Origin: an uncultured Chthonomonas sp.
Lineage (GTDB): Bacteria; Armatimonadota; Chthonomonadetes; Chthonomonadales; Chthonomonadaceae
Length of the DNA stretch: 64,000 nucleotides
Reading direction: 5' to 3'
Assembly (NCBI GenBank): GCA_903859705.1
Contig: CAIONQ010000122.1
Span: 1 to 64,000, forward strand
The notes under the pieces are model-generated. The model had not been told where the DNA came from. It made no database searches and worked only from the letters and a program-made list of their open reading frames with translations. Both the position numbers and the translations under genes were made by a program. Shown in pieces: positions 1-64,000 of this stretch. How positions within the stretch are numbered: position 1 is the first letter of the stretch; each line of letters opens with the position of its first letter.

Positions 1-1
1 G

Positions 2-1135
2 GAGGGCAGGCACATCGAGCCATCGGTTCGTGTACGTGAAGCCCTCATCTTTCAGGCAGAAGCTGCACTTCTGCGGCCGGATGATAGTGTAAACATGCCG
101 AATGTAACGCGTGAACATGACGCTGTATATGAGCCAGCAGGAGGAGCGGTTCCCCTTGGCTCACCGTTTTACGTTGAGCGGCCTGAAGATGCCCTTGCCG
201 CAGCAAATCTGCGACCACAATCTAGCTATCTACTGATCCGTGGCCCGCGTCAGGCCGGCAAGACCTCGCTGCTTGCACGCCTGCTGGCCTCCGCAAGGGG
301 CAGTGGTGCCGATGTGGTGTTTACAGATTGGCAGAAGATACCGCAGGTTTGCCTTGAAGACGCCCGCAAGATGCTGCATTTTCTGGCTGAGTCTATTGCA
401 GATCAACTCGGGATAGAGTGTGACTTAGACACCCTTTTTGCTCCGCCAAAAGCCCCCACTCAGGCGTTTGAGCGCTTTTTTCGCCGGCATGTGCTGGGAA
501 CCAGAACAGGGTGGGTTGTTTGGGGAATAGATGAGGCCGAACGCCTGTTTGATTGCACGTATCGCGATGATATTTTTGGCATGCTCCGCTCCTGGCACAA
601 TGAGCGCACGGTGCAGATGGATGCCGGCTGGGATAGGCTTACCGTGCCCATCGCCTATGCAACAGAAACTTACCTTATCACCAACCTCAGCCAGTCGCCG
701 TTTAATGTTGGCTATAGAGTGGCACTCAGCGATTTTACACTGGATCACGTTCGCCACCTGAATGGTATCTATTCGGAGCCAATCTCGAAGCCCGAGGAGT
801 TTGCAGCGCTGATGCAACTCACCGGTGGCCATCCCTATCTGGTGCGCTTAACGCTACAAGAGCTAAGGCTACGCAGACAATCGCTTGCCGATGCACTGGC
901 CGAGGCTGAAACCGAACGCAGCATCTACCGAGATCACCTGGAGCGCATCCGCCTTGCTCTTCAGCGAGATCCTGAAATCAGCGCTTCAGTGAAAAATTGG
1001 CTGGGCAACGGAGTGCTCCCATCTGCTGAGCACTTTGCGCGCCTTACATCTGCAGGGGTGGCAGCCGGCGCCTCACCCGCACAAATTCGCCCAAGGTGTG
1101 AACTGTATTCCCGTTATCTGGAGCGCATGTTGTGA
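2..1135 (+). CDS. AAA_35 (AAA-like) STAND-type NTPase, 5' end outside window
   Basis: The reading frame is open from base 2 with no stop, so the N-terminus probably lies left of the window. The first ATG (95) has no good Shine-Dalgarno sequence. Counting from that ATG (346 aa), the protein opens with the family's hallmark GG-x-VPLGSPFYVERP segment. Walker A is GPRQAGKT at residues 50-57 and a Walker B-like hydrophobic strand ending in DEAE is at about 140-149. SQSPFNVG and TGGHPYLVR are further AAA_35 signatures. Family knowledge: these ATPases usually carry an N-terminal effector or DNA-binding module, which here would be off-window. The stop overlaps the start of the next gene by 4 bp, so the two are probably translated together. 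The role is unknown; a signalling or defence switch is inference. Confidence 0.85.
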   Translation, partial: EGRHIEPSVRVREALIFQAEAALLRPDDSVNMPNVTREHDAVYEPAGGAVPLGSPFYVERPEDALAAANLRPQSSYLLIRGPRQAGKTSLLARLLASARGSGADVVFTDWQKIPQVCLEDARKMLHFLAESIADQLGIECDLDTLFAPPKAPTQAFERFFRRHVLGTRTGWVVWGIDEAERLFDCTYRDDIFGMLRSWHNERTVQMDAGWDRLTVPIAYATETYLITNLSQSPFNVGYRVALSDFTLDHVRHLNGIYSEPISKPEEFAALMQLTGGHPYLVRLTLQELRLRRQSLADALAEAETERSIYRDHLERIRLALQRDPEISASVKNWLGNGVLPSAEHFARLTSAGVAAGASPAQIRPRCELYSRYLERML

Positions 1136-4100
1136 ATTCGTATCCCGGTTCTGAAGCTTACTTTGTTGCAGGCGGAAACGTGCCTCCTGGGTCGCCATCC
1201 TACGTTAACCGTGAAGCTGATGAGCAACTGTTTCAGCACCTGCTTGCTGGTGACTTTTGCTACATCCTCACATCGCGCCAGATGGGTAAGTCGTCGCTTA
1301 TGACGCACATGCAGCAGCGGTTACGCCAGGCAGGCGTAACTCCTGCGGTGTTGGATCTTTCCGGGCTGGGCTACCAGTTAGAGCCCGCACACTGGTATCG
1401 CGGGCTATTAGATCAGCTGGGAATGCGGCTTGGCATCGAAGATGAAATGGACGCATTTTGTGCGGATAACACCGGGCTATCACCGCTCCAGCTCTGGCAA
1501 TCTGGCCTGCGTGATGTTGCTCTGGCGCATGCAAAAGGCGCTCTGGTTATCTTTGTTGATGAAATCGATATGGTTCGCCGCCTGCCATTCAGTGCAGATG
1601 AGTTCTTTGCATCCATACGTTTCTGTTACAACGCACGCAGTGAAGACCCAATCTATTCACGCGTAAGGTTCTGCCTACTTGGGGTGGCAACTCCAGCGCA
1701 ACTCGTTGGCTCTCCATCGATGACACCCTTCAATATCGGCGTGCCGATAGCACTGCGGGATTTCAGCGCTACGGAAGCTCAGTCGCTTGAGGCAGGGCTT
1801 GGCGGCGAAGCTTCCACAAGGCTTACGCTCATGGACAGGGTTATCTATTGGACCGGCGGGCAGCCGTACCTAACGCAACGAATTTGCCTTGAAATTGTTC
1901 AAAGTGGTGATGTGCACTCGGCAGCACAAGTAGATGCACTTGTAAAACGGCTGTATCTGGATGCCGAAGTTCACGGGCAGGATAGCCACCTGCTGTTTGT
2001 GCAGCAGCGCGCGCTGGATGGTTCTGAAGAACAGCGCGCTACGCTGTTAACCCTTTACCGTAAGATTTTGAGAGGCTCTGCTGTTACCGATGATGAAACT
2101 GCGCCCTCCGTTAGTCGATTAAAACTATCCGGTCTGGCAGTTCCAGCCGGCGGAAAGCTGCGTGTTAAAAATAGAATTTATGAGCATGTGTTCGGTAAAG
2201 CCTGGATAGTGCAGCACATGCCGGATGCCGAAGCAAGGCGCCAGAAAACAGCATATCGGCAGGGAGCACTGCGTGTTTTAACCATTGGTGCTGCCGTATA
2301 CGTTGCCCTTGCTGCCCTTACAGTTTGGGCTCTGCGCGAGCGTAGCAGGGCTGGCGCGTACCTTACAGAGGCGGCAACTGCAAACAAGCTTGCCGTTCAA
2401 CGATTGAAGGATTCGGACCGGGCCGCCTATAGCCTCACGATGAATCTCATTCAAAAGGAGTGGGAATCGGGAGGGGTGCAACATGCTCTCGAACTGCTTG
2501 ACAGTGTAAAACACAGCCCTTATCGCGGGTTTGAGTGGGGATACTGGAACTCCGTTTGCCACGAAGAAACGATGCGCCTTGCGGGGCACACGTGGTCGGT
2601 TCAGGCAGTGGATATCTCACGCGATGGTGAGATGTACGCAACGGGGTGCCGTGATGGCAACATCCGTGTGTTTAACAGCAAAACAGGTGAATTAATCTGT
2701 TCCGCGCCCGGCATGGTGCCTGCCCTTCCTGGCAACCATGCCGGTGTGACGTCTGTATCCTTCTCTCCAGATGGAAGTCATGTAGTATTTGGCTGCGATA
2801 ATGTTGTAGGAGTTGTTGATGTTCGTGCGCAAAGAGTGACACTTGTGCTTGAACCAGAGGCGTCAACGGTATCGGCAGTAGCGTACTCTGCAGACGGAAA
2901 GTATGTTTGCGTGGGAATGGGCTACGGACAGAGGCCCGATGGTTTCGGAGTAATCCGTGTTGCGATGCTGTATGAAACCACGCAATGGAAGCGTGTTCGC
3001 ATGTTCAAATGCATGCAAGATACCGTCTCGATGAAATCGGTTTGTTTTAGCCCGGATGGTCAAAGGCTGGTTACCGGTAGTTACGATCAGTATGTACGCG
3101 TTTGGAATGTGCGTACCGGCAATATAATTCAGGAATTTCACGATCCGGATAATGTCATAACCTCCGTGCAATTTTCCCCGGATGGCCGGTTTGTGGCATC
3201 TGGAGGGAAGCGCCCATTTGTGCCGGAGGACAAAGCCACAGAGAATCCCCTGAAGCCGGATCACGATAGCACTGTACGCATCTGGGATACGAGGTCTGGG
3301 AAGATGGCCGTACAACTAAGCGGCTATCTATCCACAGTTAAGGCTATAAAATACTCGCCAGATGGCAGAACTGTAATCACAGGCGGATACGACAACAGTA
3401 TTCGGCTATGGGATAGCCACACGGGCAAGCTGCAGAGAAGTATCCTTGGGCACTCTAACCCGGTGGTAGCTCTAGCACTGAGTGCGGATGGAAAAAGATT
3501 GTTAACTGGAAGCACTGATAATACGGCCCGAGTATGGAGCCTGTATACACCTGCAAATCCGGCCGTGCTTGATTGGAACGGGAAGGCGCGCATCGCCTCT
3601 TTGGCACTCTCGCCAGATGGCTCTGAGGTTGCCATTGCTCTGGATAACCGGCAGGCGATGCTGGACATGGTTACCGGCCGTGAAACCATTCAGGCTCCAC
3701 CACAACGCGTTGCTGTTGGCGGTACGCACCCAGTAGCCGCTGTAGGGAAGCTTACCGAGGGTGGCCAGAACTGGACCGAGGTAACTGCGTATGACATGCA
3801 GATTGGCGGCATCGCCTGGAGCAAGGATGGCCAGCGCCTACTTGCTGCAGGCAGTGCGGGCAAGGTGTACCTGTGGAACCATGCAGGAAAGCTGTTAGCG
3901 CCACAATTGGCGGCTCCCGTTGTACCAGGGCTCATCGGTAGTGTGGCTTTCTCACCTGATGAATCGCTTGCATTAGTTACGGATGCATCTATTAAGCATG
4001 GGTCTCATGCCATTAGTCACACCGCACTTGTTCGGCTTACGGATGGGGCCGTTATCAAGGTGATGGAACTGCCAGTCGATACCTACCTGTGCGCTGCCTG

Positions 4101-4593
4101 GGCACCTGATGGCAAATCGTTTGTAATTGGATGCAGTGACAAATGGGTACATGTTTACAATGCGGCATCCCTGAAAGAAACTGCCGTACTTAAGATGCAC
4201 ACAGATGAGGTGCAATGCGTTACCTACTCGCACGATGGCAAATACTTGCTTTCTGGAGCAGCAGATAACAGCATTTGTATGTGGGATGTGACAACTGGAA
4301 TGCTGAAACAGAGGTTCCTGGGGCACCACGATAACATAAATTCGGCAGAGTTCTCGCCAGATGGAAAGCGCGTTGTTTCCGCGAGTGACGATGGTACGGT
4401 GCGTGTGTGGGACCCGGAGAATGGCCAGGAACTGCTCACGTTGAGTGGGCACACGCGTGCTGTACGTAGTGCGCAGTTCACTTCGGATGGTACGCGCATT
4501 GTATCGGCAGGGTGGGATAAAACCGTGCGGGTATGGTCTGCCCGGCCGGGAGATGGCACCGATAGCGGCACCACTCCCAGCACGGGAAAGTAA
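1132..4593 (+). CDS. AAA_35 NTPase fused to a membrane segment and WD40 repeats
   Basis: 1153 aa with a GTG start overlapping the previous TGA (GTGA); GGAG sits 8 nt upstream. Residues 11-330 form an AAA_35 domain, with Walker A TSRQMGKSS at 47-55 and Walker B ending in VDEID at about 142-146. A hydrophobic segment at about 379-400 followed by LRERSR looks like a single membrane anchor. From about 470 to the end there are roughly 12-14 WD40-like units, many ending in V(R/H)VW or similar (VRVWNVRTG, IRLWDSHTG, VRVWDPENG), enough for two seven-bladed propellers. This layout (sensor repeats, STAND-like ATPase, membrane anchor) resembles ligand-sensing switch proteins. No catalytic effector domain is visible, so the neighbouring AAA_35 gene may provide the output. 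Function is inferred, not known. Confidence 0.9.
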   Translation: MNSYPGSEAYFVAGGNVPPGSPSYVNREADEQLFQHLLAGDFCYILTSRQMGKSSLMTHMQQRLRQAGVTPAVLDLSGLGYQLEPAHWYRGLLDQLGMRLGIEDEMDAFCADNTGLSPLQLWQSGLRDVALAHAKGALVIFVDEIDMVRRLPFSADEFFASIRFCYNARSEDPIYSRVRFCLLGVATPAQLVGSPSMTPFNIGVPIALRDFSATEAQSLEAGLGGEASTRLTLMDRVIYWTGGQPYLTQRICLEIVQSGDVHSAAQVDALVKRLYLDAEVHGQDSHLLFVQQRALDGSEEQRATLLTLYRKILRGSAVTDDETAPSVSRLKLSGLAVPAGGKLRVKNRIYEHVFGKAWIVQHMPDAEARRQKTAYRQGALRVLTIGAAVYVALAALTVWALRERSRAGAYLTEAATANKLAVQRLKDSDRAAYSLTMNLIQKEWESGGVQHALELLDSVKHSPYRGFEWGYWNSVCHEETMRLAGHTWSVQAVDISRDGEMYATGCRDGNIRVFNSKTGELICSAPGMVPALPGNHAGVTSVSFSPDGSHVVFGCDNVVGVVDVRAQRVTLVLEPEASTVSAVAYSADGKYVCVGMGYGQRPDGFGVIRVAMLYETTQWKRVRMFKCMQDTVSMKSVCFSPDGQRLVTGSYDQYVRVWNVRTGNIIQEFHDPDNVITSVQFSPDGRFVASGGKRPFVPEDKATENPLKPDHDSTVRIWDTRSGKMAVQLSGYLSTVKAIKYSPDGRTVITGGYDNSIRLWDSHTGKLQRSILGHSNPVVALALSADGKRLLTGSTDNTARVWSLYTPANPAVLDWNGKARIASLALSPDGSEVAIALDNRQAMLDMVTGRETIQAPPQRVAVGGTHPVAAVGKLTEGGQNWTEVTAYDMQIGGIAWSKDGQRLLAAGSAGKVYLWNHAGKLLAPQLAAPVVPGLIGSVAFSPDESLALVTDASIKHGSHAISHTALVRLTDGAVIKVMELPVDTYLCAAWAPDGKSFVIGCSDKWVHVYNAASLKETAVLKMHTDEVQCVTYSHDGKYLLSGAADNSICMWDVTTGMLKQRFLGHHDNINSAEFSPDGKRVVSASDDGTVRVWDPENGQELLTLSGHTRAVRSAQFTSDGTRIVSAGWDKTVRVWSARPGDGTDSGTTPSTGK

Positions 4594-4594
4594 A

Positions 4595-6058
4595 CTACTC
4601 AGTCTTCTGCTCTATTAGCGTGCCGAACCGCTTGCCGATGGCGAGCGCAGGATCCAGTGGCACATCCACAGCCGCGCAATCCGAAGGGATGCTTATGGTT
4701 GGTGTTTGCCTCAGTTGCTTACCTTCAAACTGTGGCAGGTAGGGCCGTAGCTCTTCCAGCATCTCGCTGGTCATATCCCGTATCTCTTTCAGCGTAAGCA
4801 CCGCTGCGGTTAACGGGTCCAGGCTCATGGCATGTACCAGATGCTCTGGATCGCCACCAAGTGCGGCCTCCGCACACAGAGATTGAACATTGATATTCGT
4901 CTGGCACAGAGCAGCACATTGCGGAGGCAGATCACCGATGACGGTGGGATGCAGGCCCGTGTCGTCGGCGAAGGTGGGTACCTCTACGCAGCAGCCGTTT
5001 GGCAGGTTGGTTATGTACCCATCGTTACGTACATTGCCCATTAGCCGGAACGGTACACCGGTGGTAACCGCTTCCAGAATGTAAGAGCAGTACTCCACGC
5101 TTCGCCCTTCAATTTTTGTTGTCTCAAACTGCAGTGGGTCTACCTTTGCATACTTTTCGGCCATTGCCTTGCCCCACTTGTAGTAAGCTCCCGATTCGCC
5201 ACCGAAGCCTGGCTCATCACAATACAGATCCAGTGCGGCCTTGCTGCTTCTAAACCACGGAACGTACTCGGATAAGTGTCCCGTAGATTCGGTCATGAAG
5301 TAGCCGAACTGGCGGAACACCTCGCCACGAACTTTCTCGTTCTTATAGTATTCAGGCAGTTCAAACTTCTCTTTCAGTTCTGGGTAGAGGTCTCTGCCCT
5401 TGTGCTCCAGCTTCAAAAACCAATCCATGTGGTTAATGCCGCCGCAAACAAAACTGATTTCGTCTTTAGGTACCTGGCAGTAGCCGCCAATAAGATCCAG
5501 GGTGGTTTGCACACCGTGGCACAGGCCAATAAACGGCACGTTGGATACTTTGCCGAGCGCCAGGCAGTTGGCAGCCATGGGGTTGGCATATTGCAGCATG
5601 ATGGCACCGGGCTTTGCAAACTTCTCCATATCGCGGGCAATATCTGCAAGCACGGGTATGTGGCGCTGGCCACGGAAGATACCGCCGGGGCCCAGCGTAT
5701 CGCCAATACACTGATCCACGCCATATTTCAGCGGGATCTCATAATCCACGCCATACGCGTGAAAGCCGCCTACCTGAATCATAACAACAACAAAATCGGC
5801 ATCTTTTATCGCTTCTGCCCGGTTGGTGGTGGCCCAAACTTTGCCCGGAAGCCCATTATCTTTGAGCATGCGGTTGCCAAATGCTTCCATGGCGCGCAGT
5901 TTCGGCTCGGTTGGGCTCATCAGCGCAAATTCACTGTTTGCCAGGCTGGGTGTGGCAAGTATATCGCTCATGAGTGTTTTGCAGAAAACCACGCTGCCTG
6001 CGCCGATCATTGCAATTTTCTTCGGCGCACCGGTTCCCAATTTGTTAATTCCCGTCAT
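4595..6058 (-). CDS. GH4 family alpha-glucosidase/alpha-galactosidase-like glycosidase
   Basis: 487 aa from ATG 6058, chosen because reverse-strand GGGAGCGGAGC lies just upstream and the NAD-binding strand begins nearby; a longer open frame exists but lacks homology-like sequence. Family 4 hydrolases use NAD+ and a divalent metal to cleave alpha- or beta-glycosides by oxidation-elimination. Visible motifs are GAGS at 19-22 (dinucleotide loop), GDTLGPGGIFRG at 119-130, NPMAANC at 159-165, CHGVQ at 180-184 and GGINH at 206-210. C180 and H210 match the metal ligands. No signal peptide, so cytoplasmic. Its stop lies 1 bp from that of the convergent WD40 gene. It is divergent from a Gfo/Idh/MocA oxidoreductase, which suggests shared sugar catabolism. 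Substrate cannot be decided. Confidence 0.93.
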   Translation of the reverse strand: MTGINKLGTGAPKKIAMIGAGSVVFCKTLMSDILATPSLANSEFALMSPTEPKLRAMEAFGNRMLKDNGLPGKVWATTNRAEAIKDADFVVVMIQVGGFHAYGVDYEIPLKYGVDQCIGDTLGPGGIFRGQRHIPVLADIARDMEKFAKPGAIMLQYANPMAANCLALGKVSNVPFIGLCHGVQTTLDLIGGYCQVPKDEISFVCGGINHMDWFLKLEHKGRDLYPELKEKFELPEYYKNEKVRGEVFRQFGYFMTESTGHLSEYVPWFRSSKAALDLYCDEPGFGGESGAYYKWGKAMAEKYAKVDPLQFETTKIEGRSVEYCSYILEAVTTGVPFRLMGNVRNDGYITNLPNGCCVEVPTFADDTGLHPTVIGDLPPQCAALCQTNINVQSLCAEAALGGDPEHLVHAMSLDPLTAAVLTLKEIRDMTSEMLEELRPYLPQFEGKQLRQTPTISIPSDCAAVDVPLDPALAIGKRFGTLIEQKTE

Positions 6059-6314
6059 ATCTGCTCCGCTCCCTTGCTGCACTGTGAGGATATGCCGGCA
6101 GTAATCCGGCAGGCTCTGAGGGCAGGTTCGACAGGGGCGGCAGTTTTCCTGCGTGGGTGTTGTAAGGGCGCTTCCCCGAATCCCGTTATCACGGGAGGAT
6201 GTTTGTATGTTGAGGTGGAACCTGCCCGGTAACGATAGATGCGCCAACCGGTACCTGTGCAGCCTGTTTCAGATATGCAGCGCCGGTAAGTGCCGGGATG
6301 AAAGGATCGTTACG

Positions 6315-7445
6315 ATGGCTGTTAAAGTAGGTATTGTTGGCCTGCGAGGTATCGGGCTTCAACACTGCAATGCTCACAAAGAGGATGAACTCTCAAACCT
6401 GGTTGCCGTTTGCGACGTGGTGAAGGAGCGTGCAGACGCCACCGCAGAAAAATTTGGTGTAAAAGCCTACTACAGCCTCACCGAGATGCTGAAGCAGGAG
6501 CCGGATTTGCAGATGGTTGATGTAACCACCGGTGGTTACGAAAACGGAAGCTGGCACTACGAGCCCGCCATGGAAGCCATTGAGGCTGGCAAGGCAGTGC
6601 TGGTAGAGAAGCCACTTAGCAACGATGTTGGCGAGGCCCGCCAGCTGGTGAAGCGCGCCAACGAAAAGGGCGTTTATCTTGGCTGCAACCTTAACCATTA
6701 CTTTACTCCGGTTGCCGAGAAGGCCCGGGAGTACATGGACAATGGGCAGATTGGCGAGCTGATATACTGCCTGCACAAAATGGGCTTTAACTCTGGTGAG
6801 GATGCCTATAACAAGAACACCAACTCCCGTTGGGATGGTTTCCCCTATGCGCACCTCAAGGCATTCCTCTCGCATCCGTTCTCGGTAATGCGTTACTTCT
6901 GTGGCGATGTTACCCATGTACAGGCATTTGTAAACCGCCCAGGTTTTCGCCGCAGAGTGAACGACGTAATGCTCTCTACCGTCAGCATTCATGTTCGCTT
7001 CGCAAACGATTGTGTGGGTTACCTGTTGAGCCAGCGTGGAGATGCCAGCTATGGACTTGGCGGCTGGTGGAGCCTGGAAGTGGCAGGCACTCAGGGAACT
7101 TTCTGCATAGAGAACTGCATTGAGAAAGTTACCTTCTGGCCAGCGCCGGGCTCCAAAAATGCGGGCAGCCCCGAAAAGATGTCTGGCGGAAGCTCGGATG
7201 GTCCGGAAGTTACCAGCACGGGTATTACCGACTTCGGTGCTACCTTCCCACGCCGCATCCATGCCTTCCTGGAGGATGTTACCAATCAGGTTCCGCGTGA
7301 GAAGCTCCGCGCAAATGGGCGAGATGCCCTGGCCGCGCTTGAGTATACCTGGGCGGTTATGGAGAGCTACGAGCAGGGTGGGGCAATGGTTCGGCCGCAT
7401 CCGCTGCCCACCATTCATGGCGATCCGCTGGCCACCAAAGACTGA
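6315..7445 (+). CDS. Gfo/Idh/MocA family oxidoreductase
   Basis: 376 aa. Start ATG 6315 follows AAAGGA with 8 nt spacing, and puts the Rossmann strand VKVGIVGLRGIG at residues 3-14. The EKP motif typical of the family is present in AVLVEKPLSND, followed by a C-terminal alpha/beta domain. These enzymes oxidise or reduce sugars and cyclitols with NAD(P). No signal peptide is visible, so cytoplasmic. It stands divergently from the GH4 gene across a 256-bp spacer and is followed 107 bp later by a Tat-type TIM-barrel isomerase; a small sugar-use locus is likely. The exact substrate is not predictable. Confidence 0.93.
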   Translation: MAVKVGIVGLRGIGLQHCNAHKEDELSNLVAVCDVVKERADATAEKFGVKAYYSLTEMLKQEPDLQMVDVTTGGYENGSWHYEPAMEAIEAGKAVLVEKPLSNDVGEARQLVKRANEKGVYLGCNLNHYFTPVAEKAREYMDNGQIGELIYCLHKMGFNSGEDAYNKNTNSRWDGFPYAHLKAFLSHPFSVMRYFCGDVTHVQAFVNRPGFRRRVNDVMLSTVSIHVRFANDCVGYLLSQRGDASYGLGGWWSLEVAGTQGTFCIENCIEKVTFWPAPGSKNAGSPEKMSGGSSDGPEVTSTGITDFGATFPRRIHAFLEDVTNQVPREKLRANGRDALAALEYTWAVMESYEQGGAMVRPHPLPTIHGDPLATKD

Positions 7446-7552
7446 CGTCGGGTGCATTCAACTTATCGAGGCGTTCGGCGGCATAATGCTGCCGAACGTC
7501 TCTCTATTTTCTCTTAATGACAGGCCTGATTTATTAAGTACAGGAGCGATAA

Positions 7553-8431
7553 ATGGCAATATCCAGGCGAGATCTTATCCGAACCGGGGCGGGGGCTCTG
7601 GCTCTGGCAGGTGTTTCGGAGACGGGCTCTATGGCGCAATCACCTCCTCAGGAGGCGGACCCCAGTGGCAGCGGAACATGGCATGGGCTGAAGCTCAGTG
7701 TTGCCTCGTACACATTTCATGGCCAGCCAAGGGATGTGGCAATTAAAGGCATTGTGCGCACGGGGTTACAGTACGTATCTATTAAGGATGTGCATCTGCC
7801 ATTTGACACCACCCCGGAGCAGCGTAAGGAGATTGCACAACAGTTTAAGGCGGCTGGAATAACCCCGCTTAGCTGCGGCAATGTGGGTATGAAAAACGAT
7901 GAGGCCAGCCTGCGCAAGGCATTTGAATATGCGCGGGATATTGGCCTGCCAACCATTGTCTGCGCGCCGCCAGCCGAAGCCATGCCCCTGCTGGATAAGC
8001 TGGTTAAAGAGTTTGATATCAAACTCGCCATCCACAACCATGGCCCGGAAGATAAGAAATTCCCCACGCCAGAGAGCGTTTACACGGTGGCAAAGGGGTT
8101 TGATAAACGCATTGGGCTGTGCATAGATGTTGGCCACACTGCAAGGGCCGGGGCAGACCCCGTTAAAGACATCCTGCGTTTCCATGATCGGCTATACGAT
8201 ATGCACATGAAGGATGTTGGCAACACCACCCCACGCGGACCGGCCAGGGAAGTTGGCCGCGGCGTACTGGATATCCATGGCATGTTTGAGGCGCTAATAA
8301 AGATCAAATACACTGGCCTTGTTAGCTTTGAATACGAAAAGAATGATGCCGACCCACTTCCTGGCCTTATGGAAAGTGTTGGGTATGTGCGAGGAATTCT
8401 GCACGGGATAAAAGGCAGCGTACCTGCCTGA
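7553..8431 (+). CDS. Tat-signal sugar phosphate isomerase/epimerase (xylose isomerase-like TIM barrel)
   Basis: 292 aa; AGGAG lies 6 nt before ATG 7553. The N-terminus SRRDLIRTGAGALALAG is a twin-arginine signal, so the enzyme is probably exported folded. The body is an AP_endonuc_2/xylose isomerase-like barrel with likely metal or catalytic residues in IHNHGPED, CIDVGHTARAG, DMHMKDV and SFEYEKND. Such proteins epimerise or isomerise free sugars or cyclitols. It follows the oxidoreductase and precedes a strong terminator, so it probably ends this transcription unit. Substrate unknown. Confidence 0.9.
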   Translation: MAISRRDLIRTGAGALALAGVSETGSMAQSPPQEADPSGSGTWHGLKLSVASYTFHGQPRDVAIKGIVRTGLQYVSIKDVHLPFDTTPEQRKEIAQQFKAAGITPLSCGNVGMKNDEASLRKAFEYARDIGLPTIVCAPPAEAMPLLDKLVKEFDIKLAIHNHGPEDKKFPTPESVYTVAKGFDKRIGLCIDVGHTARAGADPVKDILRFHDRLYDMHMKDVGNTTPRGPAREVGRGVLDIHGMFEALIKIKYTGLVSFEYEKNDADPLPGLMESVGYVRGILHGIKGSVPA

Positions 8432-8455
8432 TAGCGCCTACAATACTACAATGAG

Positions 8456-8491
8456 AAGAGCCCGCTAGAAATTAATCTGGCGGGCTCTTTT
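8456..8491 (+). terminator. Rho-independent terminator after the TIM-barrel gene
   Basis: A 10-bp perfect stem, AAGAGCCCGC (8456-8465) with GCGGGCTCTT (8480-8489), has a 14-nt loop and ends in a run of four T. It lies between the plus-strand isomerase stop and the stop of the convergent PepSY gene; the T run favours the plus strand. Confidence 0.9.
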
Positions 8492-8513
8492 CGTTCATTC
8501 GCTATTGAATGAG

Positions 8514-9137
8514 CTACAGGGCCATCCGCATGAGTATCAGCAACAGAATGCATCCGCCTATTACAGTAAGCAGCCCTGAAACCCGCATCTTCTTAAGATA
8601 CAGCAGCAGAGCAATGCCGGTAACGGATACCAGGATAAGAATGTACCCGGAGATATTTATGAGCCTGGACCATGCCATGCCAGCATCTCGCCCACGGTGC
8701 AGGTCGTTAAGTTGGCCCAGCAAACCCTGGTTGATAACCTGCAGTTTGTATGCCCCTGTTTTGATATCAAAGAACACATCTGCAGAGTAGCCGGGCGCCT
8801 TAAACGCCATAGAGCCTTCTTGATCATCCTCGCGCTTATCTGCGGTAATCCCATGAATATGGTGCTTCTCGCGCAGATAATCGGATACTTTGAGCCAGTC
8901 TGTGCCCTTTTCTGTTCTAAACCCTGCAGGCAGGTTGCCTTCTATGCGCGTTTTGCTCTCTTTGAGCCCAAACGTCCATTCCGGGTGATTCAGGGTGACA
9001 CCCGTAACAGAAAAGAAGAGCACTGCCAACAGGCTAATCATAGAGAGGTAGATGTGCAGCCAGCGCAGGCCCGTGTGGATGCGCAGTTTCAGCGGGCGCT
9101 TGTGTGGCTCAGGCTTGCCGGTGCTTGCGGTACTCAA
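8514..9137 (-). CDS. PepSY-associated membrane protein
   Basis: 207 aa from a TTG start at 9137; reverse-strand AAAAGGGG lies just upstream, and no other ATG/GTG/TTG precedes the first membrane segment. The start overlaps the previous gene by 29 bp. The protein has an N-terminal LHIYLSMISLLAVLFFSVTG membrane helix, an extracytoplasmic middle region and two C-terminal helices (about 155-178 and 185-204). This is the PepSY_TM layout of small diheme-reductase-like or flavin-linked membrane proteins. With the DUF2271 and ApbE genes immediately upstream, it probably forms an envelope redox unit. No heme-binding CxxCH is present. Confidence 0.85.
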   Translation of the reverse strand: MSTASTGKPEPHKRPLKLRIHTGLRWLHIYLSMISLLAVLFFSVTGVTLNHPEWTFGLKESKTRIEGNLPAGFRTEKGTDWLKVSDYLREKHHIHGITADKREDDQEGSMAFKAPGYSADVFFDIKTGAYKLQVINQGLLGQLNDLHRGRDAGMAWSRLINISGYILILVSVTGIALLLYLKKMRVSGLLTVIGGCILLLILMRMAL

Positions 9138-9714
9138 CCGTTGCCCCTTTTATGTCTGCACTGCCAGCTACCGTTTCCTTAAACGTTTTTGGCCCTATGG
9201 TAATCTCTTTTTTGAGCAGGGTGTATGGACCATGCTCTCGGGCAGATTCTAGATACACCGTGTAAGTGCCCTGGGTAACCAGTGCGCCCTTATTATCTTT
9301 TCCATCCCACAACAGCGAGTACTTACCCGGGTTGCGGGTTGCGCTGGACATGGTGATAATAAGGTCTGGCCCGCCCGATTTGTAAACGGCCTCGCCACCA
9401 CGGTACCATCTCCGCAGATCGGGGATCCATCTCCCGCCACGCCCTGTGTTCTGAACCCAGAGGCTGAGGGTCTTGATCGATTTTGCATCTTTGTCTTCCA
9501 CCCACACGGCCACATAAGGGCGCCTGGCCCTGAAATCATCGGTAGCTGCAAGTTCAATCTCCACAGCAACTTCCATGGTGGCATCCCACCTGGCGGCTTT
9601 TGGGGCGGTTTGCTGTGCATTTGCCCTTACGCCAAACAGTGCGGTGGCCATGGCTGCCACGCGCCCGATTGCGCTTCGGCGGCTGACGTAGCTGGCGCTT
9701 TCCTTCAATTCCAT
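9109..9714 (-). CDS. DUF2271 domain protein with Tat-like signal
   Basis: 201 aa from ATG 9714 (a longer open frame to 9819 is less likely, since the signal sequence begins at this ATG). The N-terminus contains SRRSAIGRVAAMATALFGVRANAQ, a twin-arginine-type signal with an A-x-A cleavage site. The mature part, with RRPYVAVWVEDKDAKSIKTL and a later GKYSLLWDGKD segment, matches DUF2271, a periplasmic beta domain. DUF2271 genes commonly travel with PepSY and ApbE genes in extracytoplasmic flavin/iron redox clusters; that is exactly this arrangement. Its biochemical activity is not established. Confidence 0.85.
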   Translation of the reverse strand: MELKESASYVSRRSAIGRVAAMATALFGVRANAQQTAPKAARWDATMEVAVEIELAATDDFRARRPYVAVWVEDKDAKSIKTLSLWVQNTGRGGRWIPDLRRWYRGGEAVYKSGGPDLIITMSSATRNPGKYSLLWDGKDNKGALVTQGTYTVYLESAREHGPYTLLKKEITIGPKTFKETVAGSADIKGATVEYRKHRQA

Positions 9715-9797
9715 AGTTCCGGTTATCTCCCTCAGGTTGGTATTGAAATTTCGGCAGCACGCCACATTGCCGGCGGCCGATTGGTAATGCACACAGG

Positions 9798-10754
9798 TTA
9801 GCTGGCCAGCCGGTGCCACTGGCCAGTTGCAGTTTGGCTGCCATCTTTGGCAACTATCAGCACTGCTGTTTCCGGCAGGCCGTCACACAACATCATGCTT
9901 TCGCAGGGCTCCATGATGCTGAAGGCTGTTGTTAAAATATCTGCCAACATTGCGTTTTCAGCCACTGCCGTAACACTAACGGTATGGCGCACTGGCTGGC
10001 CGGTGCGGGGATCGATTAAGTGAGAGCGCCACTGCTCACCTACCTGGAAGCCACGTCGGTAGCCGCCGCTGGTTGCCAACCCCTGGTTTTTTATAAGGAG
10101 CGTGGCAAGTGGTCGAGCATTCTCCTGCGGGCTAAAAGGATCCGCAACAGCGGTCATGATGGGGGAATCGCCCATGTGGCGAATATCGCCCCCGATGTTT
10201 ACCATTGCAGCCCGAATACCGCGTTGTCCGGCCCCTACTTCGCAGGCACGATCCAGAATATATCCCTTGGCAATTGCATTAAGCGTAACGGGCAAATCTA
10301 TGTGCCTGCACGCAACGCGTGCATTCATGTCGACAGTCCACAGCGGACCGCGCAGCATATGAATAACCGCATCCAGATCGTTTGCAGCGGGAGTGGAACC
10401 GGCACCCTCTGCCTGCTTCCACAACCGCGTAAATGCCTCGACAGCGGGCTGAAAGGCTCCCCTGGTTTCCACGCGCCACAGTTCTGCGGTGTGCAGCACC
10501 TCGGCCAGATCGGCAGAAGCAGGCACTGCCTGGTTTAATGTCTGCTGCCAGCGCTGCAGTTCACTATCCGGCCGATAGGCGTTAAAAATCTTCTCCAGCC
10601 GTTCAATTTCATTCAGTACCGCCCACTCAGCGCGCTGGCCAAACTTCGGCGATTCTGCAAGCAACCCAAGCTCCATGGAGGTACCCAGCACACATTCAAA
10701 GTGTGCGGAGTGCCAGGCCGGCTGCGACTTAAACAGCGGTTTCCATAGAGACAT
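9798..10754 (-). CDS. apbE: ApbE-family FAD:protein FMN transferase
   Basis: 318 aa; reverse-strand GGAGC lies 6 nt before ATG 10754. ApbE transfers FMN from FAD to a Ser/Thr of target proteins and works outside the cytoplasm in most bacteria. Motifs: VLGTSMEL near the N-terminus, ERLEKIFNAYRPDSEL, LNAIAKGYILD, MVNIGGDIR, TSGGYRRGF, HLIDPRTGQPV and AMLADILTTAFSIM (Mg2+ site region). No clear signal peptide is seen, so location is uncertain. First gene of an apbE-DUF2271-PepSY unit; the flavinylated partner is not obvious within it. Confidence 0.93.
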   Translation of the reverse strand: MSLWKPLFKSQPAWHSAHFECVLGTSMELGLLAESPKFGQRAEWAVLNEIERLEKIFNAYRPDSELQRWQQTLNQAVPASADLAEVLHTAELWRVETRGAFQPAVEAFTRLWKQAEGAGSTPAANDLDAVIHMLRGPLWTVDMNARVACRHIDLPVTLNAIAKGYILDRACEVGAGQRGIRAAMVNIGGDIRHMGDSPIMTAVADPFSPQENARPLATLLIKNQGLATSGGYRRGFQVGEQWRSHLIDPRTGQPVRHTVSVTAVAENAMLADILTTAFSIMEPCESMMLCDGLPETAVLIVAKDGSQTATGQWHRLAS

Positions 10755-11391
10755 ATGCGCTCCAGATCTAAAACGGAGGTGGCATCCGAATCAGCGAACG
10801 GGCCTTTTACGGGGCCCAAATGGCTGGCTGGTGCCAACGATATCTATTAACTGTAGCGCATAAATCTGAAGTTGAGATTAAAAGGGTGGGGGACGGAGGG
10901 TGGTGGAAGCGTGGGAGCTTAGCATAGTTGTGTGCTGGATATATAGCTAACTCTTGTGTTCTGACACCTTACCGTCAATCGCGCATTTTCCAACCCCCAA
11001 TACCCGGGCCAGCAAGTAACATCTCACTTATTTATTAATTTCTTCAATAGCTGACTGTTTGTCAGAGTGCTCTTCTCAGGCTGACCCACACTGACTTCAG
11101 CGGCTGAACAGTATGCCGTTCTCAAGGAGTAGGTACAAATCGGTCACATTTTTCCCGGGAAATGGTGGGAATACAGCCTGCGGTCACAAATGTGTCCGAG
11201 TATGTTTGTCATAGTTACATATGCAGGGAGCGGCATCATCAGCCCACATCTGGGAATCAGGCCCCACTTCCGATGAGGTCGGTTCAGAGTGCTGCTAACG
11301 GGGGCGTGCATTGCGCGACTGAACCCGGGATGCCAATGCGCTAACCGCAAGAACAAGTTACGGAAGACAGCCCCGGCGAGGGGCAGGAGGA
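10755..11391. other. Long non-coding spacer between apbE and the NHL PEP-CTERM gene
   Basis: No convincing coding frame. It must hold divergent promoters. Visible elements: a perfect 12-bp palindrome TTTCCCGGGAAA at 11151-11162, an octamer CGGTCACA repeated at 11141-11148 and 11181-11188, and an imperfect palindrome at 11181-11198. I looked for a class I cyclic-di-GMP riboswitch in 11240-11390 and did not find its conserved core. Confidence 0.6.
11141..11198. promoter_or_regulatory. Candidate operator region: repeated CGGTCACA and two palindromes
   Basis: CGGTCACA occurs at 11141 and again at 11181, exactly 40 bp apart. The second copy is half of an imperfect palindrome whose other half is TGTGTCCG. 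Between them lies the perfect palindrome TTTCCCGGGAAA (11151-11162). Spacing of near four helical turns fits a cooperatively bound repressor or activator, but the regulator is unknown. Confidence 0.4.
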
Positions 11392-12390
11392 ATGAAATTG
11401 ATTTCAAAAACACTTTGGCGCTTGTTTTCGTATGCCCCATTGCTGGCCCTGATTGGCACCGTAGGTATAAGTGGTGAGGCGGGAGCCCAGACTTTCACTT
11501 TGGCAGAGACTTTTGGATCAGCAGGAGGTGGGGCGGGGCAGTTCAACGCCCCATCATATATAACTGTTGATAAGAGTAACAACATCATTGTTGACGACTT
11601 TCTCAACAATCGTATACAGATATTTACTTCCAGCGGCGGTTATCTGAGATCGTTTACCACTGGCTTATACTTGCCACTTGGCGTCGCGCTGGATAACACC
11701 GGCAATATTTATGTATCAAACTACGGAAACAGCCGCATCGACGAGTTCACCAGCACCGGAACATTTATAAAGACCGCAGCTACGCCTGTCAGTTTGCCTT
11801 ACGGCGTCGCAGTTGCTAGCAACGGCAACATTTATACAGCGGAAGGTCACCCCGATGACGTTAAGGTATATGACAGCACCGGCACGCTCATAAAAACCAT
11901 CGGCGGTCCCGGCGCGGGAAATGGACAGTTTAGTAGCCCTGCTGGCATTCGGCTGGATGCCAGCGGTAACCTCTATGTTGCGGATCAGGTTAATAACCGC
12001 GTTGACGAGTTTGATGCGAGCGGTGCCTTCATACGCACGATTGGAAGCGGGGGACACGGAAACGGCCAAATAAGTGACGCCAGCGATGTGGCGCTTGACG
12101 TAAACGGCAATATTTATGCTGTCGACTATTACAATAACCGCATTGTGGAATTTAACAATGCGGGTGTTTTCGTCCAGAACATTGGAGTTGGCGACCTCTA
12201 CCAGCCATATGGAATCGCACTCGATTCATCTGGGGATCTGTTTGTAACCGACTCGGGGCACAACCGCATTGTGGAATACAGCGTTCCCGAAGCAGCCCAA
12301 ACCCCGGAGCCAGGCTGCATGGCATTGTTAATCGGAAGTGGAATAGCGGGTGGGCTGGCGCTTAAGAGGCGAAGGATGCGAGGACTTTAG
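11392..12390 (+). CDS. Secreted NHL-repeat beta-propeller with PEP-CTERM sorting signal
   Basis: 332 aa; AGGAGG lies directly upstream of ATG 11392. A signal peptide covers about residues 1-33 (ending GEAGAQ). The body has about six NHL repeats, each with a G(N/D)(I/L)Y/V-V-(A/S)D-x-x-NNRI pattern, enough for one six-bladed propeller. The C-terminus is TPEPGCMALLIGSG, then a hydrophobic helix and KRRRMRGL: a PEP-CTERM signal handled by exosortase in exopolysaccharide-producing diderms. No exosortase gene is in the window. It heads a group of three PEP-CTERM genes. The ligand is unknown. Confidence 0.92.
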   Translation: MKLISKTLWRLFSYAPLLALIGTVGISGEAGAQTFTLAETFGSAGGGAGQFNAPSYITVDKSNNIIVDDFLNNRIQIFTSSGGYLRSFTTGLYLPLGVALDNTGNIYVSNYGNSRIDEFTSTGTFIKTAATPVSLPYGVAVASNGNIYTAEGHPDDVKVYDSTGTLIKTIGGPGAGNGQFSSPAGIRLDASGNLYVADQVNNRVDEFDASGAFIRTIGSGGHGNGQISDASDVALDVNGNIYAVDYYNNRIVEFNNAGVFVQNIGVGDLYQPYGIALDSSGDLFVTDSGHNRIVEYSVPEAAQTPEPGCMALLIGSGIAGGLALKRRRMRGL

Positions 12391-12408
12391 GCGTTCACAT
12401 GGCGATTT

Positions 12409-12442
12409 CGTTTGGGCCACACACACCCTTGTGGCCCAAACG
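12409..12442 (+). terminator. Strong 13-bp hairpin after the NHL gene
   Basis: CGTTTGGGCCACA (12409-12421) pairs perfectly with TGTGGCCCAAACG (12430-12442) around an 8-nt loop. There is no T run after it, so it may be a non-canonical terminator or a 3'-end stabiliser. The core GGCCACA/TGTGGCC recurs after the third PEP-CTERM gene. Confidence 0.6.
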
Positions 12443-12659
12443 GAGTATCTTGCCATCAACTTTTGGAACCATGCATTCATTCTACATCCCGGAGATGCGC
12501 GTAGCGCAAGCACGGATAATTTGTAATCAATCAGTGTCATCCAAGCCGGAGCGTAGTCCTTTCGCCTTTGGGCGGGCGCGATGCTGCTTCCCTGCTCTGC
12601 TCTGGGCAAATATGCATACGCACAGGAGCTGGCACTATCTTCAGAAACAGCACTTAAAA

Positions 12660-12717
12660 TGTAACGCCTGTTGTAACACCCACCCGCTATCATGCCATCA
12701 GACTTGCAAATAGCAAG
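12660..12717 (+). promoter_or_regulatory. Conserved leader copy 1: TGTAAC direct repeat plus small hairpin
   Basis: TGTAAC occurs at 12660-12665 and 12672-12677 (12-bp period, one helical face). The stem CTTGC/GCAAG (12703-12707 with 12713-12717) has a 5-nt loop. The same elements at the same order precede the paralogous gene at 13612. A tandem hexamer with this period fits a dimeric response regulator; transcription start is not determined. Confidence 0.55.
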
Positions 12718-12744
12718 AGGTTCTTGAAAGGCGGATACAATTTT

Positions 12745-13347
12745 ATGCAGCAATTTACATACCCCACCATATCCTTGCGACGATCCTGTAAGCTCGGGCT
12801 GGCGGTTATCGTAGCGGGCTCTCTCACTACCCTGCAGAAATCGGCCTGTGCACAGGTTACATTTTCGCTGGATACATTGTTCCCAACATTTATGGCACCG
12901 GCATCTGGCACCGCCACTTACTTCATTGATGGGCACTACTCCGGCCTTGCGGGAGCTCTCAGGGAATATGGTTGGAGTCCTAACGCTATGGACGCTACAA
13001 GCGATCTTGTTGGCACGTGGGTGGCCGACGACTGGACAAACTGGATAGGTGCCACCAGTGGTGTCGGTGACTATTCCGGTCACATCTTGTCAGTTACGGT
13101 TGCAGCCAACCAGACCCCGGGCGTTTACGACCACTGGGGAAATCCGAGTAGATTTCCTTTGTTTTACGTCAAATATCTAAATTCGCAGGGTGACATAGCC
13201 ATTACTCAGGATAACTACGCGGTCAATATCACCCCATATTCCCCGCCAACATCCAGCACACCAGAGCCTGGCGCTGTAGGTCTCCTTGCCGGTATAAGCT
13301 TAACCGGCTGCTACTGGCTCAAGATGCGGAGAAGCCGGATCAAGTAA
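12745..13347 (+). CDS. PEP-CTERM protein, duplicate 1
   Basis: 200 aa; GAAAGGCGGA precedes ATG 12745. A signal peptide ends near SACAQ (about residue 39). The mature region begins VTFSLDTLFPTFMAPASGTA and contains HILSVTVAANQTPGVY, a beta-sandwich-like secreted domain I cannot name. The C-terminus STPEPGAVGLLAGISLTG, with a following MRRSRIK, is a PEP-CTERM sorting signal. It is closely similar along its whole length to the next gene (same size, same N- and C-terminal motifs), so the pair arose by tandem duplication. Probably an exported surface or matrix protein. Confidence 0.88.
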   Translation: MQQFTYPTISLRRSCKLGLAVIVAGSLTTLQKSACAQVTFSLDTLFPTFMAPASGTATYFIDGHYSGLAGALREYGWSPNAMDATSDLVGTWVADDWTNWIGATSGVGDYSGHILSVTVAANQTPGVYDHWGNPSRFPLFYVKYLNSQGDIAITQDNYAVNITPYSPPTSSTPEPGAVGLLAGISLTGCYWLKMRRSRIK

Positions 13348-13379
13348 CGGGGAAGCCTGTAGATAACTGCAATAACGTC

Positions 13380-13428
13380 GAGGCCATTTCAGGCATGCGA
13401 GCTCAGGTTATTATGCCGATCTGGCCTC
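13380..13428 (+). terminator. Imperfect hairpin after PEP-CTERM duplicate 1
   Basis: GAGGCCA (13380-13386) pairs with TGGCCTC (13422-13428), with an inner GGCAT/ATGCC stem. No T run follows. It lies 33 bp after the stop and resembles the hairpins after the other two PEP-CTERM genes. Confidence 0.5.
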
Positions 13429-13525
13429 TACTCAGGTGCGGTGTTCCGGCAATCGACGTGTTTGCCGGATCATCTATAAATGATTGGCACATGATATAAA
13501 CCTTGTTGGAAAAAGGCAATCAAAT

Positions 13526-13583
13526 TGTAACGCTCGGTGTAACACAGGCCCGCTATCATGCCAGTACGCTTGCATAAGGCAAG
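13526..13583 (+). promoter_or_regulatory. Conserved leader copy 2: TGTAAC direct repeat plus small hairpin
   Basis: TGTAAC at 13526-13531 and 13538-13543 repeats the spacing of copy 1. The stem CTTGC/GCAAG (13569-13573 with 13579-13583) is kept while its loop differs (ATAAG here, AAATA in copy 1), as expected for a conserved RNA or DNA structure. CCCGCTATCATGCCA is shared exactly between the copies. Confidence 0.55.
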
Positions 13584-13611
13584 AGGTTTTTTGAAAGGCG
13601 GAGATACACAA

Positions 13612-14214
13612 ATGAAACATTTTTCAGGCAGCCAGATATCCTTTCAAGGGGCTCTGAAGCTCGCGACGGCAGCCCTGTTCGTTTCCCAACTCACTATGGC
13701 CGAGAAATCGGTAAATGCACAGGTTACTTTTTCGTTGGATAACCTGTCACCTACATTCATGGCGCCCGCAACCGGAACTGCCACATACTACATTGATGGG
13801 CATGTATCTGCCACATTTGGATCCATTAATAGCTATTCGTGGTCGTTTGCAGCTGAGAATTTCACAAATGACGTGCTTACAACGTTGCCGGCAAGCGAAT
13901 TTCAACATTGGCGCAACTCTCTGACTGATATTGGCGACTTTTCCGGGCATATGATAAGTGTAACCGTTGCTGCGAATCAGACGCCTGGAGCGTACTACCA
14001 CGACGGCATCCCGTCTGAATCTCCGTATTTCTCGATAGGTTACCGGGATGCCCTGGACAATTTTCACACCATTCAGGATAACTACGAGATAAATATCATC
14101 CCTTATTCCCCTCCAACATCCAGCACGCCAGAGCCCGGCCCTGTTGCCCTCCTGGCAGGTATGAGCCTAACCGGCTGCTACTGGCTTAAGATGCGGAGAA
14201 ACCGGCTGAAGTAA
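13612..14214 (+). CDS. PEP-CTERM protein, duplicate 2
   Basis: 200 aa from ATG 13612 after GAAAGGCGGAG; an in-frame ATG at 13558 is rejected because it lies inside the conserved leader. Signal peptide to about residue 40 (KSVNAQ). The mature start VTFSLDNLSPTFMAPATGTA and the segment HMISVTVAANQTPGAY mirror the upstream gene. The C-terminal STPEPGPVALLAGMSLTG helix and MRRNRLK form the PEP-CTERM signal. The central 60 residues differ most between the copies, suggesting divergence of the exposed part. Function unknown; export to the cell surface is inferred. Confidence 0.88.
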   Translation: MKHFSGSQISFQGALKLATAALFVSQLTMAEKSVNAQVTFSLDNLSPTFMAPATGTATYYIDGHVSATFGSINSYSWSFAAENFTNDVLTTLPASEFQHWRNSLTDIGDFSGHMISVTVAANQTPGAYYHDGIPSESPYFSIGYRDALDNFHTIQDNYEINIIPYSPPTSSTPEPGPVALLAGMSLTGCYWLKMRRNRLK

Positions 14215-14589
14215 ATTGGCGGAAAATAGCTTTAATAGCTGAGAGGCCACATCGGGCGTCCACTATTAGTGTGGATGACGGTGTGGCCGTTTCCATTGCA
14301 GATATGCTGGCAATAAAGGGATGAGTATCTGCCTTGCACTGGGAAGGTGCTATTTCTGGAACTGTTGCTAAGCAGGCATAATGTGAGATTTCCAGAGCTG
14401 TGACCTATCTTATGGCCCATACCCGATATAAATCGGCAGACTAAGTTCCAGTATTTATGTACAGTATGGTAATTGCTATACTTTGCGGTACACGTTTGAC
14501 CGACTAGCCAACCATACTAAAATTTGGCACAGTTGCGGTGTAGGCAGGATAACTGGAACACATACGCATTTTTGATTAAGGGGAAGAAA
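14215..14589. other. Spacer upstream of the DUF4268 gene
   Basis: Holds the hairpin at 14245-14288 and, near 14463-14482, an inverted repeat AGTAT/ATACT around a possible minus-10-like TATACT. Nothing else recognised. Confidence 0.5.
14245..14288 (+). terminator. Hairpin after PEP-CTERM duplicate 2
   Basis: Outer stem GGCCACA (14245-14251) with TGTGGCC (14282-14288), inner stem TCCAC (14259-14263) with GTGGA (14271-14275). Followed by GTTTCC, not a strong T run. Shares its outer stem sequence with the hairpin after the NHL gene. Confidence 0.55.
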
Positions 14590-15036
14590 TTGACACAAAC
14601 AGAACTATCATCAACCACGTCGGCTTCAGATCTGGACCTCAGTGCATTCTGGGCGGGAGTGCAGGCAGTCATCCAGAACTATGGTTCCAGCATTGAGCTT
14701 AAAGGTGCTTCAGCACCAACTGCACGATCTGTATCTCTTGGAAAATCGGGCTGGAGCATAATTGCCAGGTTGCTGGAACGCGGTACCGTGGGGCGTGTGT
14801 CCCTCTACCTTGATGGCAAGAATGGAAGAGCAAATTTCGATGAACTGTTGGACAAAAGAGATGCCATTGAGGCGGACCTTGGCCCACTGGAGTGGCTCTC
14901 AAACGATGGCAAAACCACACAGGCTTGCCGGCTATACGCACTGGTTCGCCTAAATGGCAACAACACCGATATCGCAGGCGCCCAGCAGTGGTTTGCCATG
15001 CAGATAATTGCATTTTACCAGAGGTTTGCGGGGTAG
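14590..15036 (+). CDS. Stand-alone DUF4268 domain protein
   Basis: 148 aa from TTG 14590, chosen because AAGGGGAAG lies at proper distance; an upstream TTG (14524) has no such site. The whole protein resembles the DUF4268 module: AFWAGVQAVIQNYG near the N-terminus, GKSGWSIIARLLERG, RVSLYLDGKN, a DAIEADLGPLEW segment and the C-terminal WFAMQIIAFYQRF. DUF4268 is normally the C-terminal part of larger nuclease-like proteins of unknown role; here it is alone with no restriction or nuclease partner nearby. Isolated between long spacers, with its own terminator. Function unknown. Confidence 0.75.
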   Translation: MTQTELSSTTSASDLDLSAFWAGVQAVIQNYGSSIELKGASAPTARSVSLGKSGWSIIARLLERGTVGRVSLYLDGKNGRANFDELLDKRDAIEADLGPLEWLSNDGKTTQACRLYALVRLNGNNTDIAGAQQWFAMQIIAFYQRFAG

Positions 15037-15070
15037 GGAGCGGTAGATCGGAGCTCATGCCGGCCGTGTG

Positions 15071-15094
15071 AATTGTGCAATGGCACAATTTTCA
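15071..15094 (+). terminator. Terminator after the DUF4268 gene
   Basis: Perfect 8-bp stem AATTGTGC (15071-15078) / GCACAATT (15083-15090) with tetraloop AATG, then TT. It starts 35 bp after the stop codon. Confidence 0.7.
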
Positions 15095-15330
15095 AAAGTA
15101 GCGAGCGAAATTGCCCACTGGAACGTTGCTATTGTAGAAAACATTGGGAACAGGACTATCATAACATATAGCCAGATCTGGTACGGAAACCCACCCTCAC
15201 TTCGACTCGATTGTTACTCTTCCCGAAAGCGCTAAGCACCGTACCGTGATCCTAAAATTGGTGATGGACAATCCAGCAATCTGCCTGGAGCAGTATCCCC
15301 AAAAACCGCACGACTTACCCGCAAACTGCA

Positions 15331-15453
15331 TGCAAACTTAGGCGAAAAAATGCAAACTTAGCATCAAAACCGGCGTTTTATGAACAACAAATATTATTTT
15401 ATATCAACAGTCATCAAAAAATAGGGGGAGCATGCACAAACATGCAATCTTAG
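15331..15453. repeat. TGCAAACTTAG repeats
   Basis: TGCAAACTTAG at 15331-15341 and 15351-15361 (20-bp period, about two helical turns) and a diverged TGCAATCTTAG at 15443-15453. All on the same strand in non-coding DNA; candidate protein-binding array. Confidence 0.5.
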
Positions 15454-15723
15454 TATCTTAATGCGGGGCACATTACTCCGGGCCACACAGAGCCAAATGT
15501 ACTAAACCTGCTGGCGGGAAAACCGTGATGAGAGGGAGTTGCAAAGCTCGCCAATCTCTTCCCTGCGTTCCTTCTATTCCCGGCCTGTTCCCGGCTTGCT
15601 CCACTCCGTTTGGCGTGGGGTGGGGAATGATAGAAAAGTGACGGGACCGGTAACCCTCGCTCCCTCGCTCCCTACCGCTCCGAAGGCGCTCCTACCATCT
15701 TGGAAACAGGTATTATCGCTACC

Positions 15724-16284
15724 ATGAGCACCGATACCGCAGGGGATGAGCTGTTACGATCGGACATTTTGAAGTACGTACCGAAGCTGTCCGCATCTTC
15801 GCCGGTAAAGCGTTGGGCATTGGCCCGGCTGGCAGATGAGCCGGGGGGCGGTATACCGGAGCTGCTATCCATTATCGATTATTCGGATGGGCTCACGTGG
15901 TTTGAGAAGATTGTGGTTTGCCGCGTTGTGGCTGTTGTCAGGTTTGCCTCTTTCGAAACCGCCTCAGTGGCAACGGCACTGCGCAGGATGAAGGATACCG
16001 ATGCACCGGATGTTAGCAGGAAGCAGGTAGGGATATGCATCTTGCTACCGTTTTTGCCCGGTGTGCTGGCATTTATGGTGGGCGTTCATTGGATGCACGT
16101 AGCCTTCGAAGAAACGACGTCGGATGCGCCCATTGGTCTTCCGTTAATCCCGGTGCTGTGCTCTTTTTTCGCTTTAACAGTGTGCTGGGTAGCGGCTTTT
16201 GTTACTCTTGCCTGTGTGCGATGCTACCGTAAACAGTGCATTCGGGATGCAGTGAAGCTTACGCTTTCGAAGTTAAGTGCATAG
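15724..16284 (+). CDS. Hypothetical two-helix membrane protein
   Basis: 186 aa from ATG 15724; an in-frame TTG at 15700 is an alternative and neither has a strong ribosome-binding site. The N-terminal half is soluble and partly helical (LSASSPVKRWALARLADEPG). Two hydrophobic segments follow: about 103-122 (GICILLPFLPGVLAFMVGVH) and about 137-163 (ending in FVTLACVRCYRK). I do not recognise a family. It precedes cysS by 163 bp, which includes a minus-10-like TATAAT at 16407-16412, so the two are probably transcribed separately. Confidence 0.65.
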   Translation: MSTDTAGDELLRSDILKYVPKLSASSPVKRWALARLADEPGGGIPELLSIIDYSDGLTWFEKIVVCRVVAVVRFASFETASVATALRRMKDTDAPDVSRKQVGICILLPFLPGVLAFMVGVHWMHVAFEETTSDAPIGLPLIPVLCSFFALTVCWVAAFVTLACVRCYRKQCIRDAVKLTLSKLSA

Positions 16285-16447
16285 CGTATTCGTATTCCTA
16301 TTTAATGCAATAGTACACAGAATTACCGCGCAGTATGCGGTGCCAGCCAGCTGTATGTAACATCTATACAGCCGAGCCAGCACTCCGTGTCAGCGGGATT
16401 CTGTTGTATAATCTACCACCTAAAGTTTTTCGGGAGAGAGTGCCGTT

Positions 16448-17842
16448 ATGCCCGTAAGTCTGTACAACACGATGTCGCGTAAGAAAGAGGTGTTTGAGCC
16501 TCTCGTCCCCTCCACAGCGCGGCTGTACTGTTGCGGGCCAACCGTTTACAACTACGCCCACATCGGTAACCTTAGAACATATGTATTCGAGGACATCCTG
16601 CACCGCGTCCTGGAGTTTAACGGCTTCAAGGTGATGCACGTTATGAACATCACGGATGTTGGCCATATGACCAGCGATGCCGATGATGGCGACGATAAGA
16701 TGCAGACCGCAGCCCTACGAGAGAACAAATCTCCGTGGGAAATTGCAAAATTTTATGAGGATGCCTTCTTCCTGGATACCAGCCGGCTAAACATTATTAA
16801 GCCACAGGTAACTCCCCGCGCCACCGAACATGTTGTGGAGATGATAGAGCTTATCCAGCGCTTAGAAGCCAACGGGTATACCTATGTAACCACCGAAGGC
16901 GTGTACTTCGATACATCACGGAACGATGATTACGGCAAGCTTGCCCGGCTGCAGCTTGAGAACCAGCGCACCGGCCGCAACGAGGTTGTTGCCGACGAAA
17001 CCAAGCGCAACCCCTCCGATTTTGTGCTTTGGTTCCTTAATAAGCCCACACATATCATGAAGTGGGAAAGCCCATGGGGGCCCGGGTATCCCGGATGGCA
17101 CATAGAGTGCTCGGCGATGTCTATAAAGTATCTCGGCGAAACTTTTGACATTCACTGCGGTGGTGTAGACCATATCCCGGTGCACCACACCAATGAAATT
17201 GCCCAGAGTGAGTGCGCCACCCATGCGCCGTTTGTTAAGTACTGGATGCATGGCGAGTTTCTGCTGATGAACGGTGGTAAGCTCTCCAAATCCAAGCTAA
17301 CACAGCAAACCAACGATCAGCGCCCGAAGATCAGTACGCTTCAAACCATGATAGATGCCGGTTACGATCCGCTGAGCTACCGTTATCTTTGCCTGCAGGC
17401 GCATTATCGCTCCGAACTCAACTTCTCGCTGGAGGCGTTAGATGCCTCCACGGCTGGCTTGCGTAAGGTGTACAGCCTCCGCCCGGAGACGGATCCCCTG
17501 GCTGGCGATGCCGAAGCGTATCAGACGGCCCGACGGCGCGTTCTGGATGCCATGAATGATGATTTAGGAGTGCCGCAGGCTGTTGGCATTCTTAACTCTT
17601 ATGGCAGCTACTCACTCTGGGCAGAGTTTGATGCCGTGGTTGGTATCGATTTTGTGAAGCGTGCAAAGACCACCGATGTGGAGCTTCCTGCCGAAGTTCT
17701 GGAACTAATTGCAAAGCGCAACGAAGCTCGCAAAACCAGGCAGTGGGCCGCTTCCGATGCCCTTCGAGATCAGCTAATTGGCATGGGATACGAAGTGGGG
17801 GATGGCGCACAGGGCACCACCGTAAAGTCCAGGTCGCTTTAA
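16448..17842 (+). CDS. cysS: Cysteine-tRNA ligase
   Basis: 464 aa; GGGAGAGAG precedes ATG 16448. Charges tRNA-Cys with cysteine in the cytoplasm. HIGN at 38-41 is the class I HIGH motif; C29, C221, H246 and E250 fit the catalytic zinc site. The KMSKS loop reads KLSKS at 278-282 and is followed by an unusual KLTQQTNDQRPKISTLQTMI stretch where most CysS enzymes have a short LGN-type continuation, an insertion of about seven residues. Despite this, AHYRSELNFS and the C-terminal domain are intact. The next gene starts 3 bp after its stop, so both are likely co-translated. Confidence 0.95.
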   Translation: MPVSLYNTMSRKKEVFEPLVPSTARLYCCGPTVYNYAHIGNLRTYVFEDILHRVLEFNGFKVMHVMNITDVGHMTSDADDGDDKMQTAALRENKSPWEIAKFYEDAFFLDTSRLNIIKPQVTPRATEHVVEMIELIQRLEANGYTYVTTEGVYFDTSRNDDYGKLARLQLENQRTGRNEVVADETKRNPSDFVLWFLNKPTHIMKWESPWGPGYPGWHIECSAMSIKYLGETFDIHCGGVDHIPVHHTNEIAQSECATHAPFVKYWMHGEFLLMNGGKLSKSKLTQQTNDQRPKISTLQTMIDAGYDPLSYRYLCLQAHYRSELNFSLEALDASTAGLRKVYSLRPETDPLAGDAEAYQTARRRVLDAMNDDLGVPQAVGILNSYGSYSLWAEFDAVVGIDFVKRAKTTDVELPAEVLELIAKRNEARKTRQWAASDALRDQLIGMGYEVGDGAQGTTVKSRSL

Positions 17843-17845
17843 GGC

Positions 17846-18991
17846 ATGAGCGCAGGAGTACCAAAGTTGACAGCAGGAAACGAGTACACAGAACGCCTGA
17901 GTGCGCTGCAATCTAAATTACATACTGAGGGTGCGGGGCTTGCATTACTTGCCGGTACCGACCAGATGCGCTACCTCACTGGCTGGAAAGAGGGCGGCCA
18001 CGAGAGGTTTGTTGGGCTGTTTGTGCCAGCTACAGGTTCACCCGCACTGGTAGTTCCGGCGATGAACGCACCGCAGGCAATGCAAACAGAAGCGGGTATA
18101 CAGACTGTGCTGGGCTGGCACGATGAAACTGGCTGGCATGGCCAGGCCCGCGAGCTGTTTGAAACCTATGCAAGCTGCGATCTTTCTCATGTTCAGGTGG
18201 ATGATGAGCTTCTAAGCGTGCATCTGCTTGGCTTGCAGGGCCTGTTTCCGCAAACGCGGTTTAGCGCCATCGGCACAACGATGTCTCGGCTGCGAGAGAT
18301 CAAAGCACCCGAAGAGCTGGCGAAGATGAAGCGCGCCGCCGACCTTATAGATTCCATTATCGAAGATGCCTTTTTGGAAATGCGTGAAGGCATAACCGAG
18401 CTGGAACTGCAGGGCTGGTTTTATGAGGCATTCAAAAAGCACGGAACGGCCGCCTCGTTTACCCCCACCTGCTGTTTTGGGCCCAACGGGGCTCTTCCGC
18501 ACCATCACACAGGCGATACACGCCTCAAAGCTGGTGATGTATGTGTAATAGATGTGGGCTGCCTTTATGCCCATTATGCTTCTGATATTACACGTACCGT
18601 TGCATTCCAGAGTATTGCCGATCCGCATGCCAATGATATTTATGCGCTGGTATATGCCGCACATATGGCTGCTCGGAAAGCAGCCACGCCAGGCACAAGC
18701 GGGGAGGCTGTAGATGCTGCCTCCCGTAAGGTGATCACAGATGCGGGCTATGGTGAGTTCTTTATGCACCGCACGGGGCATGGCATCGGCATATCTACTC
18801 ATGAGCCACCCTATATAGTTGCGGGAAATGATGAGCCATTACTGCCCGGTATGTGTTTCTCTGTTGAGCCAGGAGTTTATCTGCAGGGTAAATTTGGCGT
18901 ACGCATTGAGAATATTGTTACTATGACCGAGGATGGGGCAGTGTCGCTCAATGCAGAACCCACCTCACACCTCCGGATAGTTGGTAACTAA
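17846..18991 (+). CDS. M24 family Xaa-Pro aminopeptidase
   Basis: 381 aa, starting 3 bp after cysS. N-terminal creatinase-like domain to about residue 145, then the pita-bread metallopeptidase fold. The five metal ligands are visible in VIDVG (Asp), SDITRT (Asp), RTGHGIG (His), SVEPGVY (Glu) and RIENIV (Glu). It probably removes N-terminal residues before proline or cleaves X-Pro dipeptides in the cytoplasm; the exact type (PepP or PepQ) cannot be told from sequence alone. No signal peptide. Confidence 0.93.
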   Translation: MSAGVPKLTAGNEYTERLSALQSKLHTEGAGLALLAGTDQMRYLTGWKEGGHERFVGLFVPATGSPALVVPAMNAPQAMQTEAGIQTVLGWHDETGWHGQARELFETYASCDLSHVQVDDELLSVHLLGLQGLFPQTRFSAIGTTMSRLREIKAPEELAKMKRAADLIDSIIEDAFLEMREGITELELQGWFYEAFKKHGTAASFTPTCCFGPNGALPHHHTGDTRLKAGDVCVIDVGCLYAHYASDITRTVAFQSIADPHANDIYALVYAAHMAARKAATPGTSGEAVDAASRKVITDAGYGEFFMHRTGHGIGISTHEPPYIVAGNDEPLLPGMCFSVEPGVYLQGKFGVRIENIVTMTEDGAVSLNAEPTSHLRIVGN

Positions 18992-19080
18992 CCCGGGATC
19001 GTTCGCTGGCCCTGCCGAATGAGGAACAAATGCACGGGCCACACGTATATTAAAATACGTTTGCCGAGGAGAACCGATGT

Positions 19081-19284
19081 ATGTCTGAAGTAAAGATCAC
19101 AATTATCGATAACGGCCCCATCAAAGTAGAGGGACCTGTAAGCTACCTGGACGAAAACGGCAATCCGATTGCGGTTGAGGCCGGAGATGCAGTTTGGTTG
19201 TGCCGCTGTGGCGCTTCCAAAACCAAGCCTTACTGTGACGGAGCCCACGATAAATGTGGCTTTGCACACAAGATTAGCAGCTAA
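19081..19284 (+). CDS. CDGSH iron-sulfur domain protein
   Basis: 67 aa; GAGGAG lies 10-12 nt before ATG 19081. The motif CRCGASKTKPYCDGAH gives the 3Cys-1His ligand set C41, C43, C52 and H56 of a 2Fe-2S cluster. The protein is a single soluble CDGSH domain without membrane anchor. Bacterial members are redox or Fe-S transfer proteins of unclear partner. It is separated from the peptidase by 89 bp and from rpmE by 161 bp that holds rpmE's own promoter. Confidence 0.93.
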   Translation: MSEVKITIIDNGPIKVEGPVSYLDENGNPIAVEAGDAVWLCRCGASKTKPYCDGAHDKCGFAHKISS

Positions 19285-19330
19285 ATGCCCGTGCTTGAGT
19301 GCATGTTCACAGGCGAAATCTGAATCCAGC

Positions 19331-19348
19331 CAACCCAATCTTGGGTTG
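19331..19348 (+). terminator. Small hairpin between CDGSH gene and rpmE
   Basis: CAACCCA (19331-19337) pairs with TGGGTTG (19342-19348) around a 4-nt loop. No clear T run, so termination is uncertain. Confidence 0.4.
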
Positions 19349-19383
19349 CAAACATAATTTTGTGCCTTAATTGGCCAATCTGT

Positions 19384-19413
19384 TTGCAAAAGGAACTGCG
19401 GCTCGTATATAAT
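19384..19413 (+). promoter_or_regulatory. Sigma-70 type promoter of rpmE
   Basis: TTGCAA (19384-19389), 18-bp spacer, perfect TATAAT (19408-19413). The predicted transcript starts about 25 bp before the rpmE ATG, just upstream of its GAGGAG site. Confidence 0.75.
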
Positions 19414-19445
19414 AGTAGGGCTCAATTGGTGAGAGGAGACTAGTA

Positions 19446-19655
19446 ATGAAGGCCGGTATCCATCCCGATTATAAAGATGTTACGGTAGTGTGCCAGTGCG
19501 GCAACACCTTTAACACACGATCAACCCGCGAATCTGTTCGCGTCGAAATTTGCTCCGCATGCCATCCTTTCTACACTGGCAAGCAGAAGCTTATCGACAC
19601 GGAAGGTCGCGTCGAGAAGTTCATGCAGAAGTACCAGAAGTTCGCCCAGAAGTAA
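19446..19655 (+). CDS. rpmE: 50S ribosomal protein L31
   Basis: 69 aa; GAGGAG precedes ATG 19446. Sequence opens [20 protein letters not shown], typical of L31. C16, C18, C36 and C39 form the zinc-binding set of the C+ form, so no zinc-free paralogue behaviour is expected. Preceded by a strong promoter and followed by a terminator-like hairpin before the DUF1385 gene. The rpmE-DUF1385 order is common in bacteria. Confidence 0.97.
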
Positions 19656-19680
19656 TCTTCAGGAACTTCCCTATCGTTTT

Positions 19681-19738
19681 GGCGCATCCTCCCGCAGCCG
19701 GGTCGAACCTGGCAGGCGGTCGATGCGCCTTTATTTTT
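19681..19738 (+). terminator. Terminator after rpmE
   Basis: GGCGCATC (19681-19688) pairs with GATGCGCC (19722-19729), then TTTATTTTTTATT. An internal CCGGGT/ACCTGG stem lies in the loop. The T-rich tail makes this a good intrinsic terminator. Confidence 0.8.
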
Positions 19739-19803
19739 TATTACGTCCGTTCCCAATGGCTCTTTCTCGCACATAATACAGGTGAGTGGAAGGGAGGCAC
19801 ATC

Positions 19804-20874
19804 ATGGCAAAAACATCTGGCAAGGTTTCTGCACCTACCGATGCAATTTCTCAGTATGGCGGGCAGGCAGTGATAGAGGGCGTTATGATGCGTAGCCCGC
19901 GCTACTTCGCCGTTGCCTGCCGCAAACCGGATGGCTCCATTGTTGTTCAACGTGAGGACGTGGATAAGAGCTTTATTGGCAAGTTGAAATGGCTCAACTT
20001 CCCGTTTGCACGCGGAACCCTGGCGCTTATCGATGCCATGGCGCTTGGCATAAAGGCGCTCGCGTTTGCTTCCAATGTTCAAATGCAGGCGATCCCATCC
20101 ACTGGCAACGAAAAGGCGTCTACCGAGCCTGCCCCCGCTGCATCTGGTGTGCCCACTTTGCCGGCATCCGGGAAGATAAACGATGTTGCCATTGGTGGCA
20201 CCATAGTTTTTAGCATCGCTTTCGGCATTGGGCTGTTTGTACTGCTGCCAACTGCCATCACCGGGCTGTTAACGCGATTGCACCTTACCGGGGCGACCAA
20301 CAGGCACGCAGATATGCGCCTGAATGTTGCCGATGGCCTCATTCGTATGGTGATCTTCTTTGCGTATATCTTACTGATATCGCGCATGGAGAACATCCGG
20401 CGCGTATTTATGTATCATGGTGCAGAGCATAAAGCCATCAACACACTGGAGGCTGGCCAGCAGCTCAATCCCGAGAATGCTTTAAAATCGAGCCGCATTC
20501 ATCCGCGCTGCGGCACCAGCTTTATATTTGTTGTGCTGTTAATCAACATTCTGGTTTCGGCAATGCTGCCACGCCCGGCGCTGCTGCCACTGCGATTTCT
20601 GCTGCATCTATCCATTGTTCCGTTGGTGGCTGGCCTTGCTTACGAGGTGATTAAGGCGGCTGGCAAGTACCGATCTCATCCCATGGTAATGGCTGTTTTT
20701 GCACCGGGCATGGCAACCCAGTATCTTACAACGCGGGAGCCAGAGCCCGCTCAGGTAGAGGTAGCGCTTGCAGCGCTTTTATCTGTATTGGAAGCAGAAG
20801 GGCACCTTGCTCCCGATACAGAGGTGAGCGAAGATGCCCCGGAACTGGATGATCCGCCAGCGGCTATTGCGTAG
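19804..20874 (+). CDS. DUF1385 (YqhQ-like) membrane protein
   Basis: 356 aa from ATG 19804; GGGAGG lies 7 nt upstream. Signature segments are YGGQAVIEGVMMRS near the N-terminus, YHGAEHKAINTLE in the middle and HPRCGTSFIFVV before the last helices. About four membrane segments are visible (about 128-152, 177-196, 238-256 and 260-285). The family is widespread next to rpmE and prfA, but its biochemical role is unknown. The 3' end overlaps the convergent esterase gene by 11 bp. Confidence 0.9.
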   Translation: MAKTSGKVSAPTDAISQYGGQAVIEGVMMRSPRYFAVACRKPDGSIVVQREDVDKSFIGKLKWLNFPFARGTLALIDAMALGIKALAFASNVQMQAIPSTGNEKASTEPAPAASGVPTLPASGKINDVAIGGTIVFSIAFGIGLFVLLPTAITGLLTRLHLTGATNRHADMRLNVADGLIRMVIFFAYILLISRMENIRRVFMYHGAEHKAINTLEAGQQLNPENALKSSRIHPRCGTSFIFVVLLINILVSAMLPRPALLPLRFLLHLSIVPLVAGLAYEVIKAAGKYRSHPMVMAVFAPGMATQYLTTREPEPAQVEVALAALLSVLEAEGHLAPDTEVSEDAPELDDPPAAIA

Positions 20875-21850
20875 GAGCAGGTTTTCCAAGATGTGCTACA
20901 AAGAAGTTACGTATATCAAATGAGATGCGTGACGGCGGGGGGATGTGCCCGGAGTCGATCCGTTTTACCTGCTCTGGCCCGGCATGTGCGGCCTCTATCA
21001 GCGCCTGGCTCATCTCCGCCGGAATGATCTCATCGTGGTTTCCCACCACAATCACCAGCGGACGCGGAAGTATTCCGCCCACAAAGTAGATGGGGTCGAT
21101 AACCTCCGCGATGTCCGCTACACGGGCCAGCACTTCTGGCGTAATGGTAACCGCGAATTTCTCTTTTAGCAGTGGATAGCGGTCGATGTGCTTAACGGCA
21201 TTCAGAATGCCGCCTCCCGGAACCGCCAGGAAGAAGCAGGAGATGCGGCTTTCCACACCGCCCAGCACCGAGCCAAGCATGCCGCCCATAGAAACCCCGA
21301 GATATCCAATTTTGTTTCTATCGATATCAGGCCGGCTCTGCAGGTAGTCAACGGCGCGCCTTAAATCCACAACAGTTTGTACCCAGGCATCTCGCAGATT
21401 ATATGTATCTGGCTCCAGCTCCCCCGTTTTGCCTGGCCGCACGCGCTCTCCCTTATACTGGCTATCAATGGATAGGGTGGCATACCCCTGGCTGTTAAGC
21501 ATCTGGCCCACCGCCATGATGTAATCCACATCTTTGTTACCGCCAGAGCCATGCATAAGCAAGACGGCCGGGTATGGACCCTTAAACTTTTTGGGCAGTG
21601 AGAAGATGGCCGTAACGCGCTGATCATGGATGCTATCGTAAGCAAGATGAAAGCGGTTGCCGAAGGCGGTAACTGGGAGCGGCTTTAGCTCCGGGTGTAA
21701 CGGCAGTTTCGCATCGTACGAGTAGTAGGCCTTTCGCAGCGAATCCGCGGATGCGCCGGGCTCCTGCCCGGCATGTGCCGCATGTGGTGAACAGATAGCA
21801 ATGGCCCCCAGCACTATGGTGATGGCAGCGGAGCGGAGACTCCAATTCAT
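20864..21850 (-). CDS. Secreted alpha/beta-hydrolase (esterase/dienelactone hydrolase-like)
   Basis: 328 aa; reverse-strand AAGGGAGA precedes ATG 21850. Signal peptide at residues 1-27 (ending AAHAG). LLMHGSGGNKD is the oxyanion strand, GVSMGG carries the nucleophilic serine, VVGNHDEIIP the acid and SGHIPP the histidine. Similar to acetyl-ester hydrolases that trim plant polysaccharides, which would fit the glycosidase genes in the window; substrate is inference. It is convergent with, and overlaps, the DUF1385 gene. Confidence 0.88.
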   Translation of the reverse strand: MNWSLRSAAITIVLGAIAICSPHAAHAGQEPGASADSLRKAYYSYDAKLPLHPELKPLPVTAFGNRFHLAYDSIHDQRVTAIFSLPKKFKGPYPAVLLMHGSGGNKDVDYIMAVGQMLNSQGYATLSIDSQYKGERVRPGKTGELEPDTYNLRDAWVQTVVDLRRAVDYLQSRPDIDRNKIGYLGVSMGGMLGSVLGGVESRISCFFLAVPGGGILNAVKHIDRYPLLKEKFAVTITPEVLARVADIAEVIDPIYFVGGILPRPLVIVVGNHDEIIPAEMSQALIEAAHAGPEQVKRIDSGHIPPPSRISFDIRNFFVAHLGKPAPTQ

Positions 21851-21992
21851 ATAATCAAATCTCCCTTAAACACGAAATAGGCAGACGGTGCAAAAGGCAC
21901 ATTCCGGCCTGGTAGCTTTCTGCACAGTGCGGTTCAGTTCCTGCGGGCGGCACGAGCACGCTTATCTCTGGTGGAGCGGTGATAGTTGCATC

Positions 21993-22021
21993 TTGTGCCT
22001 ATTGCACCAATTTGCTATGAT
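21993..22021 (+). promoter_or_regulatory. Promoter of the DUF6785-type membrane gene
   Basis: TTGTGC (21993-21998), 17-bp spacer, TATGAT (22016-22021) with an extended minus-10 TGC. A perfect hairpin GCCGCA-aggc-TGCGGC (22091-22106) lies in the leader, 20 bp before the start codon. Confidence 0.55.
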
Positions 22022-22125
22022 ACGAGTATCGGTTCTATTTGCCGTTCCATCGGGCATGTGGTTGGTGGGAACGTCTTCTCTCGTGAGTGCGCCGCAAGGC
22101 TGCGGCAGAGCTGGCAGGGCACTGT

Positions 22126-24090
22126 ATGGATCGACCTCTTGAGGCGAGGATTTCGCTACGGGCTCTGTTTCTGGGCCTACTCCTTGCCGTGCCCAATAGT
22201 TACTGGATCACCGTTGTTGAGGTGCGCTGGTACACTCTGGATGGCACATGCCTGCCTCTGTTTATTACTCCCATCTTTTTCCTGTTCTGGCTGGTTCTTG
22301 GGAATGCTGCACTCCGCAGTGCGTTTGGCGGCAGGTTTCGTGGCCGTTGTTTTAACCAGACGGAACTGCTAACCGTTTATATTGTGCTTGTTATCGGCAC
22401 GGTGCTTGCCGGGCACGATCTGTACCAAAACCTGTTTGGCGCCATTGCGCATGCCGCCTACTATGAAGCGCCAGAAAACCACTGGAAAGCACTTTTCTTT
22501 CCGTTTTTGCCTCAATTCTGGCTGGTAAGCGATCCTACTGCCGTTAAGGCATTCTATCTCGGCAATGTAAACCCGTACGATATTCAGTACTGGGGGCCGT
22601 TTGTGGCGCCGCTGGCGTGGTGGGGCCTGTTTATTACCACGATTATCGCCATGTGCGGCTGCCTCAATATTTTGATTAAGGAGCAGTGGACCTCCAACGA
22701 GCGGCTGGCTTTCCCAATAGTCCAGCTGCCACTTGCCATGACTGCCGAACCCGGAACGGGCACTGCATCTGCCCTGGGAGCATTCTTTCAGAGCAAGTTG
22801 ATGTGGGCCGGTTTTGCTGTGGCTCTCTCAATTGATATGGTTAATGGGCTGCATACAATGTATCCCTCGCTGCCTTACTTATCGATGGTAAAGCAGTACG
22901 ATCTTGGCCAGTTTCTTACGGTGCGGCCGTGGAGCTCAATAAACGACACAAAAATGTCGATGTACCCCTTCGCAATTGGGCTTGCCTTTTTCGTTCCTCT
23001 GGATCTATCGTTCTCTTGCTGGTTCTTCTTTGTGGCCCGTAAACTGTTTCAGGTGTTCGGGGCAGCAGCAGGAATGGATGGCCCGGGAAATGCAGGTTTC
23101 CCCTACTTCCAGCAACAAGCCAGCGGTGCCTGGGTGGCGTGGGGGATTGTGATTGCATGGTCGCTTCGCAAGCAGATTTTACACGCATTTACGGCCGCAT
23201 TCGGAAGGGCAACAGATCCCGGAATAACAGCCCAATTGCAAAAGCAGTACCGAGGGGCGTTTGTGGGCCTGGCTGTTGGAAGCCTGGTGCTAGCCGCCTA
23301 CAGCGCCCGTATTGGGCTAAGTTTTTGGACTGGCTGCCTATTTTTTGGATTGTACTTTCTGCTTGCATTAACCATTACCAGGGTTCGATCTGAGCTGGGA
23401 ACACCGCATGAGATTTACTTTGTGAATCCGCGGTTAATCATGGTAACCTTGTTTGGCACCCGGGCAATTGGTGCACAGGCGTTAACGGCCCTTTCGGTTA
23501 TGTACTGGTTCAACAGAGGATACCGGTGCCACCCGATGCCCAATCAGATTGAAGCCATGAAGATTGGCGATTCAACCCGCATGCGCTCCAGTTCGCTGCT
23601 GTGGCTGCTGGTTATTGCCTTTGCCTGGGGCACCCTGGCCGCCTACTGGGCCAACCTGCATGTAACCTTTGCGGATGGTGCCGCAGCGCGTAACATAGGC
23701 TTCAAGAAGTGGGTAGGTTCAGAGAGTTACGATCAGCTTTCCGGCTGGATGCAAACGCCAACAAAGGTGAATGTTACCCAGCTGCTGTATACTGCATCGG
23801 GCTTTCTGATGGTGATTTTCCTGCGGGTTATGCGGGGCAGTTTTCTGTGGTGGCCATTTCATCCGGCCGGTTACGCACTCAGCGTTTCGTTTGCCATGGA
23901 TTACTTCTGGTTCTGTTTCTTGATCGCATGGCTGGCAAAGCTACTGCTGGTGAGATTTGGTGGGATGCGTGCCTACAATGCTGCCATTCCATTCTTCCTT
24001 GGCCTGGCGTTGGGAGACTATATCGCCGGCTCCATCTGGGCTCTTGTTGGCCCGCTGCTGCATATTACTACATACAAAATCTATATCTGA
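22126..24090 (+). CDS. DUF6785/DUF6784-type polytopic membrane protein
   Basis: 654 aa from ATG 22126; an in-frame ATG at 22087 adds 13 residues without a better ribosome site. About 12-14 membrane helices run through the sequence. The first begins after MDRPLEARISLRALFLGLLL, and large loops contain NQTELLTVYIVLV, GHDLYQNLFG and NERLAFPIVQLPLAM, features of the OPT-like DUF6785 family frequent in Armatimonadota, Planctomycetes and Verrucomicrobia. A transport role is plausible but unproven. A sugar isomerase follows 62 bp later, probably in the same transcript. Confidence 0.83.
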   Translation: MDRPLEARISLRALFLGLLLAVPNSYWITVVEVRWYTLDGTCLPLFITPIFFLFWLVLGNAALRSAFGGRFRGRCFNQTELLTVYIVLVIGTVLAGHDLYQNLFGAIAHAAYYEAPENHWKALFFPFLPQFWLVSDPTAVKAFYLGNVNPYDIQYWGPFVAPLAWWGLFITTIIAMCGCLNILIKEQWTSNERLAFPIVQLPLAMTAEPGTGTASALGAFFQSKLMWAGFAVALSIDMVNGLHTMYPSLPYLSMVKQYDLGQFLTVRPWSSINDTKMSMYPFAIGLAFFVPLDLSFSCWFFFVARKLFQVFGAAAGMDGPGNAGFPYFQQQASGAWVAWGIVIAWSLRKQILHAFTAAFGRATDPGITAQLQKQYRGAFVGLAVGSLVLAAYSARIGLSFWTGCLFFGLYFLLALTITRVRSELGTPHEIYFVNPRLIMVTLFGTRAIGAQALTALSVMYWFNRGYRCHPMPNQIEAMKIGDSTRMRSSSLLWLLVIAFAWGTLAAYWANLHVTFADGAAARNIGFKKWVGSESYDQLSGWMQTPTKVNVTQLLYTASGFLMVIFLRVMRGSFLWWPFHPAGYALSVSFAMDYFWFCFLIAWLAKLLLVRFGGMRAYNAAIPFFLGLALGDYIAGSIWALVGPLLHITTYKIYI

Positions 24091-24152
24091 GCTGTGGCAG
24101 GCAACACTGGCTGCTGCACACAGGCAGGCATAGAAACGAAGGGATCCTATTC

Positions 24153-25040
24153 ATGAGCATGTATCTTGCCATCCGCGATGACATTGTGTTTGCGGCTGGT
24201 TACAAAACACTGGCAGAGGGCCTCAAAGACCTGAATATTCCGGGAATAGAGCTTTTTGTTAAGAAAGATGACACCGTTTCTGCAATTGCTCCCGTGGATG
24301 GCAAAGAGCGCCTGAACATTGCAGACCCGGCGGATGTGGCCGAACTTGCTCGCCAGGCAGCCGAAAACGGCGTAAAGATAGCCGCCCTGTGTATGGGCAA
24401 CAATTTCAACGCCGAAGACAAAGAGTTTGAGATTGCCTGGGCGGTGCGTGCAGTGCGCGCGGCACAGGCACTGGGTGCGCCCGCAGTACGTGTGGATGCC
24501 ATTATGAGCGGCGAGCGTGATTTGCCCCTGGAAGAGCGCCTGCGGCTTGTTGCGGATGCCATTAAGAAAATACTGGCAGCCACAGAGGATAGTGGCGTAG
24601 AGCTTGGCATTGAGAACCATGGCTTCCAGGGTAATGATCCCGTTTTTGTAAAGGCAACGCTGGAGGCAGTGGGCAATCCTCGCCTGGGCCTAACACTCGA
24701 TTCTGGCAACTACTATTGGCGCGGATGGCCGTTGAGCCGTGTCTATGAGATCTTTGAAGAGCTTGCCCCGTTTGTAAAACACACGCATATCAAAAACATA
24801 AAGTATCCACAAGATATCGTCGAAACTCAGCGCGAAGTGGGCTACGAGTATGATAAGTACTGCTGCCCAATCCATGAGGGCGATATCGATCACACCCGTT
24901 ACTTTGCGGCACTCCGCAAGGCAGGGTATGATCGAGACCTGTGCCTCGAAGATGAGTCGCTTGGCAAGTACGACATTGAGCAGCGCAAAGACAACCTGCG
25001 TAAGGCCGCCGAGTTCTTCAAAGCTCAGATAGCTGGCTAA
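24153..25040 (+). CDS. Sugar phosphate isomerase/epimerase (TIM barrel)
   Basis: 295 aa from ATG 24153; a much longer open frame upstream is an out-of-frame shadow of the membrane protein gene. Xylose isomerase-like fold with likely metal ligands in LGIENHG (Glu), TLDSGNYYW (Asp), KHTHIKNI (His) and CLEDESLG (Glu). No signal peptide, so cytoplasmic, unlike the Tat-exported relative at 7553. It follows the putative transporter, suggesting uptake then isomerisation of a sugar or cyclitol. Followed by a terminator-like stem. Confidence 0.9.
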   Translation: MSMYLAIRDDIVFAAGYKTLAEGLKDLNIPGIELFVKKDDTVSAIAPVDGKERLNIADPADVAELARQAAENGVKIAALCMGNNFNAEDKEFEIAWAVRAVRAAQALGAPAVRVDAIMSGERDLPLEERLRLVADAIKKILAATEDSGVELGIENHGFQGNDPVFVKATLEAVGNPRLGLTLDSGNYYWRGWPLSRVYEIFEELAPFVKHTHIKNIKYPQDIVETQREVGYEYDKYCCPIHEGDIDHTRYFAALRKAGYDRDLCLEDESLGKYDIEQRKDNLRKAAEFFKAQIAG

Positions 25041-25056
25041 TCGCACCGTTTGAATA

Positions 25057-25122
25057 GCAAACGCCCACTTCCCCTTGTTCGAGCGCTGCTCGCACCCGGT
25101 GGCAGTGGGCGATTTGTTGTTT
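25057..25122 (+). terminator. Terminator-like hairpin after the isomerase
   Basis: CGCCCACT (25062-25069) pairs with AGTGGGCG (25104-25111), extended by CAAA/TTTG across a bulge, with an inner GAGC/GCTC stem. A T-rich TTTGTTGTTTG tail follows. Confidence 0.65.
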
Positions 25123-25330
25123 GGTGAGCGTAATAGCGGCTCATGCGTATAGAATAAGTGTGATGGCAATGGGCCCGATAACGAGCTCACGTAGGCATGA
25201 TTTCTTGCAAACTCACCCCTTAGAGGGTAGACTGAAGTTCAATTGTGCGATTCATGATCATCGTATTCAAGGCAACCTTGTAACGTTGTATATCGGGCAT
25301 AAATCGGTATTGGCGACATAATCGTCGGCG

Positions 25331-26257
25331 ATGTTTGCCCGTGGGAAAGATAACGCTGTGAACTCACGACTGCCAATATGGTTAACCAAACGGGTGCCAA
25401 GCCCGGATACCGTGGATGCGGTTAACCTTATGCTGCGAGACTCCAAACTGAATACGGTTTGTGAAAGCGCGCGATGCCCGAACCTCGGTGAATGCTGGTC
25501 TAAGAAGACTGCCACATTTATGATCCTGGGCGAGGTTTGTACGCGAAACTGTGGCTTCTGTGCCATCAAAGTGGGCAAACCAGATCCGCTGGATAACGAT
25601 GAGCCGAGGCGGGTTGCCGAAACCGCAAAAGAGATGGGACTGAAGCATGTTGTGGTTACTTCGGTGGCGCGCGACGAGCTGGCCGATGAGGGGGCAGGGC
25701 ACTTCGCCGATACCATTCGCGCACTGCGTGAGGCCATCCCGGGCGTAATAGTAGAGGTGCTTACTCCCGATTTTAAGGGCAAGCGATGGTGTATTAAACT
25801 CGTAGTAGATGCCCACCCTGATATCTATAACCACAATATTGAAACTGTTGAGCGGCTCTCGCCGTCTGTTCGGCCACAGGCTCGTTATGGCAGAACCCTG
25901 GAACTGCTGCAGGCAGTCACGAACATGGATCCTACGGTGTACACCAAATCTGGCATTATGCTGGGCCTCGGAGAGACGCACGAGGAGATCATTCAAACTC
26001 TGCGAGATCTGAGGAGTGTGGGGGTTAGCGCCGTCACAATAGGGCAGTATCTGCGTCCTACTACAGATAGGCACCTGCCTGTTCAGGAGTACATACATCC
26101 GGAACGGTTTGCGGAGTACGAGCGTATTGGTGAGGAGTTAGGGTTTCTGTTTGTAGCCTCGGCACCTTTTGTACGTTCTTCGTACAACGCACAGGCCTTT
26201 TCTGAGAAGTTGCTGGCACAAAGGCTTGCCAGAGTGGGCGTTGCTTCTGCGGGATAA
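25331..26257 (+). CDS. lipA: Lipoyl synthase
   Basis: 308 aa. Radical-SAM enzyme that inserts two sulfurs into octanoyl-protein. The auxiliary cluster motif is C44-x4-C49-x5-C55 (CESARCPNLGEC); the radical-SAM motif is C70-x3-C74-x2-C77 (CTRNCGFC). The C-terminal SSYNAQ serine-containing segment is present. ATG 25331 has a weak ribosome site; GTG 25358, just before NSRLPIWLTKR, is an alternative start. No lipB or lipoate-dependent enzyme gene is nearby. It precedes tamB by 51 bp and heads the long envelope-biogenesis run. Confidence 0.95.
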   Translation: MFARGKDNAVNSRLPIWLTKRVPSPDTVDAVNLMLRDSKLNTVCESARCPNLGECWSKKTATFMILGEVCTRNCGFCAIKVGKPDPLDNDEPRRVAETAKEMGLKHVVVTSVARDELADEGAGHFADTIRALREAIPGVIVEVLTPDFKGKRWCIKLVVDAHPDIYNHNIETVERLSPSVRPQARYGRTLELLQAVTNMDPTVYTKSGIMLGLGETHEEIIQTLRDLRSVGVSAVTIGQYLRPTTDRHLPVQEYIHPERFAEYERIGEELGFLFVASAPFVRSSYNAQAFSEKLLAQRLARVGVASAG

Positions 26258-26308
26258 TTTCCGCACTGCCGGAAGCATCAGGCAGAACGGCGGCAGCGCT
26301 GAGGCGGA

Positions 26309-29300
26309 GTGGCTTTGCGTTTCTTAAGATCGTTACTTTGCATAGCCGTTCTTGTTGTCCCATTGCTGTACCTCGGTATTGGGGCTCAGCGGTTCGTTTC
26401 GTCTCTTATCACGTACCTTAACAGCAGCAAAACGCTTGCTGCCATTGTTTCGCGGGAGGCTACGCGCGCCCTTAACCGGGATGTGCGTATCTCCCGCGTT
26501 ACTATTACTGGCAGTTTGTGGTCCGCGTTGGGCGAAAACTCCATCGATCTTGCCGGCGTAACGATTGCGGATGCTAATCCATCCGTTAAAACTCTTTTTG
26601 CATCTGCCGATCATGTGGTTATACGAGGGTCCATTCGCAATGCGCTCAATGGCGACGTACACGCACCTTACGCCAGCGAGTTAAAGGTTGTAAAGCCCGC
26701 TATTCATATCACGAGGGATAGTAGCGGAAAGTGGAACTTTGCGGATCTTTCTCGCCCCAAGCAGGCCGCTGGCCGAATGTTTACAGATAGGATTGTGGTT
26801 GAAGCGGGGCAGGTTACATTTGATAGTGCCGTACAAATTGGCTCTGGGCCAGATGCGCGGCCTGTAAATGCAGGGCTCTACGCTATAAGCGGCCTTGCGC
26901 TGCTGGGTGAAGATCACTCCATCTCTATCGATACGTCGGCCTCTCCCGATCCTGTGTACGCCAACCGTTTGCGAATTACAGGTATTTTTGAGCCAGATCC
27001 CGGCCGAGCATCGCTGCATTTTGTGGCTACCAATGTTAACTTAAAAGAACTATCCACCAGGTACCTGCCTGCGCGCTTCGGAACATTTTCTGCGGGCGAA
27101 GCTGACATTGCTGCCGATGGTGTTGTATCCCTTACCCAAAATGCTTTTAAGAAATTGGAGAATGGGGAGCCTGCGCTCCCGCTTTACCTTACCGGGCACT
27201 TGGCGCTCCGCAATGCTGATATCAGCACCCCGTACCTGCGCAAGCCCTTGCACGCCGTTAATGCGACTGTTCAGTTTACAGATACCGCCGCCGCAGCAGA
27301 TGTACAGGCGGCAGTGGATGGAGTGCCTCTGCGCGTATATGGCTCGATTGCAGGTTTTCCACGGCCATCCACACTGAAAGATTTGCCCTCGAGCTACGAA
27401 AGAGCCATCAAAATGCGCGGCCCTGGGGCACCTGTGTTTCATCTGCGGACCGCCGTTAGCGATACTGACCTTTGTTTGTTGTACCGCAATCTGAAAATCG
27501 ACCGCTGGGTGCCACAGTTACCACAAGCAGTAAGTCACAACATCAATACCTGCATGGCACTTGGCTCTGCTCAGGCAGATCTGGATGGATCCATTGGTGC
27601 GCTTACGCTGGTTGCCTCTTCGCACCTCAATCAGGCGCGTTACGACCATGTGAAAGCTCATGGAGTAGATGTTGCGATTGCATTGCGGGATGGGACACTT
27701 TCTGGCGACTTTAAAGGAAGTTATGCTGGCGGTGAGGCCGTAATTCGATCCAGACTGGTTCTGGACGGCACGGGTAAGTTCAAAGCCGAGGGCCATGGCA
27801 AGGGCTTAAAGCTGATGGAGATAGGGTTTCCCATTCAGAAGCTTGAGGATGGTTTTGGAGATATTGATATAGCTGTTGAGGGGCGCAAGGGAATCTCACC
27901 TTCTATAAGCTCGCAGGTACAACTAACCGATGTAAAAATTAATGGGCAGGTGTTTAATAGAGCCTATGTAGAGGCTGAATCTGCTGCGCGTAAGGTGTAT
28001 ATACGATCATTTCGGATAGACGACCCCAAAGGATTCGCGTTTGCATCTGGCCAGATTGACCTGATTACCCGGGCAATGAATATTACGGCTGCGGCCGATG
28101 GAATAGATATCCATTCGTTGGTGGAGGCAGTTAGCCCTGAGCCACCCCTTGCCACCGACCCCAACGTGCCCTCGCTGCACTCCCTGGATGGAGTTGCCTA
28201 CCTGCGCAAAGGCGTTTTAACTGGGACCATGGATGAGCCTGTATTTACCGGGGAGGTTAGCGCATTTGGCGTTTCAACCGGTAAATACGTGGTGGATAAA
28301 GCCATTGCTGCTTTCCGGTGGAATCAGGCCGGACTGGTAATCAGCCGGGGCTCTCTGGAGAGGTACCCATCGGTGGTATCTTTCTCTGGCAGTGTGGTGG
28401 ATTTGAGTGATCCTAAACCTGGTATAGACTTTACAGTGCGCGTTACCGATCTGGACTTGCGGTATCTTGGGGACCTGGCTGGCTTCAACTCCAAGCAACT
28501 TGCTCTGGATGGCACCATCTCGACCGACGGTGCTGAGGGAGTTCGAATCTACGGTAGTGGATCAGACCTTCATGCGGTGGGGCAGGGCGGGCAGGCCGCT
28601 GATCAGCCATTCTCTATAAGTTTGCACCGTGCTGCACTTAACGGCTTACGGCTTACAAGCGCATTTGCCGAAGCCTACTACGACTCGGCTGGATTGCACA
28701 TCACCGGGAGTCGCATCGAAACTGCCGACGGAGAAATCTCGGTTAAGGGAAGTATCACGCGCAAGGGAGAAATGGATGCAACTGCAACGGGCAAGGGGCT
28801 AAAGGTTGCAAAGCTAACTCCCATTTTGCCGGATGCCCGCGCACCAGAGGCAGATGGAACGCTGGCATTTTCGATTCACCTGGGAGGAACGATTTCCGAT
28901 CCTGACTTAAGTGCCGATAGTATTCTTGCGAATGGACTTACTTATCGAAGCCTAAAGATTGGCCAACTGGCGCTGGGTGCCAGGTACAGTGCAAACCAGC
29001 TAACAATAACAGACTGTACGTTAAAAGATGCCGATACGGGTGCTACGGTAATTGTGGTTCCAACGGCAACCTGGGATACAAAGACTTCTGCGATATCTTC
29101 ACCGGCTGTAGATTCTGCTAATGCAGCCCGTATTGAGGGGCTGAGAATTGGAAAGATTGGGGAGCTCATAACTGCCAGCTCTCAGGGCGGTAAGACGACC
29201 ACAGTGTCACTGGATGAACTTACCGGTGAATTGCGGGCACATGTTTCTTTGCAAGGCACCCTGGAGGCGCCTGAAGCCGTTGTGCTGCTGGATTCTCATA

Positions 29301-31294
29301 ACATTACAGTGCGCGATTATGCAATCAAATCCCTAACGGGCCGTGCCTCTGTAAACAAAGCAGGCATTACCGCACCAGAAGCTGTAGCCATTATCGGCCC
29401 ATCTGCGGCACTACGCGGCAGAGAAACACCAGCCGAACAGCTTTCTGCAGACAGGCAGGATGCCACACTGAGCATACGTGATTTCAGCTTGCGTTATGGT
29501 GGCGATGTTCGGGCGGATGTGGACCTGACAAACCTCAACCTGGCTTTTGTACAAGCGGCGCTATTCCCAACGTCGGTGCACCCGTTGACGGGCGTTGGAG
29601 ATAAGATTGGCGTACTTGTAGCGGGCACAGTTCAATCTCCAATTCTGGATTTTTCCATTAACCTCAGCAATGTTGGCTATATGGAACGCACGTTTGAGCG
29701 TGTAGAGATTGACCATGCAAGGGTTGAAGAAGGGCAGATTCAGATTGATGACTTGCGTGTAACCAGGCAGCTTACTAAAAGCAAAGCGTATCAGGCTGCA
29801 CTATCTGGCGTTATACGTGGGTTCACCTGGACATCCCCATTTCTGCCAGATACTGCACAGTTGGATATAACCGCTGAGCTGCCGAGGCGTGCCGCACTAA
29901 AAGAGACGGCAGACCTGGAGTTGCTTGGTGAGTTGGGTATTGCTGCATTTAGAGACAGCAAAGGCAACTTTGCGGCCCTGGTTAAAGTGGGTGGCAGTAT
30001 TGCCGCACCAAAACTTCAATCTGGCTTCATAACACTAACCGCTGACAAGCTCAAGATTCCCGGGCTGTCAACAGGCATTCTAGATTTGAATGCACATGTA
30101 TCATTAACCGATGATGTATTGCATGTCGATAGCTTTTCGGCTAAAACACAGGCTTACGATCGTAAGGGCCTACCCATTGCAAAGCGGGAAAGCGAACCAA
30201 TACGCCTTACGGGCAGTATCCCGGTTGGCTATAACGAGGCCACTCCCAGAACGGTGCCAGACCCACTAACTTTGCAGGGAGAGAATGTTAGCTTTGATGA
30301 AACACCGCTGCCTGGCAGCAGGTCTGGAAGCTTAAACGGCACCGGAACAGTTGCGGTTACTGTAACCCGATCTGTGCTTCGGCCACTCATTAGCGGAACC
30401 ATCAACCTTACAAACACAAATGCCTCGCTACCATCAGATTTTGCACCACCCAATGGGGCCAGCACGGCCCCGGCAGTAAACCCACGGTTCGATCTAACTG
30501 TAAACTTCACGGGTAAAAACGTGCGCTTGCGCAACACACAGTTAGACGCGCAGGTTGGTGGGTTTATGAGCTTGCGCGGAGACCTGGCAGCGCCGATTCT
30601 GCACGGAAGAATCACGTTGAATCAGGGCAATCTGAAAGTGCCTCCGCGGCGATTCGATATAGTTCCGCCGGGCGTTATTGAAATTGATTACGGCAATAGT
30701 GCGGTTGCAGACGCAGGGCTAAATGTGCGTGTAAACCTTATGGCCCGCACCAAATTAACCGCAGTTTCTATTGCTGGTGTTCGTAAGCTGTATACCGTAA
30801 CCGTAACTGCAAACGGCCCCCTTACAGATGTTACGGGAGATGCAAACGGGCAATCTCGCATGCATCTGGATTTTATAACAGATCCAAACGATCTTGCTGT
30901 TGGGCAGCAAGCATTAAGCGAACGATTGGTAACAGCTCTGTTCGGTGTAGATACATTTAACCGTGTGGGGCATGATCCCGGGCAAACCGCAATTACTGCC
31001 CTCACAAATATCCTTACCGGAACAGTGCTTCCGGGCCAGTTTGATAAACTGGCAAGTGGGCTTGGTTTAGAGCAGTTCGCGCTCTCCTACGATCCGGTGC
31101 AGCAGCTATCGCTAACAGTAGCCCGCCAGATAGTTGGCCCGCTGTATATAACATACAATCGAGGGCTGAGCACCGAAAACAGGTATTATGATCTTAAGAT
31201 GAGCCTTCGGTTTCGAGATCGTTACCAGTTTTCTTATGACTACGACGATCAGCGTATAAGTAGATACCTGCTTGAAGGAGTCTGGCGGTTTTAG
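26309..31294 (+). CDS. tamB: TamB-like translocation and assembly module protein
   Basis: 1661 aa from GTG 26309; a TTG two codons later (26315) is equally well spaced from GGAG. Residues about 5-25 are a single N-terminal membrane anchor. The rest is a very long repetitive beta-rich body like AsmA/TamB bridge proteins, ending in a DUF490 domain (from about residue 1290) with the near-terminal RYYDLKMSLRFRDRYQFSYD and a final WRF. TamB-type proteins span the periplasm and are thought to move lipid or assist outer-membrane protein insertion. Its place just upstream of an ECF sigma gene, bamA and skp supports this role. No TamA is seen; BamA may be the partner, as in phyla without TamA. Confidence 0.9.
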   Translation: MALRFLRSLLCIAVLVVPLLYLGIGAQRFVSSLITYLNSSKTLAAIVSREATRALNRDVRISRVTITGSLWSALGENSIDLAGVTIADANPSVKTLFASADHVVIRGSIRNALNGDVHAPYASELKVVKPAIHITRDSSGKWNFADLSRPKQAAGRMFTDRIVVEAGQVTFDSAVQIGSGPDARPVNAGLYAISGLALLGEDHSISIDTSASPDPVYANRLRITGIFEPDPGRASLHFVATNVNLKELSTRYLPARFGTFSAGEADIAADGVVSLTQNAFKKLENGEPALPLYLTGHLALRNADISTPYLRKPLHAVNATVQFTDTAAAADVQAAVDGVPLRVYGSIAGFPRPSTLKDLPSSYERAIKMRGPGAPVFHLRTAVSDTDLCLLYRNLKIDRWVPQLPQAVSHNINTCMALGSAQADLDGSIGALTLVASSHLNQARYDHVKAHGVDVAIALRDGTLSGDFKGSYAGGEAVIRSRLVLDGTGKFKAEGHGKGLKLMEIGFPIQKLEDGFGDIDIAVEGRKGISPSISSQVQLTDVKINGQVFNRAYVEAESAARKVYIRSFRIDDPKGFAFASGQIDLITRAMNITAAADGIDIHSLVEAVSPEPPLATDPNVPSLHSLDGVAYLRKGVLTGTMDEPVFTGEVSAFGVSTGKYVVDKAIAAFRWNQAGLVISRGSLERYPSVVSFSGSVVDLSDPKPGIDFTVRVTDLDLRYLGDLAGFNSKQLALDGTISTDGAEGVRIYGSGSDLHAVGQGGQAADQPFSISLHRAALNGLRLTSAFAEAYYDSAGLHITGSRIETADGEISVKGSITRKGEMDATATGKGLKVAKLTPILPDARAPEADGTLAFSIHLGGTISDPDLSADSILANGLTYRSLKIGQLALGARYSANQLTITDCTLKDADTGATVIVVPTATWDTKTSAISSPAVDSANAARIEGLRIGKIGELITASSQGGKTTTVSLDELTGELRAHVSLQGTLEAPEAVVLLDSHNITVRDYAIKSLTGRASVNKAGITAPEAVAIIGPSAALRGRETPAEQLSADRQDATLSIRDFSLRYGGDVRADVDLTNLNLAFVQAALFPTSVHPLTGVGDKIGVLVAGTVQSPILDFSINLSNVGYMERTFERVEIDHARVEEGQIQIDDLRVTRQLTKSKAYQAALSGVIRGFTWTSPFLPDTAQLDITAELPRRAALKETADLELLGELGIAAFRDSKGNFAALVKVGGSIAAPKLQSGFITLTADKLKIPGLSTGILDLNAHVSLTDDVLHVDSFSAKTQAYDRKGLPIAKRESEPIRLTGSIPVGYNEATPRTVPDPLTLQGENVSFDETPLPGSRSGSLNGTGTVAVTVTRSVLRPLISGTINLTNTNASLPSDFAPPNGASTAPAVNPRFDLTVNFTGKNVRLRNTQLDAQVGGFMSLRGDLAAPILHGRITLNQGNLKVPPRRFDIVPPGVIEIDYGNSAVADAGLNVRVNLMARTKLTAVSIAGVRKLYTVTVTANGPLTDVTGDANGQSRMHLDFITDPNDLAVGQQALSERLVTALFGVDTFNRVGHDPGQTAITALTNILTGTVLPGQFDKLASGLGLEQFALSYDPVQQLSLTVARQIVGPLYITYNRGLSTENRYYDLKMSLRFRDRYQFSYDYDDQRISRYLLEGVWRF

Positions 31295-31394
31295 GGGTAA
31301 TAAACGGGGTAGCGCTGATGTTGCGTGGTTAACGTGGGTGTGATTTGTTTCACTCCCTATTTCACTATGCACGTACCGCTGGTACTGTAACAAC

Positions 31395-31412
31395 GGACGT
31401 GGGCTCACGTCC
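31395..31412 (+). promoter_or_regulatory. Perfect hairpin upstream of the ECF sigma gene
   Basis: GGACGTG (31395-31401) with CACGTCC (31406-31412), 4-nt loop, no T run. It lies about 90 bp before the sigma gene in the tamB-sigma spacer and could be an operator or part of the leader RNA. Confidence 0.4.
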
Positions 31413-31476
31413 TATGAAAGAAAGCAGAACTGAGGATACACCTCACCATCTGTTTAGCTAATGTTTTAGACTGGAG

Positions 31477-31495
31477 CGCCCTGCCAGGGCGGGAG
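31477..31495 (+). promoter_or_regulatory. Hairpin abutting the ECF sigma ribosome-binding site
   Basis: CGCCCT (31477-31482) pairs with AGGGCG (31486-31491) around GCC. The right arm overlaps the first G of the Shine-Dalgarno GGGAG (31491-31495), 7 nt before ATG 31503. Folding could limit ribosome access. Confidence 0.45.
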
Positions 31496-31502
31496 CAGTT
31501 CA

Positions 31503-32255
31503 ATGTCGGTAGGAAAGGCGCTGCCAATTGGGTTTGTTCCTGTTGCGGTGAATGTACCGGGTCGGCATCCTGAACTGGATGTCGCTGGTGCATCTGCCGA
31601 AACACCTACTGTTGCGTCTGCTGTAGTAGGGGCGGCTCTTTCTTCAGATCAGGCAGATTTAGCCAGGGGCAGGCACCGCGCAATGAATTCAGCTCCGCCG
31701 GAAGATGCTGATCGCCATCTGGATTTTGATGCTCTCGTTGCCAAATACGACAAAAAAATCTTCAATGTGATTTACCGCATGCTTGGCGACTATGAGGAAG
31801 CCACCGACCTTACACAGGAAACGTTTATAAGTGCCTATCGACATTACGATAGGTTCCGGGGCGATTCCAAGGTATTTACCTGGCTGTATCAGATAGCACG
31901 TAACCTGTGCATCAACAAGGTACGTCAGCGAGAACGTCAGCGCGGGCTTCGGATGGAGTCAATGGACCAACCAAGGGACCTTGACGAAGATGACGGAGGA
32001 ACTCGCGAAATTGCAGACTGGAGCCAATCTCCGCAACGTGTGTTAGAGAATAACGAACTGCGCGAGAAGTTGATGTCTGCCATTCAGTCACTTACTCCAG
32101 AATATCGGGAAGTGCTGGTGCTGCGAGAGTTTGAGGGGCTTAGTTACAACGAAATCGTTGATAGAACGGGGCTCACGCTCGAAAATGTGAAAACGCGCCT
32201 TTCAAGGGCGCGAGGGATGATTCGCCGCAAAATCGGCCCCTATTACCAGGAATAA
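31503..32255 (+). CDS. ECF sigma-70 factor, RpoE-like
   Basis: 250 aa from ATG 31503 with GGGAG 7 nt upstream; an in-frame ATG at 31683 (MNSAPPEDADRH) would give a standard-length factor and is a real alternative. Region 2 is about 73-145 (FNVIYRMLGDYEEATDLTQETFI, then FTWLYQIARNLCINKVRQRERQ) and region 4 about 190-245 (LTPEYREVLVLREFEGLSYN). The first 60 residues form an unusual low-complexity extension. No anti-sigma gene is adjacent. Sitting between tamB and bamA/skp, it may govern envelope stress as E. coli sigma-E does; this is inference. Confidence 0.9.
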   Translation: MSVGKALPIGFVPVAVNVPGRHPELDVAGASAETPTVASAVVGAALSSDQADLARGRHRAMNSAPPEDADRHLDFDALVAKYDKKIFNVIYRMLGDYEEATDLTQETFISAYRHYDRFRGDSKVFTWLYQIARNLCINKVRQRERQRGLRMESMDQPRDLDEDDGGTREIADWSQSPQRVLENNELREKLMSAIQSLTPEYREVLVLREFEGLSYNEIVDRTGLTLENVKTRLSRARGMIRRKIGPYYQE

Positions 32256-32265
32256 GGCGCCTGCG

Positions 32266-32364
32266 AAGCTGGCGCTGGTCGTAAGCAGCATCCTCTGTCT
32301 AGATTGCATACGCATACCGGATCGGCGATAACACGTGCCGATTTTCTCCGCTGTGCGCCAGCTT
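32266..32364 (+). promoter_or_regulatory. Nested stem structure in the bamA leader
   Basis: A perfect 10-bp inverted repeat, AAGCTGGCGC (32266-32275) and GCGCCAGCTT (32355-32364), encloses a second perfect stem ATCGGC (32321-32326) / GCCGAT (32337-32342). If transcribed from the sigma gene it would form a multi-stem leader 46 nt before the bamA start. It could be a terminator/attenuator or a protein-responsive leader. Confidence 0.5.
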
Positions 32365-32409
32365 TCTAGAAGAAAATAAATATTCGAATTGTCAGGAGCG
32401 CTCTGCCGA

Positions 32410-34314
32410 ATGAAAAAACTGAAAATACGGTCTGTACGGGCGAAGGCTGTGCCCCTTTGCATTGTGGCAACCGCCGCAGGCATTGTATGTGCGCCAGCCA
32501 TAGTTCACGCGCAGGCTGCCGCTGCGGGCCAAAAAACAGCACCTCCCGTTGCTCCCGGCACCCCCAGGATCAGCAAGATCGTTGTAAAGGGCAATAAGGT
32601 TCTCTCGAGTTCGGCAATTATCATTGCCAGCGGTCACAACATTGGTGATCCATGCAATGAGCAAACGCTGGATGAGATGAAGCTGAACCTCACAGAAACC
32701 GGCAACTTTGGTATTCAGCACAATCCTGATGATAAAGAATCGTGGGTTAAGGTTTACTCCGAAGAGAGCAACGGCCAATGCACCGTTGTTATTGAAGTAG
32801 ACGAAAATGATGTTGTTAAGAACATTCAAATAACGGGATCTGGCCCTATTAAGGCCGAAGAGATACTTAGTCTCATCCACTTTAAGTCTGGTTCACTGTA
32901 TAACCCGCTTTATATGGGCAGAGACGACCGTGAAATTGAGAAAGAGTACAACAAGCGTGGTTTTATTGCAGTTCTTGGTCAGGATGAGTCGTTAGATCCC
33001 AAAACCGGGGTTCTCACCATCCCAATTATCGTTACGCGTGTTTCTGAAATCAAGATTGCTAAAACGCACAAAACCAAGCGCGCTGTTATACTCCGTGAAA
33101 TGAACACAAAGGTTGGAGATTATTTCAACCGAAAAACCTGGAACGACGATCTGCAGAAGATCTATAACCTGAACCTATTTGATGATGTTGTTCCGCGCGA
33201 GGATCTTACGGTGGGCCAGGCAGTGCTTACAATTAGCCTGCCAGAAAAGCGCTCTGGAAACATCAACGTAGGAGCTGGATACAGCAGCCGGCAGCAGATT
33301 ATTGGCCGCGCAGAGGTTTCAGACACCAACTTCCGAGGTATGGGTGAAACGCTCAGCCTGCTGCTCGAATCGGGTGGTATCGCAAATCAAAGCTCCGTAG
33401 AGCTCTCATTTGTGGAACCCTGGTTGGATCACAAGCACACCGCACTTGCCGTTTCCGTATACGATAAAACCGTTTACCGATTTGCAAACAGTCTTGTAGA
33501 CGCAACCGCAGTGAATACTACGGTTGGCACAGATACGCGGTATAACGAACAGCGCATCGGTACAACCATATCTCTTAGTAGACCGCTTGGCCATCGCATC
33601 TCCGGAGTACTTACGGCTCGTGCAGAAACGGTGCATACCGATAGCTTGGCCCTTGGCGGTATTGATGCCTCCATACTGCAGAACGGACCCATATTCGTAC
33701 TTGGTGCGATGGGCCAGCACGATTCGCGCGATGTGCCTTTGGATCCGGCCGCTGGTGGTTTTCAGAGCATGGGTATATCGGTTGGTCATGCCAACCTCAC
33801 GCCGCCCTCTGCTCCAGATCCATCAATCAACACGGCCGTGTTTGGACCACATACTTTTGCCAAGCTTTCGTTAGAAGACCGGCACTTCTTCAGCCTTAAG
33901 GGAGCCCGCAAGAAGCCAACCGATTCGAAGCCAGTTCTGGCATTCCGCGCCCTACTGGGCTCTTCGGTAGGCACACAACCATTCTTCGAGCAGTTCTTTG
34001 TTGGAGGCGCAGAAACGTTGCGCGGCTATCGTGAAGACAGGTTCTGGGGTAAGAACATGATCCTCACATCGTTGGAAATGCGCCAGCCACTCGGCCGCGC
34101 ACTTACAGGTGTGCTGTTTACCGATATCGGCGATGCCTGGGGCGGCGGTTACTCTAATGTGAACATTGCCGGCTTTAAGCAGAGCGGATTTACGCCGCAC
34201 GTAGGCGTTGGACTAGGCATACGTGTTAGAACGCCGCTTGGCCCAATTCGCCTTGATTATGGAATTGGTAACGAAGGCGGACAAACGCATTTTAGTATTG
34301 GCAACGTATTCTGA
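32410..34314 (+). CDS. bamA: Outer-membrane assembly factor BamA
   Basis: 634 aa from ATG 32410 (AGGAG 11 nt upstream; a TTG at 32389 is in frame but lies before that site). Signal peptide about 1-34, then three POTRA-like domains (about 52-136, 137-216 and 217-297) instead of the five of E. coli, followed by a 16-strand barrel with RGYRED near the L6 loop and a terminal THFSIGNVF that ends in the aromatic beta-signal. Central component of outer-membrane protein insertion. Next gene is a Skp-like chaperone. Confidence 0.95.
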   Translation: MKKLKIRSVRAKAVPLCIVATAAGIVCAPAIVHAQAAAAGQKTAPPVAPGTPRISKIVVKGNKVLSSSAIIIASGHNIGDPCNEQTLDEMKLNLTETGNFGIQHNPDDKESWVKVYSEESNGQCTVVIEVDENDVVKNIQITGSGPIKAEEILSLIHFKSGSLYNPLYMGRDDREIEKEYNKRGFIAVLGQDESLDPKTGVLTIPIIVTRVSEIKIAKTHKTKRAVILREMNTKVGDYFNRKTWNDDLQKIYNLNLFDDVVPREDLTVGQAVLTISLPEKRSGNINVGAGYSSRQQIIGRAEVSDTNFRGMGETLSLLLESGGIANQSSVELSFVEPWLDHKHTALAVSVYDKTVYRFANSLVDATAVNTTVGTDTRYNEQRIGTTISLSRPLGHRISGVLTARAETVHTDSLALGGIDASILQNGPIFVLGAMGQHDSRDVPLDPAAGGFQSMGISVGHANLTPPSAPDPSINTAVFGPHTFAKLSLEDRHFFSLKGARKKPTDSKPVLAFRALLGSSVGTQPFFEQFFVGGAETLRGYREDRFWGKNMILTSLEMRQPLGRALTGVLFTDIGDAWGGGYSNVNIAGFKQSGFTPHVGVGLGIRVRTPLGPIRLDYGIGNEGGQTHFSIGNVF

Positions 34315-34422
34315 TGATTCATGGCGCATGCCATGCAGGGCTCGCCCCAGCGCCACATTGGCGGCCGGGAGGCACCTGTAACCCAATGCGCAGTTCATGT
34401 TGATTTGAAAGGACACACTTCT

Positions 34423-35091
34423 ATGTATCGTCCCACGCCTGGTGTTCGCACAATGTACCTGGCAACCATAGCGCTCTGCGCCCTACTGTCTATCACAGGC
34501 GCGCACGGGCAAGACAAGAGCACGGCCGGACTGAAGATCGCCGTTGTTAATGCCGGCAAGTTGCTTCAAGAGTACAAATTCACACAGTCTTCCGATCAGG
34601 AACTGCAGAAATTACAGGCCGATATTCTTACCGAGCTTAACAGCTGGGATCAGCATCGGTACCTTGAAGAGGCAGATCAGCGCAAATTCGGGCTGATTGC
34701 CGTTAAAGAATCCAACAAGGTTGAGCTCACCAAGGACGACAAAGATCTCAAGACGAAACTTGAGGATGCCAGTAAGAAGCTCTTTGATGAGTACCTGGCG
34801 CTTCAGACGAAGCAGAACGCAACTCCAGCCGAAGTAGACCGACTGAAGGTGCTAAGCCGCCTGGAAGCAGAAACTAGCAAGCGCATAAAGGACCGGCAGG
34901 GATCTGCGCAGGAAGAGCTGCAGAAACGCGCCAATGACATGCGCAAGAAGATGGATGCAGATGTTAAGGCAGCCATTGTAAAGGTGGCCAAGGCCAAATC
35001 GTTCAATCTGGTCTTTAGCAGCGACCTGGTGTTTTACTGCGATACAGACCTGACCGACGATGTTCTTAAAGACCTTAACAGCGGCAAGTAA
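34423..35091 (+). CDS. skp: OmpH/Skp-like periplasmic chaperone
   Basis: 222 aa from ATG 34423 (GAAAGGA upstream); an in-frame ATG at 34321 is rejected because it lacks a ribosome site and would precede the signal peptide by 34 residues. Signal peptide ends near AHGQ (about residue 29). The mature part begins LKIAVVNAGKLLQEY, typical of the OmpH beta strand, and then forms a long charged helical hairpin. Skp holds unfolded outer-membrane proteins on their way to BamA, consistent with the neighbouring bamA. Confidence 0.88.
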   Translation: MYRPTPGVRTMYLATIALCALLSITGAHGQDKSTAGLKIAVVNAGKLLQEYKFTQSSDQELQKLQADILTELNSWDQHRYLEEADQRKFGLIAVKESNKVELTKDDKDLKTKLEDASKKLFDEYLALQTKQNATPAEVDRLKVLSRLEAETSKRIKDRQGSAQEELQKRANDMRKKMDADVKAAIVKVAKAKSFNLVFSSDLVFYCDTDLTDDVLKDLNSGK

Positions 35092-35098
35092 TTTAAGC

Positions 35099-36334
35099 GT
35101 GGTGCGGGCTGTGCGGCGACTACCGCTGAACAGCCCGTGTGTGCGCGTGCACCTTTCTCTGCTGCTGTATGGCAGAGCCCGGGTGGTGCTTTGCCTTGTC
35201 GCCATCGTTTTCATTGCAGCTGGATGTTCGCCTGCAAAAGCCCCAGTTTTGCCGCACCATCGAATACAGCTTGAGGCCCTAATATCGCTGCATCCTGCTT
35301 ACTCCGGGCTTTCTGTGCTCGAAATAGATGCCTGGGGGGCTCAGCGCAAGCTGGATAGCGATCCGCTACACCCAACGCCTGCTGTATCCGCCATGCCGCC
35401 TGTGTTTCTGCCTCCGCACGGGCTTCCGCCAGATCGTGTTAAAGAGCATGAATCTACCGTTCGTGAAGATGCTGCACGCTACATCACACAGTTAGAGGCT
35501 GGCCTTACCGAGCGCGATAATGTGCAGATAACCGTGCGCCAAACAGCGGAGACCCAGCTCGCAGATTCGCAATATGCCGAGGCGCTCAGCAAGAAAACTG
35601 TGGAATTGCGAGATGTGGCAGTTGTAGAAGCGCGTTCTGTACAGCGTGAGCTGGATAGGCTGAACTACCGGGCAGAGGCACTGGCTTCTCAGGCGCGCGT
35701 TTATGCTTCTAGCGGGTTCAATACCCGCCGACTTCAAGATGATGTACGCGTGCAGCAGGTTGAGATAGACCGCCGAATCCAGGCGAAAAGTGCAGCAGTC
35801 ACCGGGCTTCTGAAAGCAGATTTCAAAGGTCTTGCTGTAGAAGCGTTAAAGCCCTTGCGCGCCGAACTGGATGGCAGAGCTGCAGCCAATGTGAAGGGTT
35901 TTGCAGAGCAGCTAGCCGCTGCCTCAAAACAGGAATCTGCAGAAGCGCGCAAGCGCCTGGATGATCAACCCGCCGCCATTGAGCAGCTTTCCGACTCGCG
36001 CAATTCAAACGACATCCCGGGTTCACCCAGAACAGCAATCAAAAATCCGGGTGCTAATCTAAATCCAGGTACGGCATTTATGGCGATGGCACCACATGAG
36101 GCCGAACAAGACCGCATTGCGCGCGCCGCATCAGCCCTGCGATTGAAGGAGATGTTGTTCGCCGATACTCGCCAGTGTGTTGAGCGCATAGCGAGGCAGC
36201 AACACTGGGTGCCGGATTTTACCCCAGGATCTAAAAGCTCAGACTGGACGAGCAACGTATCGACCGATCTAAAGCGCTTCTGGGAAGCGGGCCATCACCT
36301 CGACGCGCAGCCAATCCACACGGCGCAAAAGTAG
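35099..36334 (+). CDS. Predicted lipoprotein with long coiled-coil region
   Basis: About 411 aa from GTG 35099; ATG 35060 (overlapping skp by 32 bp) is an alternative, and no start has a clear ribosome site. The signal segment VVLCLVAIVFIAAGC ends in a lipobox, so Cys would be lipidated. Residues after about 110 form long charged helices (RAEALASQARVYASSGF and similar), probably a coiled coil. I do not recognise a family. Lying between skp and lpxD, it may be an envelope scaffold; that is inference from position. Confidence 0.75.
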   Translation: MVRAVRRLPLNSPCVRVHLSLLLYGRARVVLCLVAIVFIAAGCSPAKAPVLPHHRIQLEALISLHPAYSGLSVLEIDAWGAQRKLDSDPLHPTPAVSAMPPVFLPPHGLPPDRVKEHESTVREDAARYITQLEAGLTERDNVQITVRQTAETQLADSQYAEALSKKTVELRDVAVVEARSVQRELDRLNYRAEALASQARVYASSGFNTRRLQDDVRVQQVEIDRRIQAKSAAVTGLLKADFKGLAVEALKPLRAELDGRAAANVKGFAEQLAAASKQESAEARKRLDDQPAAIEQLSDSRNSNDIPGSPRTAIKNPGANLNPGTAFMAMAPHEAEQDRIARAASALRLKEMLFADTRQCVERIARQQHWVPDFTPGSKSSDWTSNVSTDLKRFWEAGHHLDAQPIHTAQK

Positions 36335-36351
36335 ATAGAAGGAACGATAAT

Positions 36352-37437
36352 TTGGACACTACAGATACCACCAATGGTAACTGGACCGCTGGCACTTTTG
36401 CAGAGATCGTTGGCGGTGTTGTTTCTGGCGATGCAGAAATACAGGTTACGGGCCTGGGTGGCATTGATACTGCCGAGGCAGGCGATCTTGTTTTTGCAGA
36501 AAGCGCAAAGTATGTAGAGGCAGCGCTCAAGAGCCGGTGTGCCGTTATTATTACCCGTGCAGAGTTTGCTACGGGCTCCAAACCACTGATTCTGGTTGAT
36601 GAACCAAGGCTCGCCTTTCTTAAGGCACTTGAATTTGTTGCACCCGCACCCGTGTACACTGCCAGAGTACACCCAATGGCCTGGGTGGCGCCAGATGCTG
36701 TGATAGGGGATGACGTGCAGATTGGTGCTTTCGCCTCTGTTGGCGCCGGGGCCAATATTGGAAGCCGGGTTATAATCGGAGAAGGCGTACGCATCGGAGA
36801 TGGCTGCCAGATAGGCGATGAGACGACGATACGGCCGAATGTGGTACTGTATCCGGGAATGAAAATTGGTCGACGCTGTTTGATCCAGGCAAATGTTGTT
36901 ATTGGGTCAGATGGCTATGGCTTCATGCAGGTAGGTCACGGCATCAAGAAGGTTCCGCATATCGGCATAGTTCGCATCGAAGATGATGTTGAAATTGGCG
37001 CGGGATGCTGTATTGACCGTGCAAAAACTGCAGAAACTGTGATCGGGATGGGTACGAAACTGGACAATCTCGTACATGTCGGTCACAATGTAAGGATTGG
37101 CCGGTTCTGCTTAATTTTGGCCCATGTCACATTTGGTGGAACCAGTGTAGTCGAAGACGGCGCAATCATCTCCGGTGGCTCGTTAATTAACGATCACATT
37201 ACTGTGGGAGCCAGATCTCTGGTTGGCGGCAACAGTGGTGTTCGGTACGATGTGCCGGCCGGAGGCAGGGTATATGGTACGCCTGCCATACCGCTGAATC
37301 AGAGGCTTCGTGAAGTATCTATGATGCAGAAGCTTCCTGAAAACCTCAAACTGCTGCGCACCCTGGCGGAGCGTGTATCGCGTCTGGAAACAGGCACGAC
37401 AGGTGTGGCGGAAGTGCCAGCCGAAGAGGCGTTATAG
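36352..37437 (+). CDS. lpxD: UDP-3-O-acylglucosamine N-acyltransferase LpxD
   Basis: 361 aa from TTG 36352 with AAGGA 9 nt upstream. Third step of lipid A synthesis. N-terminal uridine-binding domain to about residue 100, then a left-handed beta-helix of hexapeptide repeats (IGDDVQIGAFASVG and on). LVHVGHNVRIG holds the catalytic histidine. Ends in a short helical tail. Its TAG stop is in the same frame as the following lpxC, with 39 bases to the first plausible lpxC start, an unusual arrangement. Confidence 0.95.
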   Translation: MDTTDTTNGNWTAGTFAEIVGGVVSGDAEIQVTGLGGIDTAEAGDLVFAESAKYVEAALKSRCAVIITRAEFATGSKPLILVDEPRLAFLKALEFVAPAPVYTARVHPMAWVAPDAVIGDDVQIGAFASVGAGANIGSRVIIGEGVRIGDGCQIGDETTIRPNVVLYPGMKIGRRCLIQANVVIGSDGYGFMQVGHGIKKVPHIGIVRIEDDVEIGAGCCIDRAKTAETVIGMGTKLDNLVHVGHNVRIGRFCLILAHVTFGGTSVVEDGAIISGGSLINDHITVGARSLVGGNSGVRYDVPAGGRVYGTPAIPLNQRLREVSMMQKLPENLKLLRTLAERVSRLETGTTGVAEVPAEEAL

Positions 37438-37457
37438 CCGCACTCTGTATTCCCTGC

Positions 37458-37479
37458 GGGAGATCGGAACACGAACATC
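37458..37479 (+). promoter_or_regulatory. lpxC: Ribosome-binding site of lpxC with near-cognate start candidates
   Basis: GGGAG at 37458-37462 is followed by ACG at 37471 (8-nt spacing) and ATC at 37477 (14-nt spacing), both in the lpxC frame. No ATG, GTG or TTG occurs in that frame between the lpxD stop and 37603. Confidence 0.6.
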
Positions 37480-38328
37480 GCACGATCAGCTGCGCAAAAC
37501 ACCCTGGCACGGGCGTTCAGCCTAACTGGCGTTGGCATTCACACGGGTAAGCCTGGCAGGGTTACCGTTAAGCCCGCAGAAGAGAACCGAGGTAGGCTAT
37601 TCTTGGTGGAAGGTACGGAAATCCCGGCATCCGCTGATTTTGTGGTGGATAGTAATCGGTGTACCACGCTAGGGAAAGCCGGTGTGCGGTTGAGTACGGT
37701 AGAGCACGTTCTGGCGGCCCTTGCCGGTTGCCATATAGATAACGCCATTGTTGAGGTTGAAGGGCCGGAAATGCCCATCCTCGATGGAAGTTCTCTCCCA
37801 ATTATTGAAGCCATAGCGGATGCAGGTATATCTCCACAACCTGCAGCACCACGCTATATCGCGGTTACTAAAGCGCTGCGTACCGCATCCGATAACGGCA
37901 GTAGCTGGCTGACTGCCGAACCTGGAGATGGATTTGAGTTAACCGTGGAAACACAGTTTAACGATTGGCCGCAGGGTGATGCGCGGCATACCGTGGATCT
38001 CAGCTCGGGCCGAGTGGCCTTTGAAGCAGAGTTTGCCATGGCCAGAACATTTGCCTTTTACGCCGAGGTGGCGCCGCTTTTGGCAGCTGGCCTGGCCAAA
38101 GGTGGGTCGCTGGATAATGTGGTGATCATCACACCGCCCGATACGTTTAGCACTTCGCTGCGTATCCCGGGTGAGTGGTGGCGCCATAAAGCGCTGGATG
38201 TAGTTGGCGATCTTGCCCTGGTGAACGCCAGGCTTGCTTGCCGGATTGTGGCCTACCGGCCCGGACACACCGTGAACACCCGTATGGCGAAGGCACTGCT
38301 GGAGTTGGGTGTTATGAGCGGATCGTAA
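37477..38328 (+). CDS. lpxC: UDP-3-O-acyl-N-acetylglucosamine deacetylase LpxC
   Basis: 283 aa if initiated at ATC 37477 (or 285 from ACG 37471); the first ordinary start is TTG 37603, which would delete the conserved AFSLTGVGIHTGKPGRVTV segment that all LpxC proteins have. Zinc ligands by this numbering are H77, H237 and D241, with E76 and H264 in the active site, within two positions of E. coli LpxC, which supports the far-upstream start. Committed step of lipid A synthesis. Non-AUG initiation, a base error in the assembly, or read-through of the lpxD TAG (same frame) are the three explanations. Confidence 0.88.
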   Translation: MARSAAQNTLARAFSLTGVGIHTGKPGRVTVKPAEENRGRLFLVEGTEIPASADFVVDSNRCTTLGKAGVRLSTVEHVLAALAGCHIDNAIVEVEGPEMPILDGSSLPIIEAIADAGISPQPAAPRYIAVTKALRTASDNGSSWLTAEPGDGFELTVETQFNDWPQGDARHTVDLSSGRVAFEAEFAMARTFAFYAEVAPLLAAGLAKGGSLDNVVIITPPDTFSTSLRIPGEWWRHKALDVVGDLALVNARLACRIVAYRPGHTVNTRMAKALLELGVMSGS

Positions 38329-38361
38329 ATTGTCCGTCGTAATCCTGTTCAGGAGAACTGT

Positions 38362-38964
38362 ATGGAGTGTATCTTAGATATTGAAGACATAAGGGCGCTG
38401 CTGCCGCATCGCTTTCCGATGCTGCTTGTTGATCGGGTAGTGGAACTCACGGCAGGAGAGCACGTTATCGGATACAAAAACGTATCGATTAACGAGCCCT
38501 TCTTCAATGGTCACTTTCCAGGACAGGCAGTGATGCCGGGTGTCCTGATACTTGAGTCGATGGCCCAAGTTGCAGCAATTATGATGCTGTGCATGCCTGG
38601 CTACAACGACCGCCTTGCACTGCTTGGCGGGGTAGAAGATGCTCGCTTTAGGCGGGTGGTTGTGCCAGGTGATCGCCTTGTTACCGAGGCGAGTAAAGAC
38701 TGGGTGAAGGGCGATTACGGAAGAGTTAAACTGGTTTGTTCTGTGGATGGGCAAGAGGTAGCGCGATGCTTTATGAAGTTCGCCTTCAAATCACCCGTTG
38801 CATCTACAAGAAACCAGGTATACGAGAAGATTGAGAGGGCCACACTGGCCCACTTACAGGCTGCAGCAGAGAGTGCAGGAGGCGAAACGAATGGCGTTTC
38901 CATCGCCGACACTGAACACGGAACTACCGTCCAGCCAGCCGGGGGAGACGCAAACCGTGACTGA
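38362..38964 (+). CDS. fabZ: 3-hydroxyacyl-ACP dehydratase FabZ
   Basis: 200 aa; CAGGAG precedes ATG 38362. Hot-dog fold with catalytic H51 in FNGHFPG and E65 in VLILESMAQ. It dehydrates 3-hydroxyacyl-ACP in fatty acid synthesis and competes with LpxA/LpxD for the same acyl donors, which explains its place here. It carries a C-terminal tail of about 50 residues (after KFAFKSP) absent from ordinary 145-150 aa FabZ; the tail's last bases overlap lpxA. Confidence 0.95.
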   Translation: MECILDIEDIRALLPHRFPMLLVDRVVELTAGEHVIGYKNVSINEPFFNGHFPGQAVMPGVLILESMAQVAAIMMLCMPGYNDRLALLGGVEDARFRRVVVPGDRLVTEASKDWVKGDYGRVKLVCSVDGQEVARCFMKFAFKSPVASTRNQVYEKIERATLAHLQAAAESAGGETNGVSIADTEHGTTVQPAGGDANRD

Positions 38965-39757
38965 GCGGATCATACATCCAACTGCGATTATCGACCCAAC
39001 AGCCGAACTCGGTGACGGGGTAAATATCGGTGCCTACTGTATTGTAGGCAAAAACTCCCGCATTGGTGATTTCACCGTTATGTATCCTCATTCCATTGTT
39101 GAGGAAAACACAACTATCGGTAAGCACTGCGAAATCTTCTCAGGTGCAATACTTGGTGGCCGTCCGCAGGATGTTAAGTACGATAACGAACCTACGTATC
39201 TTGAAATCGGCGATTACAACACGCTGCGCGAGTATGTAACTATCCACCGTGCAACCGGCGAAGGCTGCGTGACGCGTGTTGGCAGCCATAACCTGATAAT
39301 GGCCTACGTTCACATTGGCCACAACTGTTGCATCGGAAGCAATATTACGTTGGCATCGTACGCTGGCATCAGTGGGCATGTAGAGATAGAAGATTACGTT
39401 AATGTAGGTGGCCTTACGGGCATTCACCAGGGCTGCCGCATTGGTACCCTGGCAATGCTGGGTGGCTTCTCTCGTATCTCTACCAACATTCCGCCGTATA
39501 TGCTGGTCTCTGGAATTCCGGAGAAAGAGTACGATATCAATAAGATTGGGTTGCGTCGCGCAGGGATTTCTCCCAAAGTCCGTGGTGAACTCAAGCAGGC
39601 ATATCGGCTTATCTACAGATCTAACCTCAATATGACCCAGGCACTGGAGACCATTGAAGTTGAGATTGAGAAGAGCCCGGAACTGGATCATCTTATTCAG
39701 TTCATCCGAAGCTCTCGCAACGGTAAGGATTTCCGCGGCCACAACTCTGAGGCCTGA
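38957..39757 (+). CDS. lpxA: UDP-N-acetylglucosamine acyltransferase LpxA
   Basis: 266 aa from GTG 38957, which overlaps fabZ by 8 bp and follows GGGGGAGA. The N-terminus MTERIIHPTAIIDPTAELG then matches the family's usual start and length; an in-frame ATG at 38891 behind AGGAGG would add 22 residues and is possible. Hexapeptide beta-helix; H119 and H122 lie in the YVHIGHNC motif, H122 corresponding to the catalytic histidine. First step of lipid A synthesis. No lpxH or lpxI gene follows, unlike many clusters. Confidence 0.93.
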   Translation: MTERIIHPTAIIDPTAELGDGVNIGAYCIVGKNSRIGDFTVMYPHSIVEENTTIGKHCEIFSGAILGGRPQDVKYDNEPTYLEIGDYNTLREYVTIHRATGEGCVTRVGSHNLIMAYVHIGHNCCIGSNITLASYAGISGHVEIEDYVNVGGLTGIHQGCRIGTLAMLGGFSRISTNIPPYMLVSGIPEKEYDINKIGLRRAGISPKVRGELKQAYRLIYRSNLNMTQALETIEVEIEKSPELDHLIQFIRSSRNGKDFRGHNSEA

Positions 39758-39878
39758 GAAGTATCTGCCTGGCACCGAAATGTAAATCAATAGGATGCCG
39801 GTGCTGGCCCTATGGCTGGCGTCGGCATCAATTCTTAGGAGACCTCAGCGTATCTGAGGAGTGAGCCAGTGTTATTCG

Positions 39879-41294
39879 ATGTCTGTAAACATCGCCATTG
39901 TATCCGGTGAGGCATCCGGCGATCTTATCGCTGCGGGGTTGGCACGCCAGCTTTATCGCCTGGTTCCCGGGGTGCAACTGTGGGGAGTGGGCTCAGAGGC
40001 ATCAGCAGCAGCGGGTGTAGAGCTCCTGGCTGATAGCGCCGGCTGGGGCTCCATTTCGATAACCCACGCTATAGGAAAGATTCCCCGTTTGTTGTTTGGT
40101 GTGTTGCCCCAGGTGTTACGAGAGCTTAAAAAGCGCAAACCCGCAGTTATCGTTCTTATCGACTTTGGCGCTGCAAACCGTATTCTTGCCAAACGGGCTA
40201 AAGCCTTAGGATTTAAGGTTGTGTGGTATTTCCCACCTGGTGCGGCACATCGCCGCACAGGCAAAAAGGGTACCAACTTAGCTGCACTAACAGATCTATT
40301 GATTCTACCGTTTGAATGGTCGGCTGATAGATTGCGTGGGCTGGGTTGCAACACCGTTTCGGTTGGCCACCCTATAATCGAGCGTACAAAATCTGCCTAT
40401 GATAGAGGCGCGTTCGCTAAGCTCTTTGGTCTTGATCCCACTCGTCCTATCATTGGCCTGCTACCCGGCAGCAGAACTCATGAGGTGGAGCATCTAATGC
40501 CAACCCTCATAAATGCTGCTCGGCTCATATACAAAGAAGTTCGGGATGCCCAGTTTGTGATTGGTGTTGCTCCCGGAATGACCCGTGAGCAGATGATGAA
40601 GTACCTCTCCAGCGCTCCTGATGTTGCAGAACGCATTGAAGAGGCCTGGCATGAATTTGTGCAAGAAGCTGAAACACGGCTTTTGCGGCCAGTATCTCGC
40701 ACTGCCGATATGCTTACTGGTAGAACACAGCGCAGCCTGGTTACCGTTCAGGGCTTGATAGTTCCTGAGGACACACTTAAAGATAACAGCAACGCGGAGC
40801 GCCGAAGCCAGCAACTTAGAACCAATGCAGAGCGCGCTTTGCCACCGGTAGTGCTTGCCAAGGGCGTTACTTCTGAGCTCATGGCACACAGCGATGTGCT
40901 TCTTACATGCTCGGGAACGGCAACGCTTGAGGCTGCGGCATTCGGCACCCCCATGCTGATACTGTATCGCTATTCAAAAATGATGGCTTTTGAGATAGCC
41001 GTTCTGGGTGTTAAGAAGCGCATCAAGATGATTGGCCTGCCAAACATTCTTGCTGAGAGGATGATAGTTCCCGAGTTAATTCAGGAAACCTGCACCCCGG
41101 AAAACATAGCGCAGCACACCATTCAGCTCTTACGAGATCCAAAGGTGCGGGGCCAGATGAAGGCAGACCTTGCAGAGGTACGTGCTCTGCTTGGAGAGCC
41201 CGGTGTAAGTGAGCGGGCCGCGATTCATGTTCTCAAGGTAGCGGGCATCGTGCCCATAACCGAACCAGCACATTCAGCCGCACCAGAAACTTGA
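39879..41294 (+). CDS. lpxB: Lipid-A-disaccharide synthase LpxB, with insertion
   Basis: 471 aa from ATG 39879; GTG 39861 is in frame but its GAGG is too close. GT-B/GT19 enzyme: IVSGEASGDLIAAGL at the N-terminus, GLLPGSRTHEVEHL at about 193-206 and LTCSGTATLEAA at about 342-353. The family is normally about 380 aa; here a stretch of about 55 extra residues (between about 235 and 325) interrupts the region before that last motif. The usual YVSPSVWAW loop reads YFPPGAAHRRTG. Peripheral membrane enzyme joining UDP-diacylglucosamine to lipid X. Confidence 0.9.
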   Translation: MSVNIAIVSGEASGDLIAAGLARQLYRLVPGVQLWGVGSEASAAAGVELLADSAGWGSISITHAIGKIPRLLFGVLPQVLRELKKRKPAVIVLIDFGAANRILAKRAKALGFKVVWYFPPGAAHRRTGKKGTNLAALTDLLILPFEWSADRLRGLGCNTVSVGHPIIERTKSAYDRGAFAKLFGLDPTRPIIGLLPGSRTHEVEHLMPTLINAARLIYKEVRDAQFVIGVAPGMTREQMMKYLSSAPDVAERIEEAWHEFVQEAETRLLRPVSRTADMLTGRTQRSLVTVQGLIVPEDTLKDNSNAERRSQQLRTNAERALPPVVLAKGVTSELMAHSDVLLTCSGTATLEAAAFGTPMLILYRYSKMMAFEIAVLGVKKRIKMIGLPNILAERMIVPELIQETCTPENIAQHTIQLLRDPKVRGQMKADLAEVRALLGEPGVSERAAIHVLKVAGIVPITEPAHSAAPET

Positions 41295-41342
41295 TGCCAT
41301 CTGAAACTCGTATGCAAGTAGTAATCCCCCCGGCTGCGCAGC

Positions 41343-43208
41343 ATGGCGCAGGCCCATGTGATTGGAACAGACTTCACTACTATGGATAATCGGCACTTAG
41401 AGCAGCGCCTCTTCGCTTATCTTAAACCGAACATAAAAATACTTGTGCGCGGCCTACTGTGTGCTGCGGCAGTTGCATGCATCGTGCCAAGCATCGGATG
41501 GTTTATTAAGCACACCATCGATGCCATGGCCAATGGCCGCCCAGAAAACCTCAAGCTGTTCTGCGGTTCTGTTTTGATAGTGTTTGCAGTAAAAGGCGTG
41601 TTTACGTTCGGCCAAAACTACTATCTATCTCTCACGGCCAACAGGTTAGGTGCGCACTTGCGCGACGATATCTATGCCCACCTGCACACGCTGTCTCTGG
41701 CATTTTTCAACCGCAAGCGCACCGGCGCCATCATGTCTACCATCACCAATGATGTTCAGGTGATCCAGAATGCTGCGCTAAGCCTCAAAGATACAATTGC
41801 GGCGCCTATCATCACCCTGGTGAGCCTTGCATGGTTATTTGTTGTGAACTGGCGCATGGCGGCTGTTTCGCTGCTGTTTATCCCTTTTATGGCTGCGGTA
41901 ATAAACCGAATAAGTAAGCGCATGCGAGCTATTTCCGGCTCAGTACAGGGCAAAGTGGCGGATGTTACGAGCGTGCTGGAAGAGACCGTAGCGGGAGTAC
42001 GGATTGTAAAATCATTCTCTGCCGAACAGCACGAGATAACCCGTTTTTCTGAAACGAACTATTCTGCATTGCACGCCATGATGAAGGCGGTGCGAAAGAA
42101 TGCTCAGCTACGGCCTTTTACAGAGTTGATAGGCGCGTTTGGCGTTGCTCTAATGCTTTATCTCGGCGGCAATTATGTGGCCGATACTAACTTGCATCAG
42201 CGCCAGGCTCAGCAAAATTGGGAACTGGCACATCCTGGCAAAGTGGCTCCTAAGTTAGATACATTTCCAATACCCCCCGGTGGAATGACTCAGGGGCAGT
42301 TGGTGATGTTTCTGTACCTGCTAAACGCAGTTGCCAATGCTGCAGGAGATATTGGTGGCATTGCTAATACTCGCGCACAAATGCAGGCAGCTGCGAGGCG
42401 GATATTCGATGAAGTTTTGGATGTTGAAACCGATGTTAAAGAGCAGCCAGATCCGATTATACTCCCAACCATTGTAGGCAATCTTCGCTTTGAGAACGTG
42501 AGCTTCCGCTACGATCCAGAGACTCCTGAGGTACTGAAAAATGTGAGTTTTGAAGTGAAGCCAGGTGAAGTGGTGGCTTTGGTGGGTCGAAGTGGAGCTG
42601 GCAAAAGTACTCTCGTCGACTTGATACCACGCTTCTATGATCCTACTGAAGGCAGCATTTACATAGATGGTATTAACCTGCGAGATGTAAAGCTCGATTC
42701 TCTGAGAACCCAGATCGGCATAGTTCCACAGGAGACATGGCTTTTCGCGGGAACTCTGCGTGAGAATATAAGGTATGGCCGCCGCAACGCAGGCGATGAT
42801 GAAATTCGCAACGCTGCCTATGCCGCTAATGCGTCATTTATAGAAGGCATGGAGAAGAAGCTGGATACCATTGTTGGCGAGCGTGGTATCAGTCTTTCTG
42901 GCGGGGAACGCCAGCGAATCGCAATAGCACGTGCCATATTGATGAACCCGCGATTGCTGATATTGGATGAAGCAACCTCATCGTTGGACGCTTCATCAGA
43001 AGCACTGGTGCAGGAAGCCCTGGATCAGCTGATGAAGAACAGAACAACCATTGTTATCGCGCATCGGCTATCAACCATCATCAATGCAGACCGCATACTT
43101 GCCATGGAGAATGGCCGAATAGTTGAAATGGGCTCACATAGCGAGCTGATAGCCACTGGTGGCTACTACGCACGCCTGTATGAAACGCAACTTAAGGGCT
43201 TCGAGTAA
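41343..43208 (+). CDS. msbA: Lipid A exporter, MsbA-type ABC transporter
   Basis: 621 aa from ATG 41343; ATG 41382 (MDNRHLEQRLFAYLKP) is an alternative and neither has a strong ribosome site. Half-transporter: six membrane helices to about residue 345, then the ATPase with GRSGAGKST near 415, LSGGERQR near 518, LLILDEATSSLD near 538 and IAHRLST. An insertion of about 30 residues lies between the fifth and sixth helices. Flips core-lipid A across the inner membrane. Followed 5 bp later by an acyltransferase gene. Confidence 0.92.
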   Translation: MAQAHVIGTDFTTMDNRHLEQRLFAYLKPNIKILVRGLLCAAAVACIVPSIGWFIKHTIDAMANGRPENLKLFCGSVLIVFAVKGVFTFGQNYYLSLTANRLGAHLRDDIYAHLHTLSLAFFNRKRTGAIMSTITNDVQVIQNAALSLKDTIAAPIITLVSLAWLFVVNWRMAAVSLLFIPFMAAVINRISKRMRAISGSVQGKVADVTSVLEETVAGVRIVKSFSAEQHEITRFSETNYSALHAMMKAVRKNAQLRPFTELIGAFGVALMLYLGGNYVADTNLHQRQAQQNWELAHPGKVAPKLDTFPIPPGGMTQGQLVMFLYLLNAVANAAGDIGGIANTRAQMQAAARRIFDEVLDVETDVKEQPDPIILPTIVGNLRFENVSFRYDPETPEVLKNVSFEVKPGEVVALVGRSGAGKSTLVDLIPRFYDPTEGSIYIDGINLRDVKLDSLRTQIGIVPQETWLFAGTLRENIRYGRRNAGDDEIRNAAYAANASFIEGMEKKLDTIVGERGISLSGGERQRIAIARAILMNPRLLILDEATSSLDASSEALVQEALDQLMKNRTTIVIAHRLSTIINADRILAMENGRIVEMGSHSELIATGGYYARLYETQLKGFE

Positions 43209-43213
43209 CCAGC

Positions 43214-43978
43214 ATGACAGCCGTGGCAGAAGAAACACAACCAGAAGAAACAGCAGAAGCGCGCGCAATTCGCCTCAAGAAGGAGCGCAAAAGCCGAAGG
43301 CTGGCAGCGGTGGCCTATGCAGCTGCCACCGGCATTTATCGCTCACTTAGATTGAAGATCGTGAACGAGGTGCCTGAATTGCCGGCAAACGCCGGATGCA
43401 TCTTTGTTACCTGGCATGGTCGCAGCCTCATACCTGCGAACTACTTCAGAAACCGCGGATACTGGGCGCTGGTGTCTCTTTCCAGAGATGGTGAGATGCA
43501 GGCAAACATTTTCCGCAGATATGGTTTTCAGATTGCCCGCGGCTCAACCGGGCGGGGCGGCGTTAAAGGCGCTTTGCAGATGGCCCGCAAAGTAAAAGAG
43601 GGTGGCTGCCTGGCCTTTACTCCGGATGGACCTCGTGGCCCCACGCATAAAGTTCAGCTTGGCGTTATCCTTATGGCAGAGAAATCCGGTGCACCTATTG
43701 TGCCACTTGGTGTCAGTGCCAGGTCTCGCTGGCTGTTTGGTAAAAGCTGGGATTCTTACATGGTTCCCAAACCGTTCAGCAAGGCGTACTGGGTTTATGG
43801 AAAGCCGATTTTCGTTCCGGCCAATCAGGACGATGCCGGCCGGCAGCGGTACGCAGGGCTTGTTGAGTTCGAAATAAATCGAGTGGAAAAAGAAGCCGAG
43901 GCGCTAGCTGGCTATTTGGACTATCCGGCAGAGTGGAGAACCGAAGAAGCCCCTGTTACCGGGGCCGATAACTCCTGA
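43214..43978 (+). CDS. DUF374 lysophospholipid acyltransferase-like protein
   Basis: 254 aa, 5 bp after msbA. DUF374 proteins are LPLAT-fold enzymes often found beside waaA and lpxK. TWHGRSL at 66-72 holds the likely catalytic histidine and FTPDGPRGPTH the second conserved block. It lacks a clear membrane segment and may be peripheral. It probably acylates lipid A or a Kdo-lipid A precursor; a distinct LpxL-type enzyme is also present at 46499, so their division of labour is open. Confidence 0.88.
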   Translation: MTAVAEETQPEETAEARAIRLKKERKSRRLAAVAYAAATGIYRSLRLKIVNEVPELPANAGCIFVTWHGRSLIPANYFRNRGYWALVSLSRDGEMQANIFRRYGFQIARGSTGRGGVKGALQMARKVKEGGCLAFTPDGPRGPTHKVQLGVILMAEKSGAPIVPLGVSARSRWLFGKSWDSYMVPKPFSKAYWVYGKPIFVPANQDDAGRQRYAGLVEFEINRVEKEAEALAGYLDYPAEWRTEEAPVTGADNS

Positions 43979-43981
43979 CTT

Positions 43982-43998
43982 GAGGGTGGACTGCTATT
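43982..43998 (+). promoter_or_regulatory. waaA: Ribosome-binding site with ATT start candidate for waaA
   Basis: GAGGGTGG at 43982-43989 is followed by ATT at 43996, in the waaA frame. Between the stop codon of that frame at 43981 and GTG 44041 there is no ATG, GTG or TTG, and the GTG has no Shine-Dalgarno sequence. Confidence 0.6.
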
Positions 43999-45333
43999 AG
44001 GTATCTGCTTTACAATCTGCTTCTTTTACCGCTCTATCCGGTGATACTGCTGTGGCAGTTGTATCGGTACCTTTCCGGTAAGTCTCGGCCAGGCTGGCGA
44101 GAGCGTTGGGGCAATCTGCCAGCAGTAGTTAAAACACCGGAAGGTGCGGAAGCACCCATTTGGGTACATGCTGTATCGGCAGGTGAAGTCGTTGCTGCTG
44201 TACCAATTTTAAAAGAGTTGCGTGCGGCACTACCTTCCCGAAGAATTGTGCTGAGTGTAACCACACCCGCTGGCCGGGAAATGGCCGATCAGCAGGCCAT
44301 AACGATCGTGGACGGAATTTTTTATTCTCCTTTCGATTTACCTTTTATTGTTAGCAAGGCTGTTAGTGCCATACGGCCAGCGGCATTTGTGAGCCTGGAA
44401 AGTGAGATGTGGCCGAATTTGCTGCACACGCTCCATGCTCGTGGCTGCAGCAATGTAATAGTCAATGGTCGAATGTCTGAACGCAGCCATCGCCGCATTA
44501 ATAAATTTGCCCGACCTGTATTTGTATGGATGTTAAGCAATATTTCATGTGTGCTCGTGCAGGGGGATGCGGATGCTGCGCGCTTCCGAACGTTGATGGC
44601 CCCTGCTCGCGCTGACGATGTGAGTGTGCTCGGTAACTCAAAGTTTGATCAAACTATTACTCCGGTCACCACTGAGGAACGCGCAGCTCTCCGGCTGGCT
44701 CTCCACCTCCCTGCCACCGATCTGCTTTTTCTAGCCGGGAGCACGCGAAGCCCGGAAGAGGAAGATGTGGTTTTGGGAGCGTATTTAGCCGCTTTGAAGC
44801 AGTTTCCGGATCTGTGCCTGATGGTTGCTCCACGGCAGATAGATAGGGCATCTGAGCTAGAGGCAGCAATGCTAAAGCATGGCTTGCAACCTGTACGAAA
44901 AACTCAAATTGCCAATTCTACCGGGGCCGTTCGGCATCTGATCCTCGATACCATGGGGGAGCTTGCCAACTCCTATGCGGTTTGCGACATATCTTTTGTA
45001 GGCAACAGCTTTGAGCCAGTTGTAAAGGGTGGTGGGCAAAACCTGTTGCAGCCGCTTGCACATGGAAAGCCTGTATTGTTCGGCCCAAGGGTTGCGACCA
45101 TCCGCTCAGAGGTTGCCCTGGCGAAAGAGTGCGGCGTGGGGTTTCAGGCACAATCGCCGGAAGAACTTGCAGGAGAATTGATACGGTTATTGGGAGATTT
45201 TGATCTGAGGATGCATATAGCCGTGGAAGCGCTGAAGTTAATTGAATCCAACCGTGGAGTGAGCCGTCGATATGCCGAAGCAGTTATCGGTGCTGCACCA
45301 CTTCTGGCTGGTAGCAGGGGATCCGCCTCTTGA
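43996..45333 (+). CDS. waaA: Kdo transferase WaaA (KdtA)
   Basis: 445 aa if initiated at ATT 43996; from GTG 44041 it would be 430 aa and lose the N-terminal anchor RYLLYNLLLLPLYPVILL, which the family has. GT-B fold GT30 enzyme that adds Kdo to lipid A precursor at the inner membrane. RERWGNL, WVHAVSAGE (containing the catalytic Glu region), SLESEMWPN and GGGQNLLQPLAHG are typical. Its stop overlaps lpxK by 4 bp (TTGA). AUU is a rare start known from infC; its presence here, as in lpxC, would imply low or regulated translation. Confidence 0.9.
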   Translation: MRYLLYNLLLLPLYPVILLWQLYRYLSGKSRPGWRERWGNLPAVVKTPEGAEAPIWVHAVSAGEVVAAVPILKELRAALPSRRIVLSVTTPAGREMADQQAITIVDGIFYSPFDLPFIVSKAVSAIRPAAFVSLESEMWPNLLHTLHARGCSNVIVNGRMSERSHRRINKFARPVFVWMLSNISCVLVQGDADAARFRTLMAPARADDVSVLGNSKFDQTITPVTTEERAALRLALHLPATDLLFLAGSTRSPEEEDVVLGAYLAALKQFPDLCLMVAPRQIDRASELEAAMLKHGLQPVRKTQIANSTGAVRHLILDTMGELANSYAVCDISFVGNSFEPVVKGGGQNLLQPLAHGKPVLFGPRVATIRSEVALAKECGVGFQAQSPEELAGELIRLLGDFDLRMHIAVEALKLIESNRGVSRRYAEAVIGAAPLLAGSRGSAS

Positions 45334-46475
45334 GCGCACCAGTATCGCCTGGTGGCGGCAAGAAAACCAACAAAGCAGAGAGTACTCTGCTGCCAATTAT
45401 TCAGGGCAAGCATGGTTTTGTTCCGTCTCTGGTTCGAGGCTTACTCACGGCACTTGTGCCTGTATATGCAGGTGGGCTTAAGCTGTACTTACTCCCATAC
45501 CGAACAGGTTTGAGAAAGCAAGCACGGCTCGGTGTTCCGGTGGTGTGCGTTGGTAACCTCACCACGGGAGGAACAGGCAAAACGCCGATGACGCAACTTG
45601 TGTGCCGCCGGCTGCAGGAGCGAGGCCTGCGCTGTGTGGTCCTATCTCGTGGCTATGGCGGCACAAATGAATACGGCTGTGCTATTGTTTCAGATGGGGA
45701 AAAGGTGCTTCTAACAGCCGCAGACTCTGGGGATGAGCCCCACCTCCTCGCAACATCTTTGCCCGGTATTCCTGTTTTGGTAGGTAAAGATAGGCGAGTG
45801 ACCGGTGCGCTGGCTGTAGAGAGATTTCAACCAGATATTATAGTGCTGGATGATGGCATGCAGTTCTGGCAGCTCCATAGAGATATGGATGTGGTGCTTG
45901 TAAGCGCAATCCGGCCATTTGACAACGGGTATCCATTTCCACGTGGGCTATTAAGGGAGCCGATATCTCACCTCAAACGCGCCTCGGCAATCGTTATAAC
46001 AGGTCTGGAAATGGCAGAACCAGCTGATGTCAATAATGCAGAAAAGCTTGCTGCCAGGGCTGCTCCGGGCAAACCCATATACCGAGCTGGTTTAAAGGCA
46101 TTTGGCCTGCGCTCCGTAAAGGCAGATGGGGTAGAATATACGGGTGCAGTTGAAAACCTGCGCGGCATTCCGGTTGGTGCAGTATGTGCGCTTGGCAATC
46201 CCGCTTCGTTCGAGAAGCTGCTTGCCTCTCTGGGTGCCCGGCTAGTAAGTACCGCTCGCTTTCGGGACCATGCTGCGGTTTCCGTTGAAGCCCTGTCCGA
46301 TGTGGTGCAGAGGTCCGAGGCTGCAGGCGCAGAACTGCTGGTGACCACTGAAAAAGATGCTGCGCGTATCAATTTCTCCTCCTCCTCACTGCCTGCAGTT
46401 GCCCTGCAGGTAAATATGTCGATTGATCGTGAAACTGAACTGATCGATCGTATTGAATCCCTGGTTCGCCATTAA
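45330..46475 (+). CDS. lpxK: Tetraacyldisaccharide 4'-kinase LpxK
   Basis: 381 aa from TTG 45330, which overlaps the waaA TGA; AGGGG lies 9 nt upstream. P-loop kinase with GNLTTGGTGKT at 75-85, VVLSRGYGG and IIVLDDGMQ (the Asp pair region), PRGLLREP. Membrane-associated by the N-terminal segment at about 33-55. Phosphorylates the lipid A disaccharide. Co-translated with waaA. Confidence 0.94.
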   Translation: MSAPVSPGGGKKTNKAESTLLPIIQGKHGFVPSLVRGLLTALVPVYAGGLKLYLLPYRTGLRKQARLGVPVVCVGNLTTGGTGKTPMTQLVCRRLQERGLRCVVLSRGYGGTNEYGCAIVSDGEKVLLTAADSGDEPHLLATSLPGIPVLVGKDRRVTGALAVERFQPDIIVLDDGMQFWQLHRDMDVVLVSAIRPFDNGYPFPRGLLREPISHLKRASAIVITGLEMAEPADVNNAEKLAARAAPGKPIYRAGLKAFGLRSVKADGVEYTGAVENLRGIPVGAVCALGNPASFEKLLASLGARLVSTARFRDHAAVSVEALSDVVQRSEAAGAELLVTTEKDAARINFSSSSLPAVALQVNMSIDRETELIDRIESLVRH

Positions 46476-46498
46476 CTGGCGATCTGAACTGGCATCCT

Positions 46499-47482
46499 AT
46501 GTCCGAAACAGATATTCAGCCGCCGCCCCTCCCCTTAAAAAAGCGTGCGGCGCGTTCCCTTGGGCGCGCTGCCATGACACTATTTGTGCCACCACTGCGT
46601 GCCCTCCCTCTCGGCTTTGGCAGAATGCTGGGTGCAGCGCTTGGAGCTGGTGCGTTTCGCCTGTTGAAGCGGTATCGCTCCGCTGCCATCAAGAATCTCA
46701 ACCTGGTTTATGGTGTGGAGAAGTCTGAAGCCGAACGCATGAGAATGGCAAAGGCTGTTTTTCGGCATTTTGGCATGGTTGGCGCAGAGTTCTTGAAAAC
46801 CCCATCTCTGTCAGATGCTCAGATTGACAGCCTTGTAACGGTTCACGGCGAAGAACACCTTAAGGCAGCAATGGCGTCTGGCAGTGGTGTTCTGTTGATA
46901 ACCGGGCATTTTGGCAACTGGGAGTTTTTGGCACGCTGGCTTTCGGTACACAAGTACCCCATTAACGTTGTTGCCCGTGATGCGCGCGATCCTAAGGCCA
47001 CGAAGCTGTTGGCTGATACGCGTGGCAGCAATGGGGCAAAAGTACTATATCGTGGGAGTTCTGCGCGTGCGGTGCTTCAGTGCCTGAAGAAACAGGAGAT
47101 TGTAGCCCTGCTGCCAGATCAGAACGCAGCCGATGTTTTCGTGCCATTCCTGGGCCTTAGAACTGGCACAGTGGATGGCCCCGCGGTTATTCACCTCAAA
47201 ACCCATGCCCCCTTGCTGTTCTCATGGTGTATCCGCACCGATGACGGCAGGTTTGAAATTGAGTTTGAGGAGCCGAAGGTAGTAACATCTACCGGGGAAA
47301 AACAGCAGGATGTAGAGGCCGTGATGACGCTTATTAACGAGCGAATTGGGTCACGCATTCGGCAATATCCCACACAATGGCTGTGGCTGCACAATCGCTG
47401 GAAGGCATCACCGGGCATCTTTGAAGATGGCGAAGCAAACCGGCAGGAGCTCCTCTCCAGACCAACACGGGCCGGGAGATGA
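46499..47482 (+). CDS. LpxL/HtrB-family lipid A acyltransferase
   Basis: 327 aa from ATG 46499, which lacks a clear ribosome site. The HxxxxE active-site motif is H137-FGNW-E142, and LLPDQNAADVFVPF matches the second conserved block. A proline-rich N-terminal extension precedes a short hydrophobic region (about 25-55). Adds secondary acyl chains to Kdo-lipid A. Lies 23 bp after lpxK and just before three GT9 genes. Confidence 0.92.
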   Translation: MSETDIQPPPLPLKKRAARSLGRAAMTLFVPPLRALPLGFGRMLGAALGAGAFRLLKRYRSAAIKNLNLVYGVEKSEAERMRMAKAVFRHFGMVGAEFLKTPSLSDAQIDSLVTVHGEEHLKAAMASGSGVLLITGHFGNWEFLARWLSVHKYPINVVARDARDPKATKLLADTRGSNGAKVLYRGSSARAVLQCLKKQEIVALLPDQNAADVFVPFLGLRTGTVDGPAVIHLKTHAPLLFSWCIRTDDGRFEIEFEEPKVVTSTGEKQQDVEAVMTLINERIGSRIRQYPTQWLWLHNRWKASPGIFEDGEANRQELLSRPTRAGR

Positions 47483-47488
47483 CCTATC
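47474..47488 (+). promoter_or_regulatory. Shine-Dalgarno with ATC candidate start before the first GT9 gene
   Basis: GGGAG (47474-47478) ends 7 nt before ATC at 47486, in the GT9 frame. Ordinary starts TTG 47501 and ATG 47522 lack their own site, so the ATC cannot be excluded as start. Confidence 0.35.
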
Positions 47489-47521
47489 GATAGCTCCGCA
47501 TTGATCGCAGACCCATCAAAG

Positions 47522-48553
47522 ATGAAGCGGGTGCTGATCGTAAAGATGAGTGCCATGGGCGATATAATCCACGCCCTCCCTGTTTCAGCAGCGCTGAAAG
47601 ACAGATATCCGCACCTTGAAATTGTGTGGGCAGTGGAAAAGCCGTTTGCACCTTTGCTGGAAGGCAATCCCTGCCTGAGCGGGATTGTTGCGCTGCCGAA
47701 ACTGAAACTGCGGTTTCCAACCGCGTTTGGCGCGCTATCGCAGCACATGCGCCTGGTACGGGAACAATGCGGTGGGCCGATAGACCTGGCGATAGACCTT
47801 CAAGGACTAACCAAGAGCGCTCTGGTGGCGCGTGCTTCTGGAGCCCCGGTTCGGCTGGGTTATCACTGGCTTCGGGAGGCTGCGCCATTTCTGGAAAAGC
47901 CTGTTCCCAGACGGCCTGAAAGCATACATATTGTAGATCAGTACCTTGATGTGGCAAGAGCCCTCGGTGCAGATTCTGAGGTCGTCAGGTTTCCGTTAAC
48001 TATTCCCGAGGCCGATGAAGCAGCAGTCGAACAGCTGCTGACGGAAGCAGGATGCTCTGCTACCGGCTTCGTTTCCATCAACCCAGCATCTGCGAGGCCC
48101 GTTAAGGAATGGGATGCCAGCCGGTTTGGTGCCCTGATGGATACCCTGCACGAATCAGTACCATGTGTGCTTGTTACGGCGGATGCGGCCGTTGCCGAGC
48201 GTGTAAGAGCAACAACAACAAGGCCGTTTGTTAACCTGGCCGGACGCACGTCACTTAAACAGCTGGCAGGGGTTCTCCGGCGCAGCGCTGCGCACGTGTG
48301 TGGCGATACAGGCTCAGGGCATGTGGCGGCAGCACTTGGCACACGGGTTGTTTCGCTGATGGGGCCAACAGATGCCGATAGGGCCTGCCCATACGGTCAG
48401 CGAAGTTCTACAATTACTCATCACGACCTCTGTGGTTCAGGTTGTGATGGAAAGCGCTGTGAGTTCGGCGCGCCAAGATGTATGAATGCAATCGAGGTTG
48501 CCGATGTGAAGCAGGCAGTTATCAATTGCCTTGTCGTGGCTGGTAACCTATAG
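47522..48553 (+). CDS. GT9 glycosyltransferase, heptosyltransferase-like (first)
   Basis: 343 aa from ATG 47522; TTG 47501 (+7 aa) and a near-cognate ATC 47486 (+12 aa) are alternatives. GT-B fold. N-terminal RVLIVKMSAMGDIIHALP, DLAIDLQGLTKSALVA in the middle, and CGDTGSGHVAAALGTRV near the C-terminus are typical of WaaC/WaaF. CSSC-rich tail CGSGCDGKRCEF is common in distant GT9 members. Likely adds core sugar to Kdo. First of three GT9 genes arranged head to tail. Confidence 0.9.
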   Translation: MKRVLIVKMSAMGDIIHALPVSAALKDRYPHLEIVWAVEKPFAPLLEGNPCLSGIVALPKLKLRFPTAFGALSQHMRLVREQCGGPIDLAIDLQGLTKSALVARASGAPVRLGYHWLREAAPFLEKPVPRRPESIHIVDQYLDVARALGADSEVVRFPLTIPEADEAAVEQLLTEAGCSATGFVSINPASARPVKEWDASRFGALMDTLHESVPCVLVTADAAVAERVRATTTRPFVNLAGRTSLKQLAGVLRRSAAHVCGDTGSGHVAAALGTRVVSLMGPTDADRACPYGQRSSTITHHDLCGSGCDGKRCEFGAPRCMNAIEVADVKQAVINCLVVAGNL

Positions 48554-48588
48554 AACTAAGCGCACGTTGCGCAAATGGATGATATCGC

Positions 48589-49710
48589 ATGTTTTCGAGG
48601 GAACTGCCAGACCTCAGCAGCGTCAAAAAAGTACTGATAATCCGGCTTAGCTCCATCGGTGATGTAACCCACGCTCTCCCTGTGGCCGCAGCTCTGAAAG
48701 ATCGATGGCCCCACCTGGAGATTACCTGGGTGGTCGAGGAGATGTCGGCAAGCATCGTTAGCGGGTCGCCATGCCTTTACAACGTGATCGTAATACCGCG
48801 CGATCGCTGGAAGCGCGAAGGCCGGCTCTCTTCCAGGTCTCGCAGAGAGTACCTGGCTCTGCTGCATAGCATACGTCGGCGAAGATTTGATGTTACACTC
48901 GATCTGCAGGGGTATGCTAAAAGCGGTATTCTTGCTCTTGCATCCGGGGCGAAGTATCGGGTGGGTTGGCGAAAACTGCGCGATGTGGCCGGGTTAATCT
49001 CCCAATCTCTGCCGGCCCGCCCTGGAAGCGTTCACAGGGTAGAGTGGTTTCTGGATGTGGTGGCCGCCCTCGGCGGAACAACCGACAACGTTAGGTTTCC
49101 GCTGCACATTCCAGAAGAAGCTCGAAAGCGCACGGCGGATCTGCTAATTGCGGGTGGCATTTCTGGGCCCTATGTTGTGCTTAACCCATCCGTGGGTAGC
49201 CCCACGCGCAAATGGTCTGCTGAACGGTACGGAGCACTTGCTGCGGGGCTGTTTAAAGCACAAGGCCTGCGATGCGTGCTTGTTGGCTCTCGTAAAGATA
49301 GCGAAGTGTGTGAGGCCGTGCGGTTGGCAGCCATTGCTGCAAATTTGCCTCCCTCTGAAGCACCGTTGGATTTAAGCGGTACAACAAGTATCAAGGAACT
49401 GGCGGCACTACTGGGTGGCGCAGCCGTTCACGTTTGTGGGGATACGGGATCGGCACACATCGCTGCTGCCCTGGGAATACCTGTAGTGGCTCTGTATGGC
49501 CCTACGGACCCAACACATGCTGGGCCATGGCGACAGGCAGATAATGTGCTTTCCCATCGCGAGTGCTGTAAGCCCGGTTGTGGGGTAAGAAACTGTGTTT
49601 TTCCGTCGGATTTGCCAGATGCGGCAGGCACCGCGCGTTGTCTCGCAGAAATAACCTGTGATGAAGTTATAGAAAGAGTATTGAAACTGGTGCCGAACCA
49701 TGCAGAATAA
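48589..49710 (+). CDS. GT9 glycosyltransferase, heptosyltransferase-like (second)
   Basis: 373 aa from ATG 48589 with only a weak site. VLIIRLSSIGDVTHALPVAA, DVTLDLQGYAKSGILA, LNPSVGSPTRKWSAERYGAL and CGDTGSAHIAAALGIPVVA show the GT9 fold. A Cys-rich C-terminal segment CCKPGCGVRNCVF parallels the first gene, so the two are close paralogues. Last 11 bp overlap the third gene. Acceptor sugar cannot be predicted. Confidence 0.9.
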   Translation: MFSRELPDLSSVKKVLIIRLSSIGDVTHALPVAAALKDRWPHLEITWVVEEMSASIVSGSPCLYNVIVIPRDRWKREGRLSSRSRREYLALLHSIRRRRFDVTLDLQGYAKSGILALASGAKYRVGWRKLRDVAGLISQSLPARPGSVHRVEWFLDVVAALGGTTDNVRFPLHIPEEARKRTADLLIAGGISGPYVVLNPSVGSPTRKWSAERYGALAAGLFKAQGLRCVLVGSRKDSEVCEAVRLAAIAANLPPSEAPLDLSGTTSIKELAALLGGAAVHVCGDTGSAHIAAALGIPVVALYGPTDPTHAGPWRQADNVLSHRECCKPGCGVRNCVFPSDLPDAAGTARCLAEITCDEVIERVLKLVPNHAE

Positions 49711-50947
49711 CCGGACCGCAGCAAGGAACGTATCCATACCTTGCGGCACTGCTGCAGACCTTGTTAGCCCGCGCAATGCGCAGTTGGCTCGCGAGGCGCT
49801 TGCTTCTGCCCGACGAGTTGCTGTACTTACCAAATTTCGGTTTATGGGAGATACTGTGGTGGCAACACCATTTATCACCCAGCTTCGACAGCAACTTCCA
49901 AATGCGGTTATTGATCTGCTTGCTGCCCCATGTATTGTGGATACCTTCGCAAATTGCCCACACCTCAACGCAGTCAAACCTGTCAACATTTCCGGGGTTA
50001 GCCGCTGGAAACATGGCCGAGACTTGAGATCGCTGTTGAACGCTGGTGGTTACGATGTGGCTTTTGTTCTCAACCGCTCGCTCCACAGTGCGGTCACAAC
50101 GGCTATTTCTGGTGTGCCTGTGCGCATTGGTTATGCCAATGAGCTTCGCCGCTTCTTACTTACTGTTCCCATTCCGTATGCGTTTGATCGTAATGAAGTG
50201 GATTGCCACCTGGATATGCTGAGAGCAATCGGAATGAGCGCATCTCACGCGCTGCCGGATCTCTGGATTACAGAGGAGGAGCGCAGCTCAGCACGTAAGA
50301 TGCTGAACGCCAGGGGCGTTCAGCCGGGGCAGCCTGTGCTTGGGCTTCAGCCTGGTGCAAACGATCCATACATACGTGAGTGGGGGGCAGAAAGATTTGC
50401 ATCTGTTGCTGCCCAGATATCGAGAGAGCTGGGAGCCGCTGTAGTGTTGATGGGTGGCAAAGATGAAGTTGATACAGCTGGCGAAACGGAGGTAGCCCTG
50501 TTAAAACTTGGGGTATCCGCGTATAACCTCTCAGGCAAGCTCAAGCTCCGGGAGGCGTTATCTGCAATTGGTGCCTGCAACCTGTGGCTCGGTAACGATA
50601 CGGGCCTGCTGCATTGCGCGGTAGCACAACGTGTACCGAGTGTGGGTATATTTGGCCCGAATAAGGTACTTCGATGGGGTTATGATTGTGCCCGTCACAG
50701 AAGTGTTGTATTCTTTCCTGAAACGCCTGCTACGGATGATCACGCTGTAAGAAAATCACTGGACAGCATTCCCGAATCTGAAGTGCTGAATACGCTTCGT
50801 GAAGTGTACAGTTCCAGTGACGAGTATGATGGATCGTTTGGTACATCCGAATTTACTCCTGCCTCGCAAACGTCTGTAGTTCGTGGTCCGTATTTCTCTA
50901 TGGACTCCGTTACTGTTCCGGCGGTCGCCGCCGCCCGCAGACGATAG
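49700..50947 (+). CDS. GT9 glycosyltransferase, heptosyltransferase-like (third)
   Basis: 415 aa from ATG 49700, overlapping the second gene by 11 bp. VAVLTKFRFMGDTVVATPF, VLGLQPGANDPYIREWGAERF and WLGNDTGLLHCAVAQRVPSVGIFG are GT9 features; it lacks the Cys-rich tail of the other two and has a C-terminal low-complexity region of about 50 residues. More WaaF-like than the preceding pair. Position suggests a later core sugar. Confidence 0.88.
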   Translation: MQNNRTAARNVSIPCGTAADLVSPRNAQLAREALASARRVAVLTKFRFMGDTVVATPFITQLRQQLPNAVIDLLAAPCIVDTFANCPHLNAVKPVNISGVSRWKHGRDLRSLLNAGGYDVAFVLNRSLHSAVTTAISGVPVRIGYANELRRFLLTVPIPYAFDRNEVDCHLDMLRAIGMSASHALPDLWITEEERSSARKMLNARGVQPGQPVLGLQPGANDPYIREWGAERFASVAAQISRELGAAVVLMGGKDEVDTAGETEVALLKLGVSAYNLSGKLKLREALSAIGACNLWLGNDTGLLHCAVAQRVPSVGIFGPNKVLRWGYDCARHRSVVFFPETPATDDHAVRKSLDSIPESEVLNTLREVYSSSDEYDGSFGTSEFTPASQTSVVRGPYFSMDSVTVPAVAAARRR

Positions 50948-50981
50948 TTAATTCCTCAATAATTCACACCGGGAGAATGCG

Positions 50982-51836
50982 TTGGCTTTTGCAGCTATTG
51001 GCAACAGATTTATTGTTGGCCGCCCCGAGAATCCCCTTACAATCATTGCCGGCCCATGTGTTATAGAAAGTCTGGAATTGTGCCGCGAAGTAGCGGTGCG
51101 AGTTCAGGATATTTGTGCACGCCTGGGTGTTCAGTTTGTATTTAAGGCAAGCTTTGATAAGGCGAACCGAACCTCTGGCTCTTCGTTTAGAGGCGCTGGA
51201 TTGGATGCCGGCCTTGAAACTCTGAGTGCTATTTCTGAAGAGTTTCACGTACCAGTGGTTACTGATGTACACGAACCGTGGCAATGCGCTCCTGCCGCAC
51301 AGGTCTGCGAGCTTCTGCAAATACCTGCCTTCCTGTGCCGCCAAACGGATCTGCTGCTTGCAGCAGGTCAAACCGGCAGCGCGGTTAATGTTAAGAAGGG
51401 GCAGTTTCTTGCTCCGTGGGATATGCGCAATGCAGTAGAGAAGCTGCATGGCGCGGGTGCCCAGAACGTTTTGCTTACAGAGCGCGGAGTATCGTTTGGG
51501 TACAACACTCTGGTAGTGGATATGACTTCTCTACCGCAGATGAGGGCACTTGGCTGCCCTGTTGTTTTTGATGCCACCCATTCTGTGCAACGGCCCGGTG
51601 CCGGGCCGGGCGGCGCATCCACGGGCGGACAGCGTGAGTTTATCCCACATCTGGCGCGTGCAGCTGCCGCAGCAGGGGTTGATGCGCTGTTTCTGGAGGT
51701 GCATCCAGAGCCAGAAAAGGGGCTGAGTGACACCGCCACAATGCTTCCACTTCACCTCCTGGAGCCGCTACTAAAGCAAGTGATTGCGATAGACGAACTA
51801 TCTCGGAACGGTGGCGGACTCAATCTCACGGAATAG
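50982..51836 (+). CDS. kdsA: 3-deoxy-8-phosphooctulonate synthase KdsA
   Basis: 284 aa from TTG 50982 with GGGAGA 6 nt upstream. Condenses PEP with arabinose 5-phosphate to Kdo-8-phosphate. [11 protein letters not shown] at 55-65 is the signature. C26 in [10 protein letters not shown] marks the metal-dependent class; [11 protein letters not shown] and FLEVHPEP fit the other ligands. Kdo made here is the substrate of waaA in the same run. kdsB and kdsC are not in the window. Confidence 0.95.
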
Positions 51837-51846
51837 AGGACATGTG

Positions 51847-52863
51847 ATGAGCGATTATCTGAGCACGGCTTACCTATTCAGTGAAGATCTGGACCTTAAG
51901 CTAAACTTTGCGCGGGAAGCTTTGATGGTGGAAGCAACCGCCATTAAGCATGCAGCCGATCGGTTGGATGAGCGGTTTTCTCATGCTATTGATCTGTTGG
52001 ACAGCACAGAAGGTAAAGTCATTACCACGGGCGTAGGTAAGAGTGGAATAGCGGCACGCAAAATCGCGGCCACCCTCACCTCTACTGGATGCCCTGCTGT
52101 TTATCTGCATCCCTCCGAGGCTATGCATGGGGATCTTGGCATTGTTGCTTCTAACGATGCTGTTATCGCTCTCTCTAACGGTGGCGAGAGTGAGGAACTG
52201 CTGGCAATCCTGCCGGCTCTGCTGGCACGCGGCACGGCAATAATCGCAATCGTAGGAAACCTGTCGTCTACTCTGGCCTCCAGATCAACGGTTTGCCTCG
52301 ATGCTTCCATCGAGCGAGAGGCGTGCCCTTTAAACCTTGCACCAACCACGAGTGTGGTTGTAGCGATGGCTCTCGGAGATGCACTGGCGATGACCCTGCA
52401 AAAGCGTAGGGGACTGAGCGCTGAAGATTACGCTCGGAACCACCCAGGCGGGCGTCTGGGACGCAGGCTGACGCTGAGAGTGCGTGATGTTATGCCTGCG
52501 AATGCCCTTCCTGCGGTATGTGAAACAACACCAATAATGGATGTGCTTGTTGAGATCAGTGCTCGTGGCATGGGGGCAGCTTGCGTGCTGGATAATGCCG
52601 CTAACCTTATTGGCATCATTACCGATAATGACATCCGCCGTGGACTGCAGAACGCCGGGGCAAATGCGCTGATGCAAACTGCCGCCGAGATAATGAACTC
52701 TAATCCGGCAGTAGTATTAAATGCAGATCAGTTGGCCTACGAGGCCATGCGGCTCATGGAAGATCGCACGAGGCCCGTTTCGGTGGCTCCGGTTCTTGAG
52801 AGTGTAGGCGGGGCCTGCATCGGTATGATCCGAATTCACGATATGCTTCGAGCCGGGCTGTAA
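51847..52863 (+). CDS. kdsD: Arabinose-5-phosphate isomerase KdsD/KpsF
   Basis: 338 aa from ATG 51847; AGAGGA lies 7 nt upstream, 10 bp after kdsA (an in-frame TTG at 51811 would overlap kdsA). SIS domain at about 35-175 with VITTGVGKSGIAARKIAATL and SNGGESEELL, then two CBS domains (about 205-265 and 270-335). Makes the arabinose 5-phosphate used by KdsA. Last gene of the envelope run. Confidence 0.95.
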   Translation: MSDYLSTAYLFSEDLDLKLNFAREALMVEATAIKHAADRLDERFSHAIDLLDSTEGKVITTGVGKSGIAARKIAATLTSTGCPAVYLHPSEAMHGDLGIVASNDAVIALSNGGESEELLAILPALLARGTAIIAIVGNLSSTLASRSTVCLDASIEREACPLNLAPTTSVVVAMALGDALAMTLQKRRGLSAEDYARNHPGGRLGRRLTLRVRDVMPANALPAVCETTPIMDVLVEISARGMGAACVLDNAANLIGIITDNDIRRGLQNAGANALMQTAAEIMNSNPAVVLNADQLAYEAMRLMEDRTRPVSVAPVLESVGGACIGMIRIHDMLRAGL

Positions 52864-52909
52864 TCTTACGAGATAGATCGCATTAACTCAGACACGAAGG
52901 AGTGTTCCA

Positions 52910-53788
52910 ATGGAAACATCCTGCATCTTTAGATACAACGATGGCAGTGGCGATGCGCCAAAGCTAAGATTACAGCATTCTCTCTGGAGCTTGCGCCGCC
53001 TGCCGATGAATGCACCGGTAGAGTGGACCCTGGATGAAAAGTTTTCCCGGGTTAAAGCTCACGGTTTTGAGGCAGTAGAGTGCTGGCTAACGGATGAGGA
53101 TGAAGCTGAGCATAAAGAGGCCCTGGATCGTGCTGGACTCAGGCTGGTGCTTGGTCACCGACCATTTACGCTGGATGATGTTCGGAAAACGGTTGAACGC
53201 GCTGTACGCTTGAAGGCAGACTATGTATTTGCCCAGCCCGCCGATGCCTTTACACCGCCAGAAACAGTTGCGGCCCTGGTACAGAGCGGCCGCAAACTCG
53301 CAAACGAAAACGGCATTCCGCTCTTTGTAGAGGTGCACAGGAATAACTTTACAGAGAACCTGCCGCAGATTAAGCAGCTTGTGGAACTGGATCCGGAGGT
53401 ACGGTTTACAGCAGATCTATCTCACCTGGTGGTATCCGGCGAGTTTTACGGCTGGCAGGATGAAAAGGCAGATGACCGCATGGCTGCCGTACTTACGCGC
53501 ACATCCCACATTCACGGCCGCATTTCCAATGGGGAGCAGGTTCAGGTAGATGTGGGAGATGGCAGCGGCGAAACTGCACAGTTTTTTGTGCGCTTGTGGG
53601 CGCGCGCAATGAAAGAGTGGCTGGCGGGTGCTGGCCCGGGGGATGTTCTACCGTTCGCCAGCGAACTCGGGCCGCCGAGATACGCAATTACACTTCCAGA
53701 CGGATCTGAATTTAGCGACAGGTGGGCTCAGAGCCTGGTTATGAAACAGCTGGCAGAGCAGGCCTGGCAATTGGCTACCACTAAATAG
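52910..53788 (+). CDS. Xylose isomerase-like TIM-barrel protein
   Basis: 292 aa; GAAGGAG precedes ATG 52910. Fold resembles sugar phosphate isomerase/epimerases, with FVEVHRN (Glu, His), TADLSH (Asp, His) and FASELGPP (Glu) as likely ligands. No signal peptide. It follows kdsD by 46 bp and precedes an MBL-fold gene by 13 bp. It is the third relative in the window and the most divergent. Substrate unknown. Confidence 0.88.
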   Translation: METSCIFRYNDGSGDAPKLRLQHSLWSLRRLPMNAPVEWTLDEKFSRVKAHGFEAVECWLTDEDEAEHKEALDRAGLRLVLGHRPFTLDDVRKTVERAVRLKADYVFAQPADAFTPPETVAALVQSGRKLANENGIPLFVEVHRNNFTENLPQIKQLVELDPEVRFTADLSHLVVSGEFYGWQDEKADDRMAAVLTRTSHIHGRISNGEQVQVDVGDGSGETAQFFVRLWARAMKEWLAGAGPGDVLPFASELGPPRYAITLPDGSEFSDRWAQSLVMKQLAEQAWQLATTK

Positions 53789-53801
53789 AAACAGCGAAAC
53801 G

Positions 53802-54428
53802 ATGTCGATAAAAACTTACAACCTTGGCCCAATGGATAACAACACCTACCTCATTGTAGATGAAACTACAGGCGAAGGTGCACTGGTAGACCCCTCCTTT
53901 GGCAGCGAAGAAATCCTTGGTGACGTGCTGTCTCGAGTCACATCACTGAAATATGTGCTGAACACCCACGCTCACTTTGATCATGTGATAGGCAATGCTT
54001 TTTACGTAGAGAAGACAAACGCTTTATTGGCACTTAACCGGGCCGATCTGCCGCTTCTTCACTTACTGACAGCTTCTGCAGACCGGTACGGTTTCCACGC
54101 AGATCCTTCTCCAGAACCGGCGATCTATCTGCAAGAAGGTCAGCCAATAATCCTTGGCAACACATCCATCGAGGTGTTTGAAACGCCGGGCCACGCACCG
54201 GGCCACGTGGTGTTTTTGATCGGAGATGATCTGGTTGCAGGCGATTGCCTTTTTAAGGGTAGTATTGGCCGAACCGACCTCCCAGGCGGATCGATGCAAA
54301 CGCTGCTGCACTCTATAAAAACCAGAATTCTATGCCTCCCAGATGTGGTGCGGGTTTTGCCAGGGCATGGCGAGGCCACCACAGTAGGGCGGGAGCGCCT
54401 GAAAAACGAGTTTTTGATAGGCCTGTAG
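53802..54428 (+). CDS. Metallo-beta-lactamase-fold hydrolase (glyoxalase II-like)
   Basis: 208 aa from ATG 53802. THAHFDH is the metal motif HxHxDH; further ligands lie in TPGHAPGH, VAGDCLF (Asp) and VLPGHGE. The length and GRTDLPGGS segment match the GloB/YcbL subgroup, which hydrolyses thioesters such as acyl-glutathione. Without glutathione genes in view the substrate is open. Likely co-transcribed with the previous gene. Confidence 0.9.
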   Translation: MSIKTYNLGPMDNNTYLIVDETTGEGALVDPSFGSEEILGDVLSRVTSLKYVLNTHAHFDHVIGNAFYVEKTNALLALNRADLPLLHLLTASADRYGFHADPSPEPAIYLQEGQPIILGNTSIEVFETPGHAPGHVVFLIGDDLVAGDCLFKGSIGRTDLPGGSMQTLLHSIKTRILCLPDVVRVLPGHGEATTVGRERLKNEFLIGL

Positions 54429-54463
54429 TCCATGGGGCTGAAGTCCCTGTTCGGAGATTAATC

Positions 54464-55045
54464 GTGACTATTGAGTTGGGTTGTAACCGTGCATTCAAAG
54501 AGTGGGATTTGGCATGTAATGCCCTCCGCAATGGAGATCAGATCCTGCTGATTCGCAAAGGCGGTATTAAAGAAGAGGGCGGCGTATTTACGGTGGACGA
54601 CCGGGAGTTTGTGCTTATGCCAACTTTCGATCACCAGAATGCCGGGATGTTGCGAGAGGGGCTTCAGCCTGATCTCACAGCCAGCCGAGAAGCTATGCCT
54701 TCTGCGGGTACTATTCGTATTGATACGTTCGCCACGGTAGACAGCATCTTTAGTGCCGAAAATGAACAGCAAGTTAGCGCACTTTTGTATGAAACTATAT
54801 GGAATGATAGCTATGTGAAACTAAGGTTCGATTACAGTCCGTATGATCCTCTATATCTAATTCTACTTCGCGCCTATAGATTGCCCGAAGCGGTGACAAT
54901 TCCCCATGTTACGGCCTACGGTGGTTGCAAATCGTGGGTAACACTGGAACAGCCTATTTCGATAGCGAACCCAGTGCCCGCATTAACCGACGAACAGTTT
55001 GAATATAGAAAAAACAGGCTGCTTGCTGCACTTAAATGCAGCTGA
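54464..55045 (+). CDS. DUF1802 family protein
   Basis: 193 aa from GTG 54464, chosen because CGGAGA lies 7 nt upstream and family homology starts here; an upstream open frame to 54332 overlaps the hydrolase gene. Signature RAFKEWDLACNALRNGDQIL, LIRKGGIKEEGG and VLMPTFDHQ. DUF1802 is found in cyanobacteria and other bacteria without known function; it may be a nucleic-acid-modification-related fold. Nothing in the context explains it. Confidence 0.82.
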   Translation: MTIELGCNRAFKEWDLACNALRNGDQILLIRKGGIKEEGGVFTVDDREFVLMPTFDHQNAGMLREGLQPDLTASREAMPSAGTIRIDTFATVDSIFSAENEQQVSALLYETIWNDSYVKLRFDYSPYDPLYLILLRAYRLPEAVTIPHVTAYGGCKSWVTLEQPISIANPVPALTDEQFEYRKNRLLAALKCS

Positions 55046-55268
55046 TGATGCCCCATTCCGGCTCCTCCCAAATTCCGGCCCAAGCAGCGGCCAAAACGGC
55101 TGTTATTTAAACCACTTAGCAATTTCGGAGTGGTTATGAAAGGACAGCTATCTGCTACAATGCGCAATCGGCGCAGGGCTCGGTTGCATGTGGTGGGTAT
55201 CTGAACGATTAATCGGCAATCCTTTTCCGTTTCCGATACAGTGTGCTCGTGAAAGGATGGATGGACAT

Positions 55269-58200
55269 ATGAGGCAGAACGCGTTTACCGCGATTCTGGT
55301 TGGCGCTCTCGCAGTCGGCTCCATGGCGTGCTTTGCCCAGGATAAGGTTGTATTAACCTACAAGGCAAAGAAGGGCCAGGTTATTCGTTACAAAAACGAA
55401 GGCAGCCTTACCATGGAGGTCGGTGGTCAGAAACTCACTCTGGATCTGAAACAGGTTGAGAAACAAACCATCATCGACGTAACTGCCGCTGGCGATATAG
55501 CCACAGAGTCTGTAACAGAACTGGACGAGATGTCTGTGAATGGCGAGAAGCAGCCATCACAGGAAGATAAGTCTGTTACAAGTGTTTTAACGCACCCGGA
55601 TGGCTCTCTTGGTAGCTACAAGTCTAGTTCTGGGGATGCAGAAAACACGAAGTCTTCGGTGCGCATCCGAACCTCCATGTCACCTATCTTCACCAACAAG
55701 CCCGTTGGCCCTGGTGATAAGTGGGTAATAGATATCAAGGCGAATGCGGACCTCGGGCTGGAAGACTCCCATTCCGATTATGAAGTGCTGGGCGTTGAAA
55801 AACTAAATGGCGTGGATTGCATCAAGATTAAGATGACCTACCACGAGAATAACACCAAGAATCCGATACGTGCTACATCTATTATCTGGGTAGAGAAGTC
55901 TTCTGGAGATAGCTTTGTAGAAGATAGCACCATCGAGAACCTGCAGTTTGGCGGCAAAACAGGGCCACTTGCGGGCGGCAAGCTGCATGCAACCCGCACC
56001 GAGGGCAGCCCACTTGGCGATGTAAAACCAGGCACAGCCGCGCCAGAGACAAAGCCGGAACCTAAAAAAGAGAAAACCATCGATGAGGTGGTGAAGGATT
56101 ATGAGAAGCTGCCGGGCCTGTTTACCATCTACCGTAAGAAGGAAAACGGCCGCGAAACCATTTACCTCGAAATCAAAGAGGCGCAGCTTGGCCAGGTGCT
56201 CCTTATTCAGGCAACTGCGGCAACAGGCAATGGTAAAACTGTTAGCGCTGGCGATCCACTGGTAGATATCCCAGTACGCTTCCAGAAAATGCCAGATGAT
56301 AAGCTGTATATGGTTACACCAAACACGGATTTCCGTGCTGATGAAAACACACCTATCGGCCGATCTATCAAACGCGCCTTCCCAGATGGGTACATCGACA
56401 CTTACCGAATAGAGGCAAAGCAGGAAGATCGCAAGAGCCTTCTTATCAACATCAGCGAAGTGTTTCGTGGCGACCTGTTCATGATCAGCCAGGCCATATC
56501 ATCAGGCACATCACCGGGTGGCGGCGCTATGATGTTTGGCATGGATCGCGAGAAAACCTATATCGGTGCCCTAAAGAACTTCCCTGAAAACCTGGTTGTT
56601 GAAACCAACTACCACTTTATGGGAAGCCCACGTGGTGGCCTGGAAACACTGGCCGATCCTCGCAGTATGCCGCTTAAGGTAGTTTACAATGTGATGATGC
56701 TGCCCACCACGGATTACAAGCCGCGGCCAGCCGATCCTCGCATTGGGTACTTCCTAACCGAGTATCAGAGCTTCGACTCGGATAAGGTTCGGGACTCCAA
56801 AATCCACTACATCAATCGCTGGAACCTGCGAAAGGCAGATCCGAAGCTGGCGATGTCGCCACCTAACAAGCAGATTGTTTTTTGGCTGGATAATGCCATT
56901 CCGCTGGCATATAGAGATGCAGTGCGCGATGGCATCCTGATGTGGAACAAGGCATTTGAACGGGTTGGCATTAAGGAAGCGATTGCGGTAAAGCAGATTC
57001 CGGATAAGCCCGATTTTGACCCCGCCGACCTCCGCTATAACGTAGTTCACTGGGTCTCTTCTCCCAGCTCTGCATATGCGGTTGCGCACTTCCGCGTTAA
57101 CCCTATAAATGGCGAGATTGTAAATGCCGGCATCAATGTGGATGGTAACTTTACGCGTGAAATGCGCCTGGAACGATCCGACTTGATTGATCCTGTAGCG
57201 GTGTGGGCAGATCCTACGCAGGGGCTGCGTACCGCTATAGATCCTCGCCGCTGCGAATATGGCCAGGGCATGAAAGAGCAGGCCTGGTTCGGTAAAATGG
57301 CACTCGATATGTTTGGTGGGGCCGGCCTTGGTATGGATGACCGTACCTACATGAATAGCTATCTTAGCATGGTAGTTGCCCATGAAATGGGACATATACT
57401 TGGCCTTCGCCATAACTTCATCGCCAGCACGTTTCACTCAGATACCGAACTGCAGAACGGTAAGCTCTTGAAGGAGACCGGTGTTACCGCCTCCCTCATG
57501 GATTACGTGCCGTTCAATATCTTCGCTCTGAGGCATCCTGGCACCGACCTGTTTAACAGCACCGTTGGACCCTATGATAAGTGGGCAATCGAGTATGGCT
57601 ACTGCGATACAGCAAGCCTGAATGCCACAGCAGAAAAGCGCAAGTTGGAGGCTATTGCTTCCGATTGTAACGCTCCGGGCCATGCATTTGAAACCGATGA
57701 ACTGGCTGATTCCTGGGATCCGGCGGTTGTGCGGTTCGATTTGGCAAAAGATCCGCTAACATACTGGTCGAAAAGACTGGATGTCAGCCGATACATGATG
57801 CTGCACCTTTCTGAGCGCCTGCCGAAGAAGGGCGAGAGCTACCACGAATTCACACGTGGCTATCTCGAGATGCTGGGTACGTACTCCAGTTCTGCTGCCT
57901 ATGCAAGCCGCTACATCGGCGGACTTTATGTCAACCGCAACCACAAAGGCGACGCGGGCCTGAAGCCTGCCCTTGCTGCTGTGGAAGGTGTTGATCAGAA
58001 GCGTGCCCTTAATCTAATCAATACGTACATCTTCGATGCGAGCGCTTTTGATATACCCAAGAGCTACTTCAGCATGATGGCGGATGATCCGTATGCTCCA
58101 ATGACCATCCAGACATTTCTTGCTGGCCGCTCCACTTACCCGGTGCTGGATCAGTTATCGGGAATTCAGAAGGCAGCTCTCACCCGTATATTCAGCTCTG

Positions 58201-58631
58201 CTGTGCTGGCCCGTGTTGCAAACAACGAGTTCAAAGCCGGTGCAAATGCCAACCCGCTTACATTGGATACACTGTTCCACAGTACCAGTGCAGCAATCTG
58301 GTCGGAACTGGATACACATAAAAAGATAGGCACCCTGCATCGTCAACTGCAGCGCGCTCATCTTGAGACCCTACTGGGCATGTACCTTACGCCGGCAGCC
58401 ACCCTGCCAGATGATGCGAAACTGTTAGCCTGGGAGCAGATCAAGACTATTCAGTCCAAGATCAAAACAACCAGCAAAGCAAATCTGGATACCTATAGCC
58501 GGCTTCATCTGGAGCAGGCCAGCCAGATGATTACCCGAGCGCTGGAAGCAAAGCAGACGGTATCGGCGGGTGGTGCCAGCCGCTCATCCAGCCTGTTGGA
58601 TATGCTGGGCGGGGAACCTGCTTCGCATTAG
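55269..58631 (+). CDS. Secreted zinc metalloprotease (DUF5117/DUF4953) with N-terminal beta domain
   Basis: 1120 aa from ATG 55269; ATG 55257 adds four residues but sits on its own AAAGG. Signal peptide 1-25 (ending CFAQ). Residues 26 to about 255 form a beta-rich domain (VVLTYKAKKGQVIRYKNEGS), similar to DUF6263-type modules, followed by a charged PEPKKEK linker. Then DUF5117 (about 340-520) and the DUF4953 protease domain, with HEMGHILGLRH at 705-715 (H705, E706, H709, H715) as the zinc site. The fusion of the beta domain is less usual. Ends with a strong terminator. Role: probably envelope or extracellular protein turnover. Confidence 0.92.
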   Translation: MRQNAFTAILVGALAVGSMACFAQDKVVLTYKAKKGQVIRYKNEGSLTMEVGGQKLTLDLKQVEKQTIIDVTAAGDIATESVTELDEMSVNGEKQPSQEDKSVTSVLTHPDGSLGSYKSSSGDAENTKSSVRIRTSMSPIFTNKPVGPGDKWVIDIKANADLGLEDSHSDYEVLGVEKLNGVDCIKIKMTYHENNTKNPIRATSIIWVEKSSGDSFVEDSTIENLQFGGKTGPLAGGKLHATRTEGSPLGDVKPGTAAPETKPEPKKEKTIDEVVKDYEKLPGLFTIYRKKENGRETIYLEIKEAQLGQVLLIQATAATGNGKTVSAGDPLVDIPVRFQKMPDDKLYMVTPNTDFRADENTPIGRSIKRAFPDGYIDTYRIEAKQEDRKSLLINISEVFRGDLFMISQAISSGTSPGGGAMMFGMDREKTYIGALKNFPENLVVETNYHFMGSPRGGLETLADPRSMPLKVVYNVMMLPTTDYKPRPADPRIGYFLTEYQSFDSDKVRDSKIHYINRWNLRKADPKLAMSPPNKQIVFWLDNAIPLAYRDAVRDGILMWNKAFERVGIKEAIAVKQIPDKPDFDPADLRYNVVHWVSSPSSAYAVAHFRVNPINGEIVNAGINVDGNFTREMRLERSDLIDPVAVWADPTQGLRTAIDPRRCEYGQGMKEQAWFGKMALDMFGGAGLGMDDRTYMNSYLSMVVAHEMGHILGLRHNFIASTFHSDTELQNGKLLKETGVTASLMDYVPFNIFALRHPGTDLFNSTVGPYDKWAIEYGYCDTASLNATAEKRKLEAIASDCNAPGHAFETDELADSWDPAVVRFDLAKDPLTYWSKRLDVSRYMMLHLSERLPKKGESYHEFTRGYLEMLGTYSSSAAYASRYIGGLYVNRNHKGDAGLKPALAAVEGVDQKRALNLINTYIFDASAFDIPKSYFSMMADDPYAPMTIQTFLAGRSTYPVLDQLSGIQKAALTRIFSSAVLARVANNEFKAGANANPLTLDTLFHSTSAAIWSELDTHKKIGTLHRQLQRAHLETLLGMYLTPAATLPDDAKLLAWEQIKTIQSKIKTTSKANLDTYSRLHLEQASQMITRALEAKQTVSAGGASRSSSLLDMLGGEPASH

Positions 58632-58656
58632 TCGGTAAGTGGTAAGAAGTCAACAC

Positions 58657-58693
58657 AAAATATGCCGGGCATTATAGCCCGGCATATTTTTTT
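58657..58693 (+). terminator. Strong terminator after the metalloprotease
   Basis: ATATGCCGGGC (58660-58670) pairs with GCCCGGCATAT (58677-58687) around ATTATA; flanking A and T tracts extend the stem and give a run of seven T. Confidence 0.95.
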
Positions 58694-58827
58694 GTGCTTT
58701 TGGTATATAACTGTTATCAAGATATATTTATCGAAGTAGGCATCCGGCTCGTATTGCGCCATTTGGTGCGTTAAACGCGCCGGTGCAAATTTGCAGCAAA
58801 GAGATTACATAAATTTTTTACACAGTC

Positions 58828-58855
58828 TGTCGAATTTGGCCATGACATTTCGACA
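58828..58855 (+). promoter_or_regulatory. Candidate ECF42-type promoter of the DGPF gene
   Basis: TGTCGA (58828-58833), 17-bp spacer, CGAC (58851-58854); spacing suits an ECF sigma factor. The same bases form an inverted repeat TGTCGAA-N14-TTCGACA, so an operator is the alternative reading. It lies 55 bp before the DGPF start; a sigma-70-like TACAAT (58871-58876) is also nearby. Confidence 0.5.
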
Positions 58856-58909
58856 AGTTAGTGAAGGCAGTACAATCTGCCGGGGCAATTACGTTCAGAG
58901 GAGATCCAA

Positions 58910-59248
58910 ATGAAATTTCTGGTAGCTATACACCATGCCGATGACTATGACGCGATGCTGGTAGAAGACGCAGAGATGCATAAAGTCATTGACGACCTTA
59001 ACGATGAGATGGTGGCTGCTGGTATCCGGCTATTCGTTGGTGGCCTGCACCATGTGCGTGGTGCAAAATCGATCCGAACAGAGACTGGGGAAAAAACGAT
59101 CGTTACCGACGGGCCGTACCTCGATACCCGGGAACACGTAGGTGGATTCTGGGTGCTCGAAGCTGCCGACCTGGACGAGGCAGTTGAGTGGGGGCGCAAG
59201 GCTGCCATTGCGTGCAAGGCGCCCGTAGAGGTGCGAGCCTTCCATTAA
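58910..59248 (+). CDS. YCII-related DGPF domain protein
   Basis: 112 aa; AGAGGAG precedes ATG 58910. MKFLVAIHHADDYDAM opens the fold and VTDGPYLDTREHVGGFWVLEA is the DGPF motif region. YCII-like ferredoxin folds are small enzymes of uncertain activity. DGPF genes are the standard neighbours and targets of ECF42 sigma factors; one is encoded next. Single copy here, while many genomes have several. Confidence 0.93.
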   Translation: MKFLVAIHHADDYDAMLVEDAEMHKVIDDLNDEMVAAGIRLFVGGLHHVRGAKSIRTETGEKTIVTDGPYLDTREHVGGFWVLEAADLDEAVEWGRKAAIACKAPVEVRAFH

Positions 59249-59329
59249 GCCAGCTATTGAGGTATGCAGTGTCCTGGCAACAATTGGGACACCGCCTCCA
59301 ATAACAGGAGATTTGGAGCGGAGCTGCCG

Positions 59330-60598
59330 TTGACGCAGAGTATTCAAGATGTATTGGATGGTGTATTTCGAAACGACCGCGCCAGAATTCTTGCAACCTT
59401 GATACGGCTGCTCGGGGATTTCGATATCGCCGAGGATGCCATGCATGCTGCCTTTACCGTTGCTCTGGAGCAATGGCCTGTAAGCGGTGTGCCCGCCAAT
59501 CCCCGATCCTGGCTCATCTCCACTGGAAGGTTCCGGGCTATCGATAGTATCCGCAAAGATGCCCGCAGGAATGAAGTCGTTAACGAAATCGCAAGAACTG
59601 CCAACGAACTCCAAGAAGTATGGCCGGCGATTGACGACAGTGATATTGAAGATGACCGGTTGCGCCTTATCTTTACTTGCTGCCACCCTTTGCTATCACC
59701 AGAGGGGCAGATTGCGCTCATCTTGCGGGAAGTTTGTGGCTTATCGACAGAGGATATAGCCAGTGCATTCCTCACATCCAGGGCAACCATTGCACAACGT
59801 ATCGTACGGGCCAAGTCTAAAATTCGCGAAGCACGCATTGGCTACGAAGTGCCGCCAATGCTGGAAATGCCGGGGCGTTTGCACAGAGTACTGCACGTTG
59901 TATACTTGCTGTTTAATGAAGGCTACTATTCAAATTCCGGCGAGAACCTCTTAAAACACGCGCTGACCGATGAGGCGATAAGGCTTGGGCGTCTGCTTGT
60001 TGCGCTCACTCCAGATCCTGAAGTAGATGGATTGCTCGGAATGATGCTGTTAAATGATGCCCGCCGAGAGTCTCGTGTTACAGATACCGGCGATGTTGTT
60101 TTGCTGGCCGATCAGGACAGATCTCTGTGGAACATGGATCAGATCACCGAAGGCGTGGCGCTTGTCAATCAGGCTTTGGCCAAAGAGCAGTGTGGCCCAC
60201 TGGCGCTCCAGGCGGGCATTACGGCGCTGCACGTTACGGGTGCTCTTCAGGGCAAAACAGATTGGAATCGGATAATCGATCTGTACGATGTACTGCTGGA
60301 ACGAGATGCCTCGCCAGTAGTAGAGCTCAATCGGGCAGCCGCAGTCTCAATGGCGGAAGGGCCACTCGCAGGACTTAAGCTGGTGGAAGAGTTGATTGCT
60401 GGTGAAAAGTTAAATGGATATGGGCTTGCATACTCTACCCAGGCGGATTGTTATCGGCGTCTGGGCAGGTATGGGGAAGCCTGGCAAGCCTATGCGCACG
60501 CGTTAAGCTGTACTCAGCAGGCTGCGGAAATTCGCTTTTATGAACGGCGAATGCGTGAAGTTGCGCTGGCCCTTAAGGGCCTAAATCAGCGCAGCTAG
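59330..60598 (+). CDS. ECF42-type sigma factor with C-terminal TPR-like extension
   Basis: 422 aa from TTG 59330, chosen for GGAGCGGAG upstream; ATG 59264 (+22 aa) has GAGG too close. Region 2 about 10-75 ([24 protein letters not shown]), region 4 about 125-175 ([22 protein letters not shown]). Beyond 180 a DUF6596/TPR-like extension replaces the anti-sigma factor: [32 protein letters not shown]. Established for ECF42: the extension is needed for activity and the targets are DGPF genes. The last 18 bp overlap the convergent DUF255 gene. Confidence 0.92.
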
Positions 60599-62665
60599 CT
60601 CTGCAGCGGTTGTTACTGGCAGTGAACATGTGTTGTTGCGACATACGCACACGGACGCTGAAGTAACTCCAGATGGCAGATGCCTTAAGAGATCAATGTC
60701 GGGGCCAGATCCATCATCAATTCGTGCTGCTGACACCCTGTTTGGAAGGTAGCGGCCGGTTACGGTGTTTAGAAGCTCTTTGAGTTGAGCATCTTCAAGG
60801 GTGGGAGCGGTAAACACAACCTCCGTGCTACCTGCAAGGTACCAATCCAGCACTCCCAGCAATCTGGCAAAGCTATAGGCATGCTTAGTCATTAGCATTA
60901 CTGCCCGGCGTAACACGGTACCAACCTGGCGATTCATTCCGGGATCACCGGTTAATGCAGACAACCGGAGCATAACTTCGAGCGCCACGGTGTTGCCAGA
61001 TGGCATCGCATTGTCATCGCTATCTTTCATGCGCATTACCAGCTTTTCATGATCGTTACTCGTGGAGAAGAAGCTGTAATCATCTGGATCCTGGAACCTG
61101 TCAAAGAGCGTCTCAGAAATCTCCTGTGCGGCAATAACCCACTTAGCATCCAGAGTGCAGTCGTACAGGCGCAACAGCGCCTCTGCGGTAAATGCATAGT
61201 CTTCCAGATAGCCGTTCAAGCGTGCTTCGCCGTGCCTGCACGTGCGGAACAGGCGTCGCTCACCATTCACGATTCGAGACATGTGCCCGATAAGGAACTC
61301 CGCACCTTTTATTGATGCCTGCAAGAAGTCCTCGCGCTGGAACGCAGCCCCGCATTCCGCCATGGCAGCAACCATCAATGCGTTCCAGGAGGTGAGGCAT
61401 TTATCGTCCAGCCCGGGCTTAACGCGGTTATTACGGTAAGCAAGCATTTTGGGGCGGGCGGCGTCGATGATTGCAGCCGCAGTTTGAACGTCCACGCCCT
61501 GTTCGCGCGCAACTTCCCGCACATCCTTCACCACGCGCAGAATGTTCTTGCCTTCCCAGTTGCCGGCGGCCGTTACATCATAAAACGAGGCCACCAGGGC
61601 AGCTGGCCCTTCGCCCAGCAGAGTGATTAGCTCGTCCAGGCTCCACACGAAAAATCGACCCTCTTCTCCCTCGCTATCGGCATCTTGCGCGGTGTAAAAG
61701 GCCCCTGTTACGGGATCTGTCATTTCGCGCAGCACATACTCAAGCGTCTCTTCAGCAATGTCACGATAAAACTGTTTGCCAGTTATCTGGTAGGCCCGGC
61801 AGTAGGTTTGTGCAAGCTGGGCGTTGTCGTACAGCATTTTTTCAAAGTGCGGTGCCAGCCAAACGGCATCGGTGCTGTAACGATGAAAGCCACCTCCAAG
61901 TTGATCGTAGAGGCCCCCAAGCGCCATCTGCTGCAGGGTGAGTTCCGCCATCTCAAGTGGCTTTTCGCGCTTCGTTCTCACGTGCATGCGGAGCAGAAAA
62001 TCTAGCACAGCCGGCTGTGGAAACTTGGGTGCAGCCCCAAACCCACCGTATCGGCTGTCGAACATCTCGGTGAGAGAATTAAAAGCGGTCTCCAACTCCG
62101 TGGTGGTAAGCAATGATTGTGGGCTCAATGAAGTCACTGCATCAATGCCGGCATTGAGGGTGGTTATCAGCTGGGCACCCTGCGCCTGAACCTCCAGCCT
62201 TTGATCTCTCCAGGCGTCTGCAACGGCTTCCAGAATGCGGGGAAAGCCGGGCCTGCCGTACATATCTTCTGGCGGAAAGTAGGTGCCGCCATAGAATGGG
62301 CTACCGTCCGATGTGAGGAACGCCGTCAGGGGCCAGCCGCCCTGGCCGGTCATCACTTGCACAGCGTTCATGTAGATCTCATCGATATCCGGGCGCTCCT
62401 CACGATCCACTTTTATACATACAAAGTGCCGGTTCATCAGGGCCGCAATCGCTTCGTTTTCAAAGCACTCACGCTCCATAACATGGCACCAGTGGCATGC
62501 AGAGTAGCCAACGGAAAGCAGTATGGGCTTTGCTTCGAGCTTTGCTTTCTCGAGCGCCTCTGCGCCCCATGGAAACCAATCTACGGGGTTGTGAGCGTGC
62601 TGAAGCAGGTATGGGCTGGTTTCGGATGCCAGCCGATTGGCTGGCCTCTCACCATGATTGTGCAT
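60581..62665 (-). CDS. DUF255 thioredoxin-fold protein (YyaL/SPATA20-like)
   Basis: 694 aa from ATG 62665. N-terminal thioredoxin-like domain with SACHWCHVM (C57, C60), then an (alpha/alpha)6-type barrel as in N-acylglucosamine 2-epimerases ([31 protein letters not shown]). Full-length for the family. Cytoplasmic; biochemical role unknown. Divergent from nothing nearby; the hydrolase gene upstream on the same strand lies 48 bp away, so co-transcription is likely. Confidence 0.93.
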
Positions 62666-62713
62666 ATAAGGGGAACCGGCTTTCTTATAGTTTACCCAGC
62701 GTATGGGTTGCGT

Positions 62714-64000
62714 TTAGAGCTGTATGATAACAGGATGATCGGTTAGATTGACCGTAAGCACGTTCACATTCTCGACAACCACGATTGGCTCGGTGCCGAT
62801 AGTTGGATCGTATATCATTGCACGGGTTAGTTTGTTTCGGAAATGAACTGTTGTGCGCGTGCTGCCGTGAACCTGCTCGTTCCAGAGCACCAGATAAACT
62901 TCGCCAGTGCTCTTTTGCAGCAGCAGATGGTGCATGGTTTCGGGCTCATTATCGATCTGGATTTTGGCGCTTACCTTCTTGCGTGCCGGGGCCTTATCTG
63001 CAAGTATGGATGTGAGGTTGTGCAGGTAAACTGCTGCCTTGCGCGGCGTGTAATCTGGCTTATATAACCCGAACTGCTGGTTGCCGCCTTCATCCACGCG
63101 GTCTCGCAGCAGGTATAACCCTGTGTAGCTCCAGCCCCGCGTAAACTGATCCAGATAAAGGGTGAGTATGTTACGGGCGTGCACATCCTCAGTAACCTTG
63201 CCATCTATGGTGGTGCCGGTTTCGGTGGTAACACGTGGCAGCGTTTGTAGCTGCTGCTCGCTATACCCTTTGTAGTGCTTGCCCCAGGTAATTCCGTACT
63301 CACCGAACAGGCCATCCACCTTGCATTTGGGGCCGGGATCGGCACTGTGCCAGGTTTTGTTGTCTTCTACATTCGGCGAGTTGCCATGGTAGATGTAGTT
63401 GTGAACATTGGCGTAATCGCTGAAGGCGGTACCGGCGGGCAGCACGGTATCGGCGCCCTGAGGGATTTTTAGATATTGCAGGCCAACATTATCGGTTTCT
63501 GCCCCGCACTCGCTTATGCCCCATACCGGTGTGGTTTTAAGGATTGGGTCTGCTTTCACTGCGGCATACAGATCGCGTTGAAGCTCTGCAACGGGCAACC
63601 AACTTTCGTTTCCGCCGCCCTTCTTCCCGTTGTATGTTACGCCCCAGTTGTTCGGTTCGTTTGGGCCTTCAAAGGCAAGCAGTGCACCTGCAGCCGAGAG
63701 CTCTCTGGCGGTGGATAGCAGCTTTTGCAGGTCCGAGCCGCCACTGCCTGGGCTCCATGAAAATCGTGCACCAGTTTTCTTGTGGAGCTCGATCAGATCT
63801 TTGACGGAAGGGCTGCCTTCGATGCCAGAGCGAAACCACTTGATGCCTACATATTTGGCACACTCAATGGTTTTATCAAGAGTTTCGCCGCGTAATGCGA
63901 TAGCAGAGTTGGCACCTATGCTGCGGCAGAAATCGTAAGCAGATTTCGCCTGCACCTCAGGAATATCTGCTCTGGTGGCCAGAGGGCAAAGAACAATACA
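62714..64000 (-). CDS. Secreted clan-A-like glycoside hydrolase, 5' end outside window
   Basis: The reverse frame stays open to the right edge. Beyond the GTG at 63955 it encodes a hydrophobic stretch ending LATRADIPEV, like a signal peptide cut by the window, so the real start lies outside. At least 428 aa. FEGPNEPNNWG carries a likely acid/base glutamate and TTETGTTIDG a likely nucleophile, as in TIM-barrel clan GH-A enzymes (GH5/GH39-like). A C-terminal beta domain follows (VYLVLWNEQVHGSTRTTVHF). Substrate probably a plant or microbial polysaccharide; family not certain. Confidence 0.85.
   Translation of the reverse strand, partial: CIVLCPLATRADIPEVQAKSAYDFCRSIGANSAIALRGETLDKTIECAKYVGIKWFRSGIEGSPSVKDLIELHKKTGARFSWSPGSGGSDLQKLLSTARELSAAGALLAFEGPNEPNNWGVTYNGKKGGGNESWLPVAELQRDLYAAVKADPILKTTPVWGISECGAETDNVGLQYLKIPQGADTVLPAGTAFSDYANVHNYIYHGNSPNVEDNKTWHSADPGPKCKVDGLFGEYGITWGKHYKGYSEQQLQTLPRVTTETGTTIDGKVTEDVHARNILTLYLDQFTRGWSYTGLYLLRDRVDEGGNQQFGLYKPDYTPRKAAVYLHNLTSILADKAPARKKVSAKIQIDNEPETMHHLLLQKSTGEVYLVLWNEQVHGSTRTTVHFRNKLTRAMIYDPTIGTEPIVVVENVNVLTVNLTDHPVIIQL

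Follow-up and report, generated by a model that had tools for sequence, protein, structure and literature searches.

The lpxC gene of an uncultured Chthonomonas sp. lacks a canonical start codon before its conserved N terminus and may use near-cognate initiation

We analyzed a window of 64,000 nucleotides (contig CAIONQ010000122.1, positions 1 to 64,000, assembly GCA_903859705.1) from an uncultured Chthonomonas sp. that carries a complete lpxD-lpxC-fabZ-lpxA-lpxB block. The lpxC reading frame is open from 37438 to its TAA and is the same frame as that of lpxD. In the frame opened at 37438, residues 20 to 288 match PF03331 (LpxC) over profile positions 1 to 267 of 268 (E 8.9e-81), and the TIGR00325 match (E 3.5e-64) scores 217 bits against a cut-off of 187. 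The product has the zinc ligands and the catalytic motif (STVEH, RHK..D), and the assembly contains one copy of lpxC, which is otherwise intact. The features discussed below are as follows.

36352..37437, plus strand: lpxD, the gene upstream of lpxC (open reading frame; NCBIfam TIGR01853, E 3.8e-87)
37435-37437, plus strand: lpxD stop codon TAG, in frame with lpxC
37458..37462, plus strand: GGGAG, resembling a Shine-Dalgarno sequence (-7.4 kcal/mol when paired with the 16S tail)
37471..38328, plus strand: lpxC coding region as proposed, starting at 37471 or 37477 (PF03331, TIGR00325; single copy)
37471..37473, plus strand: ACG, candidate lpxC start, 8 nt past GGGAG and 8 codons before the conserved Gln
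37477..37479, plus strand: ATC, candidate lpxC start, 14 nt past GGGAG; the better near-cognate codon
37495..37602, plus strand: conserved LpxC N-terminal segment QNTL..LTGVGIHTG.. (family identity; alignment to solved LpxC)
37603..37605, plus strand: TTG, first in-frame canonical codon of lpxC, residue 56 of the open frame, with GAGGT upstream
38326-38328, plus strand: lpxC stop codon TAA
38362..38964, plus strand: fabZ, the gene after lpxC (open reading frame, ordinary ATG)

A sequence-only reading of this DNA had pointed out that lpxC has no ordinary start between the lpxD TAG and TTG 37603, and the sequence bears this out: none of the three frames contains ATG, GTG or TTG between 37438 and the codon for the conserved Gln (37495), and the same is true of 5.5% of random 57-nt stretches of this genome. 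TTG 37603 sits 36 residues within the conserved protein. The same reading held the LTGVGIHTG segment upstream of this TTG to be indispensable, and the segment is indeed conserved like the rest of LpxC: residues 20 to 55 show 52% identity within the family, compared with 49% in the remaining protein, a ratio of 1.07 (0.83 to 1.05 in other family members). The alignment to solved LpxC starts at E. coli residue 4, and a codon-pair model trained on the same genome detects a coding signal from about residue 17, 38 codons ahead of the first canonical codon. The equal conservation of the segment before TTG indicates that its translation continues or ended only very recently; if the N terminus is used, some codon before 37495 has to act as the start. 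The missing canonical start of lpxC is a real and unusual observation.

A fair candidate for the initiation signal in the leader is GGGAG, which we evaluated with the 16S 3' end of the same assembly (GGATCACCTCCTTT). Its duplex energy is matched or bettered in 3.7% of random windows and at 27% of clear starts in this genome, where clear starts average -5.1 kcal/mol versus -2.5 further upstream. As proposed earlier, GGGAG is ideally spaced to ACG 37471, and ATC 37477 lies 6 nt beyond. Initiation at ATC would give the N terminus (M)ARSAAQNTLAR and initiation at ACG (M)NIARSAAQNTLAR; either length is within those found in relatives. Counted from ATC, the zinc ligands are His 77, His 237, and Asp 241, within two positions of E. 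coli (79/238/242), just as the sequence-only reading had calculated; counted from ACG, the first zinc-ligand His is residue 79. Among random 19-codon stretches without a stop, 6% contain a near-cognate codon with an equally strong Shine-Dalgarno sequence (4% if only ATA, ATC, ATT, and CTG are allowed), so that the arrangement is suggestive and not a proof. The two candidates have opposite weaknesses, which count against near-cognate initiation: ACG is well spaced but among the poorer near-cognate start codons, whereas ATC is a better codon but poorly spaced. We slightly favor ATC because infC starts with ATC in Streptomyces (PMC5472188) and apparently also in G003, another member of the family. 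A search for an internal promoter found none. A possible hairpin at 37454-37497, with GGGAG in its lower part and ACG and ATC in its upper part, is notable only in the chosen 44-nt piece (z -2.2); we did not count it, since its ends were picked after the fact and longer pieces of 71 and 91 nt are ordinary (z 0.05 and 0.37).

We compared lpxC across 33 loci, most of them from members of its family, order, and phylum; related genomes of this kind are not independent samples. In every relative with an lpxC N terminus, a canonical start lies 1 to 18 codons ahead of the Gln; the present lpxC is the only one of the 33 without it. In the only congener, the lpxC start is TTG. The closest relative is 51% identical, with a leader that is not alignable. 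Conservation of the near-cognate codon, which had been suggested as a check, is thus not found in related leaders, all of which are canonical. A scan of the genome collection, which may omit such records, for a second assembly of the species returned distant loci only.

The earlier reading had also proposed weak initiation as a control point of lpxC, the committed lipid A step. Across loci L001-L034, GTG and TTG starts are frequent in lpxC, lpxA, and lpxD, and fabZ, between lpxC and lpxA, starts with ATG in 31 of 32. An ATG is absent from lpxC at 16 of 33 loci and from fabZ at 1 of 32 (p 3e-5, although the genomes are related and not independent); for lpxA and lpxD the counts are 13/32 and 8/31. 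The similar rates in lpxA and lpxD led us to reject a weak start specific to lpxC and suggest that weak starts are a trait of lpx genes generally. Judged by these codons, the committed step is not alone in its weak initiation, GTG and TTG starts being common across the operon, and nothing in the sequences appears to link the near-cognate codon of lpxC specifically to control of that step. Apparent missing starts of lpxA (L003) and lpxD (L022 and L023) proved to be artifacts, with an ATG slightly further upstream.

To judge how unusual lpxC is within its own genome, we compared 1.29 Mb of it with 1.2 Mb of G003, in which 243 of its genes have a match. lpxC was the only clear case without a canonical start before the conserved part; the other entries were rRNA regions, shadow frames, one broken gene, and small offsets. 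A coding-signal scan of 807 coding open reading frames gave two clear outliers, namely lpxC and a gene on contig C23 for a large membrane protein, and the ranking was unchanged with 852 frames. The leading outliers of the same scan in G003 were a masked stretch, prfB (a programmed frameshift), two apparent frameshift genes, and a single gene whose start is unclear.

Further candidate near-cognate starts occur in the same genome. infC (L178:1456-1458, plus strand) reads GGAGGGGTGGATCC-ATT-AAT-AAA-GAT, an apparent ATT start behind GGAGGGG (-11.6 kcal/mol), and apparently has the classical near-cognate arrangement; infC of G003 (C1:1046077-1046598, minus strand) has its apparent ATC start behind GGAGGT. 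The C23 outlier, a large permease-like protein with no Pfam family (L138:5491-8199, plus strand), has ATT at 5551-5553 (contig C23:25551) in the context AAAAGAGGGGGATAAAGCC-ATT-ACT-CTG, where GAGGGGG reaches -11.1 kcal/mol, as do 0.25% of random windows. Alignments with a paralogue and with relatives from three other genomes of the family begin at residues 32 to 37, whereas its first canonical codon comes only at residue 46; as a near-cognate example, this gene is probably stronger than lpxC. A bPH_2-domain protein on contig C9 (L066:19028-19702, minus strand), with no relatives found in the family, has TTG at residue 69 as its first canonical codon and a candidate CTG start at 19618-19616 behind GAGGT (GAGGTATTAAA-CTG). 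Together, the infC, C23, and C9 candidates raise the prior for near-cognate initiation in this genome.

These findings are best explained by a functional lpxC that starts, shortly past the end of lpxD, at a near-cognate codon, ATC 37477 and ACG 37471 being the likeliest, a reading to which we assign a probability of about 0.55. The main competitor, less likely and still a serious one, is that most cells have a canonical start, for example ATG 37471, and that the assembly carries one wrong base or a minority variant. ACG 37471 is a single transition away from ATG and ideally spaced to GGGAG, and GCG 37492 is one from GTG, so that one wrong base (e.g., 37472 or 37493) would give the same picture; no relative lacks a canonical start, the assembly is a draft of 179 contigs, and the N-terminal conservation is equally expected. 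On the other hand, among 254 orthologs with ∼91,000 aligned residues, no gene is frameshifted, and doubtful internal stops number just one or two. In so clean an assembly a base error is improbable for any given gene, and the chance of hitting the lpxC start is, by rough inference, ∼1e-4, although looking for oddities enriches for such cases and could turn up one. The further apparent near-cognate starts in the same genome also argue against an error.

Other explanations fare worse. Readthrough of the UAG, making LpxC the C-terminal portion of a fusion to LpxD, would fit the single frame and the single TAG between the two genes, with no other stop; it is very unlikely, given that a shared frame arises by coincidence 1 time in 3, that most relatives in which both genes could be read differ in frame (the same only in L024 and L030) with lpxC having its own start, and that an Rfam search of the region matched no known RNA element. 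We consider it highly improbable that LpxC is truncated, beginning at TTG 37603, or that lpxC is a dying gene: a GAGGT lies 9 nt upstream of the TTG (-8.0 kcal/mol), but such a protein would lose QNTL...GVGIHTG, which aligns throughout to solved LpxC and is as conserved here as elsewhere in the family, and the remainder of lpxC is intact, single-copy, and within the complete block. Use of another noncanonical codon (CTG 37504, GTA 37447, GCG 37492) or of several is scarcely to be expected. CTG is an efficient near-cognate start codon; however, none of the three has a Shine-Dalgarno sequence (0.6, -2.0, and 0.1 kcal/mol, respectively), and a start at CTG 37504 would remove the conserved QNT. 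A frameshift was rejected, there being no upstream start codon in any frame and no frame-displaced homology.

Near-cognate initiation of lpxC, as proposed earlier, stands as the best-supported reading, resting on the conserved segment, the fair GGGAG, and the infC and C23 cases, whereas the codon itself is not conserved in relatives. In the mechanism that we envisage, GGGAG would select ATC 37477 or ACG 37471, perhaps assisted by ribosomes finishing lpxD 34 to 40 nt upstream, and weak initiation limited by IF3 codon proofreading would keep the LpxC level low. The working of the near-cognate codon in the cell, the choice between ATC and ACG, and any regulation are what we infer from this arrangement and from known systems. 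Against it stands the moderate Shine-Dalgarno sequence of lpxC compared with the extended ones at infC and the C23 gene; this weighs against a near-cognate start because the tested Staphylococcus aureus cases also have extended ones (PMC13009471).

The closest parallels are genes with weak starts in other bacteria. infC, which encodes IF3, starts with ATT in E. coli and ATC in Streptomyces and is subject to IF3 proofreading (PMC5472188). Like lpxC with its putative ATC start, it is an essential gene with an ATN near-cognate start; unlike lpxC, it has an extended Shine-Dalgarno sequence in the present genome, is autoregulated in E. coli, and has near-cognate starts again and again in distant bacteria. 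IF3 fidelity mutations are reported to raise the output of other near-cognate starts 3- to 15-fold (PMC5472188). In Streptomyces, a weak GTC start repressed by IF3 keeps expression of sigR low (PMC5472188); this is likewise a single gene with a weak noncanonical start, but it is found across streptomycetes, has been tested experimentally, and differs from lpxC in codon and function. The S. aureus genes cvfC1 (AUU) and ccpN (AUA) have weak starts giving ∼10 to 30% of AUG expression (PMC13009471) and, with pcnB of E. coli (AUU), resemble the proposed lpxC case in that weak ATN starts limit expression; the S. aureus sites are extended and conserved, whereas that of lpxC is moderate and not conserved. 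In enterobacteria, FtsH, LapB, and YejM hold LpxC low (PMC12444477) by proteolysis and not at initiation. The term "start codon" does not appear in that review of LpxC control, and in the literature searched we found no mention of initiation-codon proofreading as a control layer for lpxC.

Should the start prove real, initiation-codon proofreading would limit a rate-setting and essential enzyme of the envelope, and lpxC would join the small known class of bacterial near-cognate-start genes, most likely as a new example. It is a more doubtful, and in our view unlikely, extension that this lineage regularly uses Shine-Dalgarno-backed near-cognate starts to keep infC, lpxC, the permease-like gene, and perhaps the PH-domain protein low, which would tie LpxC supply to IF3 in a phylum without known FtsH control of LpxC. 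Given the other near-cognate candidates, testing whole genomes across the phylum for such starts is worthwhile. Gene callers take only ATG, GTG, and TTG, so an lpxC of this kind is likely to be annotated as truncated; here, the GAGGT ahead of TTG 37603 may lead a caller to choose that codon, though the protein would be incomplete.

A separate observation concerns contig C24, where a gene fragment (L121:9546-9836, plus strand) matches a G003 protein over its second half and has an in-frame stop within the match, which points either to gene decay or to a fault in the assembly.
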